A stretch of 58,881 bases of DNA from positions 1 to 58,881 of the forward strand of contig JAFQVS010000074.1 of the NCBI GenBank assembly GCA_017407905.1. Reading direction: 5' to 3'. The notes under the pieces were generated by a model. It was not told the origin of the DNA. It searched no databases and saw nothing but the letters and a program-made list of their open reading frames with translations. The translations under genes and the position numbers were made by a program. Positions 1 to 58,881 of this stretch are shown here, piece after piece (positions within the stretch are counted from its first letter, which is position 1; each line of letters begins with the position of its first letter). Origin of the DNA: Bacteroidaceae bacterium. Lineage in GTDB: Bacteria > Bacteroidota > Bacteroidia > Bacteroidales > Bacteroidaceae.

Positions 1-132
1 AATATGTCTCAAAAATATGTGGAAATTTGGGAACCATCAAAAAGCAGTCTGAAAGTGTTAAATTTTAGAATATACTGATAATTAAAGGTTTATACTTGGT
101 TATTTCTGAATAGTTTTGGTTGTTTGGGACTT

Positions 133-453
133 CTAAATACATTGATAAAACGCACCTACTTCGATGCTTGTTACACTGTTAGGAATCTCAACGCTTGTAA
201 GGCTGCTGCAATACTCAAACGCCCAATTTCCTATGCTTGTTACACTATAAGTGATACTATTATAAGTAACACTTGCGGGGATTGTTACTGCGCCGGTATA
301 TTTGTTGCTACCGCTTGTTACCTCAACGGTTTTATCCTCAGAGGATAAAATGTTGTAGTAAATTCCACCAACCTCAAAATCCGCGGCACTTGCCACTGTG
401 CAACAAAGCAGTAACAGGGCCGTCATTAGTTTCTTTAAGTAATTTTGTTTCAT
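133..453 (-). CDS. BspA-type leucine-rich-repeat surface protein, truncated remnant
   Basis: The 106-residue product begins with a signal peptide (Lys-rich start, Leu-rich core, cleavage likely after VASA near residue 23). A short linker domain follows, then about one and a half LRR_5 (BspA-type) units with the spacing [19 protein letters not shown]...[10 protein letters not shown]. Known BspA proteins have many such repeats and run to several hundred residues. Here the frame stops in the middle of a repeat, directly after YQC-Ile. The 132 bases beyond the stop do not continue the repeat in any frame I checked. I read it as a 3'-truncated surface or adhesion protein gene; a genuinely short secreted protein is possible. 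The leader upstream is unusually long and carries a poly-G run. Confidence 0.6.
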
Positions 454-879
454 AATTCTTATTTGTTAAATGTTATACATAATCATACACAAACAACCAA
501 CTGCACCCTGCGGCGCAGTTGGTTATATAAGAGCATATTACGTAACAATGTTACATAATACGCTAATTATCAAATAGTTATATTCAAATATGGGGGGGGG
601 GGGGTAATTTGTGGCACCGACACAATGAGGCTCGCCGCATCGGCGTGCAGCGGGTGTGTGTTAATATTTTGCGTCGGCAATAACATAATATATATACAGC
701 GTTTTTTGCAGAATTTTGAACAAGCACATAATGTGCCCTAAAATTGCGCCGCAAAGTTAGCTAAAATATTGTAAAAAAAATCAAAAGAACGAAAAAAGTT
801 ACCCTGCAATAAAAAAGAGCAGACTTTAAAAGGCCCGCTCATTCATATAATAAAATTATACCTACTTAAAAAATGCCCA
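454..879. other. Intergenic leader region with hairpins and a 13-G run
   Basis: No convincing gene. On the minus strand a -7 element TAACTTTG lies at 752-759. A transcript from there would reach the BspA-like start after about 290 bases. That leader would contain a run of 13 G on the plus strand (592-604) and two inverted repeats: 495-524 (10-bp arms, 10-base loop) and 537-561 (11-bp arms with one mismatch). Confidence 0.5.
592..604. repeat. Homopolymer run of 13 G
   Basis: Thirteen consecutive G on the plus strand, intergenic, about 140 bases upstream of the BspA-like start codon. Runs of this length are prone to slipped-strand mispairing and also to sequencing error. Nothing else in the window has a comparable G or C run. 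Confidence 0.9.
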
Positions 880-2169
880 TTAACTGCGCGGCCTCTGCAA
901 CAAGATGGAGACAATAACCGCAAGGCCTATGCACATTGGATAGTAAAGATTGGGAATAATCTCAAGAGGCGACACCGACGCAAGCCCCGAGGCCATAAGC
1001 AGCTGCGCGCCATAAGGCAGGACACCCTGAACAAAGCACGAGGTTGTGTCAAGCAGGCTAGCCGTCCTACGCGGCACAATACCGAATTTATGCGAAATAT
1101 CGCGCGAAATTTCACCGACCGTCAGGATGGCAATGGTATTATTGGCCGTACAGACATTGGCAAGCGCCGTAAGCAGACAGATAGAGGCCTCGGCCACCCT
1201 GCGCGAGCGTATGCGCAGCGTAACGATGCGGATAAGAAAATCCATTCCACCATTTATGCGCACAATCTCAAGCAGTCCGCCCGCAAGCATAGTAACTATA
1301 ATAAGCTCGCACATTGACGAAATACCCGCGCCGCAGGCGGTAAAAAAACCAATAACGTCCATATTTCCGCAGCACAGCCCGATAATACCCGCAATAAGCA
1401 GGCCCAAAATAAGCACCAGCAGCACATTGACGCCAAAGAGCGCCGTTGCAATAACCACAAGATAGGGAATAACCTTTACAAAATCGGCAAAGGAAATTTC
1501 GGGCGCGACAGCATCGGCAAACGAAGCACCGCTAAAGGCATAAATCAACAGCACAACAAACGCCGCAGGAAGCACCAATCGTATGTTAGAGTGGAATTTA
1601 GAGCGCATCGAGCAGCCCTGCGTCTGCGTGGCCACAATCGTAGTGTCTGAGATAAACGACAGATTATCGCCAAAGAACGCACCACCCACGACAATTGCCA
1701 CAAGCCACCCCACACTGCAATCCATCTGCGCCGCCAGCTGCGTTACGACAGGCGTAAGCGCCACGATTGTACCCACCGACGTACCGATGGACATTGAGAT
1801 AAAGCAGGCCGCCACAAACACTCCCGCCGGCAGAAAATTCCCCGGGACAAAATGCAGCGTAAAATTGACCGTCGCATCGACAGCCCCCATAGCCTTAGCC
1901 ACCGCCGCAAAAGCCCCCGCAAGTACAAAAATCCACACCATATACATAATGCGAGTGTCGGCCGCACCGCGCGAGAAATTATCAATGCGCTCGGCGAGCG
2001 TATTTCCGCGAGTAATTGCAATTGCATACACCGATGCCACCACAAAAGCCACTGCAATGGGGATACGATAAAAGTCGCCTGCCACAATCGAGCCCACAAG
2101 ATATATAACCAGCAGCACCACCACAGGCGATAGGGCCAAAAGGCCCCGCATCACATTTTTTCCGAACAT
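880..2169 (-). CDS. Na+/H+ antiporter, NhaC family
   Basis: A 429-residue polytopic membrane protein, hydrophobic along nearly its whole length, with about ten to twelve transmembrane helices. The family signature is clear: SMSIGTSVGTIVALTP around 125-140 and GAFFGDNLSFISDTT around 163-177, the polar stretches that line the ion path in NhaC-type exchangers. The expected role is exchange of external protons for cytoplasmic sodium (or a coupled organic acid, as in the MleN branch) at the inner membrane. It is the last gene of a tight minus-strand operon, starting two bases after the methylase stop. Family assignment is secure; the exact substrate is not. Confidence 0.88.
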   Translation of the reverse strand: MFGKNVMRGLLALSPVVVLLVIYLVGSIVAGDFYRIPIAVAFVVASVYAIAITRGNTLAERIDNFSRGAADTRIMYMVWIFVLAGAFAAVAKAMGAVDATVNFTLHFVPGNFLPAGVFVAACFISMSIGTSVGTIVALTPVVTQLAAQMDCSVGWLVAIVVGGAFFGDNLSFISDTTIVATQTQGCSMRSKFHSNIRLVLPAAFVVLLIYAFSGASFADAVAPEISFADFVKVIPYLVVIATALFGVNVLLVLILGLLIAGIIGLCCGNMDVIGFFTACGAGISSMCELIIVTMLAGGLLEIVRINGGMDFLIRIVTLRIRSRRVAEASICLLTALANVCTANNTIAILTVGEISRDISHKFGIVPRRTASLLDTTSCFVQGVLPYGAQLLMASGLASVSPLEIIPNLYYPMCIGLAVIVSILLQRPRS

Positions 2170-2171
2170 AA

Positions 2172-2876
2172 TTATTTATATAACAAGAAGATACAAGGAA
2201 TTTTAGAAAGGTCGGGCACAGAGCCTCGCCACTCTTTCAGCGTGCGAGTGCGCACATACTCATCGGCGCAGGTAAGATTGGCCGCTATGCAGAGCTTCGT
2301 CTGCGGACGGCAATTCTTTATAATATCCTCGAGAATTTTACCGTTGCGATAAGGCGTCTCGATGAAGAGCTGCGTCTGCTGCTCGTTATAAATGCGCTGT
2401 TCGAGCTGTTTCAGACGGCGAGCACGCTCGTCGGGCTTTATGGGCAGATAGCCGTGAAAGGCGAAGCTCTGTCCGTTGAACCCCGATGCCATCACCGAGA
2501 GAATTATGCTCGACGGGCCCACAAGAGGCACCACCTTCAGCCCTTTGCGCTGCGCAATTGCAACAACGTCGGCGCCCGGGTCGGCAACGGCGGGACAGCC
2601 CGCCTCGGATATTACCCCCACTGAGTGCCCGTCGTAGAGCGGTTGCAGATAGCCCGCAATATCCTCGGGCGCAGTGTGCTTGTTAAGCTCGTAGAATTGC
2701 GAACCGTCAATATCGAATTTCGGGTCGGCCTGACGCAGAAAGCGTCGTGCCGTGCGCACATTCTCGACAATAAAATGTCGTATGCCCGAGATAATCTCAA
2801 TATTATGCGCCGGAAGCACCTTATCGAGCGGAGTGTCGCCCAGCGTTACCGGCAGAAGATACAATGCTGTCTCCAT
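2172..2876 (-). CDS. SAM-dependent tetrapyrrole-methylase-fold methyltransferase (RsmI-like)
   Basis: The 234 residues match the short Bacteroidetes form of the RsmI family. The sequence shows an N-terminal LYLLPVTLGD strand, then SEAGCPAVADPG at about 90-101, VGPSS at 119-123, and FHGYLP followed by an ETPYRN segment. RsmI 2'-O-methylates C1402 of 16S rRNA using S-adenosylmethionine. This family is about 50 residues shorter than E. coli RsmI, so the exact target is inferred. The gene starts six bases after the DUF3267 gene and belongs to the mtaB operon, so two RNA-modification enzymes share one transcript. Confidence 0.8.
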   Translation of the reverse strand: METALYLLPVTLGDTPLDKVLPAHNIEIISGIRHFIVENVRTARRFLRQADPKFDIDGSQFYELNKHTAPEDIAGYLQPLYDGHSVGVISEAGCPAVADPGADVVAIAQRKGLKVVPLVGPSSIILSVMASGFNGQSFAFHGYLPIKPDERARRLKQLEQRIYNEQQTQLFIETPYRNGKILEDIIKNCRPQTKLCIAANLTCADEYVRTRTLKEWRGSVPDLSKIPCIFLLYK

Positions 2877-2882
2877 ACTATT

Positions 2883-3524
2883 TTAATCTATGTTTTTCAA
2901 AAACGCCACAAGGCCACATTCGTAGGGGTGGTCGAGGTAAATAACCTGCGCATTTTTCGGTCGGTGCAACAACAGTCGTGCAACGATAAGAAAATCCCCC
3001 GCACCGGCAAGAATCATAAACTGCGACACAAAGAACAGCGGTTCCCACCCCGTTATTATAGCAATTATTCCCGGCAAAAAGCCCAAGATAATGGTAGGCA
3101 TAAGTGCCCCCCAAAAATATTGTTTTTTAGTCAAAGGCGATGAACAGGTGCAATAAGGGGTAAGCGCCTGCCATATTACTCCATACTCGATACTTTTACG
3201 TCCATCGGGCGCAAAGTAGCCCCAAGTAATGCCGTGAATGGCCTCGTGCACCACTATCAGCAATAAAAAAATTAAAAGAAAAAGCAGTGGCGCGTAGGGC
3301 AAATATACCGACCTTAGTGAAAAATCATTAAACAAGAAATAGGAAAACATAAAGAGAAAATTCACAGGCAAGGCAATAAAAACACTCAACAGATTTATCT
3401 GTAAGACCGAAAAGGAGAGATTCTCCATTCGATAGCCTTCAGTCTCCATTGTGCTGCATTTTTCGAGGAATTTCTCTTTGCGTCGCTGCTCGGCAGCCGA
3501 TAATTTACGCTCTTTTTTGCTCAT
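2883..3524 (-). CDS. DUF3267 family membrane zincin-like protein
   Basis: A 213-residue protein with a charged N-terminus and about four hydrophobic segments (around 45-65, 75-92, 135-160 and 165-185). HEAIHG at 93-98 is an HExxH zinc-metallopeptidase motif at the end of a membrane helix, as in the DUF3267 family, which resembles site-2-protease-type membrane peptidases. No substrate is known. It sits between the glycosyltransferase and the methylase with gaps of 7 and 6 bases, so it is translated from the same mRNA, but the neighbours do not reveal its role. Confidence 0.78.
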   Translation of the reverse strand: MSKKERKLSAAEQRRKEKFLEKCSTMETEGYRMENLSFSVLQINLLSVFIALPVNFLFMFSYFLFNDFSLRSVYLPYAPLLFLLIFLLLIVVHEAIHGITWGYFAPDGRKSIEYGVIWQALTPYCTCSSPLTKKQYFWGALMPTIILGFLPGIIAIITGWEPLFFVSQFMILAGAGDFLIVARLLLHRPKNAQVIYLDHPYECGLVAFLKNID

Positions 3525-3531
3525 AGTAATA

Positions 3532-4548
3532 TTATTTTAGTTGGGTAAACTGTTTGCAGCGACAAGCATAGTAGCGCCACAGGATAGAGAATCGTCCGCG
3601 CTGCGGAATCTCGGCGAGCCGCGTAGCGGCAATATTCTCCTCTCTTTTTTTGTCATACCGCTCCTTTATGCTGTTAAACTCGCGCCGAGCCTCGCGCACA
3701 GCCTTATAGTCGGCCACACTGCCCGAGAGCAGGAATTTCAGCGCCGCCACATAATCGAGCAGCGTGCGCACACGCATCACCCCCGCAAGCTCCTCGTGCG
3801 GCAGATTCTTATAGAGCATCAGCAGATTATTGCGGAAATTGAGAAAGGTCTTTCGCGGATTTTTGTAGTTGAGCGTGGCCCCTCCGACGTGATACACCAC
3901 ACTCGCGGGCACACACACAATGCGCCGGCCGCGCGCCCTTAATCGCCAGCAGAGGTCAATCTCCTCCATATGAGCAAAAAAGGTGCCGTCCAGCCCGCCG
4001 ACAGCGCGAAAATCCTCGGCACGAATCATAAGCGCCGCGCCCGTCGCCCAGAAAATATCGCAGAGGGAGTCATACTGCCCCCTATCCTCCTCGACAGTAT
4101 CGAAGATTCGTCCGCGGCAGTAGGGGTAGCCGTAACGGTCGATGAAGCCCCCCGCCGCCCCCGCATACTCGAAATGTGTCCTGCGCTTATAGTCGCGCAG
4201 TTTGGGCTGGCAGGCCGCAATTGCAGTGTCGGCCTCCATTGCTTCGAGCATCGGCGCGAGCCACCCCTCCGTTACCTCAACGTCCGAGTTTAGGAGCACA
4301 AAATAATCGGCCTCGACACTTTGCAAGGCACGATTATACCCCTCGGCAAAGCCCCAATTTTTTTGTAGCTCGATGAGGGCAACCGACGGAAACTCGCTGC
4401 GCATAAGCGCCACCGACTCATCGGTCGAAGCATTATCGGCAACAATCACCTGCACCTCGGGGCCGCTCGCGGCAATCACCCCGGGCAGAAACCTGCGCAG
4501 CATCTGCGCGCCATTGTAATTTAATATAACTATTGCGACCTTTGACAT
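3532..4548 (-). CDS. Glycosyltransferase family 2
   Basis: The 338 residues have a GT-A fold front end: VAIVILNYNG at 4-13, DNASTD at 38-43, and LNSDVEV at 86-92, which supplies the DxD-like metal/nucleotide-sugar site. An acidic ExDLCWR motif lies further on (EEIDLCWRLRARG). The layout matches rhamnosyl/galactosyl-transferase-like GT2 enzymes that elongate surface polysaccharide. There is no membrane helix of the processive-synthase type; a basic C-terminal tail is present. It begins four bases after the mtaB stop, and no other polysaccharide gene is adjacent, so the acceptor is unknown. Confidence 0.88.
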   Translation of the reverse strand: MSKVAIVILNYNGAQMLRRFLPGVIAASGPEVQVIVADNASTDESVALMRSEFPSVALIELQKNWGFAEGYNRALQSVEADYFVLLNSDVEVTEGWLAPMLEAMEADTAIAACQPKLRDYKRRTHFEYAGAAGGFIDRYGYPYCRGRIFDTVEEDRGQYDSLCDIFWATGAALMIRAEDFRAVGGLDGTFFAHMEEIDLCWRLRARGRRIVCVPASVVYHVGGATLNYKNPRKTFLNFRNNLLMLYKNLPHEELAGVMRVRTLLDYVAALKFLLSGSVADYKAVREARREFNSIKERYDKKREENIAATRLAEIPQRGRFSILWRYYACRCKQFTQLK

Positions 4549-4552
4549 AGCC

Positions 4553-5878
4553 TCAGCCTAAAATCTCGTCAACAAGCAGCGCCGAGCCATCGTCGTTGAA
4601 TCCGCCCAGACGCACGCGCACCGTGTTATTCACAAATGCCCTGTTATAAGGCATCTCGACACGAATATAATTCTCGGTGAACCCGCCCATCGGCATTCCC
4701 TGACGAGGCTTCTCGAACAGCACTACAGCCTCGCGTCCGCAGTAACGCTCGTAGAAGGCACGACGCTTCTGCTCGCTCAACTCAATGAGCAGACGACTGC
4801 GACGGTGCTTCTCGGCAGGCGGCACGGCCCCTGCAATTTTCAGAGCCTGTGTGCCGGGACGTTCCGAGTAACTAAAGACGTGCAACTGCGAAACATCGAG
4901 TCCCTTAATAAAATTATAAGCTTTCTCGAAAAGTTCCTCACTCTCGCCTCTTGTGCCCACAATAACGTCCACGCCGATGAAAGCATCGGGCAGACGACGG
5001 CGCACAGTGGCTATCTTATGCGCAAAAAACTCAGTGTCGTAGCGGCGGTGCATAAGTTTCAGAACCTCGTCGCTGCCCGCCTGAAGCGGAATGTGAAGAT
5101 GAGGCATAAAACTGCGCGACGATGCCATATAATCAATAATCTCGTCGGTAATAAGATTCGGCTCGATTGACGATATTCGGTAGCGCTCAATACCCTCTAC
5201 CCCGTCAAGAGCCTTTACAAGCGAGACGAAACTCTCGCCCGTCGTCTTTCCAAAATCGCCTATATTCACGCCCGTGATAACAATCTCCTTACCGCCCTCC
5301 TCGGCCGCTTTTCGTGCCTGCTCCACCAACGAAGCTATCTCGGGATTACGGCTGCGTCCGCGGGCAAAGGGGATTGTACAGTAGGTACAGAAATAGTCGC
5401 AGCCATCCTGCACTTTCAAGAAATAGCGCGTGCGGTCGCCTCGCGAGCAGGAAGGCACAAAATTACGCACATCCTTCGTAGGACGGGCATACCACTCCCC
5501 CTCGCCCTCGTGCTTTTGCAACGCGCCTAAGTGCTCCAAAATATCACCCTTGCGCTCGATGCCCAACACCACGTCAACGCCCAATTCGCGGGCCAATTTC
5601 TCGGGCGAGAGCTGTGCGTAACAACCCGTTACCACCACGAATGCCCCCGGATGCTGTCGCACCAGCTTATGAATAGCCTGTCGGCACTTTTTCTCGGCCT
5701 CTTGCGTAACGGCGCAACTATTAACGACACAAATATCAGCCTGCTCGCCTCGTCGTGCGGTGCGAATACCCGCCTCTTGCAGCGTCCGCTCGATAGTCGC
5801 CGTCTCCGAAAAATTCAGTTTACAGCCCAATGTATAATAGACCGCCTTTTTATCCTTAAAAACCGAGTAGTCAATCAT
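4553..5878 (-). CDS. mtaB: tRNA (N6-threonylcarbamoyladenosine(37)-C2)-methylthiotransferase
   Basis: A 441-residue radical-SAM methylthiotransferase. The N-terminal MTTase domain has its three cluster cysteines (C19, C55, C86), and the radical-SAM triad CxxxCxxC is C160, C164 and C167 (CDYFCTYC). A TRAM-like domain follows (EAVVLFEKP onwards). The length and the YYTLGCKLN start fit MtaB better than MiaB or RimO. It adds a methylthio group to t6A37 of ANN-decoding tRNAs. The t6A precursor enzyme TsaC is also encoded in this window (23.3 kb). First gene of a five-gene operon. Confidence 0.92.
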   Translation of the reverse strand: MIDYSVFKDKKAVYYTLGCKLNFSETATIERTLQEAGIRTARRGEQADICVVNSCAVTQEAEKKCRQAIHKLVRQHPGAFVVVTGCYAQLSPEKLARELGVDVVLGIERKGDILEHLGALQKHEGEGEWYARPTKDVRNFVPSCSRGDRTRYFLKVQDGCDYFCTYCTIPFARGRSRNPEIASLVEQARKAAEEGGKEIVITGVNIGDFGKTTGESFVSLVKALDGVEGIERYRISSIEPNLITDEIIDYMASSRSFMPHLHIPLQAGSDEVLKLMHRRYDTEFFAHKIATVRRRLPDAFIGVDVIVGTRGESEELFEKAYNFIKGLDVSQLHVFSYSERPGTQALKIAGAVPPAEKHRRSRLLIELSEQKRRAFYERYCGREAVVLFEKPRQGMPMGGFTENYIRVEMPYNRAFVNNTVRVRLGGFNDDGSALLVDEILG

Positions 5879-5944
5879 ATAGATTATTTGTTATTTAGTG
5901 GTAATTTAAAACGCTGCGAAAATAACACCTTTTTTCGAGAAACA

Positions 5945-5979
5945 ACAGAAAAGCCGCAAACAAGTTGCGGCTTTTCTGT
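5945..5979. terminator. Hairpin terminator upstream of mtaB
   Basis: Perfect 15-bp arms (5945-5959 and 5965-5979) around a five-base loop. Read on the minus strand it follows the small lipoprotein gene and its first terminator, so the two stand in tandem before the mtaB promoter. Confidence 0.75.
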
Positions 5980-6021
5980 AATTATAGACACCCGTTATAA
6001 GGGAATAATTCTCGAATAAAA

Positions 6022-6095
6022 AAAGAAGTCGTAGAACCGCAATCCCAAAAGCAGACACACTGCGCGGAGATTGCAAGTTCTAAAGAAACTTCTTT
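6022..6095 (-). terminator. Multi-tier hairpin terminator of the small lipoprotein gene
   Basis: Four complementary blocks nest inside one another: 6022-6029 with 6088-6095, 6033-6037 with 6077-6081, 6039-6044 with 6069-6074, and an apical 6051-6054 with 6060-6063. On the minus strand the structure ends in a U run (about 6014-6021). It starts 13 bases past the lipoprotein stop. It is much larger than the other simple terminators in this window. Confidence 0.75.
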
Positions 6096-6108
6096 AATTG
6101 TTTAAATT

Positions 6109-6321
6109 TTACTTAGCGGGCTCGTTGGGGATAACCTCAGTTGCAACATTGCCACCGTTCTCTGCGCTGGGAGCAGCAGCGGGAAGTACCTCTGTTGCAG
6201 CAGCGGGAACTATGTCAGTAGCAACAATCTCCTCAGCGGGAGCTGCCTCGTTTGATGATGCGTTTGAGCCACAAGCTGTCATAACAAGAGCCAAGCCGGC
6301 TACATAAATAAAATTCTTCAT
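6109..6321 (-). CDS. Small Ala/Glu-rich lipoprotein, unknown function
   Basis: A 70-residue product with a lipoprotein signal peptide (MKNFIYVAGLALVMTAC) and lipidation cysteine C17, followed by GSN. The mature part of about 50 residues is low-complexity (Ala, Pro, Glu, Val) with imperfect internal repeats (IVATDIVPAA, ATEVLPAA, ATEVIP). It has no recognisable domain and is probably unstructured at the periplasmic or outer membrane. It is a single-gene unit: its own -7 element lies upstream and a large terminator follows. Similar short lipoproteins are common in Bacteroidales, but I assign no function. Confidence 0.75.
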   Translation of the reverse strand: MKNFIYVAGLALVMTACGSNASSNEAAPAEEIVATDIVPAAATEVLPAAAPSAENGGNVATEVIPNEPAK

Positions 6322-6394
6322 AACAACAAATAAAGTTTAATTCTCGCCTACTCCCTTTATAGCGTTTCGGCAACCTCTCTCTTGAAAACGGGTG

Positions 6395-6402
6395 CAAAGG
6401 TA
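6395..6402 (-). promoter_or_regulatory. -7 promoter element of the small lipoprotein gene
   Basis: TACCTTTG on the minus strand matches the Bacteroidetes -7 consensus TAnnTTTG, about 75 bases upstream of the start codon. A clean -33 TTG at the usual distance was not seen. Confidence 0.55.
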
Positions 6403-6633
6403 CAACAATTTATTTAAACTTGAATACATTTATTTACTTTTTTTAATATCAATCAATTATTTTTTTCATATTTGAGCTAAAGCTCTAATATTTTCTGCAC
6501 TCGCTTTGTAAAATATCGAAGTGAACTTCATATTTTCCGCTCGTTTGTTGCTATATTTGTCGCATAGGCGCTATTTTTTGTCAAAAACACAGCCTCTATA
6601 AGCAAAATAAGTCCACAAAAAACTGAATAATAA
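6403..6633. other. AT-rich intergenic spacer
   Basis: Apart from the terminator that follows at 6634, I see no gene or RNA here. The stretch is AT-rich, with no open frame bearing a plausible start. Confidence 0.5.
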
Positions 6634-6675
6634 AATATTAGTGGCGCAATTATTGAAAATTGCGCCACTAATATT
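6634..6675. terminator. Hairpin terminator after the GH2 gene
   Basis: Perfect 18-bp arms (6634-6651 and 6658-6675) with a six-base loop, about 55 bases past the GH2 stop on the minus strand. The AT-rich outer part supplies the U-rich tail. Confidence 0.8.
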
Positions 6676-6730
6676 CTCACCCTCCGACGGCCGAGGAGCA
6701 CGCCCAAAGGCTCGCAGTTAAAAAACCTTA

Positions 6731-11062
<4,332 letters not shown>

Positions 11063-11111
11063 TTAATTATCCGTTCAAAAAAAGCAGATACACTTTACCC
11101 GCATAATATCG

Positions 11112-11142
11112 CAAAGGTAGCATTTTTTCGCTATCATCACAA
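11112..11142 (-). promoter_or_regulatory. Promoter of the GH2 gene
   Basis: On the minus strand, TTG (11140-11142) and TACCTTTG (11112-11119) are separated by 20 bases, a full match to the Bacteroidetes sigma-ABfr promoter. It lies about 60 bases upstream of the start codon. Confidence 0.7.
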
Positions 11143-11153
11143 TTATTTACGTT

Positions 11154-11196
11154 AAAAAGCAGTTTAAATTCTTAAAAAAATATTTTATATAGAAGC
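11154..11196 (+). repeat. Partial end of the window's 191-bp repeat
   Basis: AAAGCAGTTTAAATTCTTAA and the following TATTTTATATAGAAGC segment resemble the left end of the repeat at 47722-47912, which has AGAAGCAGTTTAAATTTCTA, then GTATAT and GGAAGC. Only the end is present, and the region is AT-rich, so chance cannot be excluded. It lies between the divergent GH2 and S9 promoters. Confidence 0.4.
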
Positions 11197-11202
11197 CTTA
11201 AA

Positions 11203-11233
11203 TTGCTCATTAAGCAAAAAAAGAGTAAATTTG
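11203..11233 (+). promoter_or_regulatory. Promoter of the S9 peptidase/MFS operon
   Basis: TTG (11203-11205), a 20-base spacer and TAAATTTG (11226-11233) match the Bacteroidetes promoter consensus. The start codon follows about 90 bases downstream. This promoter diverges from that of the GH2 gene. Confidence 0.7.
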
Positions 11234-11321
11234 CAAACATTTAAACCTTTTTCTGCATAAAAACAGAATATTTTCAAATATTCCATCACAAACAGAGACA
11301 CAAAATAAAACACAATAAAGT

Positions 11322-13442
11322 ATGAAAAGACATTCAGTAATTATGGCAGCAATGTTTATGGCAACAGCCGCAATAACATCTTGCAGCGAGAGTGGCGACA
11401 ACAACCAAGCGCCCATCATCGGCAAAAAGCAGATGAAAATAGAGAATCGTCGCCTCACCCCCGAGGCCCTGTGGGCAATGGGACGCATAGGCGCAGTGAG
11501 CGTATCGCCCGACGCACAGAGCGTCGTTTACGGCGTCAGCTATTATAGTGTCAAGCACAACAAGAGCCACCACACACTGCACATTATGAGTGCCGACGGC
11601 ACAGGCAGCAAGCTGCTCACCACCACCGCAGCCAACGAGACAAGCGCCGCGTGGATAAAGGGCGGCACCAAGATAGCCTTCCTCTCGAACGAGGGCGGCA
11701 GCAATCAAGTATGGGAGATGAACCCCGACGGCACCGGCCGCAAACAGCTCTCGCACGAGACGAGCGACATTGAGGGCTTCCTCTTCTCGCCCGACGAGAC
11801 AAAAGTAGTACTCATAAAGCGCACAAAGATAAAAGAGAGCACAGCCGACATTCACCCCGACCTTCCCCTTGCCAAAGGCTTCGTCGTTGACGACCTTATG
11901 TACAAACATTGGGACGAGTGGATAACCGACGCCCCCCACCCCTTTATCGCCACATTCGACGGCAGTGCAATAGCCACCGGCGGTAAAGACCTGCTCGAAG
12001 GCACCGCCTACGACTGCCCCAACCGTCCCTTCGGCGGTACCGAGCAGCTTGCGTGGAGCCCCGACAGCAAAAAACTCGCTTACGCCTGCAACAAAAAGAC
12101 AGGCCGCGATTACAGCGTCAGCACCGACACCGACATTTATCTGTTCGATTTTGAGAGCAATGAGACACAGAATCTGTGCAAATTAGACGCCGCCCGCTCG
12201 AACTACGGCTACGACACAGCCCCCACCTTCTCGCCCGACGGCAAGCACCTTGCGTGGCTCAGTATGAAGCGCGACGGCTACGAGAGCGACCAGAATCGTC
12301 TGTGCATTATGAACCTCGCAAGCGGCGAGCAGAAATACATCAGCGAGAAGCCCTTCGACAGCAACGTCGATAGCTACTGCTGGGCCGAGGACGCATCGAG
12401 CCTCTACTTTACAGGCGTATGGCACGGCGCATCAATGATATACAACATCAGCCTCGATGGCAAGCTCACCCGCCTCACCGACGGCGACTACGACTACACC
12501 TCGGTAGCCACCCTCGGAGGCAAGCTCATCGCCACCCGTCAGAGTATGAGCTCGGCCACTGAGATTTTCTCAATGGAGCCCACAGCCGGTGCCACCGTCA
12601 GCCAGCTGACACAAGAGAACAAACACCTATACGACCAGATGGACTTTGGAAAGGTCGAGGCACGTTGGTGCACCACTACCGACGGCAAGCAGCTGCACTC
12701 TTGGGTAATATATCCCCCGCATTTCGACCCCAACAAAAAATACCCCACCCTGCTCTTCTGCGAGGGTGGCCCGCAATCGCCCGTCAGTCAATTCTGGAGC
12801 TTCCGCTGGAATTTCCAGATAATGGCAGCCAACGACTATATAATCATCGCCCCCAACCGTCGCGGCCTTCCCGGGTTCGGCCTTGAGTGGAACGAGAAAA
12901 TCAGCGGCGACTACGGCGGTCAATGTATGCAAGACCTCTTTGCAGCCATCGACGACCTGTGCAAAGAGCCCTACGTCGATACCAACCGATTGGGCTGCGT
13001 AGGCGCCAGCTTCGGCGGATACACAGCAATGTGGATGGCCGGACACCACGAGAAGCGCTTCAAGGCCTTCATCGCCCACGACGGATTCTTCAATATGGAG
13101 CAGCAATATTTCGAGACCGAGGAGAGCTGGTTCACCAATTGGGACCTCGGCGGTGCCCCCCACGAGAAAAACACAAAGACACAGCACTCCTACGCAAACT
13201 CGCCCCACAAATTCGTCGATAAATGGGATACCCCCATCCTGCTCATCCACGGCGACCTCGACTACCGCATCCTCTCGTCGCAGTCAATGGCAGCCTTCAA
13301 CGCCGCGAAGCTCAAGGGAGTACCCGCGCAGCTGCTTCTGTTCCCCGACGAGAACCATTGGGTGCTTAAACCTCAGAACGGCATACTGTGGCAGCGCACA
13401 TTCTTCTCGTGGCTCGACAAATGGGTAAAGAGCGCAAAGTAA
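11322..13442 (+). CDS. S9 family peptidase (dipeptidyl/acylaminoacyl-peptidase type lipoprotein)
   Basis: The 706 residues begin with a lipoprotein signal peptide (cysteine C21 in AITSC). Residues of about 45-430 form a seven-bladed beta-propeller with repeated WSPD/FSPD motifs, and an alpha/beta-hydrolase domain follows. The catalytic triad is visible: S563 in GASFGGY, D647 in HGDLDYR, H679 in DENHW. Enzymes of this build cleave short peptides from the N-terminus in the periplasm. An MFS transporter gene follows after 32 bases, and together they would supply and import peptide breakdown products. The exact specificity (DPP versus acylaminoacyl-peptidase) is not decidable from sequence alone. 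Confidence 0.9.
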   Translation: MKRHSVIMAAMFMATAAITSCSESGDNNQAPIIGKKQMKIENRRLTPEALWAMGRIGAVSVSPDAQSVVYGVSYYSVKHNKSHHTLHIMSADGTGSKLLTTTAANETSAAWIKGGTKIAFLSNEGGSNQVWEMNPDGTGRKQLSHETSDIEGFLFSPDETKVVLIKRTKIKESTADIHPDLPLAKGFVVDDLMYKHWDEWITDAPHPFIATFDGSAIATGGKDLLEGTAYDCPNRPFGGTEQLAWSPDSKKLAYACNKKTGRDYSVSTDTDIYLFDFESNETQNLCKLDAARSNYGYDTAPTFSPDGKHLAWLSMKRDGYESDQNRLCIMNLASGEQKYISEKPFDSNVDSYCWAEDASSLYFTGVWHGASMIYNISLDGKLTRLTDGDYDYTSVATLGGKLIATRQSMSSATEIFSMEPTAGATVSQLTQENKHLYDQMDFGKVEARWCTTTDGKQLHSWVIYPPHFDPNKKYPTLLFCEGGPQSPVSQFWSFRWNFQIMAANDYIIIAPNRRGLPGFGLEWNEKISGDYGGQCMQDLFAAIDDLCKEPYVDTNRLGCVGASFGGYTAMWMAGHHEKRFKAFIAHDGFFNMEQQYFETEESWFTNWDLGGAPHEKNTKTQHSYANSPHKFVDKWDTPILLIHGDLDYRILSSQSMAAFNAAKLKGVPAQLLLFPDENHWVLKPQNGILWQRTFFSWLDKWVKSAK

Positions 13443-13474
13443 CATAAACAAACACTATACATAAAAAACCAACA

Positions 13475-14995
13475 ATGACAACAACACAAAAGATACAGAA
13501 AAAGCTGAACGACTCAAAAGCAATGCGCTGGAGCGCCCTATTCATCGTCTCGTTCACAATGATGATAGCCTATTTCTTCACCGACGTAATGGGCCCCCTT
13601 GAGACACCTCTGACCACAAAAGGCAGCGTAGTATATTTCGAGGACGGTACCTACCTCTCGGCCGATTCGCTGTCAAAAATAGCCGTAACATCGGTTGACA
13701 CCGAGAACATAAACGCTGGCGACGAGTATCAGATAAAATACAGCGACAACAACAATAACCTCATCGAAAAGAGTTGCGTTGTAAAGACAACCATCAAAGG
13801 CCTCGGCTGGGGAAGCGACGATTACGGAATATTCTCGGGCGCATACGGATACATCAACGTATTCCTGCTGATGCTGTTTTTTGGCGGACTTATCCTCGAC
13901 AAAATGGGCGTACGCTTCACCGGACTTATGAGCACCGGCCTGATGTTCCTCGGTGCAGCCATTAAGTGGTACGCCGTGAGCAACAGCTTCGAGGGCGAAC
14001 TCTTCGGGCTGCCCACACAAGTAGTTGTTGCCTGCTTAGGCTTTGCCATCTACGGCGTCGGCGCCGAGATTGCCGGAATCACCGTAACAAAGGTCATTGC
14101 AAAGTGGTTCACAGGCCACGAGCTTGCTCTTGCAATGGGCCTGCAAGTAGCACTCGCCCGAATAGGAACAGCCTGCGCACTATTCTTCTCGCTACCCATT
14201 GCCCAAGCATTTGGAATAGTGGCATCGCCCGTACTCTTTGGAGCCTCGGCACTGTGCATAGGAATGCTCTCGTACATTGTATATTGTGTGATGGATAAGA
14301 AACTCGACGCCTCGTCCATCCAACAGACCGACAGCGCCAGCGAGGAGCAATTCAAGCTGAGCGACCTGAAAGTAATCTTCTGCAACAAAGGATTCTGGCT
14401 CATCACACTGCTGTGTCTTATGTTCTACTCGGCAGTGTTCCCCTTCCTTAAGTTTGCCACCAACCTTATGATTATAAAGTACAATGTCAACCCCGAGCTT
14501 GCAGGCGGAATCCCCGGCATTCTGCCCTTCGGCACAATACTGCTGACCCCGCTCTTTGGTTCGCTCTACGACAAAGTGGGCAAAGGCGCAACACTTATGA
14601 TTTGTGGTTCGGTGCTTCTGACCATCGTCCACATACTGTTTGCAATGCCCCTGCTCAACGAAGGCTGGTTCGCAGTTATAGTAATGGTACTGTTGGGCAT
14701 AGCATTCTCGCTTGTTCCGTCGGCAATGTGGCCTTCCGTTCCCAAGATTATCCCGATGAAGCAATTAGGCTCGGCATACGCAATAATATTCTACATTCAG
14801 AATATTGGCCTCTCGATGGTTCCCGTGCTCATTGGTAATGTGATAATGAACAACACGACAAACGGCGTAACCGACTACACAATCCCGATGACAATATTTG
14901 CTGCGTTCGGATTGGTGGCAGTGCTTCTTGCGGTGCTTCTAAAGAGCGTTGACAAGAAAGAGGGCTACGGACTCGAAAAGAAGAATATGCAGTAA
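13475..14995 (+). CDS. MFS transporter with a large periplasmic loop
   Basis: A 506-residue major facilitator superfamily protein, with twelve expected helices and the A-like loop motif GGLILDKMGVRF after helix 2. A soluble stretch of about 70 residues (about 45-110, starting TTKGSVVYFEDGTYLSADS) is inserted between helices 1 and 2, larger than in most MFS proteins, and should face the periplasm. It probably forms an operon with the upstream S9 peptidase (32-base gap), so import of short peptides or amino acids is a fair guess, but the substrate is unknown. The last 180 bases (14816-14995) recur at 17638-17817 with about 91% identity by eye, beyond the inserted O-acylation genes. Confidence 0.85.
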   Translation: MTTTQKIQKKLNDSKAMRWSALFIVSFTMMIAYFFTDVMGPLETPLTTKGSVVYFEDGTYLSADSLSKIAVTSVDTENINAGDEYQIKYSDNNNNLIEKSCVVKTTIKGLGWGSDDYGIFSGAYGYINVFLLMLFFGGLILDKMGVRFTGLMSTGLMFLGAAIKWYAVSNSFEGELFGLPTQVVVACLGFAIYGVGAEIAGITVTKVIAKWFTGHELALAMGLQVALARIGTACALFFSLPIAQAFGIVASPVLFGASALCIGMLSYIVYCVMDKKLDASSIQQTDSASEEQFKLSDLKVIFCNKGFWLITLLCLMFYSAVFPFLKFATNLMIIKYNVNPELAGGIPGILPFGTILLTPLFGSLYDKVGKGATLMICGSVLLTIVHILFAMPLLNEGWFAVIVMVLLGIAFSLVPSAMWPSVPKIIPMKQLGSAYAIIFYIQNIGLSMVPVLIGNVIMNNTTNGVTDYTIPMTIFAAFGLVAVLLAVLLKSVDKKEGYGLEKKNMQ

Positions 14996-15258
14996 AATTA
15001 GAAACCACTTAATTATGCCCCTAAAATCTCCATAGCTCTTTTAGATAAATTTTAAACATCTTTTAGAAACATTACAAGAGGCCGACTGAAAGTCAAAATA
15101 CAGCTTCTAAAAAGCGATATTATTAGCACCTCTATCTAAGAACGATTGCAAATATTCGACTCATAGGCTGATAAAACAACTTTAAAGGTCAACCTCTTGT
15201 ATATGTCTCTAATCATCAAAACTAATAGTGATTTCAAATAACCGTAGTTCTTTTAAAT
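14996..15258. other. AT-rich intergenic junction before the O-acylation genes
   Basis: No gene was found. Base composition drops sharply right after the MFS stop, and no terminator hairpin follows that stop, unlike after the second copy of the MFS 3' end. A 9-bp inverted pair (15073-15081 and 15193-15201) is present but has no associated transposase. Confidence 0.6.
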
Positions 15259-16689
15259 ATGATTTTTAATTCATTCCAATTTTTGTGGTTATTTCCAATT
15301 ATATTTATAGTATATTATATATGTAATAGCATTGTAGGTAATAAGAAGCAGAGTAAATTAAGCAATTATCTATTACTTATTATCTCTTACCTATTATATT
15401 TACAATGGAACCCGGCTTGCACATTAGTACTTCTTGGAGTTACATTATGTACCTATTTTGGTGCAATATTTATAGAGGAGAAAGAAAGACAGAAAAAAAG
15501 AATCATTGCATTTATTACACTCATATTAGGTACATTTCCTCTTTTATTCTTTAAATACTACAATTTTATTTCTAGTAGCATAAATGAGGGCTTTGCTTAT
15601 TTAGGAATAGAAATAGGTTTGAATGGTATTAACCTTGCTATCCCCTTAGGGCTATCTTTCTACACTTTTCAAGCAATCGGCTACGTAAGCGATGTATATT
15701 CAAAAAAAGTCAAAGCAGAACGCAATCTGCCCGACTATATGTTATTCATAGCATTCTTTCCTCAAATATTTTCGGGCCCCATAAGTAAAGCCTCATCACT
15801 ATTACCACAAATAAAAGCCAACCGAAATTTCGACTATTTACAGGCCGTTCAAGGACTTAAATGGTTGCTATGGGGCTTCTTTATGAAAGTATTCGTTGCA
15901 GACCGGTTGGGCCTTTATGTAGATACAGTTTATAGCAACTACGAATATTACAGCGGAGGCACCTGTTTTTTAGCCAGCCTATTCTACTCATTACAAATAT
16001 ATTGCGACTTTGCCGGATATTCACTTATGGCAATAGGCGTAGGCAGCCTGCTTGGATTTAATCTAATAAACAACTTTAACAGGCCCTATTTTGCACAAAG
16101 CGTTACCGAATTTTGGCACAGATGGCACATTTCACTCTCTTTATGGCTGAAGGATTATATATACATACCACTTGGAGGCAGTCGATGCAGTAAATTGAGA
16201 AGCTACCTAAACATACTTGCAACATTCTTGGTTAGTGGTATTTGGCACGGAGCAAACTTAACATTTATTGTATGGGGAGGTATTCACGGACTTCTTCAGA
16301 TTGCAGAAAAATTCCTCGGCCTTCATAAGAGAAACAGCAGGGGTATAATTAAAGCCTTTAGAATTCTTCTTACCTTCCTTATTATAGATATTGTGTGGAT
16401 ATTCTTCAGAATGCCAACTATAAGTTCGGCCATTGACGTATGTAGAAAGATATTTACCGACTTTGGCGGAGAATTGTATAAATCGACAAATACAAGTTTC
16501 TTCCTTATGCTTTTGGGAGTTACGATGATACTGTTAAAAGAGTTTTTTGACGAATATTTCCCCAAACGCTTAAGATTATTCGACAATAAGAGTATAATTG
16601 TAAGATACACGTCATATCTTATAATTTTATCCCTTATACTTCTGTTCGGTGTTTTTGACTCCACACAATTTATATACGTAAGTTTCTGA
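15259..16689 (+). CDS. MBOAT family O-acyltransferase (AlgI-like)
   Basis: A 476-residue polytopic protein of the AlgI/DltB branch of membrane-bound O-acyltransferases. Signature segments are FFPQIFSGPISK, the FWHRWHISLSLWLKDYIYIPLGGSR block (H287 and H290), and SGIWHGANLTFIVWGG with the presumed catalytic H330. Such proteins pass an acetyl group from the cytoplasm across the membrane to a partner that esterifies a polysaccharide. The gene is AT-rich with A/T-ending codons, unlike the surrounding genes, which suggests acquisition. It is followed two bases later by an SGNH-like gene, the expected partner. No polysaccharide synthesis cluster is adjacent. Confidence 0.9.
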   Translation: MIFNSFQFLWLFPIIFIVYYICNSIVGNKKQSKLSNYLLLIISYLLYLQWNPACTLVLLGVTLCTYFGAIFIEEKERQKKRIIAFITLILGTFPLLFFKYYNFISSSINEGFAYLGIEIGLNGINLAIPLGLSFYTFQAIGYVSDVYSKKVKAERNLPDYMLFIAFFPQIFSGPISKASSLLPQIKANRNFDYLQAVQGLKWLLWGFFMKVFVADRLGLYVDTVYSNYEYYSGGTCFLASLFYSLQIYCDFAGYSLMAIGVGSLLGFNLINNFNRPYFAQSVTEFWHRWHISLSLWLKDYIYIPLGGSRCSKLRSYLNILATFLVSGIWHGANLTFIVWGGIHGLLQIAEKFLGLHKRNSRGIIKAFRILLTFLIIDIVWIFFRMPTISSAIDVCRKIFTDFGGELYKSTNTSFFLMLLGVTMILLKEFFDEYFPKRLRLFDNKSIIVRYTSYLIILSLILLFGVFDSTQFIYVSF

Positions 16690-16691
16690 TT

Positions 16692-17594
16692 ATGAAAAGA
16701 TTTATATTAAAATTATCATTCTTTCTAATACTGCTTATTATTATTGATTATACGTTTGGAGTATTAGGCAAAAAAGCATTGGAATCGGCAACATCAGGAG
16801 ACACAAAAAGAGAATATATAGTTGCGAATGGTGGTATAACTGACGAAATAGTAGTACTTGGAAGTTCGCGTGCCGTCCATCATTATCATCCTACCATTAT
16901 AGAAGAAAATACCGGGCTTTCGTGTTACAATGTAGGCGTTGATGGCAATGGCATTATTCTAATGTACGGAAGGCTCAGTTTAATAATGAAATACCATACT
17001 CCCAAACTTGTAATATATGATATTACAAAAGATTTCGATTTAAATAAAAATGACAACACTAAATATCTGGGCCTTCTAAAATATTTCTATGATGATAAAA
17101 CAATAAAAGAGATTTTTTCATCAGTTGACAAGCTCGAGTGCTATAAAATGTATTCAAATATGTACAAGTATAATTCAAAATTTTTACAACTTATAGCAGA
17201 TAATTTCCATTCTTTCTCAACAAACATTAAAGGATATAAGCCCATACATCATACGATGGAGTACGTACCAAAAAGAAATATATCCAACCAAAAGACCGAG
17301 CTTGACAGTTTAAAAATCGGCTATTTAGAGAAACTAATCTTATTATGCAAGGATAAGAGCCAACTAATATTTGTAATATCGCCTTCCTATTTCGAAGACA
17401 ATCAGGACTATTCACCTCTCATAAACTTATGCGCGAAACATAACATCTCTTTACTCGATTACGGCAAGGACACCACATTTATAGGCAAAAGAAGATTTTT
17501 TGGAGACACGGTACATATGAACAATGATGGAGCAACTGATTTTTCCCGTATCATAGCAAACGAGATTAACAAACTATTAAATAAAAACAAATAA
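16692..17594 (+). CDS. Membrane-anchored SGNH-like protein, partner of the MBOAT acyltransferase
   Basis: The 300 residues comprise an N-terminal transmembrane anchor (about 5-25) and a periplasmic domain. GSSR at 57-60 resembles SGNH block I with a candidate nucleophile Ser58 or Ser59, and DTVH at 272-275 supplies a DxxH dyad near the C-terminus. The layout resembles AlgJ/AlgX, PatB and DltD proteins, which complete acyl transfer to a glycan outside the membrane. It starts two bases after the MBOAT stop and shares its AT-rich codon use. The family assignment rests on these motifs and context; overall similarity to a named family was not tested. Confidence 0.75.
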   Translation: MKRFILKLSFFLILLIIIDYTFGVLGKKALESATSGDTKREYIVANGGITDEIVVLGSSRAVHHYHPTIIEENTGLSCYNVGVDGNGIILMYGRLSLIMKYHTPKLVIYDITKDFDLNKNDNTKYLGLLKYFYDDKTIKEIFSSVDKLECYKMYSNMYKYNSKFLQLIADNFHSFSTNIKGYKPIHHTMEYVPKRNISNQKTELDSLKIGYLEKLILLCKDKSQLIFVISPSYFEDNQDYSPLINLCAKHNISLLDYGKDTTFIGKRRFFGDTVHMNNDGATDFSRIIANEINKLLNKNK

Positions 17595-17604
17595 TAAAAT
17601 TCGG

Positions 17605-17619
17605 TAGTGTTATACACTA
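17605..17619. repeat. Short palindrome at the cassette's right junction
   Basis: TAGTGT and ACACTA separated by three bases, just downstream of the SGNH gene stop and about 20 bases before the duplicated MFS segment begins. It could mark a recombination junction or be chance. Confidence 0.4.
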
Positions 17620-17637
17620 TTTGATAGTACCTCAAAT

Positions 17638-17817
17638 ATGGTTCCGGTGCTCATTGGCAATGTGATAATGAACAACACGGTAAACGGTGTTACCGACTAC
17701 ACAACCCCGATGACAATATTCGCTGCGTTCGGATTGGTGGCAGTACTTCTTGCAGTGCTTCTAAAGAGCGTTGACAAGAAAGGGGGCTATGGACTTGAAA
17801 AGAAAAATATGCAATAA
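17638..17817 (+). pseudogene. Duplicated 3' end of the MFS transporter gene
   Basis: These 180 bases align without gaps to 14816-14995, the end of the intact MFS gene, through the stop codon. I count 16 differences, about 91% identity. Most are silent third-position changes; only three residues differ (Thr to Val, Ile to Thr, Glu to Gly). Similarity ends abruptly on both sides. The fragment happens to begin with an ATG (an internal Met of the parent), giving a 59-residue frame, but there is no reason to think it is expressed. The terminator follows this copy, not the intact gene, so this looks like the original end of the transporter gene, cut off by insertion of the O-acylation genes. Confidence 0.9.
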
Positions 17818-17835
17818 TAAGTTTCAAAGAGCAAA

Positions 17836-17881
17836 AAAAAACAGAGTGGATGGCATTTAAATGCCATCCACTCTGTTTTTT
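17836..17881. terminator. 46-bp perfect palindrome, bidirectional terminator
   Basis: Perfect symmetry centred at 17858/17859, with arms of 23 bases beginning in an A run and ending in a T run. It starts 18 bases after the stop of the MFS fragment and so was probably the transporter gene's original terminator. Confidence 0.9.
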
Positions 17882-18020
17882 GCCGGCACTCACCTATCAA
17901 TAGTGTACAAAAAACACCGCCTGCTCACTGTGCTGCAAAAAAAACAGCAAATTTTCTGCTCATATTCTGAAAGTTTCTTTACTTTTCCGTGTCTAAGAGA
18001 GTAGAAAAACGAATAAACCG

Positions 18021-18503
18021 ATGGATAATATTGAAGCAAAATTCACAGCAATGGTAAAAGAGTACAGCAAGACAATATACACAGTCTGCTACTTCTTTTC
18101 CAACGACAAGGACGAGGTCAACGACCTCTTCCAAGAGATTCTGATAAACCTGTGGCGGGGATTCCCCAATTTTCGCTCCGAGAGCAGCCCAAAAACGTGG
18201 ATATATCGCGTAAGCCTCAACACCTGCTGCAATGCCGAGCGTAAAAAGAGCCACACAGTATCCACAGTGCCCCTTTTAGTTGACATCGACCTATACAACG
18301 ATGACGACGAGCACAGCAATCAGATTCAGATGCTATACGAGAGAATAAACCGACTCGATGTCTTTGATAGGGCAATAATTCTTCTTTGGCTGGAGAATAT
18401 GAGCTATCGCGACATAGCCAACGTAGTGGGAATAAGCCTACAGAATGTTACCACCCGTTTATTTCGTATTAAAGAGCAATTAAAAAAGATGTCCAACCAC
18501 TAA
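18021..18503 (+). CDS. ECF-type RNA polymerase sigma factor
   Basis: The 160 residues show region 2 at about 10-75 (DLFQEILINLWRGFPNFR, then the KTWIYRVSLNTC segment) and region 4 at about 110-155 (DRAIILLWLENMSYRDIANVVGISLQNVTTRLFRIKEQL, a helix-turn-helix). This two-region build is that of extracytoplasmic-function sigma factors. A membrane protein gene follows after 14 bases and is the likely regulator. Upstream there is no clear TAnnTTTG element, which would fit recognition by an alternative sigma factor, possibly itself. The signal and target genes are unknown. Confidence 0.9.
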   Translation: MDNIEAKFTAMVKEYSKTIYTVCYFFSNDKDEVNDLFQEILINLWRGFPNFRSESSPKTWIYRVSLNTCCNAERKKSHTVSTVPLLVDIDLYNDDDEHSNQIQMLYERINRLDVFDRAIILLWLENMSYRDIANVVGISLQNVTTRLFRIKEQLKKMSNH

Positions 18504-18517
18504 AAAAGAAAAAGAGT

Positions 18518-19234
18518 ATGATACAGCAGAGCATAGACTTCAACGCGACGCAGGAGCCTAAGGAGCATTTCGAGCTACTCGACGCCGAGGGCAACAAGCA
18601 GCCCATTCTCATAAAGGAGATAAAAAAACAAGAGCCCGCGACACAGCCATCCACCGACGAGGGCGAATTAGAGAGCCTCAGAGAGCAGTTCCGTCTGCTC
18701 GATGCGAAGCTGAGCGAGCAACGCATCCTCAGCGAGGAGATTATAAACGACGCTATGCAAGAGAAGCTCTCGCACATCGAAAAATGGTATCACAACCGCT
18801 TCACAATCTCCCTTTTTACGGCGCCCGTGGTGAGCATAGTCTTCTTTTTTATGTACCTCGGGCAAGGCGCCGAGTATTGGGGCTTCAGCCTCTACATTCT
18901 TGCAGTGGCACTGTTGGAGTATTTTCTTAACAGAAGAAGCTACCGAAGGCTCGACACAAGAAAGCTCCCCTCGCTCAGTATGACCGAGGCCACAGAGAGC
19001 ATCGCCCGACACAAGCAGATGCGCTCGCACATAAACAGAATAATGATAATCCCCCTTATACTGCTTATTGCTTGGACAATACTCATTGCAAGCGATTTTA
19101 CGTGGAAGCCCTTTATAGCGATACTCACAGTATGCTCCATTGCAGTATCCGTAATTTGGGGAATAGGCCAAGAGCGGGCAAATAAGAAACGTCTCGAAGA
19201 AATTCTAAAGATGATAAAGAACCTGAGAGGATAG
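18518..19234 (+). CDS. Four-helix membrane protein, candidate regulator of the upstream sigma factor
   Basis: The 238 residues have a cytoplasmic N-terminal part of about 90 residues and two pairs of transmembrane helices (about 96-116, 122-140, 174-190 and 195-215), with a basic linker between pairs and a basic C-terminus. A motif of about 18 residues occurs twice in the N-terminal part: FELLDAEGNKQPILIKEI near 18 and FRLLDAKLSEQRILSEEI near 60. There is no zinc-binding anti-sigma domain and no FecR-like domain. Because it is cotranscribed with the sigma gene, I infer that it binds or controls the sigma factor. No named family was recognised. Confidence 0.65.
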   Translation: MIQQSIDFNATQEPKEHFELLDAEGNKQPILIKEIKKQEPATQPSTDEGELESLREQFRLLDAKLSEQRILSEEIINDAMQEKLSHIEKWYHNRFTISLFTAPVVSIVFFFMYLGQGAEYWGFSLYILAVALLEYFLNRRSYRRLDTRKLPSLSMTEATESIARHKQMRSHINRIMIIPLILLIAWTILIASDFTWKPFIAILTVCSIAVSVIWGIGQERANKKRLEEILKMIKNLRG

Positions 19235-19241
19235 AAAAGAA

Positions 19242-19277
19242 CACTCCCGTACGATTGTTTTTTATCGTACGGGAGTG
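19242..19277. terminator. Convergent hairpin terminator
   Basis: Perfect 14-bp arms (19242-19255, 19264-19277) with an eight-base loop, between the plus-strand membrane protein gene and the minus-strand 59-residue gene. It ends three bases before the latter's stop codon, so it can serve both directions. Confidence 0.8.
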
Positions 19278-19280
19278 ATA

Positions 19281-19460
19281 TTAGTTCAGCAGCAACTCCT
19301 GCGCCCTACCCTCTATGCAATCGCAAATGCGGAAATTGCGTGCAAAATTTCTGATAAACTCGAGCGAGCCCTCCGAGGGCAGATGCCTCTCCCTGCTGCG
19401 AAAAGCCTGTCGCATAACCTCATCGGTAAATGTTGAATCCTGAGTAAAAATATCGTCCAT
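19281..19460 (-). CDS. 59-residue conserved-looking small protein downstream of a sigma factor
   Basis: An ATG at 19458-19460 opens a frame of 59 codons rich in charged residues, starting MDDIFTQDSTFTDEVMRQAF and ending EGRAQELLLN. It is soluble, probably helical, with two cysteines (CDC) near residue 48. It lies about 110 bases downstream of the sigma factor gene on the same strand and ends at a terminator, so the two are probably cotranscribed. Codon use matches the neighbours. Small proteins after ECF sigma genes can act as anti-sigma or feedback factors, but here that is only positional inference. Confidence 0.6.
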   Translation of the reverse strand: MDDIFTQDSTFTDEVMRQAFRSRERHLPSEGSLEFIRNFARNFRICDCIEGRAQELLLN

Positions 19461-19569
19461 AGGCTATCTGATTTTATTGTCGTCTGATATAATAACGCAA
19501 TAAAAACAAATATATTATTCCGATGGCCAATATTTTTACTAAAAAATCCGATGCCTCTTGATAAGCCTC

Positions 19570-20163
19570 CTATTCCAGCGTCAGAATAAGATTCTTCTCG
19601 GCTGCGATGCGTCGCATATTCAGTATGGCATATCGCATACGTCCGAGCGCAGTGTTTATGCTGGTGTTTGTTGCCTCGGCAATCTCTTTAAACGACATAT
19701 TCTGATAGTAGCGCATATGCAGCACCTCGCGCTGAGAGTCGGGAAGCTCGTCGATAAGGCGGGCAACATCGTGCAGCACCTGCTCGTTCACAATTTTTGT
19801 CTCTATTGTCTCCTCGGCGAGTGTTGCGCTGTTGAGCAGGTCAAATTCATTCTCGTCATTTGAGACAACATTCTCGCTACGCTCCTGACGAAATTGGTCA
19901 ATCACCAGATTGTGGGCGATGCGCATAATCCACGCCGAGAATTTACCATCCGATTGGTATCGTCCTTGTCTGAGGGTTACGATGGCCTTCACGAAAGTCT
20001 CTTGGAATATATCCTCGGCCATTTCGCGCGAACGTACTATAAAAAATATGTAGTTGTATAACCTCTCCTGATAGCGCATCAACAATACGTCGAACGCTTG
20101 GTTATTGCCATCTAAATAGAGTTTAACCAACGCATCGTCGGTCATAGTCTTCAAATTCTCCAT
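19570..20163 (-). CDS. ECF-type RNA polymerase sigma factor (RpoE-like)
   Basis: A 197-residue sigma factor. Region 2 spans about 20-90 with RYQERLYNYIFFIV and the DIFQETFVKAI segment; region 4 spans about 130-180 with LPDSQREVLHMRYYQNMSFKEIAEATNTSINTALGRMRYA. The sequence is of the type found as a single conserved RpoE-like sigma factor across Bacteroidales. No anti-sigma gene with a recognisable domain follows; instead there is an in-frame membrane-like stretch after the stop codon and a 59-residue gene. It is transcribed alone towards the convergent terminator at 19242-19277. Its regulon is unknown. Confidence 0.9.
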   Translation of the reverse strand: MENLKTMTDDALVKLYLDGNNQAFDVLLMRYQERLYNYIFFIVRSREMAEDIFQETFVKAIVTLRQGRYQSDGKFSAWIMRIAHNLVIDQFRQERSENVVSNDENEFDLLNSATLAEETIETKIVNEQVLHDVARLIDELPDSQREVLHMRYYQNMSFKEIAEATNTSINTALGRMRYAILNMRRIAAEKNLILTLE

Positions 20164-20400
20164 TATACTCTTCTATTATTATTTTTGGAGTAGAAGTTTC
20201 TCGATAGGCAATAATTTTAGGTTGTTAATGATTATAATGTTTAAAATTCTCTGCTCTCGGGCCAACGGACGGAAAATTTCACCCGCAGACGGAATAATAC
20301 ACCCGCCCCCTTAAACAATTTATCCTTTTGTTGACACTTTTTTATCAACCGTGCAAAGAAAGAAAATAAAATCTTTCGTTCCAAATAATTTTAAATAAAA
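20164..20400. other. Intergenic region upstream of the RpoE-like gene
   Basis: AT-rich leader/promoter region of the minus-strand sigma gene. I see no gene and no clear TAnnTTTG element; TTTCTTTG on the minus strand near 20355 is a poor match. Confidence 0.4.
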
Positions 20401-20428
20401 ATGCCGATATTAACAATAATACCGGCAT
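20401..20428 (-). terminator. Terminator of the prfC-tsaC-clc-fmt transcript
   Basis: An ATGCCG/CGGCAT stem extended by TATT/AATA, followed on the minus strand by a U-rich tail, about 30 bases after the fmt stop. Confidence 0.7.
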
Positions 20429-20458
20429 CATTACGTTACTTTCACCAAAATTTTAACA

Positions 20459-21448
20459 CTATTTTGCGATTTTTGCCCCCTGCATATTGAATCCGCGCAA
20501 AAGGTCGGCCACAGGCATACGTTTTTTACCCTGCAATTGCACCGATAGCAGATGCACGTACCCCCCATCGACTGCAATTTTAACATAATTCTTGCCGTCG
20601 GTAAGCAGCGTGCCACGCTCTTTGTCGTGTGCAGCCTCCTCGATGCCCGCCTCATAGACCTTTAGTGCCACTGCGCCGCCGTCGGCAGTAATAATCTCGG
20701 CCCACGCAGCAGGATAAGGCGACATTCCGCGCACAAAATCATAAATAGCCTGCGCGCTCTTGTTCCAATCAATAAGGCAGGTGTCGCGGAAGATTTTCGG
20801 CGCAGGACGCAGCTCATCGGCACTCTTGTAGAGCCTCTCTTGAGGGAGCGCCTCGGCCCTACCCTCGACAATGGCCTCGACGGTGCGCATCACCGTATCG
20901 CCGCCCGTAAGCATTAGCTTATCGTGCAGTGTGCCGGCCGTGTCGGCGGGGTCGATGGGCACAATATCCTGCATAATAATATCGCCCGTGTCAATCTCGT
21001 GCTTTAAGAAGAATGTTGTAACGCCCGTCTCTTTATCGCCGTTAATTATAGCCCAATTTATGGGAGCCGCACCACGATACTGCGGTAGCAGCGACGCGTG
21101 CAGATTAAACGTCCCCAAGCGCGGCATATTCCACACGCTCTCGGGCAACATACGGAAAGCAACCACAATCTGTAGGTCGGCCCTCCACGCAGCCAGCGCC
21201 AAGAGAAAATCCTCGTCCTTGAGCGATACGGGCTGCAACAGCGGCAGATTGCTTGCGAGTGCAAATTGCTTCACCGGACTCATCAGCAGCTGAGCGCCAC
21301 GCTTGTTTATCACTTTGTCGGGCATTGTAACAACGCCCACCACCTCGAATCCGCAGCCCTCATCGGCCTTTTGACGCTCGACGAGGCGTCGCAACGGCTC
21401 CACTGCAAAATCGGGCGTTCCCAAATATACTATTCTCAGTTTCTCCAT
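20459..21448 (-). CDS. fmt: Methionyl-tRNA formyltransferase
   Basis: The 329 residues fit Fmt: an N-terminal formyl-transferase Rossmann domain starting RIVYLGTPDFAVEPL, the active-site stretch NLHASLLPQYRGAAPINWAI (catalytic Asn and His; formyl-tetrahydrofolate pocket), and a later KHEIDTGDI segment with the catalytic Asp. A C-terminal OB-like domain (KVYEAG...LLSVQLQGKKRM) binds the tRNA. It formylates Met-tRNAfMet for translation initiation. It is the last gene of a minus-strand run behind the CLC channel gene, a neighbourhood common in Bacteroidales. Confidence 0.95.
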   Translation of the reverse strand: MEKLRIVYLGTPDFAVEPLRRLVERQKADEGCGFEVVGVVTMPDKVINKRGAQLLMSPVKQFALASNLPLLQPVSLKDEDFLLALAAWRADLQIVVAFRMLPESVWNMPRLGTFNLHASLLPQYRGAAPINWAIINGDKETGVTTFFLKHEIDTGDIIMQDIVPIDPADTAGTLHDKLMLTGGDTVMRTVEAIVEGRAEALPQERLYKSADELRPAPKIFRDTCLIDWNKSAQAIYDFVRGMSPYPAAWAEIITADGGAVALKVYEAGIEEAAHDKERGTLLTDGKNYVKIAVDGGYVHLLSVQLQGKKRMPVADLLRGFNMQGAKIAK

Positions 21449-21506
21449 ACTATTATCTAATTAAAATCTCCCGCGCACTCCTCTGGGGCGCAGATGAAAA
21501 ATCCCT

Positions 21507-23294
21507 TTAGTCGGACGTAAAGTCGAGCAGCGTCTTACGGTAGGCTGTAAAAATGGCCGATTTTGAGATAAAGCCAATATAATTGCCGCTTGTATCCTCT
21601 ACGGGCAGGTTCCACGCCTTAGTCTCCTCGAATTTACGCATCACAGCCTCCATAGGCTCCTCGATGCTCAGACGCACCGGTACGCTGCGCATCAATTTCG
21701 CCACCGTGAAACGGTGGTATAGTTCCTGACGGAACATCATATGCCTAATATCGTCCAAAAAGACAATACCCACAAGGCGGTCGGCGGCGTTCACCACGGG
21801 GAAGATATTGCGCTTAGTCTTTGCAACCACCGCCGTCAGCGCCCCGAGGTCCATATCAGGATCGACACGCATAAAATTCTTCTCAATCACATCCTCGACC
21901 TTTAGGATTGTGAGCACAGCTTGGTCTTTATGATGAGTGATGAGCTCGCCCCTCTGCGCCAAGCGGATGGCATAAATATTATTATCGTCAAAGAGACGCA
22001 CCGTAAGGTACGAGCACACCGAGACAATCATCAACGGCAGGAAAAGGTCGTATCCGCCCGTAAGCTCGGCTATAAGAAAAATACCCGTCAGCGGAGCGTG
22101 GAACACTCCCGACATAAGCGCCGCCATTCCAAAAAGCGCAAAATTCTTATCGGGCAGCACCTCGCCGAGGCCGAACATATTGCACAGCCCCGCAAAAAGA
22201 TAGCCCGAGATACAGCCCAAAAAGAGGCTGGGCGCAAAAATACCACCGCATCCGCCGCCGCAATTGGTTACCGTCGAAGCAAACACTTTGAACAGAATAA
22301 TAAGCGCCATATACAGGAACAGCAGATTGGCGTGCCCATAGAAGAGCGAATTATTCAGAATAACATCGGCCGACGAACCATTTATAAGATGGTTAATCAT
22401 ATTGTAACCCTCGCCATAGAGCGGCGGGAAGAGGAATATCAATATACTGAGCACCGAGCCACCGATGGCCAGACGCGCGTAGGGATTCTTAAAGCGGCGG
22501 AAGAATTTCTCGACCCCCGCCGTTACGTGTGTAAAATAGAGCGATATTAAGCCGCACATAATTCCCAGCAGCATCACATACGGCACGCGCGAGACGCTGA
22601 AGGCATCGTCCAGCTGAAAATGGAACATTGCATCGGTACCCGAGAGCAGATACGAGAGTGTAACCGCCGTAACACTCGATATTAGCAGCGGCAGCAGCGA
22701 CGACATTGTAAGGTCGAGCATCAGCACCTCAAGCGTAAAGACAAGGCCTGCAATGGGCGCCTTAAAAATTCCCGACACCGCACCGGCCGCACCGCAACCA
22801 ATGAGCAACATCATCACCTTTTGGTCCATCTTGAAGAGGCTCGCAAGATTCGACCCGATGGCAGAGCCCGTAAAGACAATGGGCGACTCGGCACCCACCG
22901 ACCCACCGAATCCGATGGTAATTCCGCTGGCAATGAGCGACGACCACATATTGTGCCCCTTTATACGTCCCTGCCGACGCGATATTGAGTAAAGCACCTT
23001 TGTTACACCGTGGCTAATATCGTCGCGCACCACATTACGAATGAAAAGTCCCGTAATAAGAATACCCACCACGGGATAGATAAGATAGAGCCAATTGAAC
23101 GTATCGCTCTCGAAGCCTCCCGTTAGCAGATGCTGAATAAACTCAATAAAATGCTTCAGCACGAATGCGGCCAACGAAGAAATTACACCCACGATAAAGC
23201 TCAGAAACAGAATAAACTGCCTCTGCGAAATATGTTTCTCGCGCCACTCGATGAACCTATCGAGCAGGCTTTTCTCATTAGCCTTTCTCTCCAT
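21507..23294 (-). CDS. CLC-type chloride channel/transporter with CBS pair
   Basis: The 595 residues comprise a CLC membrane domain (about 25-440) and two CBS domains (about 465-590). Selectivity motifs are visible: GSVGAESP at 131-138 with the gating glutamate E136 in the position of E148 of E. coli ClcA, and a GIFKAPIAGLVF loop later. The helix N region is GGIFAPSLFLG. The gating glutamate suggests proton-coupled antiport rather than a pure channel. The start codon overlaps the tsaC stop by one base (TAATG), so translation is likely coupled. CBS pairs usually bind adenine nucleotides and regulate transport. Confidence 0.92.
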   Translation of the reverse strand: MERKANEKSLLDRFIEWREKHISQRQFILFLSFIVGVISSLAAFVLKHFIEFIQHLLTGGFESDTFNWLYLIYPVVGILITGLFIRNVVRDDISHGVTKVLYSISRRQGRIKGHNMWSSLIASGITIGFGGSVGAESPIVFTGSAIGSNLASLFKMDQKVMMLLIGCGAAGAVSGIFKAPIAGLVFTLEVLMLDLTMSSLLPLLISSVTAVTLSYLLSGTDAMFHFQLDDAFSVSRVPYVMLLGIMCGLISLYFTHVTAGVEKFFRRFKNPYARLAIGGSVLSILIFLFPPLYGEGYNMINHLINGSSADVILNNSLFYGHANLLFLYMALIILFKVFASTVTNCGGGCGGIFAPSLFLGCISGYLFAGLCNMFGLGEVLPDKNFALFGMAALMSGVFHAPLTGIFLIAELTGGYDLFLPLMIVSVCSYLTVRLFDDNNIYAIRLAQRGELITHHKDQAVLTILKVEDVIEKNFMRVDPDMDLGALTAVVAKTKRNIFPVVNAADRLVGIVFLDDIRHMMFRQELYHRFTVAKLMRSVPVRLSIEEPMEAVMRKFEETKAWNLPVEDTSGNYIGFISKSAIFTAYRKTLLDFTSD

Positions 23295-23866
23295 TATTGT
23301 CTTATTATTGTTACTGCCGCATTCTCGTCCAGCTTAATTATGCTCGACGATTTTGGGTTACCCCTCTCTTGCTGCTTGTAGCCCACCACATAATCGACCG
23401 CCTCGATAATCTCGGGGCTTATCTCGGCAAAAAAGCGCGGGGTGGGCTCGCCGCTTATGTTGGCCGAGGTTGATACTATTGCCTTTTGGAAGCGGTAGCA
23501 CAGCTCCTTTGAAAAAAGCTCCGAGGTTACGCGTATGCCTATGCTGCCATCCTCGGCTATCAGGTTGGGAGCAAGATTGCGCGCCCCGTCATATATTATC
23601 GTCAGCGGCTTATCGGCAAGCTCTATCAGGTCCCAAGCCACCATAGGCACTTTTGCCACGTAACGACATATTCTATCGGCATTATCCACGAGCAGCAGCA
23701 TAGCCTTATTATCGGCCCTGCGCTTAATCTCATAGACGCGCTTTACGGCCTCGGCATTTGTTGCGTCGCATCCAATGCCCCACACTGTGTCGGTTGGATA
23801 GAGTATCACCCCACCCTTTTTAAGCACCTCGACACATTTTTTTGCTTCATCGGCAATTGTTCCCAT
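23294..23866 (-). CDS. tsaC: L-threonylcarbamoyladenylate synthase (Sua5/YrdC family)
   Basis: Using the ATG at 23866 gives 190 residues; a TTG two codons upstream is less likely. The YrdC fold is recognisable: GGVILYPTDTVWGIGCDATN near the start, KRRADNKAMLLLV (Lys/Arg for nucleotide and threonine binding), and STSANISGEPTP. It makes threonylcarbamoyl-AMP from threonine, bicarbonate and ATP, the first step of tRNA t6A37 synthesis, which MtaB in this window then methylthiolates. The C-terminal Sua5 domain is absent, as in the short TsaC form. The 191-bp repeat ends five bases upstream of this start codon. Confidence 0.92.
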   Translation of the reverse strand: MGTIADEAKKCVEVLKKGGVILYPTDTVWGIGCDATNAEAVKRVYEIKRRADNKAMLLLVDNADRICRYVAKVPMVAWDLIELADKPLTIIYDGARNLAPNLIAEDGSIGIRVTSELFSKELCYRFQKAIVSTSANISGEPTPRFFAEISPEIIEAVDYVVGYKQQERGNPKSSSIIKLDENAAVTIIRQ

Positions 23867-23870
23867 AATC

Positions 23871-24061
23871 AAGAAATTATTAAAATCTCTAAAAAAAGTC
23901 TTATATTGCAGGCTGCTTCCTCGTCGTTTCTTATATTCAAAAAATGGCTGTTCTATTCCTTTTCCCGGTTACTTTGGGCCCACTACAAGCGGCCACCAAA
24001 AAATAAACCATTCTTATTTTAACCTATAAAAACTCGGCGATATAAATTAAAAACTGCTTCT
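23871..24061 (-). repeat. 191-bp interspersed repeat, copy 2 (between prfC and tsaC)
   Basis: It fills the whole gap between the prfC stop codon and the tsaC start codon. It aligns along its length to 47722-47912, about 70% identical by eye, with the best-conserved blocks at the ACCTATAAAAACT and GATATAAATT end and at the TCAAAAA centre. The right end carries the inverted-repeat end GCTTCT; the left end has degenerated. No open frame is shared between copies, so it is not a coding remnant. Both copies have the same strand as the gene they precede. Confidence 0.75.
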
Positions 24062-25634
24062 AAAATTCGCTTGTAAAGTGGAAGCGGATGTTCTTAAAGT
24101 CGTTCTGCGCCATCTGAAGCACGTAGTTGCTGTCGGCCAGAAAGACGTCGCGTCCCTCAATATCCTTAGCCATATACTGATATTTGCGTCGTTTGAAATT
24201 TTCGAGCTCGGCGGGGTCGTCGCTCTCAATCCAGCAGGCCTTATAGAGGCTCACAGGCTCCCAGCGACACTTTGCGTTATACTCATTTTCGAGACGATAT
24301 TGTATGACCTCGAATTGCAGTTGTCCCACCGTACCGATGAGCTTGCGACCATTATGCTGATTCACAAAGAGCTGTGCAACGCCCTCGCCCATAAGCTGGT
24401 CGATGCCCTTTGCAAGCTGCTTTGTCTTCATAGGGTCGGCATTCTCAATGTATTTGAACATCTCGGGCGAGAAGCTGGGCAGCCCCTTAAAGTGCAACAT
24501 CTCGCCCTCGGTGAGCGTGTCGCCTATCTTAAAGTTGCCCGTGTCGGGTAGGCCGATAATATCGCCCGGATAGGCCTCGTCGATGGTGCTCTTGCGCTGC
24601 GCCATAAACTGTGTGGGCGACGAGAAACGAATGTCCTTGCCCAGACGTATGTGTCGATAAGGAGCGTTGCGCACAAATTTTCCCGAACATATTTTGCAGA
24701 AGGCCACACACGAGCGGTGGTTGGGGTCGATATTTGCCGTGATTTTAAATATAAAGCCGGTGAATTTTGCATCCTCGGGATTGACGAGACGCTCGACGGC
24801 CTGCACGGGACGGGGCGCGGGAGCAATCTTCACAAAGCAGTTGAGCAGCTCCTGAACGCCGAAATTATTGAGCGCCGAGCCGAAAAACACGGGCGCCACC
24901 TTTGCGTCGAGATACTCGTTGACGTCAAATTCGGGATAGACGCCATCGACAAGCTCAAGGTCGGCACGCAGGCTCATCGCCTGCTCCTCGCCGATGCTCT
25001 CTTCGAGCTGCTCGCTGTTTATGTCAACCGCTATTTTCTCGGTTACACGCTGTTTGTTGGGGGTGAAAAGGTCGAGTTTCTGCTCGTAAATATTATACAC
25101 TCCCTTGAAGCGCGCACCCTGCTCGATGGGCCAGCTGAGCGGACGCACTGCTATCTGAAGCTCACTCTCAAGCTCGTCGAGCAGTTCAAAGGGGTCGCGA
25201 CCCTCGCGGTCCATCTTATTCACAAATACAATCACGGGGGTGTTGCGCATACGGCACACTGCCATCAGCTTGCGTGTCTGCGTCTCAACGCCCTTTGCGC
25301 TATCGACGACAATTATTACGCTATCGACGGCGGTGAGCGTGCGGAAGGTATCCTCGGCAAAATCTCGGTGTCCGGGGGTGTCGAGGATATTTATCTTGTA
25401 ACCCTCGTAGTCAAACTCCATCACCGACGTTGTTACCGATATTCCACGCTGCTTCTCAATCTCCATCCAATCGGATGTTGCTGTCTTTTTTATCTTGTTC
25501 GATTTTACGGCACCGGCAACCTGAATCTGCCCACCAAAGAGTAGCAGTTTCTCGGTCAGTGTTGTCTTACCGGCGTCGGGGTGCGATATAATCGCAAAGG
25601 TTCTTCTTCGTCCAATCTCTTCTTGAATAGTCAT
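24060..25634 (-). CDS. prfC: Peptide chain release factor 3
   Basis: A 524-residue translational GTPase. G1 is [12 protein letters not shown] at about 17-28, the switch I region is [13 protein letters not shown]3 is DTPGH, and G4 is NKMDREGRD. The domain order and length fit RF3 (GTPase, beta-barrel, RF3 C-terminal domain) rather than EF-G or TypA. It recycles RF1/RF2 from the ribosome after peptide release. The stop codon overlaps the end of the 191-bp repeat. Confidence 0.95.
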
Positions 25635-25770
25635 CTATATAGTAGTTTTTATCTTATTTCACAAATGAGGCTGTATTATAATAAAAAAAGTATGGGACAA
25701 TTGCCTATGCACACTTTTCATCCGACAGACAGAGTATGCCTGCCGACGAGAAAAAAACTTTCCCGAACCA

Positions 25771-26328
25771 TTAAACCTCGTCCTCTTCGAGGTTCAATTT
25801 TCCCTCCTCGTCCTCTTTGTAGTAGAGCGAGAGCATCGAGATAAATTTGCTTATCTCGGTTGTTGCCGCAAGCGTCTCGGCGTTAATCTCGCGCTTTTGC
25901 AGTTTCATCATCCACACCATATACAGCGCATCGAAACAATTTTCGAGCTCGGGCTTTTCGTGCCCTTTGCTTTTGTTTCTAAACTCCACAATATAGGGTA
26001 AGGCCTTGTAGTAGGCGGCCGCATAGAATGGTACTTTCGGCGATTTTAGCAGCCTGCCGTGAAGGTCGGTGAGCATAATGAGCACATTCTTGTTAATTTG
26101 CAAATGACCACTATCCTTCACCCCCTCGATGCGCATCATATCAATCAGATTCGAGTACCATTCGAGCAGTTGTGCGCTATCCTCGGGCGAGAGCTTATAG
26201 GGCTCCACCACTCTTTTTTCAATCTTCTCGATAGATAAATCATTGGCACGCAGCAAGTCCTCGACCTGCCACATATATAGCAGAAACTCTGCTATATTCT
26301 TCTTCCTTAGTTCTCTTGAAATAAACAA
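25771..26328 (-). CDS. DUF4924 family protein
   Basis: A 185-residue soluble, helix-rich protein of a Bacteroidetes-specific family of unknown function; the opening FISRELRKKNIAEFLLYMWQVEDLLRAN is its typical N-terminus. The only start that keeps this N-terminus is a TTG at 26326-26328, since no ATG lies before the conserved region. The C-terminus is acidic (EDEEGKLNLEEDEV). A LysE-type gene lies 15 bases upstream on the same strand and is probably cotranscribed. I suggest no function. Confidence 0.75.
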   Translation of the reverse strand: MFISRELRKKNIAEFLLYMWQVEDLLRANDLSIEKIEKRVVEPYKLSPEDSAQLLEWYSNLIDMMRIEGVKDSGHLQINKNVLIMLTDLHGRLLKSPKVPFYAAAYYKALPYIVEFRNKSKGHEKPELENCFDALYMVWMMKLQKREINAETLAATTEISKFISMLSLYYKEDEEGKLNLEEDEV

Positions 26329-26343
26329 AGCCGAATCGTTTTT

Positions 26344-27036
26344 TTAATGGAAAGAATAGATACCGGTGAGCATAAGCACGGCACTTATGAATGATGCAAT
26401 CATCACAACAACGCCTATAATGCGGTTAATAATCCACACACCATAAACGTCGAATCGCGAGCGTAGCTTGTTCACCACGTATGTAATGAACAACCACCAT
26501 ATTATGGCACCGCCGAATATTGAAAGGTAGCCGACAGCCTGCTGATAATAGGGCTGCTCGGGTAACATAAATTTCATCGGGGTGAACATTGCCATAAACA
26601 GTAATATTATAAGCGGATTCGAGAGAGTGATGAAAAAGCCCGTTACACAATTCTGCACGAGGCTGCTTCTGTTGCGGCTCACCGGACGTGTGTTGCGTGC
26701 GGGATTACTGCGATAGGTATAAACACCAAAGATAAACAGCAGCACCGAACCCACAAGCTGCAACCAAAATAAATTCCTTTGATTATGGATAAAATCATAT
26801 ATAAACGAAAGACCGTAGCCCGTAATAAGAGCATAGATAATATCACTTATTGCAGCGCCAAAGCCCGTAACCATTCCATAGATACGTCCTTTGTTCAGAG
26901 TGCGCTGAATACACAGCACGCCCACAGGCCCCATAGGGGCCGAGGCCACTATGCCTATGATAATTCCCTTGACTATTGTCTCGACAATAGATATTTGGGA
27001 CACCAACTGCTGCAAAAAGTCGTTAATTTCGTTCAT
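26344..27036 (-). CDS. LysE family amino acid exporter
   Basis: The 230 residues have about six transmembrane helices and the LysE/RhtB start: GIIIGIVASAPMGPVGVLCIQRTLNKGR, with a conserved GxGAAISDIIYALI segment in the second helix and SNPLIILLFMAMF in the middle. Proteins of this family export amino acids and similar small molecules, driven by the proton gradient. The substrate cannot be assigned. It probably forms a transcript with the downstream DUF4924 gene. Confidence 0.85.
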   Translation of the reverse strand: MNEINDFLQQLVSQISIVETIVKGIIIGIVASAPMGPVGVLCIQRTLNKGRIYGMVTGFGAAISDIIYALITGYGLSFIYDFIHNQRNLFWLQLVGSVLLFIFGVYTYRSNPARNTRPVSRNRSSLVQNCVTGFFITLSNPLIILLFMAMFTPMKFMLPEQPYYQQAVGYLSIFGGAIIWWLFITYVVNKLRSRFDVYGVWIINRIIGVVVMIASFISAVLMLTGIYSFH

Positions 27037-27150
27037 ATCTGCAAAGTTGCCATTTTTTTATGAAAAATTAAGCATTTATACTACACTTTTTTTGCGTAAA
27101 ATTGCATTTTTAGGATATTTCGTCAAAATGTCCTTTTTTTTGAAACAAAT

Positions 27151-27190
27151 AAGCCAATAAAAAGGTGCGTTCACGCCTTTTTATTGGCTT
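27151..27190. terminator. Bidirectional hairpin terminator
   Basis: Perfect 15-bp arms (27151-27165 and 27176-27190) with A- and T-rich flanks, lying 40 bases past the DUF5723 gene stop on the minus strand. Confidence 0.8.
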
Positions 27191-27229
27191 AAGTCATTGC
27201 CTAATCATCTGCCGGCTTACGGCCCGAGA

Positions 27230-28699
27230 TTATTTCTTTGCTTTCGCGAAAGAGATATTCACGCCAAGCGATAAGTTGGCATTCAGATTATCGTTGGGGA
27301 AGGGATATTTACTATCGCTCAAATCCGAGAGCATACAATCGGTTCCCACAAAGAAGCTGAATCCCGTAAAATGGAAATTAGCCATCGCACCGAATCGTGT
27401 GCCATAATCGGCAAAAGTACTGCTCAGGGCAAAGTCGCACACAGCAAGAGGCGAGACGGTAAGCACCAAAGATGTTTGGTCGTACGAATAAAAATCGTCG
27501 AAGCAGTGAGTATAGAGGGCACCCACACTTAATTTCTTATAGAAAGGCATCTCATACTCGGCGCCGATATTCAATTTTGCTCCGAGGCCCGACGTAAAGC
27601 TCTCCTCCTCGCCCTCGCGCATTGCCAAAAAGTCGCCGAGGTCTTTTGTAAGGTCGTTTATCTGGTCGTCAATACTCTCGGTTCCGGTTATAATGCCCAA
27701 ACGATTAAATCCTTCAAAAGAGTAAGTCTCGCCGGCCATCTCGGCATTGAGCACACCATCCCAATAGATAAAGCCGAGGTCGTTCAACGAGCCCGACACC
27801 TTAAGGCCGTCGAGCAGAACATCGCTCAGGTCGTACGTAAAGCCTAAATCCAATCCGAGACCAAAGCCGTAAATATCAAACTCATAACCGGTGTGTCCCA
27901 TCACGATATTCTCTCTTACGCCGTTTATCATCCTATCGTCATATTTAAACTGTCCGCCCATTGCAGCCTTTGCCGCTCCGTGAGCCTGAATGTTCCAACG
28001 GTCGATATTATCGTAATTTATATTCATTTCGTCGAAGCCCACATCGGCATAGCCTATGGGAGCAATTACTTTTGCACGGAAGCCAAGATTCAGATGCTCG
28101 TTTGCGGCAAAGGCGTATCCGGCCGAAAAGTCGAGATAGTTGCGTGTGTTAAAATTAAGATTACCCGCGTTGAATGTGCCGGGTCCCATATCCTTGTCGG
28201 GAATACGACCATTGATTAAATCGTCGAGCATAGGATTTGCCACCTTCATAAAGCGGAAAAGGTCGTAGGGAATATTCAGTGCCACGCGCGAACGCATTGT
28301 CAGGTCGAGTGTCATATATCCGCCCCGTGCACGGAATCCTGCCGAGAACAACGTAAGGTCGGTATTTAAATGAATATCGTTGTTTGTGTTGAGCCCGCCG
28401 AGAAAGTCTTTTGTATCTACCGAGTTGTGCGTAAAGAACACATAATCATTGTTTCCCAATGGCGACTCGTGGAAAATATCCGAAAAGCCGATGTTACCCT
28501 CGGTGGTTACACTCACACCGCCCAAAAGGGGGATGGCGAAGTAGCTTCTCTCGCCCATAAAGGCAGGGTTAATACGATAGCGGAACAGATTGCCATCCAT
28601 AAAATATCCCGTTCGCAGAGACTGCGCAAACATTGTTTGGGCCACAAACAAAAGAGCCACGGCAAATAAGCCTTTAACGGTAAATTCCAAGTGTTTCAT
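27230..28699 (-). CDS. DUF5723 family outer-membrane protein
   Basis: A 489-residue protein with a cleavable signal peptide (cleavage near MFAQ, residue 25) and alternating polar/aromatic beta-strand patterns throughout, ending SLGVNISFAKAKK, typical of an outer-membrane barrel. The motif SLRTGYFMDGNLFRYRINPAFMGERSYFAIP after the signal peptide is characteristic of the Bacteroidetes DUF5723 (PorV/PorP-like) family. The function is unknown; type IX secretion components have similar folds, but that does not define a role here. It appears monocistronic. Confidence 0.78.
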   Translation of the reverse strand: MKHLEFTVKGLFAVALLFVAQTMFAQSLRTGYFMDGNLFRYRINPAFMGERSYFAIPLLGGVSVTTEGNIGFSDIFHESPLGNNDYVFFTHNSVDTKDFLGGLNTNNDIHLNTDLTLFSAGFRARGGYMTLDLTMRSRVALNIPYDLFRFMKVANPMLDDLINGRIPDKDMGPGTFNAGNLNFNTRNYLDFSAGYAFAANEHLNLGFRAKVIAPIGYADVGFDEMNINYDNIDRWNIQAHGAAKAAMGGQFKYDDRMINGVRENIVMGHTGYEFDIYGFGLGLDLGFTYDLSDVLLDGLKVSGSLNDLGFIYWDGVLNAEMAGETYSFEGFNRLGIITGTESIDDQINDLTKDLGDFLAMREGEEESFTSGLGAKLNIGAEYEMPFYKKLSVGALYTHCFDDFYSYDQTSLVLTVSPLAVCDFALSSTFADYGTRFGAMANFHFTGFSFFVGTDCMLSDLSDSKYPFPNDNLNANLSLGVNISFAKAKK

Positions 28700-28741
28700 A
28701 GTGTTTTATTTTTAGTATGTGTTAGTGTTCTGTTTTATTTA

Positions 28742-29335
28742 TCATCTGTCGTCAAGCGGAGCGTCGATGGATATTACAACGGCATCGGCTTTCTCTTTTT
28801 TACGTCGGCCATACTCGACGAAGATAGAATTTACAAGGTCGGACAATCCGCCCACCACTGCCCCGATGCCGACAAGCAGAAAAGGCATCGACGCCGCCCC
28901 AAAGGGGTTAAAAAGCACAACGCATCCCAGCGCAACAAGCACAATGGGCATTATATACATATAGAGAGGCACAGGCGCAATGCGGCGTGCAATTACCAGC
29001 GCAGCAATCTGATAAATTCCAAAGAGGGTTAATATACCGCCCAAGAGCATCATCAACATTCCGACAAAGAAAGATGGCATCAAAAGCAGCCACAGACCAA
29101 AGACCAAACTACCCACCGAGGTCAGCAGCACCACGGAACTCCCTTTATGCAAAGCAGCCCCTTTATTGTTGAAAAAGTGCGATAAAAGCGCTATAATACC
29201 CGGCAGCACAAATGCCACTCCGATACATTGCACTATAATGGGCATAATGGCCTCGCGCTGCGTTATAAGCAGAACACCTATCAAGATGGTAGCCACGCTA
29301 CGTATAACAACATTGAGCATATTCTTCTTTTTCAT
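28742..29335 (-). CDS. DUF308 (HdeD-like) membrane protein
   Basis: The ATG at 29335 gives 197 residues; the frame's earlier TTG is ignored. Six hydrophobic segments in three pairs (about 10-30, 35-52, 65-85, 90-108, 120-138 and 143-160) match DUF308/HdeD family proteins, linked to acid stress in E. coli but mostly uncharacterised. The C-terminal tail is charged and cytoplasmic. It has its own -7 element at 29357-29364. Confidence 0.78.
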   Translation of the reverse strand: MKKKNMLNVVIRSVATILIGVLLITQREAIMPIIVQCIGVAFVLPGIIALLSHFFNNKGAALHKGSSVVLLTSVGSLVFGLWLLLMPSFFVGMLMMLLGGILTLFGIYQIAALVIARRIAPVPLYMYIMPIVLVALGCVVLFNPFGAASMPFLLVGIGAVVGGLSDLVNSIFVEYGRRKKEKADAVVISIDAPLDDR

Positions 29336-29356
29336 AATAAACAAGCGGCTTTATGA

Positions 29357-29364
29357 CAAAGGTA
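29357..29364 (-). promoter_or_regulatory. -7 element of the DUF308 gene
   Basis: TACCTTTG on the minus strand, matching TAnnTTTG, 21 bases upstream of the chosen ATG. The nearest TTTG upstream is about 23 bases away, slightly long. Confidence 0.5.
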
Positions 29365-29399
29365 ATAAAATTTATATTAAATAATCACAAATAAACAAA

Positions 29400-29443
29400 A
29401 AAAACTTTTACCCTGCGTTTTTTAATACAAGGCAAAAGTTTTT
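29400..29443 (-). terminator. Terminator after gldE
   Basis: Imperfect 15-bp arms (29400-29414, 29429-29443) ending in a U run on the minus strand, 28 bases past the gldE stop. Confidence 0.7.
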
Positions 29444-29471
29444 ATTATACTCGCAAAAAGGGGGGGAAGGA

Positions 29472-30812
29472 TTACTGCTCCTCGGCAGCGGGCATCACAG
29501 CCTTTATGCGCACAAGGCGATGCTTGTCCTTCTGCATAACCTCGAAGACAATGCCGTTGCAGGTGATTTTCTCGTGCAGACGCGGAAACTCGCCCTTGAG
29601 CTCAAGCAAAAGGCCTGCCAACGTATCGGCCTCGCCCACATAATCCTCAAAATCGTCGCTGTCAAGATTCATTATCTTGTAAAAATCGCTTAGGAGAGTG
29701 CGGCCGTCAAACTCGACAGTATTCTCGTCGATGCGCTCGTAGGTGCTGTCGGGCTCGTCAAACTCGTCGTTAATCTCGCCCACAATCTCCTCGACAATAT
29801 CCTCAAGCGTGATAAGGCCCGAAACGCCGCCAAACTCATCGACAACAATTGCCATATGCACGCGCACAGCCTGAAAATCGCACAAAAGGTCATCAATTTT
29901 CTTTGTCTCGGGCACAAAATAGGGCTGTCTCAGAAGCGTCTGCCAGCGGAAATTATTGCCGCGTGTAAGATAAGGAATAAGGTCTTTTATATAAAGCACG
30001 CCGCGAATATCATCCTGTCGGTCGCCGTGCACCGGGATGCGCGAATAAGCATTCTCGGCAGCGCAGCGCAGCACCTCGTCGAATGGGGCGTGAATATCGA
30101 GCATCACCATATCCATACGCGAGGTCATAATATCCTTTACCGTCTCGTCGCCGAAACGAATAATGCCCTCAAGCATATTTTTCTGTTCGCTAATCTCGCG
30201 CGTGTCGGTAAGTTCGAGCGCCTGCTCAAGCTCATCTACCGAGAGCGAGAAATTCTCCTTTTTTGTCAGTTTCTCGGTGAAACGTGTCGAGCGCACCAAA
30301 ATAGCCGAGAAAGGCGACAGCAGGCGATGCAGTGCATACAGTCCGCCCGAGGTAAAACGCGCATACGTCCACGTATTATTCTTTGAATAGAGCTTGGGCA
30401 TCACCTCGCCAAAGAGCAACAGCAGGAAGGTTAAAATAACCGTAAGCAGCAAAAATTCCATCCACGGCGCAGCAAAGGTAAGCACCGACATAAAAAAGTA
30501 ATTCAGCAGCATTACAATACCCACATTAACAAAGTCGTTGGCAATGAGAATGGTAGCCAACAGACGCTCGGGGTCGCTCAGCAGATAGAGGATGCGCTTA
30601 TCCGTGGCCGATTCACTCTCGGCACACTTATCGAGTTGCGACTGTGTGAGCGAAAAGAACGAAATTTCCGAGCCCGAGACAAAAGCCGACACCATCAGCA
30701 GAAACAGCGCAACCACAAACGCCGCAATTGCAGTTGTATCGGGTGCCTGAACCGAGATTCCGGGCAGTGCTGCACCAAAGCACTGCAACAAGGCTAAAAA
30801 ATCAATATCCAT
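29472..30812 (-). CDS. gldE: CNNM/CorC-type membrane protein, GldE-like
   Basis: The 446 residues comprise a DUF21 (CNNM) membrane domain of about three or four helices (about 30-190), a CBS pair (about 215-340, with DIMTSRMDMVMLD and VVDEFGGVSGLITLEDIVEEIVGEI), and a C-terminal CorC_HlyC domain. It sits directly downstream of ssb (24 bases), the neighbourhood of gldE in Bacteroidetes. In gliding species GldE supports GldD in motility and type IX secretion, but non-gliding Bacteroidales also have this gene, so a metal-transport or membrane-homeostasis role is equally possible. Confidence 0.8.
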   Translation of the reverse strand: MDIDFLALLQCFGAALPGISVQAPDTTAIAAFVVALFLLMVSAFVSGSEISFFSLTQSQLDKCAESESATDKRILYLLSDPERLLATILIANDFVNVGIVMLLNYFFMSVLTFAAPWMEFLLLTVILTFLLLLFGEVMPKLYSKNNTWTYARFTSGGLYALHRLLSPFSAILVRSTRFTEKLTKKENFSLSVDELEQALELTDTREISEQKNMLEGIIRFGDETVKDIMTSRMDMVMLDIHAPFDEVLRCAAENAYSRIPVHGDRQDDIRGVLYIKDLIPYLTRGNNFRWQTLLRQPYFVPETKKIDDLLCDFQAVRVHMAIVVDEFGGVSGLITLEDIVEEIVGEINDEFDEPDSTYERIDENTVEFDGRTLLSDFYKIMNLDSDDFEDYVGEADTLAGLLLELKGEFPRLHEKITCNGIVFEVMQKDKHRLVRIKAVMPAAEEQ

Positions 30813-30836
30813 TATTTATAATAGTCGGATTCCGAA

Positions 30837-31214
30837 TTATATTCCATTATTGGGTGCTTCAGATGCGGGCGCCCCCATTGCGCGCGGCGAGAGCATCTCC
30901 ATCGTCTCGGCCAAAATCTCGGTGCGGTAACGACGTATTCCATTCTGGTCCTCGTATGTATTTGTTCTTATCTTGCCCTCTATATATATTCTGTCGCCTT
31001 TATGAACATATCTCTCGGCCACCTCGGCAAGGCCACCCCACAGCACAATATTATGCCACTCGGTGCGCTCGGGCACCTGCGTGCCATTCTGAAGCGTATA
31101 AGCACGCTCGGTGGTAGCAATGACAAGATTGGCCACGGCCACATTACGGTCGAGGTGTCTTACGTCGGGCTCTTTGCCCACATTACCTATCAATATAACT
31201 TTATTTACAGACAT
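30837..31214 (-). CDS. ssb: Single-stranded DNA-binding protein lacking the acidic tip
   Basis: The 125 residues begin MSVNKVILIGNVGKEPDVRH and complete one OB fold (WHNIVLWGGLAEVAERYVHKGDRIYIEGKI...YRTEILAETMEML). After the fold only about 15 residues remain, ending SEAPNNGI. The usual long linker and acidic DDxPF tip, which recruits partner proteins, are missing. Reading past the stop in the other frames does not restore a DDxPF tip. The gene is followed by gldE. In related genomes I recall mutY between HU and ssb; no mutY is present here. Confidence 0.9.
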   Translation of the reverse strand: MSVNKVILIGNVGKEPDVRHLDRNVAVANLVIATTERAYTLQNGTQVPERTEWHNIVLWGGLAEVAERYVHKGDRIYIEGKIRTNTYEDQNGIRRYRTEILAETMEMLSPRAMGAPASEAPNNGI

Positions 31215-31413
31215 ATCACAATATTTTTAATTTTGCAAATTTACGACAAAAAAAACAGAAAAAGGCAAAATTATACACATAATATTAAGAAACGGCCACA
31301 AACTTCGACATAAGAAAGTGAGAAACAATGCAAATGAGAAACAAAAAATGTACAAAATGAGCCTTTTTTCACAAAAAAAAGCAATTAAATTTCGGGATAA
31401 GTAAAAAAAGCTA

Positions 31414-31421
31414 TATATTTG
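31414..31421 (+). promoter_or_regulatory. -7 promoter element upstream of HU
   Basis: TATATTTG matches TAnnTTTG, with TTTC 20 bases upstream in the -33 position. It is about 50 bases before the HU start codon. Confidence 0.5.
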
Positions 31422-31472
31422 CCGACCGAAAAACAGAAAAAATACAATTCACTTATAATAAAATACAAAAAA

Positions 31473-31748
31473 ATGACAAAAGCAGAGGTTGTTAACGAAA
31501 TTGCAAAAAAGACAGGTATTGAAAAGGCCGCAGTCCTTTCGACCGTCGAAGCATTTATGGATGTAGTAAAAGAGTCATTATCAAACCACGAGCCCGTTTA
31601 TTTGCGCGGCTTTGGTAGTTTCATCATCAAGGAGAGAGCAGAGAAGACCGCACGTGATATACACAAGGAAACAACACTTATTATTCCCGCGCACTCTATC
31701 CCCGCTTTCAAGCCTGCAAAGACATTCGTAAATGAAGTAAAGAAATAA
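31473..31748 (+). CDS. HU family DNA-binding protein
   Basis: Starting at the internal ATG gives the standard family opening MTKAEVVNEIAKKTG and 91 residues. The upstream extension of the frame overlaps the promoter and is not part of the gene. Conserved features are the EAFMDVVKESL helix, the GFGSF turn, and the beta-arm with Pro at the tip (LIIPAHSIPAFKPAKTF). It binds and bends DNA non-specifically as a dimer and helps organise the nucleoid. The small ribosomal-type peptide gene follows 32 bases later. Confidence 0.92.
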   Translation: MTKAEVVNEIAKKTGIEKAAVLSTVEAFMDVVKESLSNHEPVYLRGFGSFIIKERAEKTARDIHKETTLIIPAHSIPAFKPAKTFVNEVKK

Positions 31749-31780
31749 ATTATTCATTAACTTAATAAACATTATCAACT

Positions 31781-31873
31781 ATGCCCAGCGGTAAGAAAAA
31801 GAAAAGACATAAAATGTCAACGCACAAGCGTAAAAAAAGATTGAGAAAGAACAGACATAAGAGCAAGAAGTAA
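31781..31873 (+). CDS. 30-residue basic peptide, AURKAIP1/COX24 (mS38-like) type
   Basis: An ATG at 31781 opens a 30-codon frame made almost entirely of Lys, Arg and His: MPSGKKKKRHKMSTHKRKKR followed by LRKNRHKSKK. It matches the pattern of the short Bacteroidetes proteins named for the AURKAIP1/COX24 C-terminal domain, whose mitochondrial relative is mS38 of the small ribosomal subunit. The likely role is ribosome binding. It lies between HU and RNase G on the same strand. Its length puts it below common gene-calling limits, so it is easily missed. Confidence 0.8.
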   Translation: MPSGKKKKRHKMSTHKRKKRLRKNRHKSKK

Positions 31874-31891
31874 TTAAATGTCTGAATGAAT

Positions 31892-31946
31892 ACAAAGAAC
31901 AAACTTGCCGAACACAAAAAAAAGATGTAGCAAGTTTGTTCTTTGT
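31892..31946 (+). other. Long hairpin between the mS38-like gene and RNase G
   Basis: Perfect 17-bp arms (31892-31908 and 31930-31946) with a 21-base loop. No T run follows on either strand, so it is not a standard terminator. A second stem, AGGCCTC/GAGGCCT, lies at about 32042-32070. Both fall within the presumed 5' leader of the RNase G gene. Confidence 0.6.
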
Positions 31947-32096
31947 GTTAAAAAAATGCAAGCGTCTCTTTTCAAAAAAAAGACACAAGCAATAATCAAC
32001 AGCACCAAAAGCCCCATAAAAGGGCCACTTTTCGGGGAGAAAGGCCTCGCCCCACAGAAGTAAGAGGCCTGCAACTAAATCAAAATAAAAGTAATA

Positions 32097-33674
32097 GTGA
32101 TAAGTGAACTCATAATAAATGTTCAGCCCGAAGAGGTCTCCATAGCCATCACCGAAGATAAGCAGCTTGTGGAGTTTCAGAAGGAGGAACAGAGCGCATC
32201 ATTCTCGGTAGGCAACATCTACCTCGGCCGCGTAAAGAAGATTATGCCCGGCCTGAATGCCTGCTTCGTGGACGTGGGTTCCGAAAAAGACGCATTCCTA
32301 CACTATTTAGATTTAGGGCCACAATTCTACTCTCTACAAAAATACCTCAAGCAGATAATGAGCGACCGCAAAAAGGGTTTCCCAATGTCGAAGGCATCCA
32401 TAATGCCCGAAAAAGGGAAAGAGGGAAACATCTCCGATGCCCTTCAGACAGGACAAGAGATTCTTGTTCAGGTAACAAAAGAGCCCATAAGCACAAAGGG
32501 CCCCCGTCTGACAGGCGAAATTTCCTTTGCCGGCCGTTTCTTGATACTCATCCCCTTTGAGGACAAAGTATCAGTATCGTCAAAAATAAAATCGCCCGAG
32601 GAGCGCACCCGACTAAAGCAACTGCTTCAGAGCATAAAGCCCAAGAATTTCGGAGTAATAGTGCGCACAGTGGCCGAGGGCAAACGCGTAGCCGAGCTCG
32701 ACAGCGAGCTGCGACAGCTCATCGACAGTTGGGAAAATCTTATAACAAAGGCACGCACGTGCATAAAGCCCCCCACCCTTGTCCACGAAGAGTCCGACCG
32801 CACGGTAGCCCTGCTGCGCGACCTCTTCAACCCCTCGTACGAGAGCATCCACGTGAACAACGTCGATGTGTGGAAAGATATAAAAAAATACGTCGCTCAA
32901 ATAGCCCCCGAACGAGCCGAGATAGTAAAACTCTACAAAGGCGAATTACCCATATTCGACCATTTTGCAATAACCAAACAGATAAAATCGTCGTTCGGAC
33001 GCATCGTATCGTTCAAAGGAGGCGCCTATTTAGTGATTGAGCACACCGAGGCAATGCACGTAGTTGACGTAAACAGCGGCAACAGAGCACGCAACAACGC
33101 AACAACACAAGAAGAGAATGCTCTTGCCGTTAATCTGGCAGCAGCCGACGAGCTTGCGCGTCAACTGAGGCTCCGTGATATGGGCGGAATAATTGTTGTC
33201 GATTTTATTGATATGGACAAATCCGAGAACCGCCAAAAGCTCTACGAGCGAATGACCGAAAATATGGAGCACGACCGCGCCAAGCACAACATTCTGCCAT
33301 TGAGCAAATTCGGGCTTATGCAGATTACGCGCCAAAGAGTGCGTCCCGTAACAGATATGCCGGTCGAAGAGAAATGTCCCACCTGTTTCGGCAAGGGCAA
33401 GGTACAATCGTCCATACTGTTTACCGACACATTAGAGAGTAAAATAAACACCTTAGTAAATAGCACCGGTGTACGCCGATTCACACTACGCATACACCCC
33501 TACGTTGCCGCATACGTGAACAAAGGGTTCATCTCCCTGTATCGCCGCTGGCAAATGAAATACGGATTGGGAATACGCGTCATCCCCGATCAAAGCCTTG
33601 CTTTCTTGGAGTATCATTTCTACGATGCTTCGGGCAAGGAGATTGATATGAAAGAGGAATCCGAAGTAAAATGA
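32097..33674 (+). CDS. rng: Ribonuclease G/E family endoribonuclease
   Basis: A 525-residue protein starting at GTG (32097-32099), which yields the usual opening ISELIINVQPEEVSIAITED. An S1 domain spans about 35-130. The catalytic metal site is D324 (VVDVNSGNR) and D369 (VVDFIDM), matching D303 and D346 of E. coli RNase E. The zinc link is C427 and C430 (CPTC). No extended degradosome scaffold is present, so it is an RNase G-like form that processes rRNA and decays mRNA. The 5' leader has strong stems, possibly substrates for self-regulation. Confidence 0.93.
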   Translation: MISELIINVQPEEVSIAITEDKQLVEFQKEEQSASFSVGNIYLGRVKKIMPGLNACFVDVGSEKDAFLHYLDLGPQFYSLQKYLKQIMSDRKKGFPMSKASIMPEKGKEGNISDALQTGQEILVQVTKEPISTKGPRLTGEISFAGRFLILIPFEDKVSVSSKIKSPEERTRLKQLLQSIKPKNFGVIVRTVAEGKRVAELDSELRQLIDSWENLITKARTCIKPPTLVHEESDRTVALLRDLFNPSYESIHVNNVDVWKDIKKYVAQIAPERAEIVKLYKGELPIFDHFAITKQIKSSFGRIVSFKGGAYLVIEHTEAMHVVDVNSGNRARNNATTQEENALAVNLAAADELARQLRLRDMGGIIVVDFIDMDKSENRQKLYERMTENMEHDRAKHNILPLSKFGLMQITRQRVRPVTDMPVEEKCPTCFGKGKVQSSILFTDTLESKINTLVNSTGVRRFTLRIHPYVAAYVNKGFISLYRRWQMKYGLGIRVIPDQSLAFLEYHFYDASGKEIDMKEESEVK

Positions 33675-33697
33675 CAATTAAGTCAATAGTTTTTTTT

Positions 33698-33730
33698 AAG
33701 CGCGTGTGCCATTTTGGGACACACGCGCTT
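33698..33730 (+). terminator. Terminator after rng
   Basis: A GC-rich stem (AAGCGCGTGT with ACACGCGCTT) around a short loop, about 23 bases after the rng stop and followed by a T-rich stretch. Confidence 0.85.
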
Positions 33731-33822
33731 ATTTATTCGTTCCTTTTTACAAAACTGCCACTCCAAACTATCCGATGCACAATTCTCGACAAAAGCATTG
33801 TGCAACAGCCATAATATAGTCA

Positions 33823-34263
33823 TTAAGATTTTTTACGCGCCGCAAAGAGATAAATGATAAAAAAGAACAGATAAAAACATCCTAATAAGAAAAGCCAGAA
33901 GAAAGTAAATATTGCAACAATACTCGACATTTCACTATCCAAATGCCCACCATTATAGTTGTTTACCTTCCACGATATAGCCTCATCTACCATCACCCAA
34001 TAATAAAATACCGTCGGTGCAATATTCAGCGCTAATATAACATTAAAAAAAATATCCAGAGGCTTTAGATTCAAGCTCGGAAGAAGCTGCCACTTTCCCG
34101 CGCGGTTCAGAAACAGATAATAATAGGGAAAAAACAGAAGAAACAGCAATAATGCCGAAAATTCCAATAGATCATCATCGACAAAGTCATACAACCAATA
34201 GTAAAAAAACAGAAACAGGAGTGTCAGAATTACAGCACCCGACCATCTAATAATCTTCTTCAT
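33823..34263 (-). CDS. Small four-helix membrane protein, unknown
   Basis: The second ATG (34263), followed by Lys-Lys, is chosen; it gives 146 residues, while the first ATG would add six. Four hydrophobic segments are apparent (around 5-25, 32-50, 65-88 and 112-140), and the protein ends in Lys-rich residues. No domain is recognised. It stands alone between the rng terminator and comF. Its AT-rich sequence differs slightly from its neighbours. I suggest no function. Confidence 0.6.
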   Translation of the reverse strand: MKKIIRWSGAVILTLLFLFFYYWLYDFVDDDLLEFSALLLFLLFFPYYYLFLNRAGKWQLLPSLNLKPLDIFFNVILALNIAPTVFYYWVMVDEAISWKVNNYNGGHLDSEMSSIVAIFTFFWLFLLGCFYLFFFIIYLFAARKKS

Positions 34264-34343
34264 AATACTATAATCAAACATTAAACATTAAAAATCAAAC
34301 AGTTACTAAGGAGACAAAACAACATTCGCATAATTGGCATTTT

Positions 34344-35030
34344 TTAAAAATCGTTGCACGAATAGGCAAGAGTAAAGACCGTTACCCGACAGCCCGCCGA
34401 GGAGAGGGCACGCGCGCAGTCGGCAATTGTGGCGCCGGTTGTCAGGACGTCGTCAACCAGAAGTACGTGCTTGCCACGGATGGCCTCGGGGTTAGAGACC
34501 GCGAAAATTCCCTCGACATTTCGCCACCGCTGCTCGCGACTCTTGTGTGTCTGTGTCTCGTTGGCCTTTGTACGGCTCACGCACCCCTTACACACGGGAA
34601 TCCCCGTAATTTGCGACACTCCCGAAGCAATATAATCGCACTGATTATAGCCTCGACTGCGCTCTTTCTTCCTCGAGAGAGGCAGAGGCACTATAAGCTC
34701 CACCCCATCGAAAAAACCGCTCTTCGATAGTTCTATGGCTGCATTACGCCCGAGCATAAGCCCCACCTGCGGCCGATTCTTATATTTGAGGCTGTGCAGC
34801 AGACGATTGTAGGGCGAGCCTTTGCTGTAAAAGAAATACGAGGCTGCGCGCTCAACGGGAACGATACCCCAAAAGATTTTCTCAATCTCGGCACGGCGAG
34901 GCTCGTCGATGAGCGGCAGGGCCATCAGACAATTGAGACAGAGCTCCCGCTCGCCACCCGAGAGCGGCTCGCCACACACCACGCAACGACGCGGCAGGAT
35001 AAAGTCGAAAAGGTCAGAAATCCATTTCAT
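34344..35030 (-). CDS. ComF family phosphoribosyltransferase-like protein
   Basis: The 228 residues have an N-terminal zinc-ribbon-like part (CVVCGEPLSGGERELCLNC) and a type-I phosphoribosyltransferase domain with the PRPP-binding loop VLLVDDVLTTGATIADC. ComF proteins take part in DNA uptake in competent bacteria and are widespread without natural competence; the reaction is not firmly known. The gene start overlaps the end of recX by 17 bases, so the two are translationally linked. Confidence 0.9.
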   Translation of the reverse strand: MKWISDLFDFILPRRCVVCGEPLSGGERELCLNCLMALPLIDEPRRAEIEKIFWGIVPVERAASYFFYSKGSPYNRLLHSLKYKNRPQVGLMLGRNAAIELSKSGFFDGVELIVPLPLSRKKERSRGYNQCDYIASGVSQITGIPVCKGCVSRTKANETQTHKSREQRWRNVEGIFAVSNPEAIRGKHVLLVDDVLTTGATIADCARALSSAGCRVTVFTLAYSCNDF

Positions 35031-35490
35031 CGGGGTTGAATTTTATTGCCTGCATAATAAGGTGAGGCTCGAAGCCTCGGCCGACGGCGAAGCGCAGAAT
35101 CTTCTGCTGCGAGGCATAGTCGGCTTTTCCACGAAGCTCGCGACGTTTCGTTGCAACAACCGCCTGCATAATTCCCATATACTCCTCATCGTCTATCGTC
35201 GCAAGCGCCTCGGCGACACACTCGGGCGCCACTTTTTTCTCGCGCAGAGCCGCGGCTATTTTCACCCGTCCCCAACGATTGAAGCGCAATTTATCGGCAA
35301 CAAAAGCCCGTGCGTAACGCTCTTCGCTGATAAAATTCTCATTTATCAGCCGCTGAACGATGCGCCGCTGCGCCGCGGCATCCATCCCCCACAGGGCGAG
35401 CTTGGCCGTAACCTCGCATATACAACGCTCACAGGTTGTACAATAGGCCGCAGCCTTGTTAAGAGCCTCAGCCTCACTGAATTCTTTCAT
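35014..35490 (-). CDS. recX: Regulatory protein RecX
   Basis: The ATG at 35490 gives 158 residues (MKEFSEAEALNKAAAYC); the TTG 14 codons upstream is rejected. The protein is all-helical with the three-helix RecX repeats: RRIVQRLINENFISEERYARAFVADKLRFNRWGRVKIAAAL, a family hallmark. RecX limits RecA filament growth. It is paired with comF rather than recA here; the 17-base overlap with comF implies a two-gene operon. Length is normal for the family. Confidence 0.9.
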   Translation of the reverse strand: MKEFSEAEALNKAAAYCTTCERCICEVTAKLALWGMDAAAQRRIVQRLINENFISEERYARAFVADKLRFNRWGRVKIAAALREKKVAPECVAEALATIDDEEYMGIMQAVVATKRRELRGKADYASQQKILRFAVGRGFEPHLIMQAIKFNPDEMDF

Positions 35491-35756
35491 TTTAACAAAC
35501 GTATCTTTAAGATTACTGCCAATGTGCAACAATCAGCTTTTAATACATAAAAAAGGCATAAAGCCCGCACGAAAATCTATGCACGCTGCCATTCTTACTC
35601 TTTATCCAAACACAAAATTAACAAAAAACAAGAAAAAAAACAAACTTTTTTTAATCGTGAAGCGTAGGAGAATAACAATTTTTCACCTTATATAATAGCA
35701 AGCAAAACAAATTCAAGCAAATTTAAAGAAAAATTAAAAAAAAGTTACGCAATCTA

Positions 35757-35786
35757 TTGTTTTAACTAAAAATATTCATACATTTG
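35757..35786 (+). promoter_or_regulatory. Promoter of the threonine leader/apgM/thrC operon
   Basis: TTG (35757-35759), a 19-base spacer and TACATTTG (35779-35786) fit the Bacteroidetes consensus. The leader peptide start codon follows 23 bases after the -7 element, leaving a very short 5' leader. Confidence 0.8.
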
Positions 35787-35808
35787 CCAACGACACGTAA
35801 AAAAACAG

Positions 35809-35916
35809 ATGAACAGCAACAGCCTACATACAACGATAATTCTCACTACTACCATAGCTTCTGCTATTGGTAGCACCACAAGCTGTACATCTACCACAAT
35901 TACCCTTAGGGGTTAG
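35809..35916 (+). CDS. Threonine-rich leader peptide (attenuator) of the apgM-thrC operon
   Basis: A 35-codon frame from ATG to TAG, directly behind a consensus promoter and an A-rich initiation site. It encodes 11 threonines (residues 8, 9, 13-15, 23, 24, 27, 29, 30, 32) and 5 isoleucines (10, 11, 16, 20, 31), the composition of thr operon leader peptides such as E. coli ThrL. Downstream lie the predicted homoserine kinase and threonine synthase genes. Within the frame, 35852-35858 pairs with 35863-35870 (one bulge), and 35902-35906 pairs with 35915-35919 across the stop codon. I infer that ribosome stalling at Thr/Ile codons controls transcription of the operon. A strong intrinsic terminator was not identified. 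Confidence 0.82.
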   Translation: MNSNSLHTTIILTTTIASAIGSTTSCTSTTITLRG

Positions 35917-36071
35917 GGTTATATTTCTTGTTTCTACGCGAAACATCTTTTCGGTACTTTTCTTATTTTTTACAACAGCAGACAATTGCAGCAAGCAGTT
36001 TGCATTATTAACCCGGTAGCACGTAAAATATTACGATGCACAGCCACCCTTTATACAAAAAGGGAAAAATT

Positions 36072-37295
36072 ATGACAAAAAAAATGAAACATATTATAAT
36101 TTTAGGAGACGGGATGGCCGATTGGCCAATAGATTCATTAGGCGGAAAAACAATTATGCAGGCAGCCCACACCCCCTATATGGACAAGCTGGCCCGCGAG
36201 GGGCGTTGCGGCCGTCTCATCACCGTTGCCGACGGCTTCCACCCCGGCAGCGAGGTTGCCAATATGTCAGTACTCGGCTACGACCTGCAAAAGGTCTATG
36301 AAGGGCGCGGCCCGTTAGAGGCTGCCAGCATAGGCGTCGAGCTCGAGAGCGACGAGCTTGCTTTGCGCTGCAATATTGTCAGCATAAACGACCACATACT
36401 GAAGAACCACTCGGCCGGACACATTACCACCGCCGAGGCCGACATTCTTGTAAAGTATCTGCAAGAACATTTGGGCAACGAGCGTGTGCGCTTTCACACG
36501 GGCATACAATATCGTCATCTGCTTGTAATAAAAGGGGGCGACAAACGCATCAGCTGCACCCCTCCGCACGATATTCCGGGAGAGAATTATATACCCCATC
36601 TTGTAAAAGCCGACACTCCCGAGGCCGAGCCGACAGCCCGCCTCGTAAACGAGCTTATCGTAAAGTCGCAGCAGTTGCTTGCCCGCCACCCGCTGAACAT
36701 ACAGCGCGTGAGCGAGGGGAAAGACCCCGCCAACAGCATCTGGCCGTGGGGCGGCGGCTACCGTCCGCAGATGGAGAGCCTCGGCAGCAGATTTCCGCAG
36801 ATTAAGAGCGGTTCGGTAATATCGGCCGTTGACCTTATCCGCGGCATAGGGCGATACGCAGGACTGCGCGTACTCGACGTCGAGGGGGCGACAGGCCTTT
36901 ACGACACAAGCTACGAGAATAAGACCGCGGCACTGCTCGAAGCACTAAAAGAGGACGATTTTGTCTATCTGCACGTCGAGGCCAGCGACGAGGCGGGACA
37001 CGAGGGTAACGTCGCCCTCAAGATACGCACTGTCGAGAATCTCGACAGTCGCGCCGTGGGCCCCATCTACGAGGCCGTCAAGCAGTGGGACGAGCCCGTG
37101 GCAATAGCCATCCTCCCCGACCACCCCACCCCCTGCAAACACCGCACACACACTGCCGAACCCGTCCCCTTCCTCGTGTGGCATCCCGGGATAACCCCCG
37201 ACAGCGTCGGCACATTTGACGAGGCGGCAGCAAATGACGGCAGCTACGGACTTATGCAAAGAGACGAGTTTATAAACGCATTTATGAATAATTGA
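36072..37295 (+). CDS. Predicted homoserine kinase, ApgM (cofactor-independent phosphoglycerate mutase) family
   Basis: The ATG at 36072 gives 407 residues; the ATG four codons later (MKHIIILGDGMADW) is equally possible. The alkaline-phosphatase-superfamily core is clear: LGDGMADWP metal site, HPGSEVANMSVLGYD with the acceptor serine, then EASDEAGHEGN and LPDHPTPC metal ligands. This family is often called phosphoglycerate mutase, but the branch next to thrC is proposed to be a homoserine kinase (TIGR02535). The Thr/Ile-rich leader peptide upstream and thrC 13 bases downstream strongly support homoserine phosphorylation in threonine synthesis. No aspartokinase/homoserine dehydrogenase gene is adjacent. 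Confidence 0.88.
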   Translation: MTKKMKHIIILGDGMADWPIDSLGGKTIMQAAHTPYMDKLAREGRCGRLITVADGFHPGSEVANMSVLGYDLQKVYEGRGPLEAASIGVELESDELALRCNIVSINDHILKNHSAGHITTAEADILVKYLQEHLGNERVRFHTGIQYRHLLVIKGGDKRISCTPPHDIPGENYIPHLVKADTPEAEPTARLVNELIVKSQQLLARHPLNIQRVSEGKDPANSIWPWGGGYRPQMESLGSRFPQIKSGSVISAVDLIRGIGRYAGLRVLDVEGATGLYDTSYENKTAALLEALKEDDFVYLHVEASDEAGHEGNVALKIRTVENLDSRAVGPIYEAVKQWDEPVAIAILPDHPTPCKHRTHTAEPVPFLVWHPGITPDSVGTFDEAAANDGSYGLMQRDEFINAFMNN

Positions 37296-37308
37296 CAAAG
37301 AGAATCTT

Positions 37309-38637
37309 ATGAAATACCATAGCACAAACGGAATAGTCGGCAACATAAACCTCGACGAAGCAGTGATTAAGGGCCTTGCAGCCGATAAAGGACTTTTTAT
37401 GCCCGAAAATATAAAGCAGTTGCCCGACGAGTTTTTTGAGAGAATAGACAAAATGAGCCTCGACGAGGTTGCCTACCGCGTCGCCGACGCTCTTTTTGGC
37501 GAGGATATTACCGCCTCCGACCTAAAAAAGATTGTCAGCGAGACACTCAGTTTCAATATCCCCCTTGTGTGCGTAAAAGAGAACATCTTTGCGCTCGAAT
37601 TGTTCCACGGCCCCACGCTGGCCTTTAAAGACGTAGGCGCGCGCTTTATGGCTCGAATGTTGAGGCATTTTATCAAAGGCCGCGGCAGCCGCGTAAATGT
37701 ACTTGTAGCAACGTCGGGCGACACAGGCAGCGCCGTCGCCAACGGTTTTTTGAATGTTGAGGGCGTACACGTATACATTCTGTACCCCAAAGGCAAGGTA
37801 AGCGACATTCAAGAAAAACAATTTACCACTTTGGGACATAATATCACAGCATTAGAGATTGACGGTTGCTTCGACGATTGTCAGGCGCTGGTCAAGAGCG
37901 CATTTATGGACGAGGAGCTAACAAGCAAGATGTTCCTCACAAGCGCAAACTCCATAAATCTTGCACGCCTACTGCCACAATCGTTCTACTATTTCTGGGC
38001 CTACGCGCAACTGAAAAGTATGGGGCTCGAACGAGAGCTCGTCGTATCGGTTCCCTGCGGTAATTTCGGCAATCTCACCGCAGCGCTCTTTGCCAAGCGA
38101 ATGGGGCTTCCCATCAAGCGTTTCATTGCCGCCAACAATAGCAACGACGTTGTTTACAACTACCTACAAACAGGCAAATATAATCCGCGCCCATCGGTGG
38201 CAACAATTGCCAATGCAATGGACGTTGGCTCCCCCAGCAATTTTGCGCGCATAATGACACTATACAACGCCGACCACGCCTCGGTGTGCGCCGATATTAC
38301 GGGTGCCGCCTACAACGACAATCAAATTGCCGAAGCCATAGAAAAAGCATACAAAGAGACAGGCTATCTGCTCGACCCGCACGGAGCCTGCGCCTATCTT
38401 GCCACCAACGAGGGCCTCGGCGAGGGCGAGACGGGAGTATTCCTCGAGACGGCACACCCCGCAAAATTCAAAGAGACAATCGAGAGCATCCTACAACAAG
38501 AGATTCAAATTCCCGATGCGTTACAGAAGTTTATCTCGGGCAACAAGCAGACAGTCGAGCTTAGTGGCAGTTTCAAGGAATTCAAGGAATATCTTCTGAA
38601 AGAAGTTCTTCACGAAGGTAGCGAGATATATTATTAG
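37309..38637 (+). CDS. thrC: Threonine synthase
   Basis: A 442-residue PLP enzyme. K107 in GPTLAFKDVGARF is the Schiff-base lysine, followed by VLVATSGDTGSAVA, which binds the cofactor phosphate. The start MKYHSTNG and the C-terminal HPAKF segment are typical of ThrC. It converts O-phosphohomoserine to threonine. It follows apgM by 13 bases in the operon preceded by the Thr-rich leader. A small stem (about 38648-38667) lies after the stop. Confidence 0.95.
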   Translation: MKYHSTNGIVGNINLDEAVIKGLAADKGLFMPENIKQLPDEFFERIDKMSLDEVAYRVADALFGEDITASDLKKIVSETLSFNIPLVCVKENIFALELFHGPTLAFKDVGARFMARMLRHFIKGRGSRVNVLVATSGDTGSAVANGFLNVEGVHVYILYPKGKVSDIQEKQFTTLGHNITALEIDGCFDDCQALVKSAFMDEELTSKMFLTSANSINLARLLPQSFYYFWAYAQLKSMGLERELVVSVPCGNFGNLTAALFAKRMGLPIKRFIAANNSNDVVYNYLQTGKYNPRPSVATIANAMDVGSPSNFARIMTLYNADHASVCADITGAAYNDNQIAEAIEKAYKETGYLLDPHGACAYLATNEGLGEGETGVFLETAHPAKFKETIESILQQEIQIPDALQKFISGNKQTVELSGSFKEFKEYLLKEVLHEGSEIYY

Positions 38638-38703
38638 ACAACAGGCTGCTTCTCTAAAGAAGCACTCTGATTTTATCATAGTCAAGATTTTTTAAGATTT
38701 TTC

Positions 38704-38734
38704 TTGCAAGAATAAATCATTAACACTAATTTTG
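38704..38734 (+). promoter_or_regulatory. Promoter of the thiamine operon
   Basis: TTG (38704-38706), a 20-base spacer and TAATTTTG (38727-38734) match the Bacteroidetes consensus exactly. The TPP riboswitch begins about 15 bases downstream. Confidence 0.8.
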
Positions 38735-38749
38735 CCCCCAGATTTCAAT

Positions 38750-38858
38750 TACGGGGTGCCTAAGAGGGCCGCATCTTGCCGATTTTCATTTTGCGAACCT
38801 CATCGAAAAGGCTGAGATCATACCCATAACCTGATCCGGATAATGCCGGCGTAGGGAA
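38750..38858 (+). promoter_or_regulatory. TPP riboswitch (THI element)
   Basis: The conserved blocks appear in order: ACGGGGTGCC at 38751-38760, AAGGCTGAGA then TACCC in the middle, ACCTGATCCGGATAATGCC and GCGTAGGGAA at the 3' end. The segment before CTGAGA can form the variable P3 arm. Thiamine diphosphate binding should shut down the downstream transport genes. The expression platform probably includes the stem 38863-38869/38881-38887, the stem 38895-38900/38908-38913, and a GGAGC...GCTCC pairing with a T run just ahead of the start codon. Confidence 0.93.
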
Positions 38859-38978
38859 TAGGCTATATGGCGTGGCCACACATATAGCTACACTGGAAAA
38901 ATCCCCATTTTCCGTTTAACCCGGGAGCTGGAGGATTTCTTTTTTTCCCCCGCTCCACAAAAAAAATTTGAAATTGCA

Positions 38979-41216
38979 ATGAAAAACAGAGCATTGCTTG
39001 GTTGCCTGCTGACAGCGGCAGCCACGGCCATCTGTGCACAAACAGAAAAAAGCACAAAAGACAGCTTGCAGATGTACAATCTGCAAGAAGTAGAAATTAT
39101 GTCAACAAGAGCCACCGCGACCACCCCCGTTGCCTACACAAACATCAGCAGCGAGCAGCTGAAAGCACAAAATGTGGGGCTCGACTTTCCCTACCTCATC
39201 AGTATGACACCCGGCGCACTAACCACAAGCGACGCGGGAGCGGGCATTGGCTACACAAGCCTGCGCATACGCGGTACCGACGGCACACGCATCAACGTAA
39301 CAGCCAACGGAATACCCATAAACGACGCCGAGAGCCACACGGTCTTTTGGGTTAATCTGCCCGACCTTGCATCCTCGGTAAAGGACGTACAGATTCAGCG
39401 AGGAGTGGGAACATCCACCAACGGCGCAGGCTCGTTCGGAGCAAGCGTCAATCTTCAGACAAGCAGTATGAGCGCAAGACCCTACGCCTCGGTAAGCGCC
39501 TCGGCAGGCTCGTTCGGCACAAACAAGCAGACGATAAAGGTGGGCTCGGGCCTTTTGGCCGAGCATTGGAGCATCGACGCACGCCTCTCGCACATAGGCA
39601 GCGACGGATACATCGACCGCGCCTCGACCAACCTAAAATCGTACTATCTTCAGGCAGCATACTACGGCAATAACAGCGCACTAAAATTCATCACTTTTGC
39701 CGGCGACGAGCAGACCTACCACGCTTGGAATTACGCCTCGAAGGAGGAGCTCGCCACCTATGGCCGACGCTACAATTCGTGCGGATATATGTACACCGAC
39801 GCCGACGGTAAGGCCCACTACTACGACGACCAGACAGATAATTACGTTCAGCAAAATTATCAGCTACTCTTCGACCACCACTTTTCCAACGCCCTCAGCC
39901 TGAACGTCGGCCTGCACTACACAAAGGGCGACGGCTACTATCAAGAGTATAAAACAGCACGCAAGCTCGTCGAGTATGCCCTTTTGCCCTTTGAATACAA
40001 CGGCGAGAGCGTAAAAAAGAGCGACCTTGTGCGCCGCAAGGCAATGGACAACCATTTTGGAGGCGGAATATTCTCGCTCAATTATAAGAACGAGCGCATC
40101 ACAGCCTCCATAGGCGGAGCACTCAACCGCTACGAGGGCGACCATTTCGGCAACGTCCTTTGGGTGAAAAATTACATCGGAGCGCTCGATGCCGACCACG
40201 AGTATTATCGCAACAAAGGCAGTAAGGACGACGGCAACATATACCTTAAGGCCGACTATCGTCTGACGAAAAATCTGCACGCATACGCCGATGTTCAGTA
40301 TCGCCACATAAGCTACAAGATTGACGGCTGCAACGACAAATGGAACGACGCCACAGGGGCACTGCAAACACTCGCCGTGGACGAAAAATTCGACTTTTTC
40401 AACCCAAAGGCCGGACTATCGTGGCAAATAAACCGCAGCAACCGTCTCTTCGGCTCGCTCAGTGTGGCCCACAAAGAGCCCACCCGCAACAACTACACCG
40501 ACGGCAAGCTCGCCCAGCCCCCCACAGCCGAGCGCCTCACCGACTACGAGCTTGGCTACACATATAGCGGCCGCTATCTGCACGCAGGAGTAAACCTCTA
40601 CTATATGGACTACAAAGACCAGCTTGTGCTCACGGGCGAACTTAACGAGATTGGCGAGCCCGTAGCCGACAATGTCCCCGAGAGCTACCGCGCAGGCATC
40701 GAGCTTATGGCGGGCGTGCATCTGCCCTTCGGCCTTGTGTGGGAGGCAAACGCCACATTCAGCCGCAACCGCATAAAGAATTTCACCGAGGTGCTGTACG
40801 ACGACGACACATACGAGCGCTGGGACATCAGCCACGGCAGCACGCCAATATCTTTCTCGCCCGAAGCTATCGTAAACAACACCCTCGGATACAGCTACAA
40901 AGGCGCCTCACTGTCGCTGCACACACAATATGTCAGCAAGCAGTATATGAGCAACGCCCGACAAAAAGAGCATCTGCTCGACGCCTATTTTGTGAGCAAC
41001 CTTTACGCCTCATACACATTCAAGCTGCGCAGCGTCAAGAGCATCACCGTCGGCCTTAACATCTACAACCTCTTCGACGAGGAGTACGAGAATAACGGAT
41101 ACGCCGGCAGCGGCTGTTACACCGACGGAAGCGGAGTAAAAAACCGTTACAACTACGCAGGATACGCCGCGCAAGCAGAAACAAACTTTATGGGACACGT
41201 AACAATAGAGCTTTAA
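38979..41216 (+). CDS. TonB-dependent outer-membrane receptor for thiamine
   Basis: The 745 residues contain a signal peptide (cleavage near ICAQ, residue 21), a plug domain of about 45-165 (SSEQLKAQNVGLDFPYLIS, RIRGTDGTRINVTANGIPIND), and a 22-strand barrel ending TNFMGHVTIEL with a terminal-Leu/aromatic pattern. It follows a TPP riboswitch and precedes pnuT and a thiamine pyrophosphokinase gene, the arrangement of the Bacteroidetes OMthi-pnuT-tnr3 operons, so thiamine is the expected ligand. There is no SusC-type N-terminal extension, which fits a vitamin receptor rather than a glycan transporter. Confidence 0.92.
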   Translation: MKNRALLGCLLTAAATAICAQTEKSTKDSLQMYNLQEVEIMSTRATATTPVAYTNISSEQLKAQNVGLDFPYLISMTPGALTTSDAGAGIGYTSLRIRGTDGTRINVTANGIPINDAESHTVFWVNLPDLASSVKDVQIQRGVGTSTNGAGSFGASVNLQTSSMSARPYASVSASAGSFGTNKQTIKVGSGLLAEHWSIDARLSHIGSDGYIDRASTNLKSYYLQAAYYGNNSALKFITFAGDEQTYHAWNYASKEELATYGRRYNSCGYMYTDADGKAHYYDDQTDNYVQQNYQLLFDHHFSNALSLNVGLHYTKGDGYYQEYKTARKLVEYALLPFEYNGESVKKSDLVRRKAMDNHFGGGIFSLNYKNERITASIGGALNRYEGDHFGNVLWVKNYIGALDADHEYYRNKGSKDDGNIYLKADYRLTKNLHAYADVQYRHISYKIDGCNDKWNDATGALQTLAVDEKFDFFNPKAGLSWQINRSNRLFGSLSVAHKEPTRNNYTDGKLAQPPTAERLTDYELGYTYSGRYLHAGVNLYYMDYKDQLVLTGELNEIGEPVADNVPESYRAGIELMAGVHLPFGLVWEANATFSRNRIKNFTEVLYDDDTYERWDISHGSTPISFSPEAIVNNTLGYSYKGASLSLHTQYVSKQYMSNARQKEHLLDAYFVSNLYASYTFKLRSVKSITVGLNIYNLFDEEYENNGYAGSGCYTDGSGVKNRYNYAGYAAQAETNFMGHVTIEL

Positions 41217-41219
41217 AAA

Positions 41220-41807
41220 ATGGAACAGTATATCGAGATTTTGGGAACAATCGTAGGGCTTATCTATCTGTGGCAGGAGTATCACGCGAGCATACATTTG
41301 TGGATAACAAGCATCATAATGCCCGCAATATATCTGTACGTATATTATAATGCCGGACTTTATGCCGATTTTGGGATAAACATCTACTACCTTATAATAG
41401 CTCTGTACGGATGGATGGCTTGGCGCTACAATTTCAGCATCCGAGGCAGAAAGGCCGAGAGCAAGCAGCTATCCATCAGCCACATAAACGGTGGCAGCAG
41501 CATTCGCCTCGCTCTATTGTTTGCAGCCGCTTGGGCACTAATCTCGTATATACTGATACATTTTACAAACAGCACTGTTCCCCTGACCGACGCATTCACC
41601 ACAGCTCTGAGTATTGTGGGAATGTATATGCTTGCCCGCAAATACATCGAGCAGTGGTGCGTGTGGTTGGTGGTAGATGTTGCAAGTAGCGCTCTGTATA
41701 TATATAAAGAGCTCTATTTTACCGCTGCACTCTATGCACTTTACGCAATAATTGCTATCTTTGGCTATCGAAAATGGAAGCAACTGATGAACAATGAAAA
41801 TAGTTGA
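41220..41807 (+). CDS. pnuT: PnuC-family thiamine transporter
   Basis: A 195-residue membrane protein with about six or seven helices and the PnuC-family segments LIYLWQEYHASIHLWITSIIMPAIYLYVYY near the N-terminus and YIEQWCVWLVVDVASSALYIYK near the C-terminus. Within this family, the branch downstream of TPP riboswitches moves thiamine (PnuT) rather than nicotinamide riboside. It carries thiamine across the inner membrane by facilitated diffusion, trapped by phosphorylation. It starts three bases after the receptor's stop, and its end overlaps the kinase gene by 14 bases. Confidence 0.88.
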   Translation: MEQYIEILGTIVGLIYLWQEYHASIHLWITSIIMPAIYLYVYYNAGLYADFGINIYYLIIALYGWMAWRYNFSIRGRKAESKQLSISHINGGSSIRLALLFAAAWALISYILIHFTNSTVPLTDAFTTALSIVGMYMLARKYIEQWCVWLVVDVASSALYIYKELYFTAALYALYAIIAIFGYRKWKQLMNNENS

Positions 41808-42420
41808 CACAAGCACAGAGGCAGTAATATTGGCCAACGGCGACTACCCCACCGCCGAGACACCGCTACATATATTAAACACCGCGCCCTATTTAGTGTG
41901 CTGCGACGGCGGCGCCAACAGATATTTGTCAAGTGGACGAGTACCCGATGCAATAATAGGCGACGGCGACTCACTCGCCCCCGAGTACCACCGACAATAT
42001 CCCCATTTGCTGTATCGAATAACCGAGCAAGAGAGCAACGACCAGACAAAGGCCCTGCGCTTTTTACTCGCGCAGGGGCGTCGCAACATTGCCATAGTGG
42101 GTGCAACGGGCAAGCGCGAAGACCACACGCTGGGCAACGTGAGCCTACTCATCGAGTATGCCCGGGCAGGCGCCAACGTACGCACATACACCGACTACGG
42201 AGTATTTATCCCCTGCAACGGCAGCTGCACAATCGACACACAGCCCACACAGCAAATATCCATTATCAATTTCACCGCACGAGGCTTCAGCGCCGAGGGG
42301 CTGCGCTACCCCATTTTCGACTTTTGCAATTGGTGGCAAGGGACGCTTAACGAGGCCACAGGCCGCACTGTAACCATAAACGCCACAGGCGAATATCTGC
42401 TGTTCGTCAACTACAAGTAA
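41794..42420 (+). CDS. Thiamine diphosphokinase
   Basis: The 208 residues match thiamine pyrophosphokinase: CCDGGANRYL, IGDGDSL and NDQTKAL in the N-terminal catalytic domain, VGATGKREDHTLGN, and a C-terminal beta-sandwich domain. It converts thiamine to thiamine diphosphate with ATP, trapping vitamin brought in by the receptor and PnuT and closing the feedback loop with the riboswitch. Overlap with pnuT implies translational coupling. The terminator follows at 42439. Confidence 0.92.
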   Translation: MKIVDTSTEAVILANGDYPTAETPLHILNTAPYLVCCDGGANRYLSSGRVPDAIIGDGDSLAPEYHRQYPHLLYRITEQESNDQTKALRFLLAQGRRNIAIVGATGKREDHTLGNVSLLIEYARAGANVRTYTDYGVFIPCNGSCTIDTQPTQQISIINFTARGFSAEGLRYPIFDFCNWWQGTLNEATGRTVTINATGEYLLFVNYK

Positions 42421-42438
42421 CCCCAAACTTTAAAAAAG

Positions 42439-42482
42439 ATTTAAATCGCTCCGCAAAAGTTTGATTGCGGAGCGATTTAAAT
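42439..42482. terminator. Hairpin terminator between the thiamine operon and downstream genes
   Basis: Perfect 18-bp arms (42439-42456 and 42465-42482). The T run is on the minus-strand side, so the structure would serve transcripts from the right as well as the thiamine operon. Confidence 0.75.
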
Positions 42483-42667
42483 ACCCCTCCTCCATACGTT
42501 AATAAAAGTTAAAAAAAGGAGGTAAGAATCACCTATATATAATGATAAGCGATAATTATACTATTATATTTGCATTAAATAGTGGTAGAATCACAACAAT
42601 AAACAAAAGAGAGGTCAATCCTCGTGAGATTGGGAAGAATATTTTAAATAAATAAAAGTTTACCACT

Positions 42668-42829
42668 ATGAAAAAGAGCGCACTATTTATCATTCTATCG
42701 CTGCTGTTACTCTCTTGTTCAACAATTCGCAGGCACAAGTACGAGAAAATGTTCTCTAAAGAGAGCAATTACGACATTAGCGAAATATCAGCATTTGCCA
42801 AGCTGTTGGCAATGAATATTAAACAATGA
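42668..42829 (+). CDS. 53-residue small lipoprotein, unknown
   Basis: An ATG at 42668 opens a 53-codon frame with a clear lipoprotein signal peptide (MKKSALFIILSLLLLSC, cysteine C17), then a basic patch (RRHKYEK) and a short helical tail. A -7 element TATATTTG (42565-42572) lies about 95 bases upstream. The 5' leader is bounded by an 8-bp inverted repeat whose second arm abuts the start codon (42580-42587 and 42661-42668). No family is recognised. It is isolated between the thiamine operon and the minus-strand AlkD operon. Confidence 0.65.
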   Translation: MKKSALFIILSLLLLSCSTIRRHKYEKMFSKESNYDISEISAFAKLLAMNIKQ

Positions 42830-42915
42830 ATACCCAATTTTTACGATTGACATTCGCAAGAGAAAATACACCAAGAACGAGCATTAAGCATTAGGAAGAG
42901 GGCAAAAAACACAGC

Positions 42916-43683
42916 TCAAACAGCCTGCACACTACGTGTGCGGAACGACTCGCGCGCCTTTCTCACATAAAGCCTGATAACATCATCGGGCAGTGTCGAG
43001 GAGCGCACGTAAGCGCGTGTCTCATCGGGAAATTTGGCAAGTGCCGTTGCCAGCAGCCACGCAACCCCCATACGCACATAATAGGGCGAGGCGCCCTGCA
43101 CCGTACCCAGCTGAGGACGCTCGGGACGACTTTTGACGCTTCTATATTGCGACGTTATTCTCGAAAAATCTATCCGCTCAATCTGCTCGAAGAGCGTTGC
43201 AATCCACTCGCGGTCGATAAAATAGCACATTGCTGCAACAATTGCAAAGCGCACCTCAAACTCGCGCTGCGAGGCGAACCACCGCAGCAGAAAACACCAC
43301 AGACGCTCTTTATCGGAGCGCTGCATCCATTTTGCATTGGCGCAGAAAGCGTCGCACACAGCCCAATTGTCGAGCACGGGAATATACCTTTCGAGCATCG
43401 CCAGACGCTGCTGCAACGGACATTTTTGCAGGTTAATAAGAAAGCCCCACACCAGCGTCTCCTCATAAACAAGGGCATCGGAGGCGGCCTGCTCGAAGCG
43501 TCTTATATAGCCCTCGCCATCCTCTTTCGAGAGAGCCTTTGCCAGCTGCTTCATCTGCGGAGTGTGCAGTCCCAGCACCCTGCGACGGGGCAAGGCGTTC
43601 AGCACCCTTAAATGGCCCTCGCGGTAGCGCTCGTCCGACAAAAAGCGCTCGCTTATTAACGGTGTAAGAATCTGCTCAATCAT
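42916..43683 (-). CDS. DNA alkylation repair protein (AlkD-like)
   Basis: A 255-residue, all-helical HEAT-repeat protein of the AlkD type: LGLHTPQMKQLAKAL near the N-terminus, then LVWGFLINLQKCPLQQRL and NWAVCDAFC, which correspond to repeats around the DNA-binding groove. AlkD glycosylases remove cationic alkylated bases such as N3-methyladenine and N7-methylguanine. Not all homologues are active glycosylases, so the activity is inferred. It overlaps the GNAT gene by eight bases. Confidence 0.85.
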   Translation of the reverse strand: MIEQILTPLISERFLSDERYREGHLRVLNALPRRRVLGLHTPQMKQLAKALSKEDGEGYIRRFEQAASDALVYEETLVWGFLINLQKCPLQQRLAMLERYIPVLDNWAVCDAFCANAKWMQRSDKERLWCFLLRWFASQREFEVRFAIVAAMCYFIDREWIATLFEQIERIDFSRITSQYRSVKSRPERPQLGTVQGASPYYVRMGVAWLLATALAKFPDETRAYVRSSTLPDDVIRLYVRKARESFRTRSVQAV

Positions 43684-44233
43684 TTTTCACACTCTGAAGA
43701 TGCCACATTTTATGCCCCAAAAAGGTGGTGGGATTAACGCGCCGAAAGCCCAGCGACGAGTATAGAGCCTCGGCGCGGGGATTATCAACGTCAACCAAAA
43801 GCCCCACACGGCTGAACCCCGCAGCAAAAGCCTTTGCGCGCATCGCCTGCAACAATTCCCGACCGACGCCACAGGCACGATACTGCGGCAGCACGGCAAG
43901 CGAGTCGAGGTAAAATTCGCCCGCGGCAGTCTCGTCCTCAATATCAATGGGGCGGCCCGTCTTTTCCACAATCAGAGCCTGCAACGGAGCGCGCAACTCG
44001 TGCAGACGCGCGCCGTCGTACCCCACAATTGCACCCACGGCCTTTCCGTCGGCCTCGGCCACAAGGGCATTGCAGTAGCTATACTGCGCATCGGTGCGCG
44101 CCGCGAGCCTTACAAAAATATCGTACAACGGATGCTTTTCGTCGTAATTAAGCGCCATACACACCACAAGGCCCACAAAGGGAGCATCCTCGGGCACGGC
44201 CGGTCTTATTATAATATCACTCCTTTTCATCAT
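43676..44233 (-). CDS. GNAT family N-acetyltransferase
   Basis: The 185 residues show a complete GNAT fold: IIIRPAVPEDAPFVG at the start, a LDSLAVLPQYRACGVGRELL segment containing the acetyl-CoA pyrophosphate loop (RxxGxG, here RACGVG), and NPRAEALYSSLGFRRV at the end. The acceptor is unknown. The start (two ATG codons in a row) overlaps the RluA-type gene by 17 bases and the end overlaps alkD, so all three genes are tightly coupled. Confidence 0.88.
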   Translation of the reverse strand: MMKRSDIIIRPAVPEDAPFVGLVVCMALNYDEKHPLYDIFVRLAARTDAQYSYCNALVAEADGKAVGAIVGYDGARLHELRAPLQALIVEKTGRPIDIEDETAAGEFYLDSLAVLPQYRACGVGRELLQAMRAKAFAAGFSRVGLLVDVDNPRAEALYSSLGFRRVNPTTFLGHKMWHLQSVKND

Positions 44234-45887
44234 ATTTTATCTGTTCATTATCAATAAATAGCCTTTGCGCATCACTCTCTATGTGAATCAATTGCCCCGT
44301 TACGGGGTGCTCAAAGGCGATACTCGATGCGTGCAGCATCAGACGCCCCTCGGGCGAGCCGTAAAGTTCGTCGCCCACAATTGGCGCGTCGAGCCCCTCA
44401 CCGCAGGCGCAATGTACGCGCAGCTGATGCGTGCGTCCCGTTACGGGCTGCAACTGCACCACGGCACACTCGCGGCCGTTATATTGCTGCGTCGATACCA
44501 CCTTATACAAGGTAATAGCTTCCTTCCCAAAGAGTTTATCGACCATCTGCCGCGGACGGTTCATATAATCGGGCGATAGTGGGAGAGAAATTTCCCCCTC
44601 GCGGCTCGCAGGGACTGACGACAGTAGCGCCGTGTAGCACTTACGCACCATACGACGGGCAAAAAGCGACTGCAAGGCCTTGAGCACCCCACCCCCTTTG
44701 GCCGCCACCAACAGCCCCGAGGTTGACATATCCAACCGATGCGCCACGAGAATATCCTCTCTGCCAAAATGACAGACGATCCAATCTTGCACCGAGCGAC
44801 CGCCCACGCGCCCCGGCACCGAGAGCATCCCAGAGGGCTTATCGACCACCACAATCCAATCATCCTCGTACAGAATGGGAATGTCCGTAAAACGCTCGCC
44901 CGCATCCTCAAGCGAGGACTTTTCAACCTCTAATCCATCGAGCATAAAGCCGAGTATTGGCTCGCATTTTCCTTTACACGACCCATAGAAACAGCCCTCG
45001 CGGCGCAGCTCACCCACGGGCGGTGCGCCCAACCAAAATTCGGCCATCGAGAGTGGGCTCAGACCTTTTTCGTAAGCATATTGCAGCAGTTTGGGAGCAG
45101 CGCACTCCCCCGCTCCCGCCGGGGGTATCGCGCCCCGCGTATCTTGGAATATTTTTAACAACGAGCGCCTCTCGCCACGGGCGCTGAGCATCTGAAACTG
45201 CCCGAAGAGCCACTCTTGCAACGCAGCCGAACGCCGGCTGCGCTCCTCTTTCAGACTATTCACGACACGGCTATAAGCCTCGAAACGCTTCGAGGCCTCG
45301 GCAATCTTGTCGCTCCACATTTTCGTCTCTCTTTTGAGCTCGGCCTTACGATGTTGGCTCTCGCGCACAAGCGCCGCCTCGGCCTCGGGAGCGAGGGCGC
45401 CCTCGCCGCGCATCTTGTCGCGTGCAATTTTGGCCAGCCTGTTCTCCTCGCGCAGCCGTGCAAGCTCACTCTCGGCCTGCACACGCGCGCTATTCAGATG
45501 TTCTTCGGCCTCCCTATACTCCTGCGAGGCACAAACAGCCGCCACGCGAGCGTTTATATCTGAAATATTCTGCTCCTCGCGTTTAAAATAGCCATCGGGA
45601 TTCTGAAAATCGAACACGGGCGGGACAAAGCCTCTGTGCACACTGCGCCCGTCCAAAAGCCCCGAGAAGGCCGCAAGATAGCCTATGCGCCCCACGGCGT
45701 CGCGCACCACAAGCACGCCGAACATCTTCCCCTCGCCATCGAGCAAACGGCTCTCTTTAATATAAGCCTTAACCTCATCCGCTGCCAAAATAGAGAGCGG
45801 ATGAGGTTTATAGTGGAACGGATTATTGAACCGCGCGGGCGGCTCAATGCCCCTAATATCGGCCTTAAAAGAGTGAAAAAGCTCCAT
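44217..45887 (-). CDS. RluA-type pseudouridine synthase with large N-terminal extension
   Basis: A 556-residue protein starting at the ATG at 45887 (the TTG just before is ignored). The C-terminal 220 residues are an RluA-family synthase with catalytic D386 in HRLDMSTSG and RTHQLRVH later. The first 340 residues are unusual: a front domain beginning FHSFKADIRGIEPPARFNNP, a long charged coiled coil (about 125-220), then a CYGSCKGKC segment (about 305). Typical RluA proteins are 220-320 residues. Members of this long form are annotated as RluA family proteins in Bacteroidetes, but the extension's role is unknown; it may position the enzyme on the ribosome. The start overlaps the GH110 stop by one base. 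Confidence 0.82.
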   Translation of the reverse strand: MELFHSFKADIRGIEPPARFNNPFHYKPHPLSILAADEVKAYIKESRLLDGEGKMFGVLVVRDAVGRIGYLAAFSGLLDGRSVHRGFVPPVFDFQNPDGYFKREEQNISDINARVAAVCASQEYREAEEHLNSARVQAESELARLREENRLAKIARDKMRGEGALAPEAEAALVRESQHRKAELKRETKMWSDKIAEASKRFEAYSRVVNSLKEERSRRSAALQEWLFGQFQMLSARGERRSLLKIFQDTRGAIPPAGAGECAAPKLLQYAYEKGLSPLSMAEFWLGAPPVGELRREGCFYGSCKGKCEPILGFMLDGLEVEKSSLEDAGERFTDIPILYEDDWIVVVDKPSGMLSVPGRVGGRSVQDWIVCHFGREDILVAHRLDMSTSGLLVAAKGGGVLKALQSLFARRMVRKCYTALLSSVPASREGEISLPLSPDYMNRPRQMVDKLFGKEAITLYKVVSTQQYNGRECAVVQLQPVTGRTHQLRVHCACGEGLDAPIVGDELYGSPEGRLMLHASSIAFEHPVTGQLIHIESDAQRLFIDNEQIKYDEKE

Positions 45888-47713
45888 CAATTTTTGTAAA
45901 GTACATCCTTACTCTCGTCGAAGCCACCGTCAAACTCATTATTCTCGAAGGTAACATTCACTACCTTCTCGAACAAGAAACGACGATTGTTCCAATGGAA
46001 CGGCTCAAAATCCTTATTCTGAATTATCTTGTTGCCGCGGAACACAAGGCCGTCGAGCGACTTTGCATAGACGATGGGAGCATCGAACGTCTCGAATATA
46101 TTATCCTCAATCACAACGCCTTTACCCTCGCCACCGTGGAAATATTTTGTCTGCGCTGCAAGGTCGGGAATCTCGGGATAGATAGAGATTATTCCGTTGG
46201 TAAATTGGAACATATTTGTCAGGGCATTTACGAAGCGATTTTTGCGAATAATAACATCGCGGCAGGCACCCGTCTCGAACCAACCGTTGCAATCGCCGCA
46301 CAGAAGAATGGCCGTTCCCGATGTGTGGTCGAAGAAATTATCCTCGACAATGGTCTTTTTGGGGGTGCTGAAGAGCGTTCCGCGCGCCCTGTTATTGCGT
46401 ATTGTGTTGCCTGCGAACAGAACCTCGGGCGTCCACTCAAGATTCTCGACGCCATATTTTCCGTTGGCAATATCCTGCGGCAGAGCCTTCTCGAATTTAA
46501 TCTTAAACTCCTTGCATCCTGCAAGCTGCTCCTTATCGTGGGGAGCAATCTCGACAACCTTATTACCCTCGGTAATTTCCATCACGTCCGAGCGCACAAA
46601 CTGCACGCTGTCGCCCGCACCGCCCCAATAGAATCCGTAGGCCTGAGGGTGCATATAACGTCCCACAAGCGTATAGTCGTCAATGCGTTCTGTTACACGC
46701 AGATAGGTTCCGTGAATATTTATCGCATCGTCCATCATACCCTCGTAGAGGCCGCCGACCGACTTTATCGCACCCTTGCACGCCGAAAAATGTGTCGCAT
46801 CGGCCTGTGTGGTAAAATAGCGTTCGCCACTGCGCGTAGCCACCTTAAAGCCATCGAGAGTAAGATTCTCGGTTACTTGCGCCAGCAGTCCCATACCCTC
46901 GGCATAATATACGTTTACATCGTTAAGCACAATATCCTTACACTGCGAGACAAAAATACCGGGCGTCGGACGGGCATACGAGCGCATCGCAACAACCGTA
47001 CCGGGCACAAGGCGAGCATCGCGCCACGGAGCACGAATAACGCGCGGCTCAATCTCCTCGACACCATAAACACCCACCCAAATATCGCTTGTGCGATAGA
47101 CCAGATGCCTTGTCTTTCCGTCGAAAGCAATGCCGGCCGACGGGGTAATCTCCCAATTGCTGCCGTATGTAATTAAACGTCCATCGACAATTTTATAGTT
47201 GGCATACGGTGCTATGCGATAGGTAATAAAGCCATTCTCGGTGTCATTCTCAAGCACCTCGACCTGCGTAATCTGCGGCACGCGTGTGTCGATGCCGATA
47301 AAATCGAGTGTGCAATTCTCGCAGTCCACCATTGCAACGGGGAGCATACGTCCGTTCATATAAAAATCGGCACGACGCGCATCCATCCCCTTAGCGTCGC
47401 CCTTGAGCGTGAGGTTCTTTATCCCTTCGAGCACAATTGCAACCTTTTTGGGATTATCTTGGTCGTGATTCGAGATAAAATACTCGCGTACGTTGGCGCT
47501 GTCGGGATAAAAATCGTAATCACCCCCATCGAACAAAAGCACCGCGGGGCTGCCGTCGCACTCGGCCTTGATTGTCGCTATTGCAGCAGCAATCTCCTCG
47601 GTCATATCCTCGCCCGTACCGGGAACAACACCAAAATCGGCAGCACGATAAACCCTCGGGCCGCAAGCAGCAAGCATAAACGCCGCAAAAACAATCACAA
47701 AAATACGTTTCAT
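45887..47713 (-). CDS. GH110 alpha-1,3-galactosidase-like lipoprotein
   Basis: The 608 residues have a lipoprotein signal peptide (C17 in MLAACGPR), then a right-handed parallel beta-helix. The sequence pattern is that of GH110 alpha-1,3-galactosidases: RAADFGVVPGTGEDMTEEI, then GLYEGMMDDAINIHGTYL, where D328 and D329 are the expected catalytic aspartates. GH110 enzymes remove terminal alpha-1,3-galactose, including from blood-group B glycans, by inversion. Surface lipidation suits host-glycan use. Its leader contains a 191-bp repeat that ends eight bases from its start. An RluA-type gene overlaps its stop codon. Confidence 0.85.
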   Translation of the reverse strand: MKRIFVIVFAAFMLAACGPRVYRAADFGVVPGTGEDMTEEIAAAIATIKAECDGSPAVLLFDGGDYDFYPDSANVREYFISNHDQDNPKKVAIVLEGIKNLTLKGDAKGMDARRADFYMNGRMLPVAMVDCENCTLDFIGIDTRVPQITQVEVLENDTENGFITYRIAPYANYKIVDGRLITYGSNWEITPSAGIAFDGKTRHLVYRTSDIWVGVYGVEEIEPRVIRAPWRDARLVPGTVVAMRSYARPTPGIFVSQCKDIVLNDVNVYYAEGMGLLAQVTENLTLDGFKVATRSGERYFTTQADATHFSACKGAIKSVGGLYEGMMDDAINIHGTYLRVTERIDDYTLVGRYMHPQAYGFYWGGAGDSVQFVRSDVMEITEGNKVVEIAPHDKEQLAGCKEFKIKFEKALPQDIANGKYGVENLEWTPEVLFAGNTIRNNRARGTLFSTPKKTIVEDNFFDHTSGTAILLCGDCNGWFETGACRDVIIRKNRFVNALTNMFQFTNGIISIYPEIPDLAAQTKYFHGGEGKGVVIEDNIFETFDAPIVYAKSLDGLVFRGNKIIQNKDFEPFHWNNRRFLFEKVVNVTFENNEFDGGFDESKDVLYKN

Positions 47714-47721
47714 TGTTACTT

Positions 47722-47912
47722 AGAAGCAGTTTAAATTTCTAAAAGTAGTTTTTTGTATATTGGAAGCTGCTATTTCGTAGTTTTTTATGTTCAAAAATGA
47801 CTATTTTCTTCTTTTTCTCGGTTACGTAGCCCGCTACGCGCCCTACAAAAAATAATAAAACATCCTATTTTTGACCTATAAAAACTTAACGATATAAATT
47901 CAAACAGCTTCT
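47722..47912 (-). repeat. 191-bp interspersed repeat, copy 1 (GH110 leader)
   Basis: The element begins AGAAGCAGTTTAAATTT and ends with the near-complementary AAATTCAAACAGCTTCT, terminal inverted repeats of 17 bases with 15 pairs. It is homologous along its length to 23871-24061, which has the same length. In the sense orientation it ends eight bases before the GH110 start codon, and a candidate promoter TATCTTCG lies just upstream of it (47926-47933, minus), so it would form most of the 5' leader. No transposase or open frame. A small stem (CGTAGC...GCTACG) occupies the centre. Confidence 0.8.
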
Positions 47913-48159
47913 TTATCATTTTGTGCGAAGATAGTAAAAAAAATGTCATAATGTCGCAAATAGATTAAAATAAATCCACCAAAATAGAAATTTGCCACTT
48001 TGGCACGCTTTTTGTACGTATAATAATTAGGAAACTGTTTAAATTTCTTTCAAAAAAAAGGGAGAAACTTTTTCGTATATATATAATAGAAGATTGCCAT
48101 TTTATTGCTATCTTCGCACAAATTTACTTTTTTCAAGAATAACTACAATTTAATATATA
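47913..48159. other. Divergent promoter region between the GH110 gene and secA
   Basis: TATCTTCGCAC occurs twice in opposite directions: at 47926-47933 (minus, towards GH110) and near 48109-48116 (plus, towards secA), in both cases in the -7 position. At 48028-48096 another GTTTAAATTTCT...GTATAT...AGAAG segment resembles the end of the 191-bp repeat. No gene is present. Confidence 0.5.
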
Positions 48160-51100
48160 ATGGGATTTAACGAATTTATTAGTAAACTTTTTGGAAACAA
48201 GGCCAGCCGCGATGCAAACGAGATTAGGCCTTGGGTTGAGAAAATCAAAGCTATATACCCGCAAATATCGGCACTCAGCAACGACGGTCTGCGCGAGCGC
48301 TCGGCCTCTCTTCGAGCCAAGATACAAGGCACAGTAACCGAGGAGCGCCGCAAAATAGCCGAGCTTAAGGAGAGCATCGAAAGCACCGACATTGACAAGC
48401 GCGAGGCCATCTTCAACCAAATAGACAAATTAGAGAAAGAGGTACTCGAAAAACTCGACAAAGCACTCGACGAGGCGCTGCCCGAGGCTTTTGCCATCGT
48501 AAAAGACACCGCCCGCCGCTTCACCGAGAACGAGGAGACAACAGTAAGAGCCACACAATTCGACCGCGACCTTGCCGCAAAATTCGACTTTGTACGCATC
48601 GAGGGCGACAACGCAATATACAGCAACCATTGGACAGCCGGCGGCAACGACACAAAATGGAATATGATACACTACGACGTACAGCTCTTCGGCGGCGTCG
48701 TGCTGCACAAAGGCAAAATAGCCGAGATGGCCACAGGAGAGGGAAAAACCCTTGTAGCCACCCTTCCCGTGTTCCTCAACGCCCTGACAGGCAACGGTGT
48801 GCACGTAGTAACCGTGAACGACTACCTTGCCAAGCGCGACTCGGAGTGGATGGGCCCCCTCTATATGTTCCACGGCCTCAGCGTCGATTGCATCGACAAG
48901 CATCAGCCCAATTCCGAGGCCCGTCGCAACGCCTATCTTGCCGATATTACCTTCGGAACAAACAACGAATTTGGCTTCGACTATCTGCGCGACAATATGG
49001 CAATGCAGCCCGACGACCTTGTGCAGCGCATACACAACTACGCCATTGTCGATGAGGTCGATTCAGTGCTCATCGACGACGCACGTACCCCCCTTATCAT
49101 CGCCGGCCCCGTGCCCCGCACCGCCGACCAGATGTTCGAGGAATTCCGCCCCATTGTAGAGCGCTTGGTCGAGGCACAGAAGCGTTTAGCCACAGAATAC
49201 CTTGCCGAGGCACGCCGCAAAATATACTCCGAGAACAAGGACGAGGTTGCCGAGGGCTATCTGTCGCTGTTCCGCAGCCACAAGGCACTGCCCAAGAACA
49301 AGCCCCTCATAAAACTTCTTAGCGAGCCGGGCGTAAAGACCGGAATGCTCAAGACCGAGGAGTACTATATGGAGCAGAACAACAAACGTATGCCCGAGGC
49401 AGTCGAGCCCCTATACTTTGTCATCGACGAGAAGAACAACAGCGTTGACCTCACCGACAAGGGAATCGAGCTCATCACAGGCAACGCACAGGACAAAGAA
49501 TTTTTCGTACTTCCCGATATTGCCACACAGCTCTCGCAGCTCGAAAGCAGCAGCCTCACGGGCGAAGAGAAACTCGAAAAGAAAGACCAAATGCTTGCCG
49601 ACTATGCAGTAAAATCGGAGCGCATACACACCATAAACCAGCTACTGAAGGCCTACACAATGTTCGACCGCGACGTCGAGTACGTTGTCAGCGAGGATGG
49701 CAAAATCAAAATCGTCGATGAGCAAACAGGCCGTATTATGGAGGGTCGCCGCTACTCTGACGGCCTCCACCAAGCCATCGAGGCCAAAGAGCGCGTCAAG
49801 GTCGAGGCCGCATCGCAGACCTTTGCCACCATCACCCTTCAGAATTATTTCCGTATGTACCACAAACTATCGGGAATGACAGGTACAGCCGAGACCGAGG
49901 CAGGCGAATTTTGGGACATCTACAAGTTGGACGTGGTAGTAATACCCACCAACCGCCCCATTGCGCGCAACGATATGAACGACCGCATCTACAAGACCAA
50001 GCGCGAGAAGTACAAAGCCGTAATCGAAGAGATTGAGAGCCTCGTTAATCAAGGCCGCCCCGTGCTTGTGGGTACAACCTCGGTCGAAATATCCGAAATG
50101 CTGAGCCGTATGCTCACAATGCGCAAGATACAGCACAACGTCCTCAACGCCAAGCTACACCAAAAAGAGGCCGACATTGTAGCAAAAGCCGGCCTCTCGG
50201 GCACCGTAACCATCGCCACCAATATGGCCGGTCGCGGTACCGATATTAAACTGAGCGACGAGGTCAAGGCCGCCGGAGGATTAGCCATCATAGGTACCGA
50301 GCGCCACGAGTCGCGCCGCGTCGATCGTCAGCTGCGCGGACGTGCCGGACGTCAGGGCGACCCCGGTTCATCGGTATTCTTCGTATCACTCGAAGATAAC
50401 CTTATGCGTCTGTTCGGCAGCGACAAGATTGCCAAACTAATGGACAACAAATACGTTGGAATGGCCGACGGCGAGATGATAGAGAGCAGTATGATGACCA
50501 AACAGATTGAACGCGCCCAAAAGAAGGTCGAAGAGAACAATTTCGGCATCCGTAAGCGCCTGCTCGAATACGACGACGTAATGAACAAACAGCGCACAGT
50601 CATATACGCCAAGCGTCGCCACGCCCTCATAGGCGAGCGCATCGGAATGGACATTGTAAATATGATATGGGACCGCTGCTGCAACATCGCCGAGAACTTC
50701 CCCTACGACGACGCCAAACTCGAATTCCTTAGAATATTGGCAATGGAGCTACCCTTCGCCACACAAGAGGAGTACGACAAAATGGAGCCCGAGCAACGCG
50801 CCGAAAAATGCTTCGACGCAGCCATCGAGAATTTCAAGCGCAAGAGCGAGCGTATGGCAGGCACCGCACAACCCAACATAGAGTACATCTACCAAAAGAC
50901 CGAGGGACAGGATGGCATCGTAACCGTGCCCATCACCGACGGCCGTCTGCTCTACAACATCCCCGTAAGCATCGTAAAGGCCTACGAGACACAGAGCAAA
51001 GAGATTGTAAAGTGCTTCCAGAAAGCAATACTGCTGCACACCATCGACAACGCTTGGAAAGAGAACCTGCGCGACCTCGACGAGTTGAAACACTCGGTAC

Positions 51101-51468
51101 AGAATGCCACCTACGAGCAGAAAGACCCGCTACTCATCTTCAAACTCGAATCGGTTAACCTGTTCGACAAGATGGTAAACAAGATAAACGACCACACGGT
51201 ATCGGTGCTCACCCGCGGACAGATACCACAAATAGACCCCGCAAGAGTTAATCAGGCACCGCAGCCCGAGCCTCCCCGCCGCCCCAAGCAGCAATACAGC
51301 GAGATAAAGGCCGACCTCAACGACCCCAACCAGCAAGCAGCGGCACAGAACGACACCCGCTCGGTGCGCCGCGAGCCCGTACGCGTCGAAAAGACCGTTG
51401 GTCGCAACGACCCCTGTCCCTGTGGCAGTGGCAAGAAATTCAAAAACTGCCACGGCAAGAACCTTTAA
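48160..51468 (+). CDS. secA: Preprotein translocase ATPase SecA
   Basis: A 1102-residue motor protein that pushes secreted proteins through Sec[11 protein letters not shown] at 190-197 is Walker [16 protein letters not shown] is the DEAD-type Walker B region, and GRGTDIKL with [14 protein letters not shown] marks the second helicase domain. It is about 200 residues longer than E. coli SecA, with insertions typical of Bacteroidetes, including charged stretches around 60-110 and 330-440. The C-terminal zinc finger [13 protein letters not shown] is intact. A hypothetical gene follows after 49 bases. Confidence 0.97.
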
Positions 51469-51517
51469 GCCACCGACAGTTACAGCAGTTTCAATGAACC
51501 AATAAAAAGCAGCAACT

Positions 51518-51961
51518 ATGTTACTCAGCAAAGAATCGAACAGCAATCTGCAAAAAGCCATCGAAGCAATGGCCCGCGGCTACGTAACAACCGAAGAGAC
51601 AAGCGTTACCGACTTTCACTTTCACGTAAACACCGAGAGCGGCATCCTCACCATCTTCGACGACGACGACCGCACGCTTGCAAGCACGCACATAAGCGAA
51701 TGGGAGCACTTCGGCCAAGAGCACTGCTACGATATAATAGAAGCCACACTGCGCAGCAAACTAACCGAGGCGCAAGAGGCCGGCGAGCTCGACAATATGA
51801 ACATCCTAAAGCCCTACTCGTGCCTGCTCATCGACGACGAAAAAGAGACCATCGTTGACCTGCTCTACGTTGACGACGACACATACATCATCAACGACGA
51901 CCTAATGAAAAACTTCGACAAAGAGATGGACGAGTTTCTAAAGAAACTGTTAGAGGAGTAA
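51518..51961 (+). CDS. Conserved-looking hypothetical protein downstream of secA
   Basis: A 147-residue acidic soluble protein without a signal peptide or membrane helix. It has a predicted beta-rich first half (TDFHFHVNTESGILTIFDDDDRTLASTHI) and an acidic helical C-terminus (KEMDEFLKKLLEE). Its second half repeats the pattern of hydrophobic strands interrupted by DD pairs. No family is recognised. It follows secA by 49 bases and ends before a terminator, so it may be cotranscribed with secA, suggesting a link to secretion or chaperoning of exported proteins, which is positional inference only. Confidence 0.7.
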   Translation: MLLSKESNSNLQKAIEAMARGYVTTEETSVTDFHFHVNTESGILTIFDDDDRTLASTHISEWEHFGQEHCYDIIEATLRSKLTEAQEAGELDNMNILKPYSCLLIDDEKETIVDLLYVDDDTYIINDDLMKNFDKEMDEFLKKLLEE

Positions 51962-51984
51962 CACATTTGCACACCTTATTATAT

Positions 51985-52018
51985 ATATGCCGCACCATTT
52001 TTTTTGAGTGCGGCATAT
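51985..52018 (+). terminator. Terminator after the secA transcript
   Basis: ATATGCCGCAC (51985-51995) pairs with GTGCGGCATAT (52008-52018) around a 12-base T-rich loop, 25 bases after the preceding stop codon. Confidence 0.75.
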
Positions 52019-52053
52019 TATTTCATAAAAAAACTTAACGGCTTCATATTAGA

Positions 52054-52107
52054 GCAAAATTACAAAGAAAACTTTTTGCTTAGGAAAAGTTTTCTTTGTA
52101 ATTTTGC
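52054..52107 (+). promoter_or_regulatory. 23-bp inverted repeat overlapping the tetR promoter, probable operator
   Basis: Arms 52054-52076 and 52085-52107 are perfectly complementary, with an eight-base centre. Within it, TTTG (52075-52078), a 20-base spacer and TAATTTTG (52099-52106) form a consensus Bacteroidetes promoter. A dimeric TetR-type repressor bound to the symmetric site would block this promoter. The tetR start codon lies 46 bases downstream. The site could also fold in RNA, but it precedes the transcription start. Confidence 0.75.
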
Positions 52108-52152
52108 AACGCAAAAGAGAAGAAATCCACAATAGACGCTGAAAACACCATT

Positions 52153-52803
52153 ATGACAGTAAAGAAAATCGAAAATAACGACAGCAACAACGTCCACCTG
52201 CGCATTATAGAGGGGGCAAGCAAGCTCTTTCTGACCAAAGGCATAAAATGCGTGCGTATGGACGACATTGCCCACGAATTAGGTGTATCGAAGCGTACCA
52301 TATACGAACATTTCGAGGACAAAGACCAGCTTCTGAGAAGCTGCCTGACTCATCTGCATCGCTACACGTCCGATAAGATACTCGACCACCTGCGCACAAA
52401 TTCGCGCAACACACTCGACGTACTTCTGACAATGTACGAGGTATATTTCGCAATAATGAACAGAGTAAACAAACAATTCTTCATCGACCTTCAAAAGCTA
52501 CCCGAGATTAAACAGAAGAACGACCGCCGCGAGCGTCTGAACCTGCACAAATTCAGACACCTGATGCACAAAGGCATAGAAGAGGGACTGTTCCGCGAAG
52601 ATATAAACCTTGATGTACTCGCCTACATCCTGCATCACGACCTTAAACTAATAACACTTGAACAACAATTCAAAAATCAATCGGCCGAGGAGCTTGGAAA
52701 AGCCTTCATCCTCTTCTATCTGCGAGGAATAGCCACCCCCAAAGGCCAACAGATAATAGAACAATTCATCGACAAACTCAACAAGAAAGAGAACAAACAA
52801 TAA
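52153..52803 (+). CDS. TetR/AcrR family transcriptional regulator of the efflux operon
   Basis: A 216-residue protein with an N-terminal TetR helix-turn-helix (VRMDDIAHELGVSKRTIYEHFEDKDQLL, about 34-61) and a helical ligand-binding C-terminal domain. The tolC-like gene follows after 13 bases, so it is the first gene of the efflux operon it presumably represses. A perfect inverted repeat overlaps its own promoter. The ligand is unknown. TetR-type control by an efflux substrate is the common arrangement for RND pumps. Confidence 0.9.
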   Translation: MTVKKIENNDSNNVHLRIIEGASKLFLTKGIKCVRMDDIAHELGVSKRTIYEHFEDKDQLLRSCLTHLHRYTSDKILDHLRTNSRNTLDVLLTMYEVYFAIMNRVNKQFFIDLQKLPEIKQKNDRRERLNLHKFRHLMHKGIEEGLFREDINLDVLAYILHHDLKLITLEQQFKNQSAEELGKAFILFYLRGIATPKGQQIIEQFIDKLNKKENKQ

Positions 52804-52816
52804 ATACAGTATTTTT

Positions 52817-54133
52817 ATGAACATTAAAATGCGATTAAAGACATTGGCTGCTATGCTGGCACTCGTAACGCTGACATACGCACAAGAGGCCAACCCCACA
52901 ATGCACCTAACGCTCGACAAAGCCATCGAGCTTGCATTGAGCGAGAATCCCACAATGAAAGTAGCCGAGCAGGAGATACAGCTCAAAGAGGTATCGAAGC
53001 GCGAGGCGTGGCAGAATCTGCTTCCCACAGTATCCATCGACGGAACAATCTCGTACAACATCAAGGTTGCCGAGATTAAGACAAGTATGGGTAGCTTCAA
53101 GATGGGAATGGACGACTCGAACACGTGGAACGGAGCGCTTCAGGTAGCCCTCCCGCTCTACGCCCCCGCAGTCTATAAGACAATGAGCCTCAGCAAGAGC
53201 GACCTTGAGCTCGCCGTCGAGAAGAGCCGCGGCTCAAGAATAGACCTTATCAATCAGGTAACAAAGGCCTACTACCAGCTAATGCTTGCGCAGGACTCTT
53301 ATAAAGTGTTGCAGGACAACTACAAACAAGCCGAGATAAATTTCGACATTGTAAAAGCAAAATTCGAGCAAGGCAGCGTCAGCGAATATGACAAGCTGAG
53401 CGCCGAGGTACAGAAAAACAGCGCTTGGCCCGCAGTGATAAGCGGCAAGAACGCCGTCGAGCTTGCCAAGCTACAACTGAAAGTGCTTATGGGCATTACG
53501 GCCGACGTCAACCTTGTAATAGACGACAATCTGAAGAACCACGAGGCACAGATGGCAGCAGCAGGCACTGAGAGCATCGACCTTACCAACAACTCGACAC
53601 TGCGTCAGTTAGACCTCAGCGCCGAGCTTCTGAGAAAGCAGCGTAAGATTCTCAGCACCTCGTTCCACCCCACCCTTGCCCTTGTCGGCAGCTATCAGTA
53701 CCAATCAATGTCGAACACAAATTGGGAGGTAAACAACTACAATTGGAGCAACGCCTCGTCGCTGACCCTCTCGCTGAGCATCCCCCTCTTCAAAGCAAGC
53801 AATTTCACAAAGCTCAAGAGCAACAAGATACAGCAGAGCCAATTGGCCGAGAATCGTCTGAACACCGAGCGTATGCTCAATATGCAGGCACAGAGCTATA
53901 TGGACAATATGAAGAAAAGCGCCGAGCAACTACATTCGAGCAAATTAGCAGTGGAGCAGGCACAAAAAGGCCTCACCATCAGCCAGAAGCGCTACGAGGT
54001 AGGAAAAGGCACCATCCTCGAACTTAACAACTCACAAGTATCGCTCACCAACACCCAGCTGGCCTACAACAACACAATATTTGATTATCTTGTAGCCCAA
54101 TCAGAACTCAACACAGTATTAGGAAAAGAATAA
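52817..54133 (+). CDS. TolC family outer-membrane channel
   Basis: The 438 residues begin with a signal peptide (cleavage near YAQ, residue 21) and carry the two OEP repeats of TolC-type proteins, each with long coiled-coil helices (EVSKREAWQNLLPTVSIDGTISYNIKVAEI; later ERMLNMQAQSYMDNMKKSAEQLHSS). It is the outer-membrane exit duct for the RND pump encoded next. The gap to the adaptor gene is 15 bases. Confidence 0.93.
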   Translation: MNIKMRLKTLAAMLALVTLTYAQEANPTMHLTLDKAIELALSENPTMKVAEQEIQLKEVSKREAWQNLLPTVSIDGTISYNIKVAEIKTSMGSFKMGMDDSNTWNGALQVALPLYAPAVYKTMSLSKSDLELAVEKSRGSRIDLINQVTKAYYQLMLAQDSYKVLQDNYKQAEINFDIVKAKFEQGSVSEYDKLSAEVQKNSAWPAVISGKNAVELAKLQLKVLMGITADVNLVIDDNLKNHEAQMAAAGTESIDLTNNSTLRQLDLSAELLRKQRKILSTSFHPTLALVGSYQYQSMSNTNWEVNNYNWSNASSLTLSLSIPLFKASNFTKLKSNKIQQSQLAENRLNTERMLNMQAQSYMDNMKKSAEQLHSSKLAVEQAQKGLTISQKRYEVGKGTILELNNSQVSLTNTQLAYNNTIFDYLVAQSELNTVLGKE

Positions 54134-54148
54134 AAACACAATACCATT

Positions 54149-55162
54149 ATGAAGAAACATCTGACACTAATGACAATTGCCGCTGCACTCACCCTTTGCT
54201 CGTGCACCGGCGAGGAGCAAAGCGCACAAAGCACTCAGGAGACAACAAAGCCCAACGTAAAAATTGCACAGGTAACAGCCGAGGCCGTTGCACAGACCGA
54301 GACATTCGCAACAACCGTCGAGGCCGAGGTTAAGAACAACATCATCCCCAACGCCCCCCTGCGCATCGGCAAAATCCTTGTCGAGGTTGGCGACAACGTC
54401 GTTAAGGGCCAAAAGCTCGTCGAGCTCGACGCCAGCAACCTTGAGCAGCTGACACTGCAAGTCGAGAACCAACGCATCGAGTTTAACCGCGTAGCCGAGC
54501 TTTACAAAGTGGGCGGTGCCTCAAAAGCCGAGTACGACAACGCAAAGACCGCACTCGAGGTTAACGAGAAAGCCCTCAAGAACCGTCTCGAAAATACCGT
54601 GCTTGTAAGTCCCATCAACGGTGTTATATCGGCACGTAACTACGATAATGGTGATATGTACGGCGGCCAGCCCATCCTTGTTGTCGAGCAGATAACACCC
54701 GTAAAGATGAAGGTCAACGTAAGCGAGAAATACTTCTCTAAAGTTAAGAAAGGCTCGGACGTAACACTCACATTCGAGACCTACGGCGATGAGACATTCA
54801 CCGGTAAGGTAAACATCATCTACCCCACCATCGACCCCGCCACACATACTTTCCCCGTCGAGATTGCACTCTCGAACAACGACCGCCGCGTGCGTCCCGG
54901 AATGTTCGGACACGCCACAATCAATTTCGGCGAGGCCAATCACGTCGTTGTGCCCGACGCAGCAGTCATCAAGCAGGCCGGTAGCGGCGACTACTACATC
55001 TACACATACGCTGGCGGCAAAGTTAGCTACGACAAGGTACAGATAGGCAAGCGTATGGGCGACAGATACGAGCTCATCTCGGGCGTTGCATCGGGTGCCG
55101 AGGTAGTAATTGCCGGTCAGAATGCCCTTGCCAACGGCGTCGAGGTTAATGTAATAAAGTAA
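54149..55162 (+). CDS. RND efflux periplasmic adaptor (membrane fusion protein), lipoprotein
   Basis: The 337 residues begin with a lipoprotein signal peptide (C19 in LTLCSC). The HlyD/AcrA-type architecture follows: barrel-sandwich (NAPLRIGKILVEVGDNVVKGQKLVELDAS), a short helical hairpin (about 90-140), a second half-lipoyl part (NTVLVSPINGVISARNY) and a beta-barrel. It bridges the inner-membrane pump and the TolC channel. The hairpin is short for AcrA, as is common in Bacteroidetes adaptors. Confidence 0.93.
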   Translation: MKKHLTLMTIAAALTLCSCTGEEQSAQSTQETTKPNVKIAQVTAEAVAQTETFATTVEAEVKNNIIPNAPLRIGKILVEVGDNVVKGQKLVELDASNLEQLTLQVENQRIEFNRVAELYKVGGASKAEYDNAKTALEVNEKALKNRLENTVLVSPINGVISARNYDNGDMYGGQPILVVEQITPVKMKVNVSEKYFSKVKKGSDVTLTFETYGDETFTGKVNIIYPTIDPATHTFPVEIALSNNDRRVRPGMFGHATINFGEANHVVVPDAAVIKQAGSGDYYIYTYAGGKVSYDKVQIGKRMGDRYELISGVASGAEVVIAGQNALANGVEVNVIK

Positions 55163-55189
55163 CAAACACAAACATAAAAACGACACTAT

Positions 55190-58100
55190 ATGAGTATTTA
55201 TGAAAGTTCAGTAAGAAAGCCGATAATGACGTCGCTCTGTTTCTTGGCGATTGCACTATTCGGTATATTCTCACTATCGAAGCTCCCCATCGACCTTATG
55301 CCGGATATTGAGACAAATACCATTATGGTATTTACCTACTACTCCGGAGCAAGCGCCGAGGATATTGAGAACAACGTAACACGCCCGCTCGAAAACACCC
55401 TTAACTCGACCGAGCATCTGAAGCACATTACCTCGAACTCGCGCGAGAACGTATCGGTAATTACGCTGGAATTTGAGTTTGGTTACGACATTGACGACCT
55501 AACGAACGACGTCCGCGACAAGCTTGATATGGTAGCATCATCGCTTCCCGACGATGCCAACAACCCTATCATCTTCAAATTCTCGACCGATATGATTCCC
55601 ATTATGATGATTTCGGCAACGGCCGAGGAGAGTCAGGCAGCGCTGTACAAAATTCTTGACGACAACATTGTAAACCCCCTTGCACGTATCGAGGGCGTGG
55701 GTACAGTGTCAATCAGCGGTGCCCCCGAGCGCGAGATTAACATCTATATGGACCCCGTGAAGATGGAGGCCTATAATATCTCGGTCGAGGCTGTCAGCGC
55801 CGTAATTTCGGCCGAGAACCGCAATATCCCCGGTGGTACATTCGATATTGGTAACAACACCTACTCGCTGCGCGTCGAGGGAGAATTTAAGAATCCCCAA
55901 GATATGCTCGACCTTGTAGTCGGCACACGCGGCGGCGCCAACATCTATCTGCGCGACGTTGCCCGCATCGTCGATAGCGTACAGGAGCGTGCACAGCGCA
56001 GCTTCACCGACGGACAGCAGGGAGCGATGATTATCGTTCAGAAGCAGTCGGGCGGTAACTCGGTTGCCATTGCCAATGCCGTACGCGAGGAGCTTCCCAA
56101 ACTCCAGAAGCGCCTGCCCTCGGACGTCGAGCTCGACATTATTGTTGACACCTCGGAGAACATTGTACAGACAGTAAATACCCTCACCGACACCATCCGC
56201 GACGCGCTTATCTTTGTGGTGCTTGTGGTATTTATCTTCCTCGGACGCTGGAGAGCAACTGTGATTGTTGCCATCACAATCCCCTTCTCGCTGGTAGCAT
56301 CGTTCATCTATCTGTTTGCAACCGACGGCTCAATCAATATGATTTCACTCTCTTGTTTGAGTATAGCCATCGGTTCGGTGGTTGACGACGCCATCGTGGT
56401 GCTCGAAAATGTAACGACGCACATCGAGCGCGGTTCGAGTCCCTACAATGCCGCTGTTCACGGAACAAATGAGGTGGGTACCTCGGTAATGGCATCTACA
56501 CTGACAATGTTTGCCGTGTTCTTCCCCCTGACAATGGTTACAGGTATGGCCGGTGTGCTCTTCAAGCAGCTCGGTTGGATGATGTGTATCATTATGCTCA
56601 TCTCGTTGGTTGCTTCACTGACACTGACACCTATGATGTGTGCAAAAATGCTTAAATTGCAGAAAAAACAGAGCAAACTCTTCATTAAGATATACACCCC
56701 CATTCAGAAGGGTCTCGATGCCATTGACGATGCATACGCACGCATAATCAACTATGCCGTACGCCACCGTTGGACTGTGCTGGCAGCCTGCTTCGGATTA
56801 TTTGTCGTTAGTTTGACATTGGCAAAAGGCATTAAGAGCGAGTTCTTCCCCTCGAACGACGGCGGACGTGCAACAGCCACAATCGAGCTTCCCATCGGTT
56901 CACGCGTCGAGCACTCGCAGGATATTGCGCTTAAGCTCACCAATATGTGGAAAGAGCGCTACGGCGACGACCTTAAGGCTTGTAACTTCACCGTTGGTCA
57001 GGCCGACGAGAATAACACTTTTGCATCGCTACGCGACAACGGCTCGCACATCATCAGTTTCAATATGAGTTTCGTCCCCTCGGACGAGCGTGAGCTGTCA
57101 ATCGACCAAATTTGCGACCAGATGCGTGCCGACGTAAAATTGTTCCCCGAGATTGCACGAAGCAACATCTCGACAGGTCAGCAGGGAATGGGCGGACAGA
57201 GCGCTGCCACATTCGAGATTTACGGACACGACTTTACCGAGACCGACAAGGTTGCCAAAGAGCTTGCCGACAAGCTGCGCAGCAACGAGATGTTCACACA
57301 GGTGATTATCAGCCGCAGCGACTATCAGCCCGAGTATCAGGTGGTATTCGACCGCGAGAAGCTGGCAATGCACGGACTGAATCTGAGCACCGCTGCCACC
57401 TATCTGCGTAACCGCTACAATGGTTCGTTGGCAACATATTTCCGCGAGGATGGCGACGAGTACGACGTAAAGGTGCGCTACGAGCCCGACAGCCGTACAA
57501 GCATCGAGGCCATCGAGAATATCGTAATATACTCATCAACGGGTAAGCCCGTGCGCATCAAGGAGCTCGGAAAGGTTATTCAGGAGGATACACCCCCTAC
57601 CATCGAGCGTAAAGACCGCGAGCGTATTGTAACCGTTGACGGCGTGCTTGCAGCAGGAGCCGTACTGAGCGACGGTGTTGCATACGGCGAGTCGGTAATT
57701 GAGAAGATGGATATTCCCTCGGGTATTGCCGTACAGGTAGCCGGTTCGTACGAAGACCAGCAGGATTCTAACCGCGACCTCGGTCAGTTGGGTATTATCA
57801 TCCTTATTCTTGTGTTCATTGTAATGGCCTCGCAGTTCGAGTCGCTCACCTACCCCTTCATCCTTATGTTCTCGGTGGTGTTTGCCCTTAGCGGTGTGCT
57901 CATCGGACTATTCGTTACAGGCTCGAACCTTAACATTATGTCGATGCTCGGAGGTATTATGCTCATCGGTATGGTTGTGAAGAACGGTATTGTGCTCATC
58001 GACTATATTATGCTGTTGCGCGAGCGTGGATTGGGTATTATTCAGGCTTGTGTGGGTGCGGCAAAGAGCCGTCTGCGTCCTGTGCTTATGACAACCTGTA

Positions 58101-58360
58101 CCACTATTCTTGGTATGGTGCCAATGGCTGTCAGTCAGGGTGTAGGTGCCGAGATGTGGCGTCCGCTTGGTATTGCCGTAATCGGCGGTCTGACGGTATC
58201 GACCATTATGACACTTATTTATGTTCCTGCAATGTACTGTGTATTTGCCGGCGTTGGTATTAAGAATCGCCGCAGAAGCCTTAAGAAGCAGCGCGAGCTT
58301 GCCGCTTATTGGAACGAGCACAAGCAAGAGGAGCAGCTTAAGCACAAGGATAGAAACTAA
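55190..58360 (+). CDS. RND family efflux pump permease (HAE1/AcrB-like)
   Basis: A 1056-residue, twelve-helix pump with two large periplasmic loops. The proton relay is present: D399 and D400 in GSVVDDAIVVLENV (helix 4), and the lysine in GMVVKNGIVLIDY (helix 10). The start IYESSVRKPIMTSLCFLAIALFGIFSLSKLPIDLMPDIE is typical of the family. It expels hydrophobic drugs, bile acids or similar compounds using the proton gradient. The C-terminal tail is charged. It is the third structural gene of the tetR operon. Confidence 0.95.
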   Translation: MSIYESSVRKPIMTSLCFLAIALFGIFSLSKLPIDLMPDIETNTIMVFTYYSGASAEDIENNVTRPLENTLNSTEHLKHITSNSRENVSVITLEFEFGYDIDDLTNDVRDKLDMVASSLPDDANNPIIFKFSTDMIPIMMISATAEESQAALYKILDDNIVNPLARIEGVGTVSISGAPEREINIYMDPVKMEAYNISVEAVSAVISAENRNIPGGTFDIGNNTYSLRVEGEFKNPQDMLDLVVGTRGGANIYLRDVARIVDSVQERAQRSFTDGQQGAMIIVQKQSGGNSVAIANAVREELPKLQKRLPSDVELDIIVDTSENIVQTVNTLTDTIRDALIFVVLVVFIFLGRWRATVIVAITIPFSLVASFIYLFATDGSINMISLSCLSIAIGSVVDDAIVVLENVTTHIERGSSPYNAAVHGTNEVGTSVMASTLTMFAVFFPLTMVTGMAGVLFKQLGWMMCIIMLISLVASLTLTPMMCAKMLKLQKKQSKLFIKIYTPIQKGLDAIDDAYARIINYAVRHRWTVLAACFGLFVVSLTLAKGIKSEFFPSNDGGRATATIELPIGSRVEHSQDIALKLTNMWKERYGDDLKACNFTVGQADENNTFASLRDNGSHIISFNMSFVPSDERELSIDQICDQMRADVKLFPEIARSNISTGQQGMGGQSAATFEIYGHDFTETDKVAKELADKLRSNEMFTQVIISRSDYQPEYQVVFDREKLAMHGLNLSTAATYLRNRYNGSLATYFREDGDEYDVKVRYEPDSRTSIEAIENIVIYSSTGKPVRIKELGKVIQEDTPPTIERKDRERIVTVDGVLAAGAVLSDGVAYGESVIEKMDIPSGIAVQVAGSYEDQQDSNRDLGQLGIIILILVFIVMASQFESLTYPFILMFSVVFALSGVLIGLFVTGSNLNIMSMLGGIMLIGMVVKNGIVLIDYIMLLRERGLGIIQACVGAAKSRLRPVLMTTCTTILGMVPMAVSQGVGAEMWRPLGIAVIGGLTVSTIMTLIYVPAMYCVFAGVGIKNRRRSLKKQRELAAYWNEHKQEEQLKHKDRN

Positions 58361-58439
58361 CTGAATATGCTTTATGCGGCGCTTCCGCAATAAGGCGCGC
58401 CGTATAAGCATATTATTGATAAAAAAACAGAAGAAGAAT

Positions 58440-58733
58440 ATGAAAAGTATATTTATTACATTCGATATTTCGCACAAAGAGGAGATTATAAGTATGCTCG
58501 AGCATAACAACTGCCGCGGATTCTCGTTCTTCGACCAGATGCAGGGGCGAGGCAGTCGTACAGGAGACCCCCACTATGGCTCGCACGCGTGGCCCTCGAT
58601 GTGCGGTGGTATTATCTCGATTGTCGATGACAATAAGGTCGAGAAGCTGCTTGCCGAGATTAAGAAGATTGACACCGAGGCTCCCCAGCTTGGTCTGAGA
58701 GCCTTTGTATGGAACATTGAGCAAAGTTATTGA
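58440..58733 (+). CDS. PG0541 family transporter-associated protein
   Basis: The ATG at 58440 gives 97 residues (MKSIFITFDISHKEEIISML); an earlier ATG adds 22 basic residues that overlap the upstream intergenic region and look spurious. It resembles PII-like small proteins: a ferredoxin-like fold with IITFDISHKEEI, GFSFFDQMQGRGSRTGDPHYGSHAWPS and IISIVDDNKVEKLL. Members of this Bacteroidetes family (named for PG0541 of Porphyromonas gingivalis) are found next to RND efflux genes, as here, 79 bases behind the pump. A regulatory, PII-like role on the pump is inference. Confidence 0.85.
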   Translation: MKSIFITFDISHKEEIISMLEHNNCRGFSFFDQMQGRGSRTGDPHYGSHAWPSMCGGIISIVDDNKVEKLLAEIKKIDTEAPQLGLRAFVWNIEQSY

Positions 58734-58751
58734 TACACACTCTCTTTAAGA

Positions 58752-58799
58752 AGAAAATCCTCTCCACAGCACCGAAACGTGCTGTGGAGAGGATTTTCT
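58752..58799 (+). terminator. Terminator of the efflux operon
   Basis: Perfect 21-bp arms (58752-58772 and 58779-58799) with a six-base loop, 18 bases past the last stop codon. The remaining 82 bases of the window show nothing I recognise. Confidence 0.9.
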
Positions 58800-58881
58800 C
58801 TAAAGGTGGCCCGGAGGATGCAGGGCTTTTATAACTGAATTATTTGTGCCCGATAAATATGGCTCAGTAGAAATTTACTGT

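Follow-up and report, generated by a model that had tools for sequence, protein, structure and literature searches.

A probable threonine-codon attenuator of the apgM-thrC operon in Bacteroidaceae, apparently without the usual strong terminator

The apgM-thrC locus and its leader

The window, that is, the whole stretch of 58,881 nucleotides of Bacteroidaceae bacterium contig JAFQVS010000074.1 analyzed here, contains two genes of threonine biosynthesis on its forward strand, where the parts of their leader described below are also located. The first, apgM (36072..37295), encodes a product above the cut-offs of PRK04200 and TIGR02535 (NCBIfam 'proposed homoserine kinase'); its start may be 36084, since the ATG at this position is the counterpart of MKHIIILGDGMA, the apgM start in the relatives. 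The second, thrC (37309..38637, TIGR00260), encodes threonine synthase. If the function proposed by TIGR02535 is right, apgM is the homoserine kinase gene and both final steps of threonine synthesis are encoded by this operon. A bifunctional thrA is present elsewhere in the genome, on a different contig (G000:C30:4917-7352; L174, L182), with no recognisable Thr leader or H1 hairpin (see below) upstream of it by the criteria applied to the relatives.

The promoter upstream of apgM (35757..35786) consists of TTG at 35757-35759 and TACATTTG at 35779-35786, and is of the Bacteroidota -33/-7 type. It is followed by a leader peptide ORF (35809..35916), translated as MNSNSLHTTIILTTTIASAIGSTTSCTSTTITLRG and ending in TTITLRG before a UAG stop codon (35914..35916). 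A first-pass annotation of this DNA had proposed a 35-codon frame with 11 Thr and 5 Ile codons, which the translation bears out, located 23 bases behind a promoter; the promoter stands, whereas the spacing from TACATTTG to the ATG is 22 bases. The 155 bases of leader that it gave between the frame and apgM are correct for the ATG at 36072.

Two hairpins are associated with the end of the frame. H1 (ACCC-UUAG-GGGU, 35902..35913) is built on the last Thr codon and touches the stop codon, and H2 (UGUUUC-UACGC-GAAACA, 35929..35945) begins 12 nt behind this stop. H2, overlooked in the first-pass annotation, is the best conserved RNA feature besides H1. Among the pairings suggested there, the one at 35902-35919 contains H1 as its core, which is present in all 13 leaders of the genus; the one at 35852-35870 is, by eye, not general in the genus, and GGGTTA with TAACCC (35916 and 36009) could be made out by eye in no leader but those of the window and of L003, its nearest relative. 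Compared with its shuffles, the leader RNA is more stably folded (z -4.2).

The Thr richness of the frame is itself weak evidence, and it is the position of the frame plus its conservation that exceeds chance and carries the case. The window has 389 ATG frames of 15-80 codons, of which one exceeds the leader frame in Thr fraction and others come near, even if frames of at least 30% Thr never contained more than six Thr in 10 block-shuffled windows. Two Thr-rich short frames, at 40189 and 39760, lie inside a TonB-receptor gene and look like chance, a warning against relying on Thr content alone.

The leader is conserved in the genus

Within the genus, apgM was found in 12 of 44 genomes and the H2 motif (at most one mismatch) in the same 12, with 14 places each, and the reversed control pattern of the motif gave no match in the 44 genomes. 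The other 32 genomes, many of which are incomplete MAGs, may have lost the route via apgM to threonine. Before counting, L014 was dropped as identical to L003, its contig reading as an inverted duplicate, and L035-L039 were dropped as the same loci as genus rows. The contig shared by L003 and L014 (G013:C59, 266142 bases) carries two identical thr loci at mirror positions, which suggests an assembly artefact in the form of an inverted duplication.

All 13 non-identical genus leaders have a Thr-rich frame at the same place, with 21-43 codons and 6-12 Thr. The frame and its Thr enrichment, whose loss in close relatives the first-pass annotation had named as evidence against an attenuator, are thus kept in 13 of 13 leaders, and the conservation extends through Bacteroidaceae. 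The number of Ile codons ranges from 0 to 7, with none in L004, L032, and L015. The expectation that Thr and Ile codons would both be conserved is therefore right for Thr and wrong for Ile, which is absent from three of the 13 and is replaced by Met in most leaders where thrA is the first gene. In L007, the usual stop is missing and the frame continues into H2.

Overall, a short Thr-rich frame lies upstream of Thr biosynthetic genes and its Thr codons are conserved in place, Ile only partly, as expected of an attenuator. It is very unlikely that the frame arose by chance or encodes a small functional protein instead of being a sensor. The other Thr-rich short frames of the window would be in line with a chance origin, but the frame, the position of its stop, and its co-occurrence with Thr genes are all kept, the codons change along with the downstream gene (see below), and within the genus alone the length ranges from 21 to 43 codons.

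Distribution in the family, order, and phylum

We scanned named genomes for apgM and used the best 80 of 583 confirmed loci. The genus relatives among these 80 are 'Bacteroidaceae bacterium' MAGs from ruminant gut, and the rest are mainly Bacteroides, Phocaeicola, and Mediterranea. The element occurs in 64 of the 80 loci, either ahead of thrA, where the operon is thrA-apgM-thrC, or immediately ahead of apgM; the motif as searched is absent from the other 16, several of which are cut contigs. A typical Bacteroides leader has the C-terminal end HTVTSMCTMTLRG before its stop codon. A covariance model, R1, matched 71 of 301 family genomes, with one place each, and 67 of these matches are strong. 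Three of the four weak ones are Thr/Met leaders with H1 before thrA that have no H2 motif (L146-L148), and the last one (L145) is unrelated; these four were left out of the leader counts. After removal of 23 of 112 leaders, which had identical 63-nt stretches or were too short, 89 leaders remained.

In these 89 leaders, the leader frame contains 5.4 Thr per 20 codons, compared to 0.8 and 0.4 in the other two frames, a difference biased upward by the choice of the Thr-richest frame. The strict promoter form, TTG-N18-22-TANNTTTG, is found upstream of 30 leaders, compared to 0.7 expected in 89 from base shuffles, and is absent upstream of the other 59; in the genus, 11 of 13 leaders have it (all except L009 and L034).

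In the order, 13 weak model matches were obtained. Five of them (L162, L163, L164, L166, L168) precede aspartokinase genes behind a leader-like frame with H1, although Thr is scarce in L162 (3 of 28) and an ATG start is not present nearby in L166 and L168; the other eight do not fit the element and were discarded. A sample of 108 genomes of the order yielded thrA in 40. The region upstream of thrA was taken in 38 cases, two of them in the family to which the window belongs. In 12 of these regions, a frame with Thr codons at its end, such as TTP(W)G, is followed by an H1-type hairpin, and 10 of these 12 have at least three Thr in the last 15 codons. No H1 of this kind is seen in the remaining 26 regions.

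A phylum search with a second model, R2, matched 14 of 395 genomes at E up to 0.01. The 11 weak matches comprise five before hisG, two Thr leaders without H2 before aspartokinase, and four that are unrelated. Thr-rich leaders with an H1-like hairpin and no H2 motif were observed before aspartokinase genes in family f124 (L223, NAYTTITTLRG; L225, LTGNTTTPWG). Searching the phylum for H2 by pattern alone was rejected as a way to show a widespread repeat, as the pattern matched 16 places in 16 of 345 genomes and its reversed control even more (about 25 places); besides the window, only the hisG sites L234-L236 fit among the 15 other matches.

Sequence and pairing of the two hairpins

In its general form, ACCC-NNNN-GGGU, H1 comprises the last Thr codon plus the next codons and ends at the stop codon. 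It is paired in 93.3% of cells over the 89 sequences, with three of its five pairs invariant. The place of the stop is kept while all three stop codons occur (TAG 38, TAA 27, TGA 24), and in 83 of the 89 leaders the Y of the H2 loop follows it at a distance of 23-29 nt.

H2 is a hairpin of 6-7 bp with the loop URCGY, whose invariance is partly built in because some of the leaders were collected via this motif as a regular expression. Its stem covaries, as illustrated by UGUUUC/GAAACA, GUGUAUC/GAUUCAC, GCGUAUC/GAUAUGC, CGUCUC/GAGACG, and GCGUUCC/GGAACGC, and one middle pair is open in 45 of the 89 leaders. H1 and H2 together are paired in 87.6% of cells, compared to at most 57.4% when the alignment is slid. 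Both sides have changed in 27 cells (mean of the shuffles 11.5, reached by 0 of 500) and in five pairs (mean 2.2, reached by 3 of 500), with shuffles that ignore relatedness. A first set of 65 sequences showed weaker covariation, with two pairs and a covariation score that did not exceed that of shuffles. When each leader was compared separately with its shuffles in three groups, starting with the genus, the H2 arms reach p<0.05 in 0 of 13, 0 of 21, and 0 of 38 leaders, and p<0.2 in 9 of 13, 1 of 21, and 23 of 38.

Outside the genus, a second hairpin is located directly behind H2 in 38 of 59 leaders (L042, L045, L048, L050, L073, L081, and 32 further loci), with arms that vary strongly yet stay complementary (GCUUAC..GUAAGC, GUCUGC..GCAGAC, GCCUGU..ACAGGC). 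Further hairpins of varying sequence occur between H2 and the gene start in L006 (e.g. GAATTCATCGCACGATGAATTC), in L004, and at 36047-36064 of the window.

Control codons change with the first gene

The first gene behind the leader is thrA in 71 and apgM in 17 of the 89 leaders, the first gene of L157 being unassigned. A Met codon is present among the last 13 codons in 66 of 71 thrA-first leaders, compared to 1 of 17 apgM-first leaders (Fisher's test, 2e-12, for rows that are not independent), and the single apgM-first case, L106, has its Met behind H1 in an extended frame. Ile is found in the same region in 11 of 71 thrA-first and 8 of 17 apgM-first leaders. A tree of apgM with 71 rows requires three label changes for the apgM-first state, forced by starred branches, and two of these three origins are less sure (L150, L151, and L154 form long branches).

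ThrA makes homoserine for both Met and Thr, while apgM and thrC serve Thr and, through it, Ile. The codon swap thus makes metabolic sense, as ThrA feeds two pathways and apgM-thrC only the threonine branch. Five thrA-first leaders have no Met in their last 13 codons. They include L040 and L041, the nearest thrA-first sisters of the window genus, suggesting that the loss of Met there probably preceded the loss of thrA.

His leaders and a candidate pause site

Six leaders with His codons and the H2 motif were found before hisG (L218, L219, L220/L234, L222, L226/L235, L236), all in family f121, outside Bacteroidales. Five are weak matches of model R2, and the sixth, L236, comes from the pattern scan. 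The gene downstream of L218 is hisG by TIGR00070 (NCBIfam), and the others start with a near-identical protein by eye. These leaders, such as MNGFNTYHLHLHHHHHVVIR before its stop codon, have a strong hairpin of His codons at the end of the frame, followed by UGUUUCUACGYGAA.

The elemental pause consensus of RNA polymerase is G at -10, a pyrimidine at -1, and G at +1. The 5' arm and loop of H2 (G-UUUCURCG-Y|G) have the same arrangement, and the third pair of the H2 stem has its 5'-side G in 89 of 89 leaders, with four other pairs changed on both sides. Comparison with the consensus suggests that this part of H2 could be a polymerase pause site, located in the window at 35930..35940 with G(-10) at 35930, Y(-1) at C35939, and G(+1) at G35940. 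The distance from the stop codon to this candidate pause is 17-19 nt in the His leaders, compared to 25 in the Thr leaders, while the distance from the first hairpin is, by eye, similar, at about 22 and 25 nt, respectively.

Search for the off-switch

In 18 of the 89 Thr leaders, at least six U in eight positions are preceded by a hairpin of -10 kcal/mol or better, compared to 1 of 89 base-shuffled ones. The same script detected such a terminator in 10 of 11 Bacteroid-trp leaders used as positive controls, which were taken from 15 RF01692 matches and include three below the family cut-off. The best terminator-like hairpin of the window has only -4.1 kcal/mol at this setting, and -6.8 kcal/mol with at least five U. 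The earlier remark that the leader has no strong GC-rich terminator therefore holds against this control.

Of the 18 candidates, 16 correspond to T1, an extension of H1 by flanking pairs, for example GUACUACCC..GGGAUAGUAU-UUUUG in L004. T1 might itself be a weak intrinsic terminator, covered by a ribosome stalled on the Thr codons of its 5' arm, and the thrA leaders L185, L191, and L196, from other families, appear by eye to have full terminators on their Thr codons. Nevertheless, the pairs that T1 adds to H1 do not surpass shuffles (mean z of 0.25, 1.13, and 0.38 for the three groups), for which reason T1 was dropped as a universal terminator. In addition, T1 reaches at best -6.8 kcal/mol in the window, the His leaders have no U-run after H1, and the conserved H2 would sit beyond the decision point, which makes this explanation quite improbable.

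A second candidate is H3 (UAC.CGAAA/UUUCG.GUA, 35935..35956, -4.1 kcal/mol), a hairpin exclusive with H2 that precedes a U-rich stretch (35958-35972). In a classical attenuator, H2 would serve as the antiterminator and H3, formed by the 3' arm of H2 with UUUYRGYA and followed by a U-run, as the terminator, with a ribosome positioned on the stop codon hindering H2 and so favoring H3. In agreement with this, GAAA is common to H2 and H3, eight of 13 genus leaders have H3 at -4.1 to -5.2 kcal/mol, and UGC..UGAAA/UUUCA..GCA becomes UAC..CGAAA/UUUCG..GUA in the window. With longer arms, H3 has a mean z of -1.08 in the genus (p<0.05 in 2 of 13 leaders, p<0.2 in 7 of 13), and the 12 nt between the stop and H2 are about the reach of a ribosome at the stop, given as 12 nt in an excerpt of PMC4833913. 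However, H3 is weak in the other five genus leaders, its shorter-arm form is not above shuffles in the genus (mean z -0.21, p<0.05 in 1 of 13), and it reaches p<0.05 in none of the 21 and 38 leaders of the other two groups. Moreover, five of the six His leaders lack a U-run right behind H2. H3 as a universal terminator was dropped after these shuffles, being at best weak in the genus and unsupported outside it, and we regard the classical arrangement as unlikely.

The switch might also not be transcription at all, leader translation altering the folding or the decay of the leader and thereby translation or mRNA stability. Strong terminators are indeed few, further hairpins are seen by eye near the start codon, and Bacteroidota are not known to depend on strong Shine-Dalgarno sites. 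On the other hand, no conserved pairing reaching the apgM start was noticed in the leader comparisons, and the gap between H2 and the gene varies widely. This explanation thus also appears rather improbable.

A model for the leader

Since the relatives keep a Thr-codon leader and two hairpins, the leader would turn the genes on when threonine is short. From these sequence comparisons, we think it probable that the leader is a ribosome-mediated, leader-peptide attenuator of the apgM-thrC operon, and that it is one of a family of leaders found repeatedly in Bacteroidaceae and, using other codons, in more distant Bacteroidota. The reading of the first-pass annotation, a Thr attenuator, is supported by the frame and its conserved Thr codons, from which we infer regulation by threonine. 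The sensor part of the leader is well supported, and our best reading is that the attenuator architecture, apparently without the usual strong terminator, is new.

In the proposed mechanism, RNA polymerase would pause in the H2 loop, about 25 nt past the stop codon, awaiting the leader ribosome. When Thr-tRNA is scarce, the ribosome would stall on earlier Thr codons, H1 could fold just behind the paused polymerase, and transcription would continue. When Thr is plentiful, the ribosome would pass through H1 to the stop codon and keep H1 open, and transcription would end at or soon after H2, possibly by a weak U-rich intrinsic stop or by Rho.

Comparison with known systems

Amino-acid attenuation is known in detail in enterobacteria. 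The window-type leader resembles the enterobacterial ThrL attenuator in having a Thr/Ile-rich leader peptide directly before threonine genes. It differs by the presence of H2, by the lack of a GC-rich terminator of the ThrL kind, and by the genes controlled, which are apgM-thrC or thrA-apgM-thrC, most thrA-first leaders using Thr plus Met. No covariance model among all Rfam families, including T-box, riboswitches, and Thr_leader (presumably the Rfam name for the enterobacterial thr operon attenuator), matched the window, nor did any match four Bacteroides-type loci. The sole sub-threshold match in the window, to RAGATH-30 on the minus strand, falls far short of the cut-off of that family and was discarded.

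Bacteroid-trp RNA (RF01692), which an excerpt of PMC2864571 lists, is a leader-peptide attenuator of the same phylum with control codons in Trp runs. It differs by its strong terminator, found in 10 of the 11 loci examined (of 15 matches) and missing in most Thr leaders, and inspection of its 11 sequences by eye revealed no ACCC/GGGU hairpin and no UUUCURCGYG motif. The window genome itself has no RF01692 match at E up to 0.01.

Amino-acid attenuation is barely described for Bacteroidota in the open-access PMC matches listed, none of which was seen to deal with a thr leader of this phylum. In the same phylum, excerpts of PMC9723704 treat leader-peptide attenuation in Flavobacterium psychrophilum in general terms, with short leader ORFs before amino-acid operons, and excerpts of PMC7366714 describe short ORFs in long 5' UTRs of Bacteroides thetaiotaomicron, reminiscent of leader peptides; neither set of excerpts names a thr leader, H1 or H2, or a Met/Thr switch. 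According to an excerpt of PMC2965389, leader-peptide systems had been shown, before its Firmicutes cases and ermC aside, only in Proteobacteria and Actinobacteria. PMC4833913 describes a peak of short leader genes at a small distance from the structural gene for several taxa, Bacteroidetes included.

Implications for Bacteroidota

With the terminator missing, one has to ask how transcription is ended, and a pause at H2 offers a concrete site to examine. That Met codons are absent where thrA left the operon amounts to a natural experiment, and the sensor idea can be tested in culturable species such as B. fragilis. More tentatively, Bacteroidota might possess their own class of modular attenuators, in which codons tuned to the first gene (Thr and Met where this is thrA, Thr with or without Ile where it is apgM, and His where it is hisG) are combined with a hairpin on the control codons and, at a set distance, the pause hairpin GUUUCURCGYG, without a canonical intrinsic terminator. 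If this is true, leaders in front of thrA would respond to both end products, Thr and Met, together, and a single-copy RNA element would let gut Bacteroides sense their threonine and methionine supply at once.
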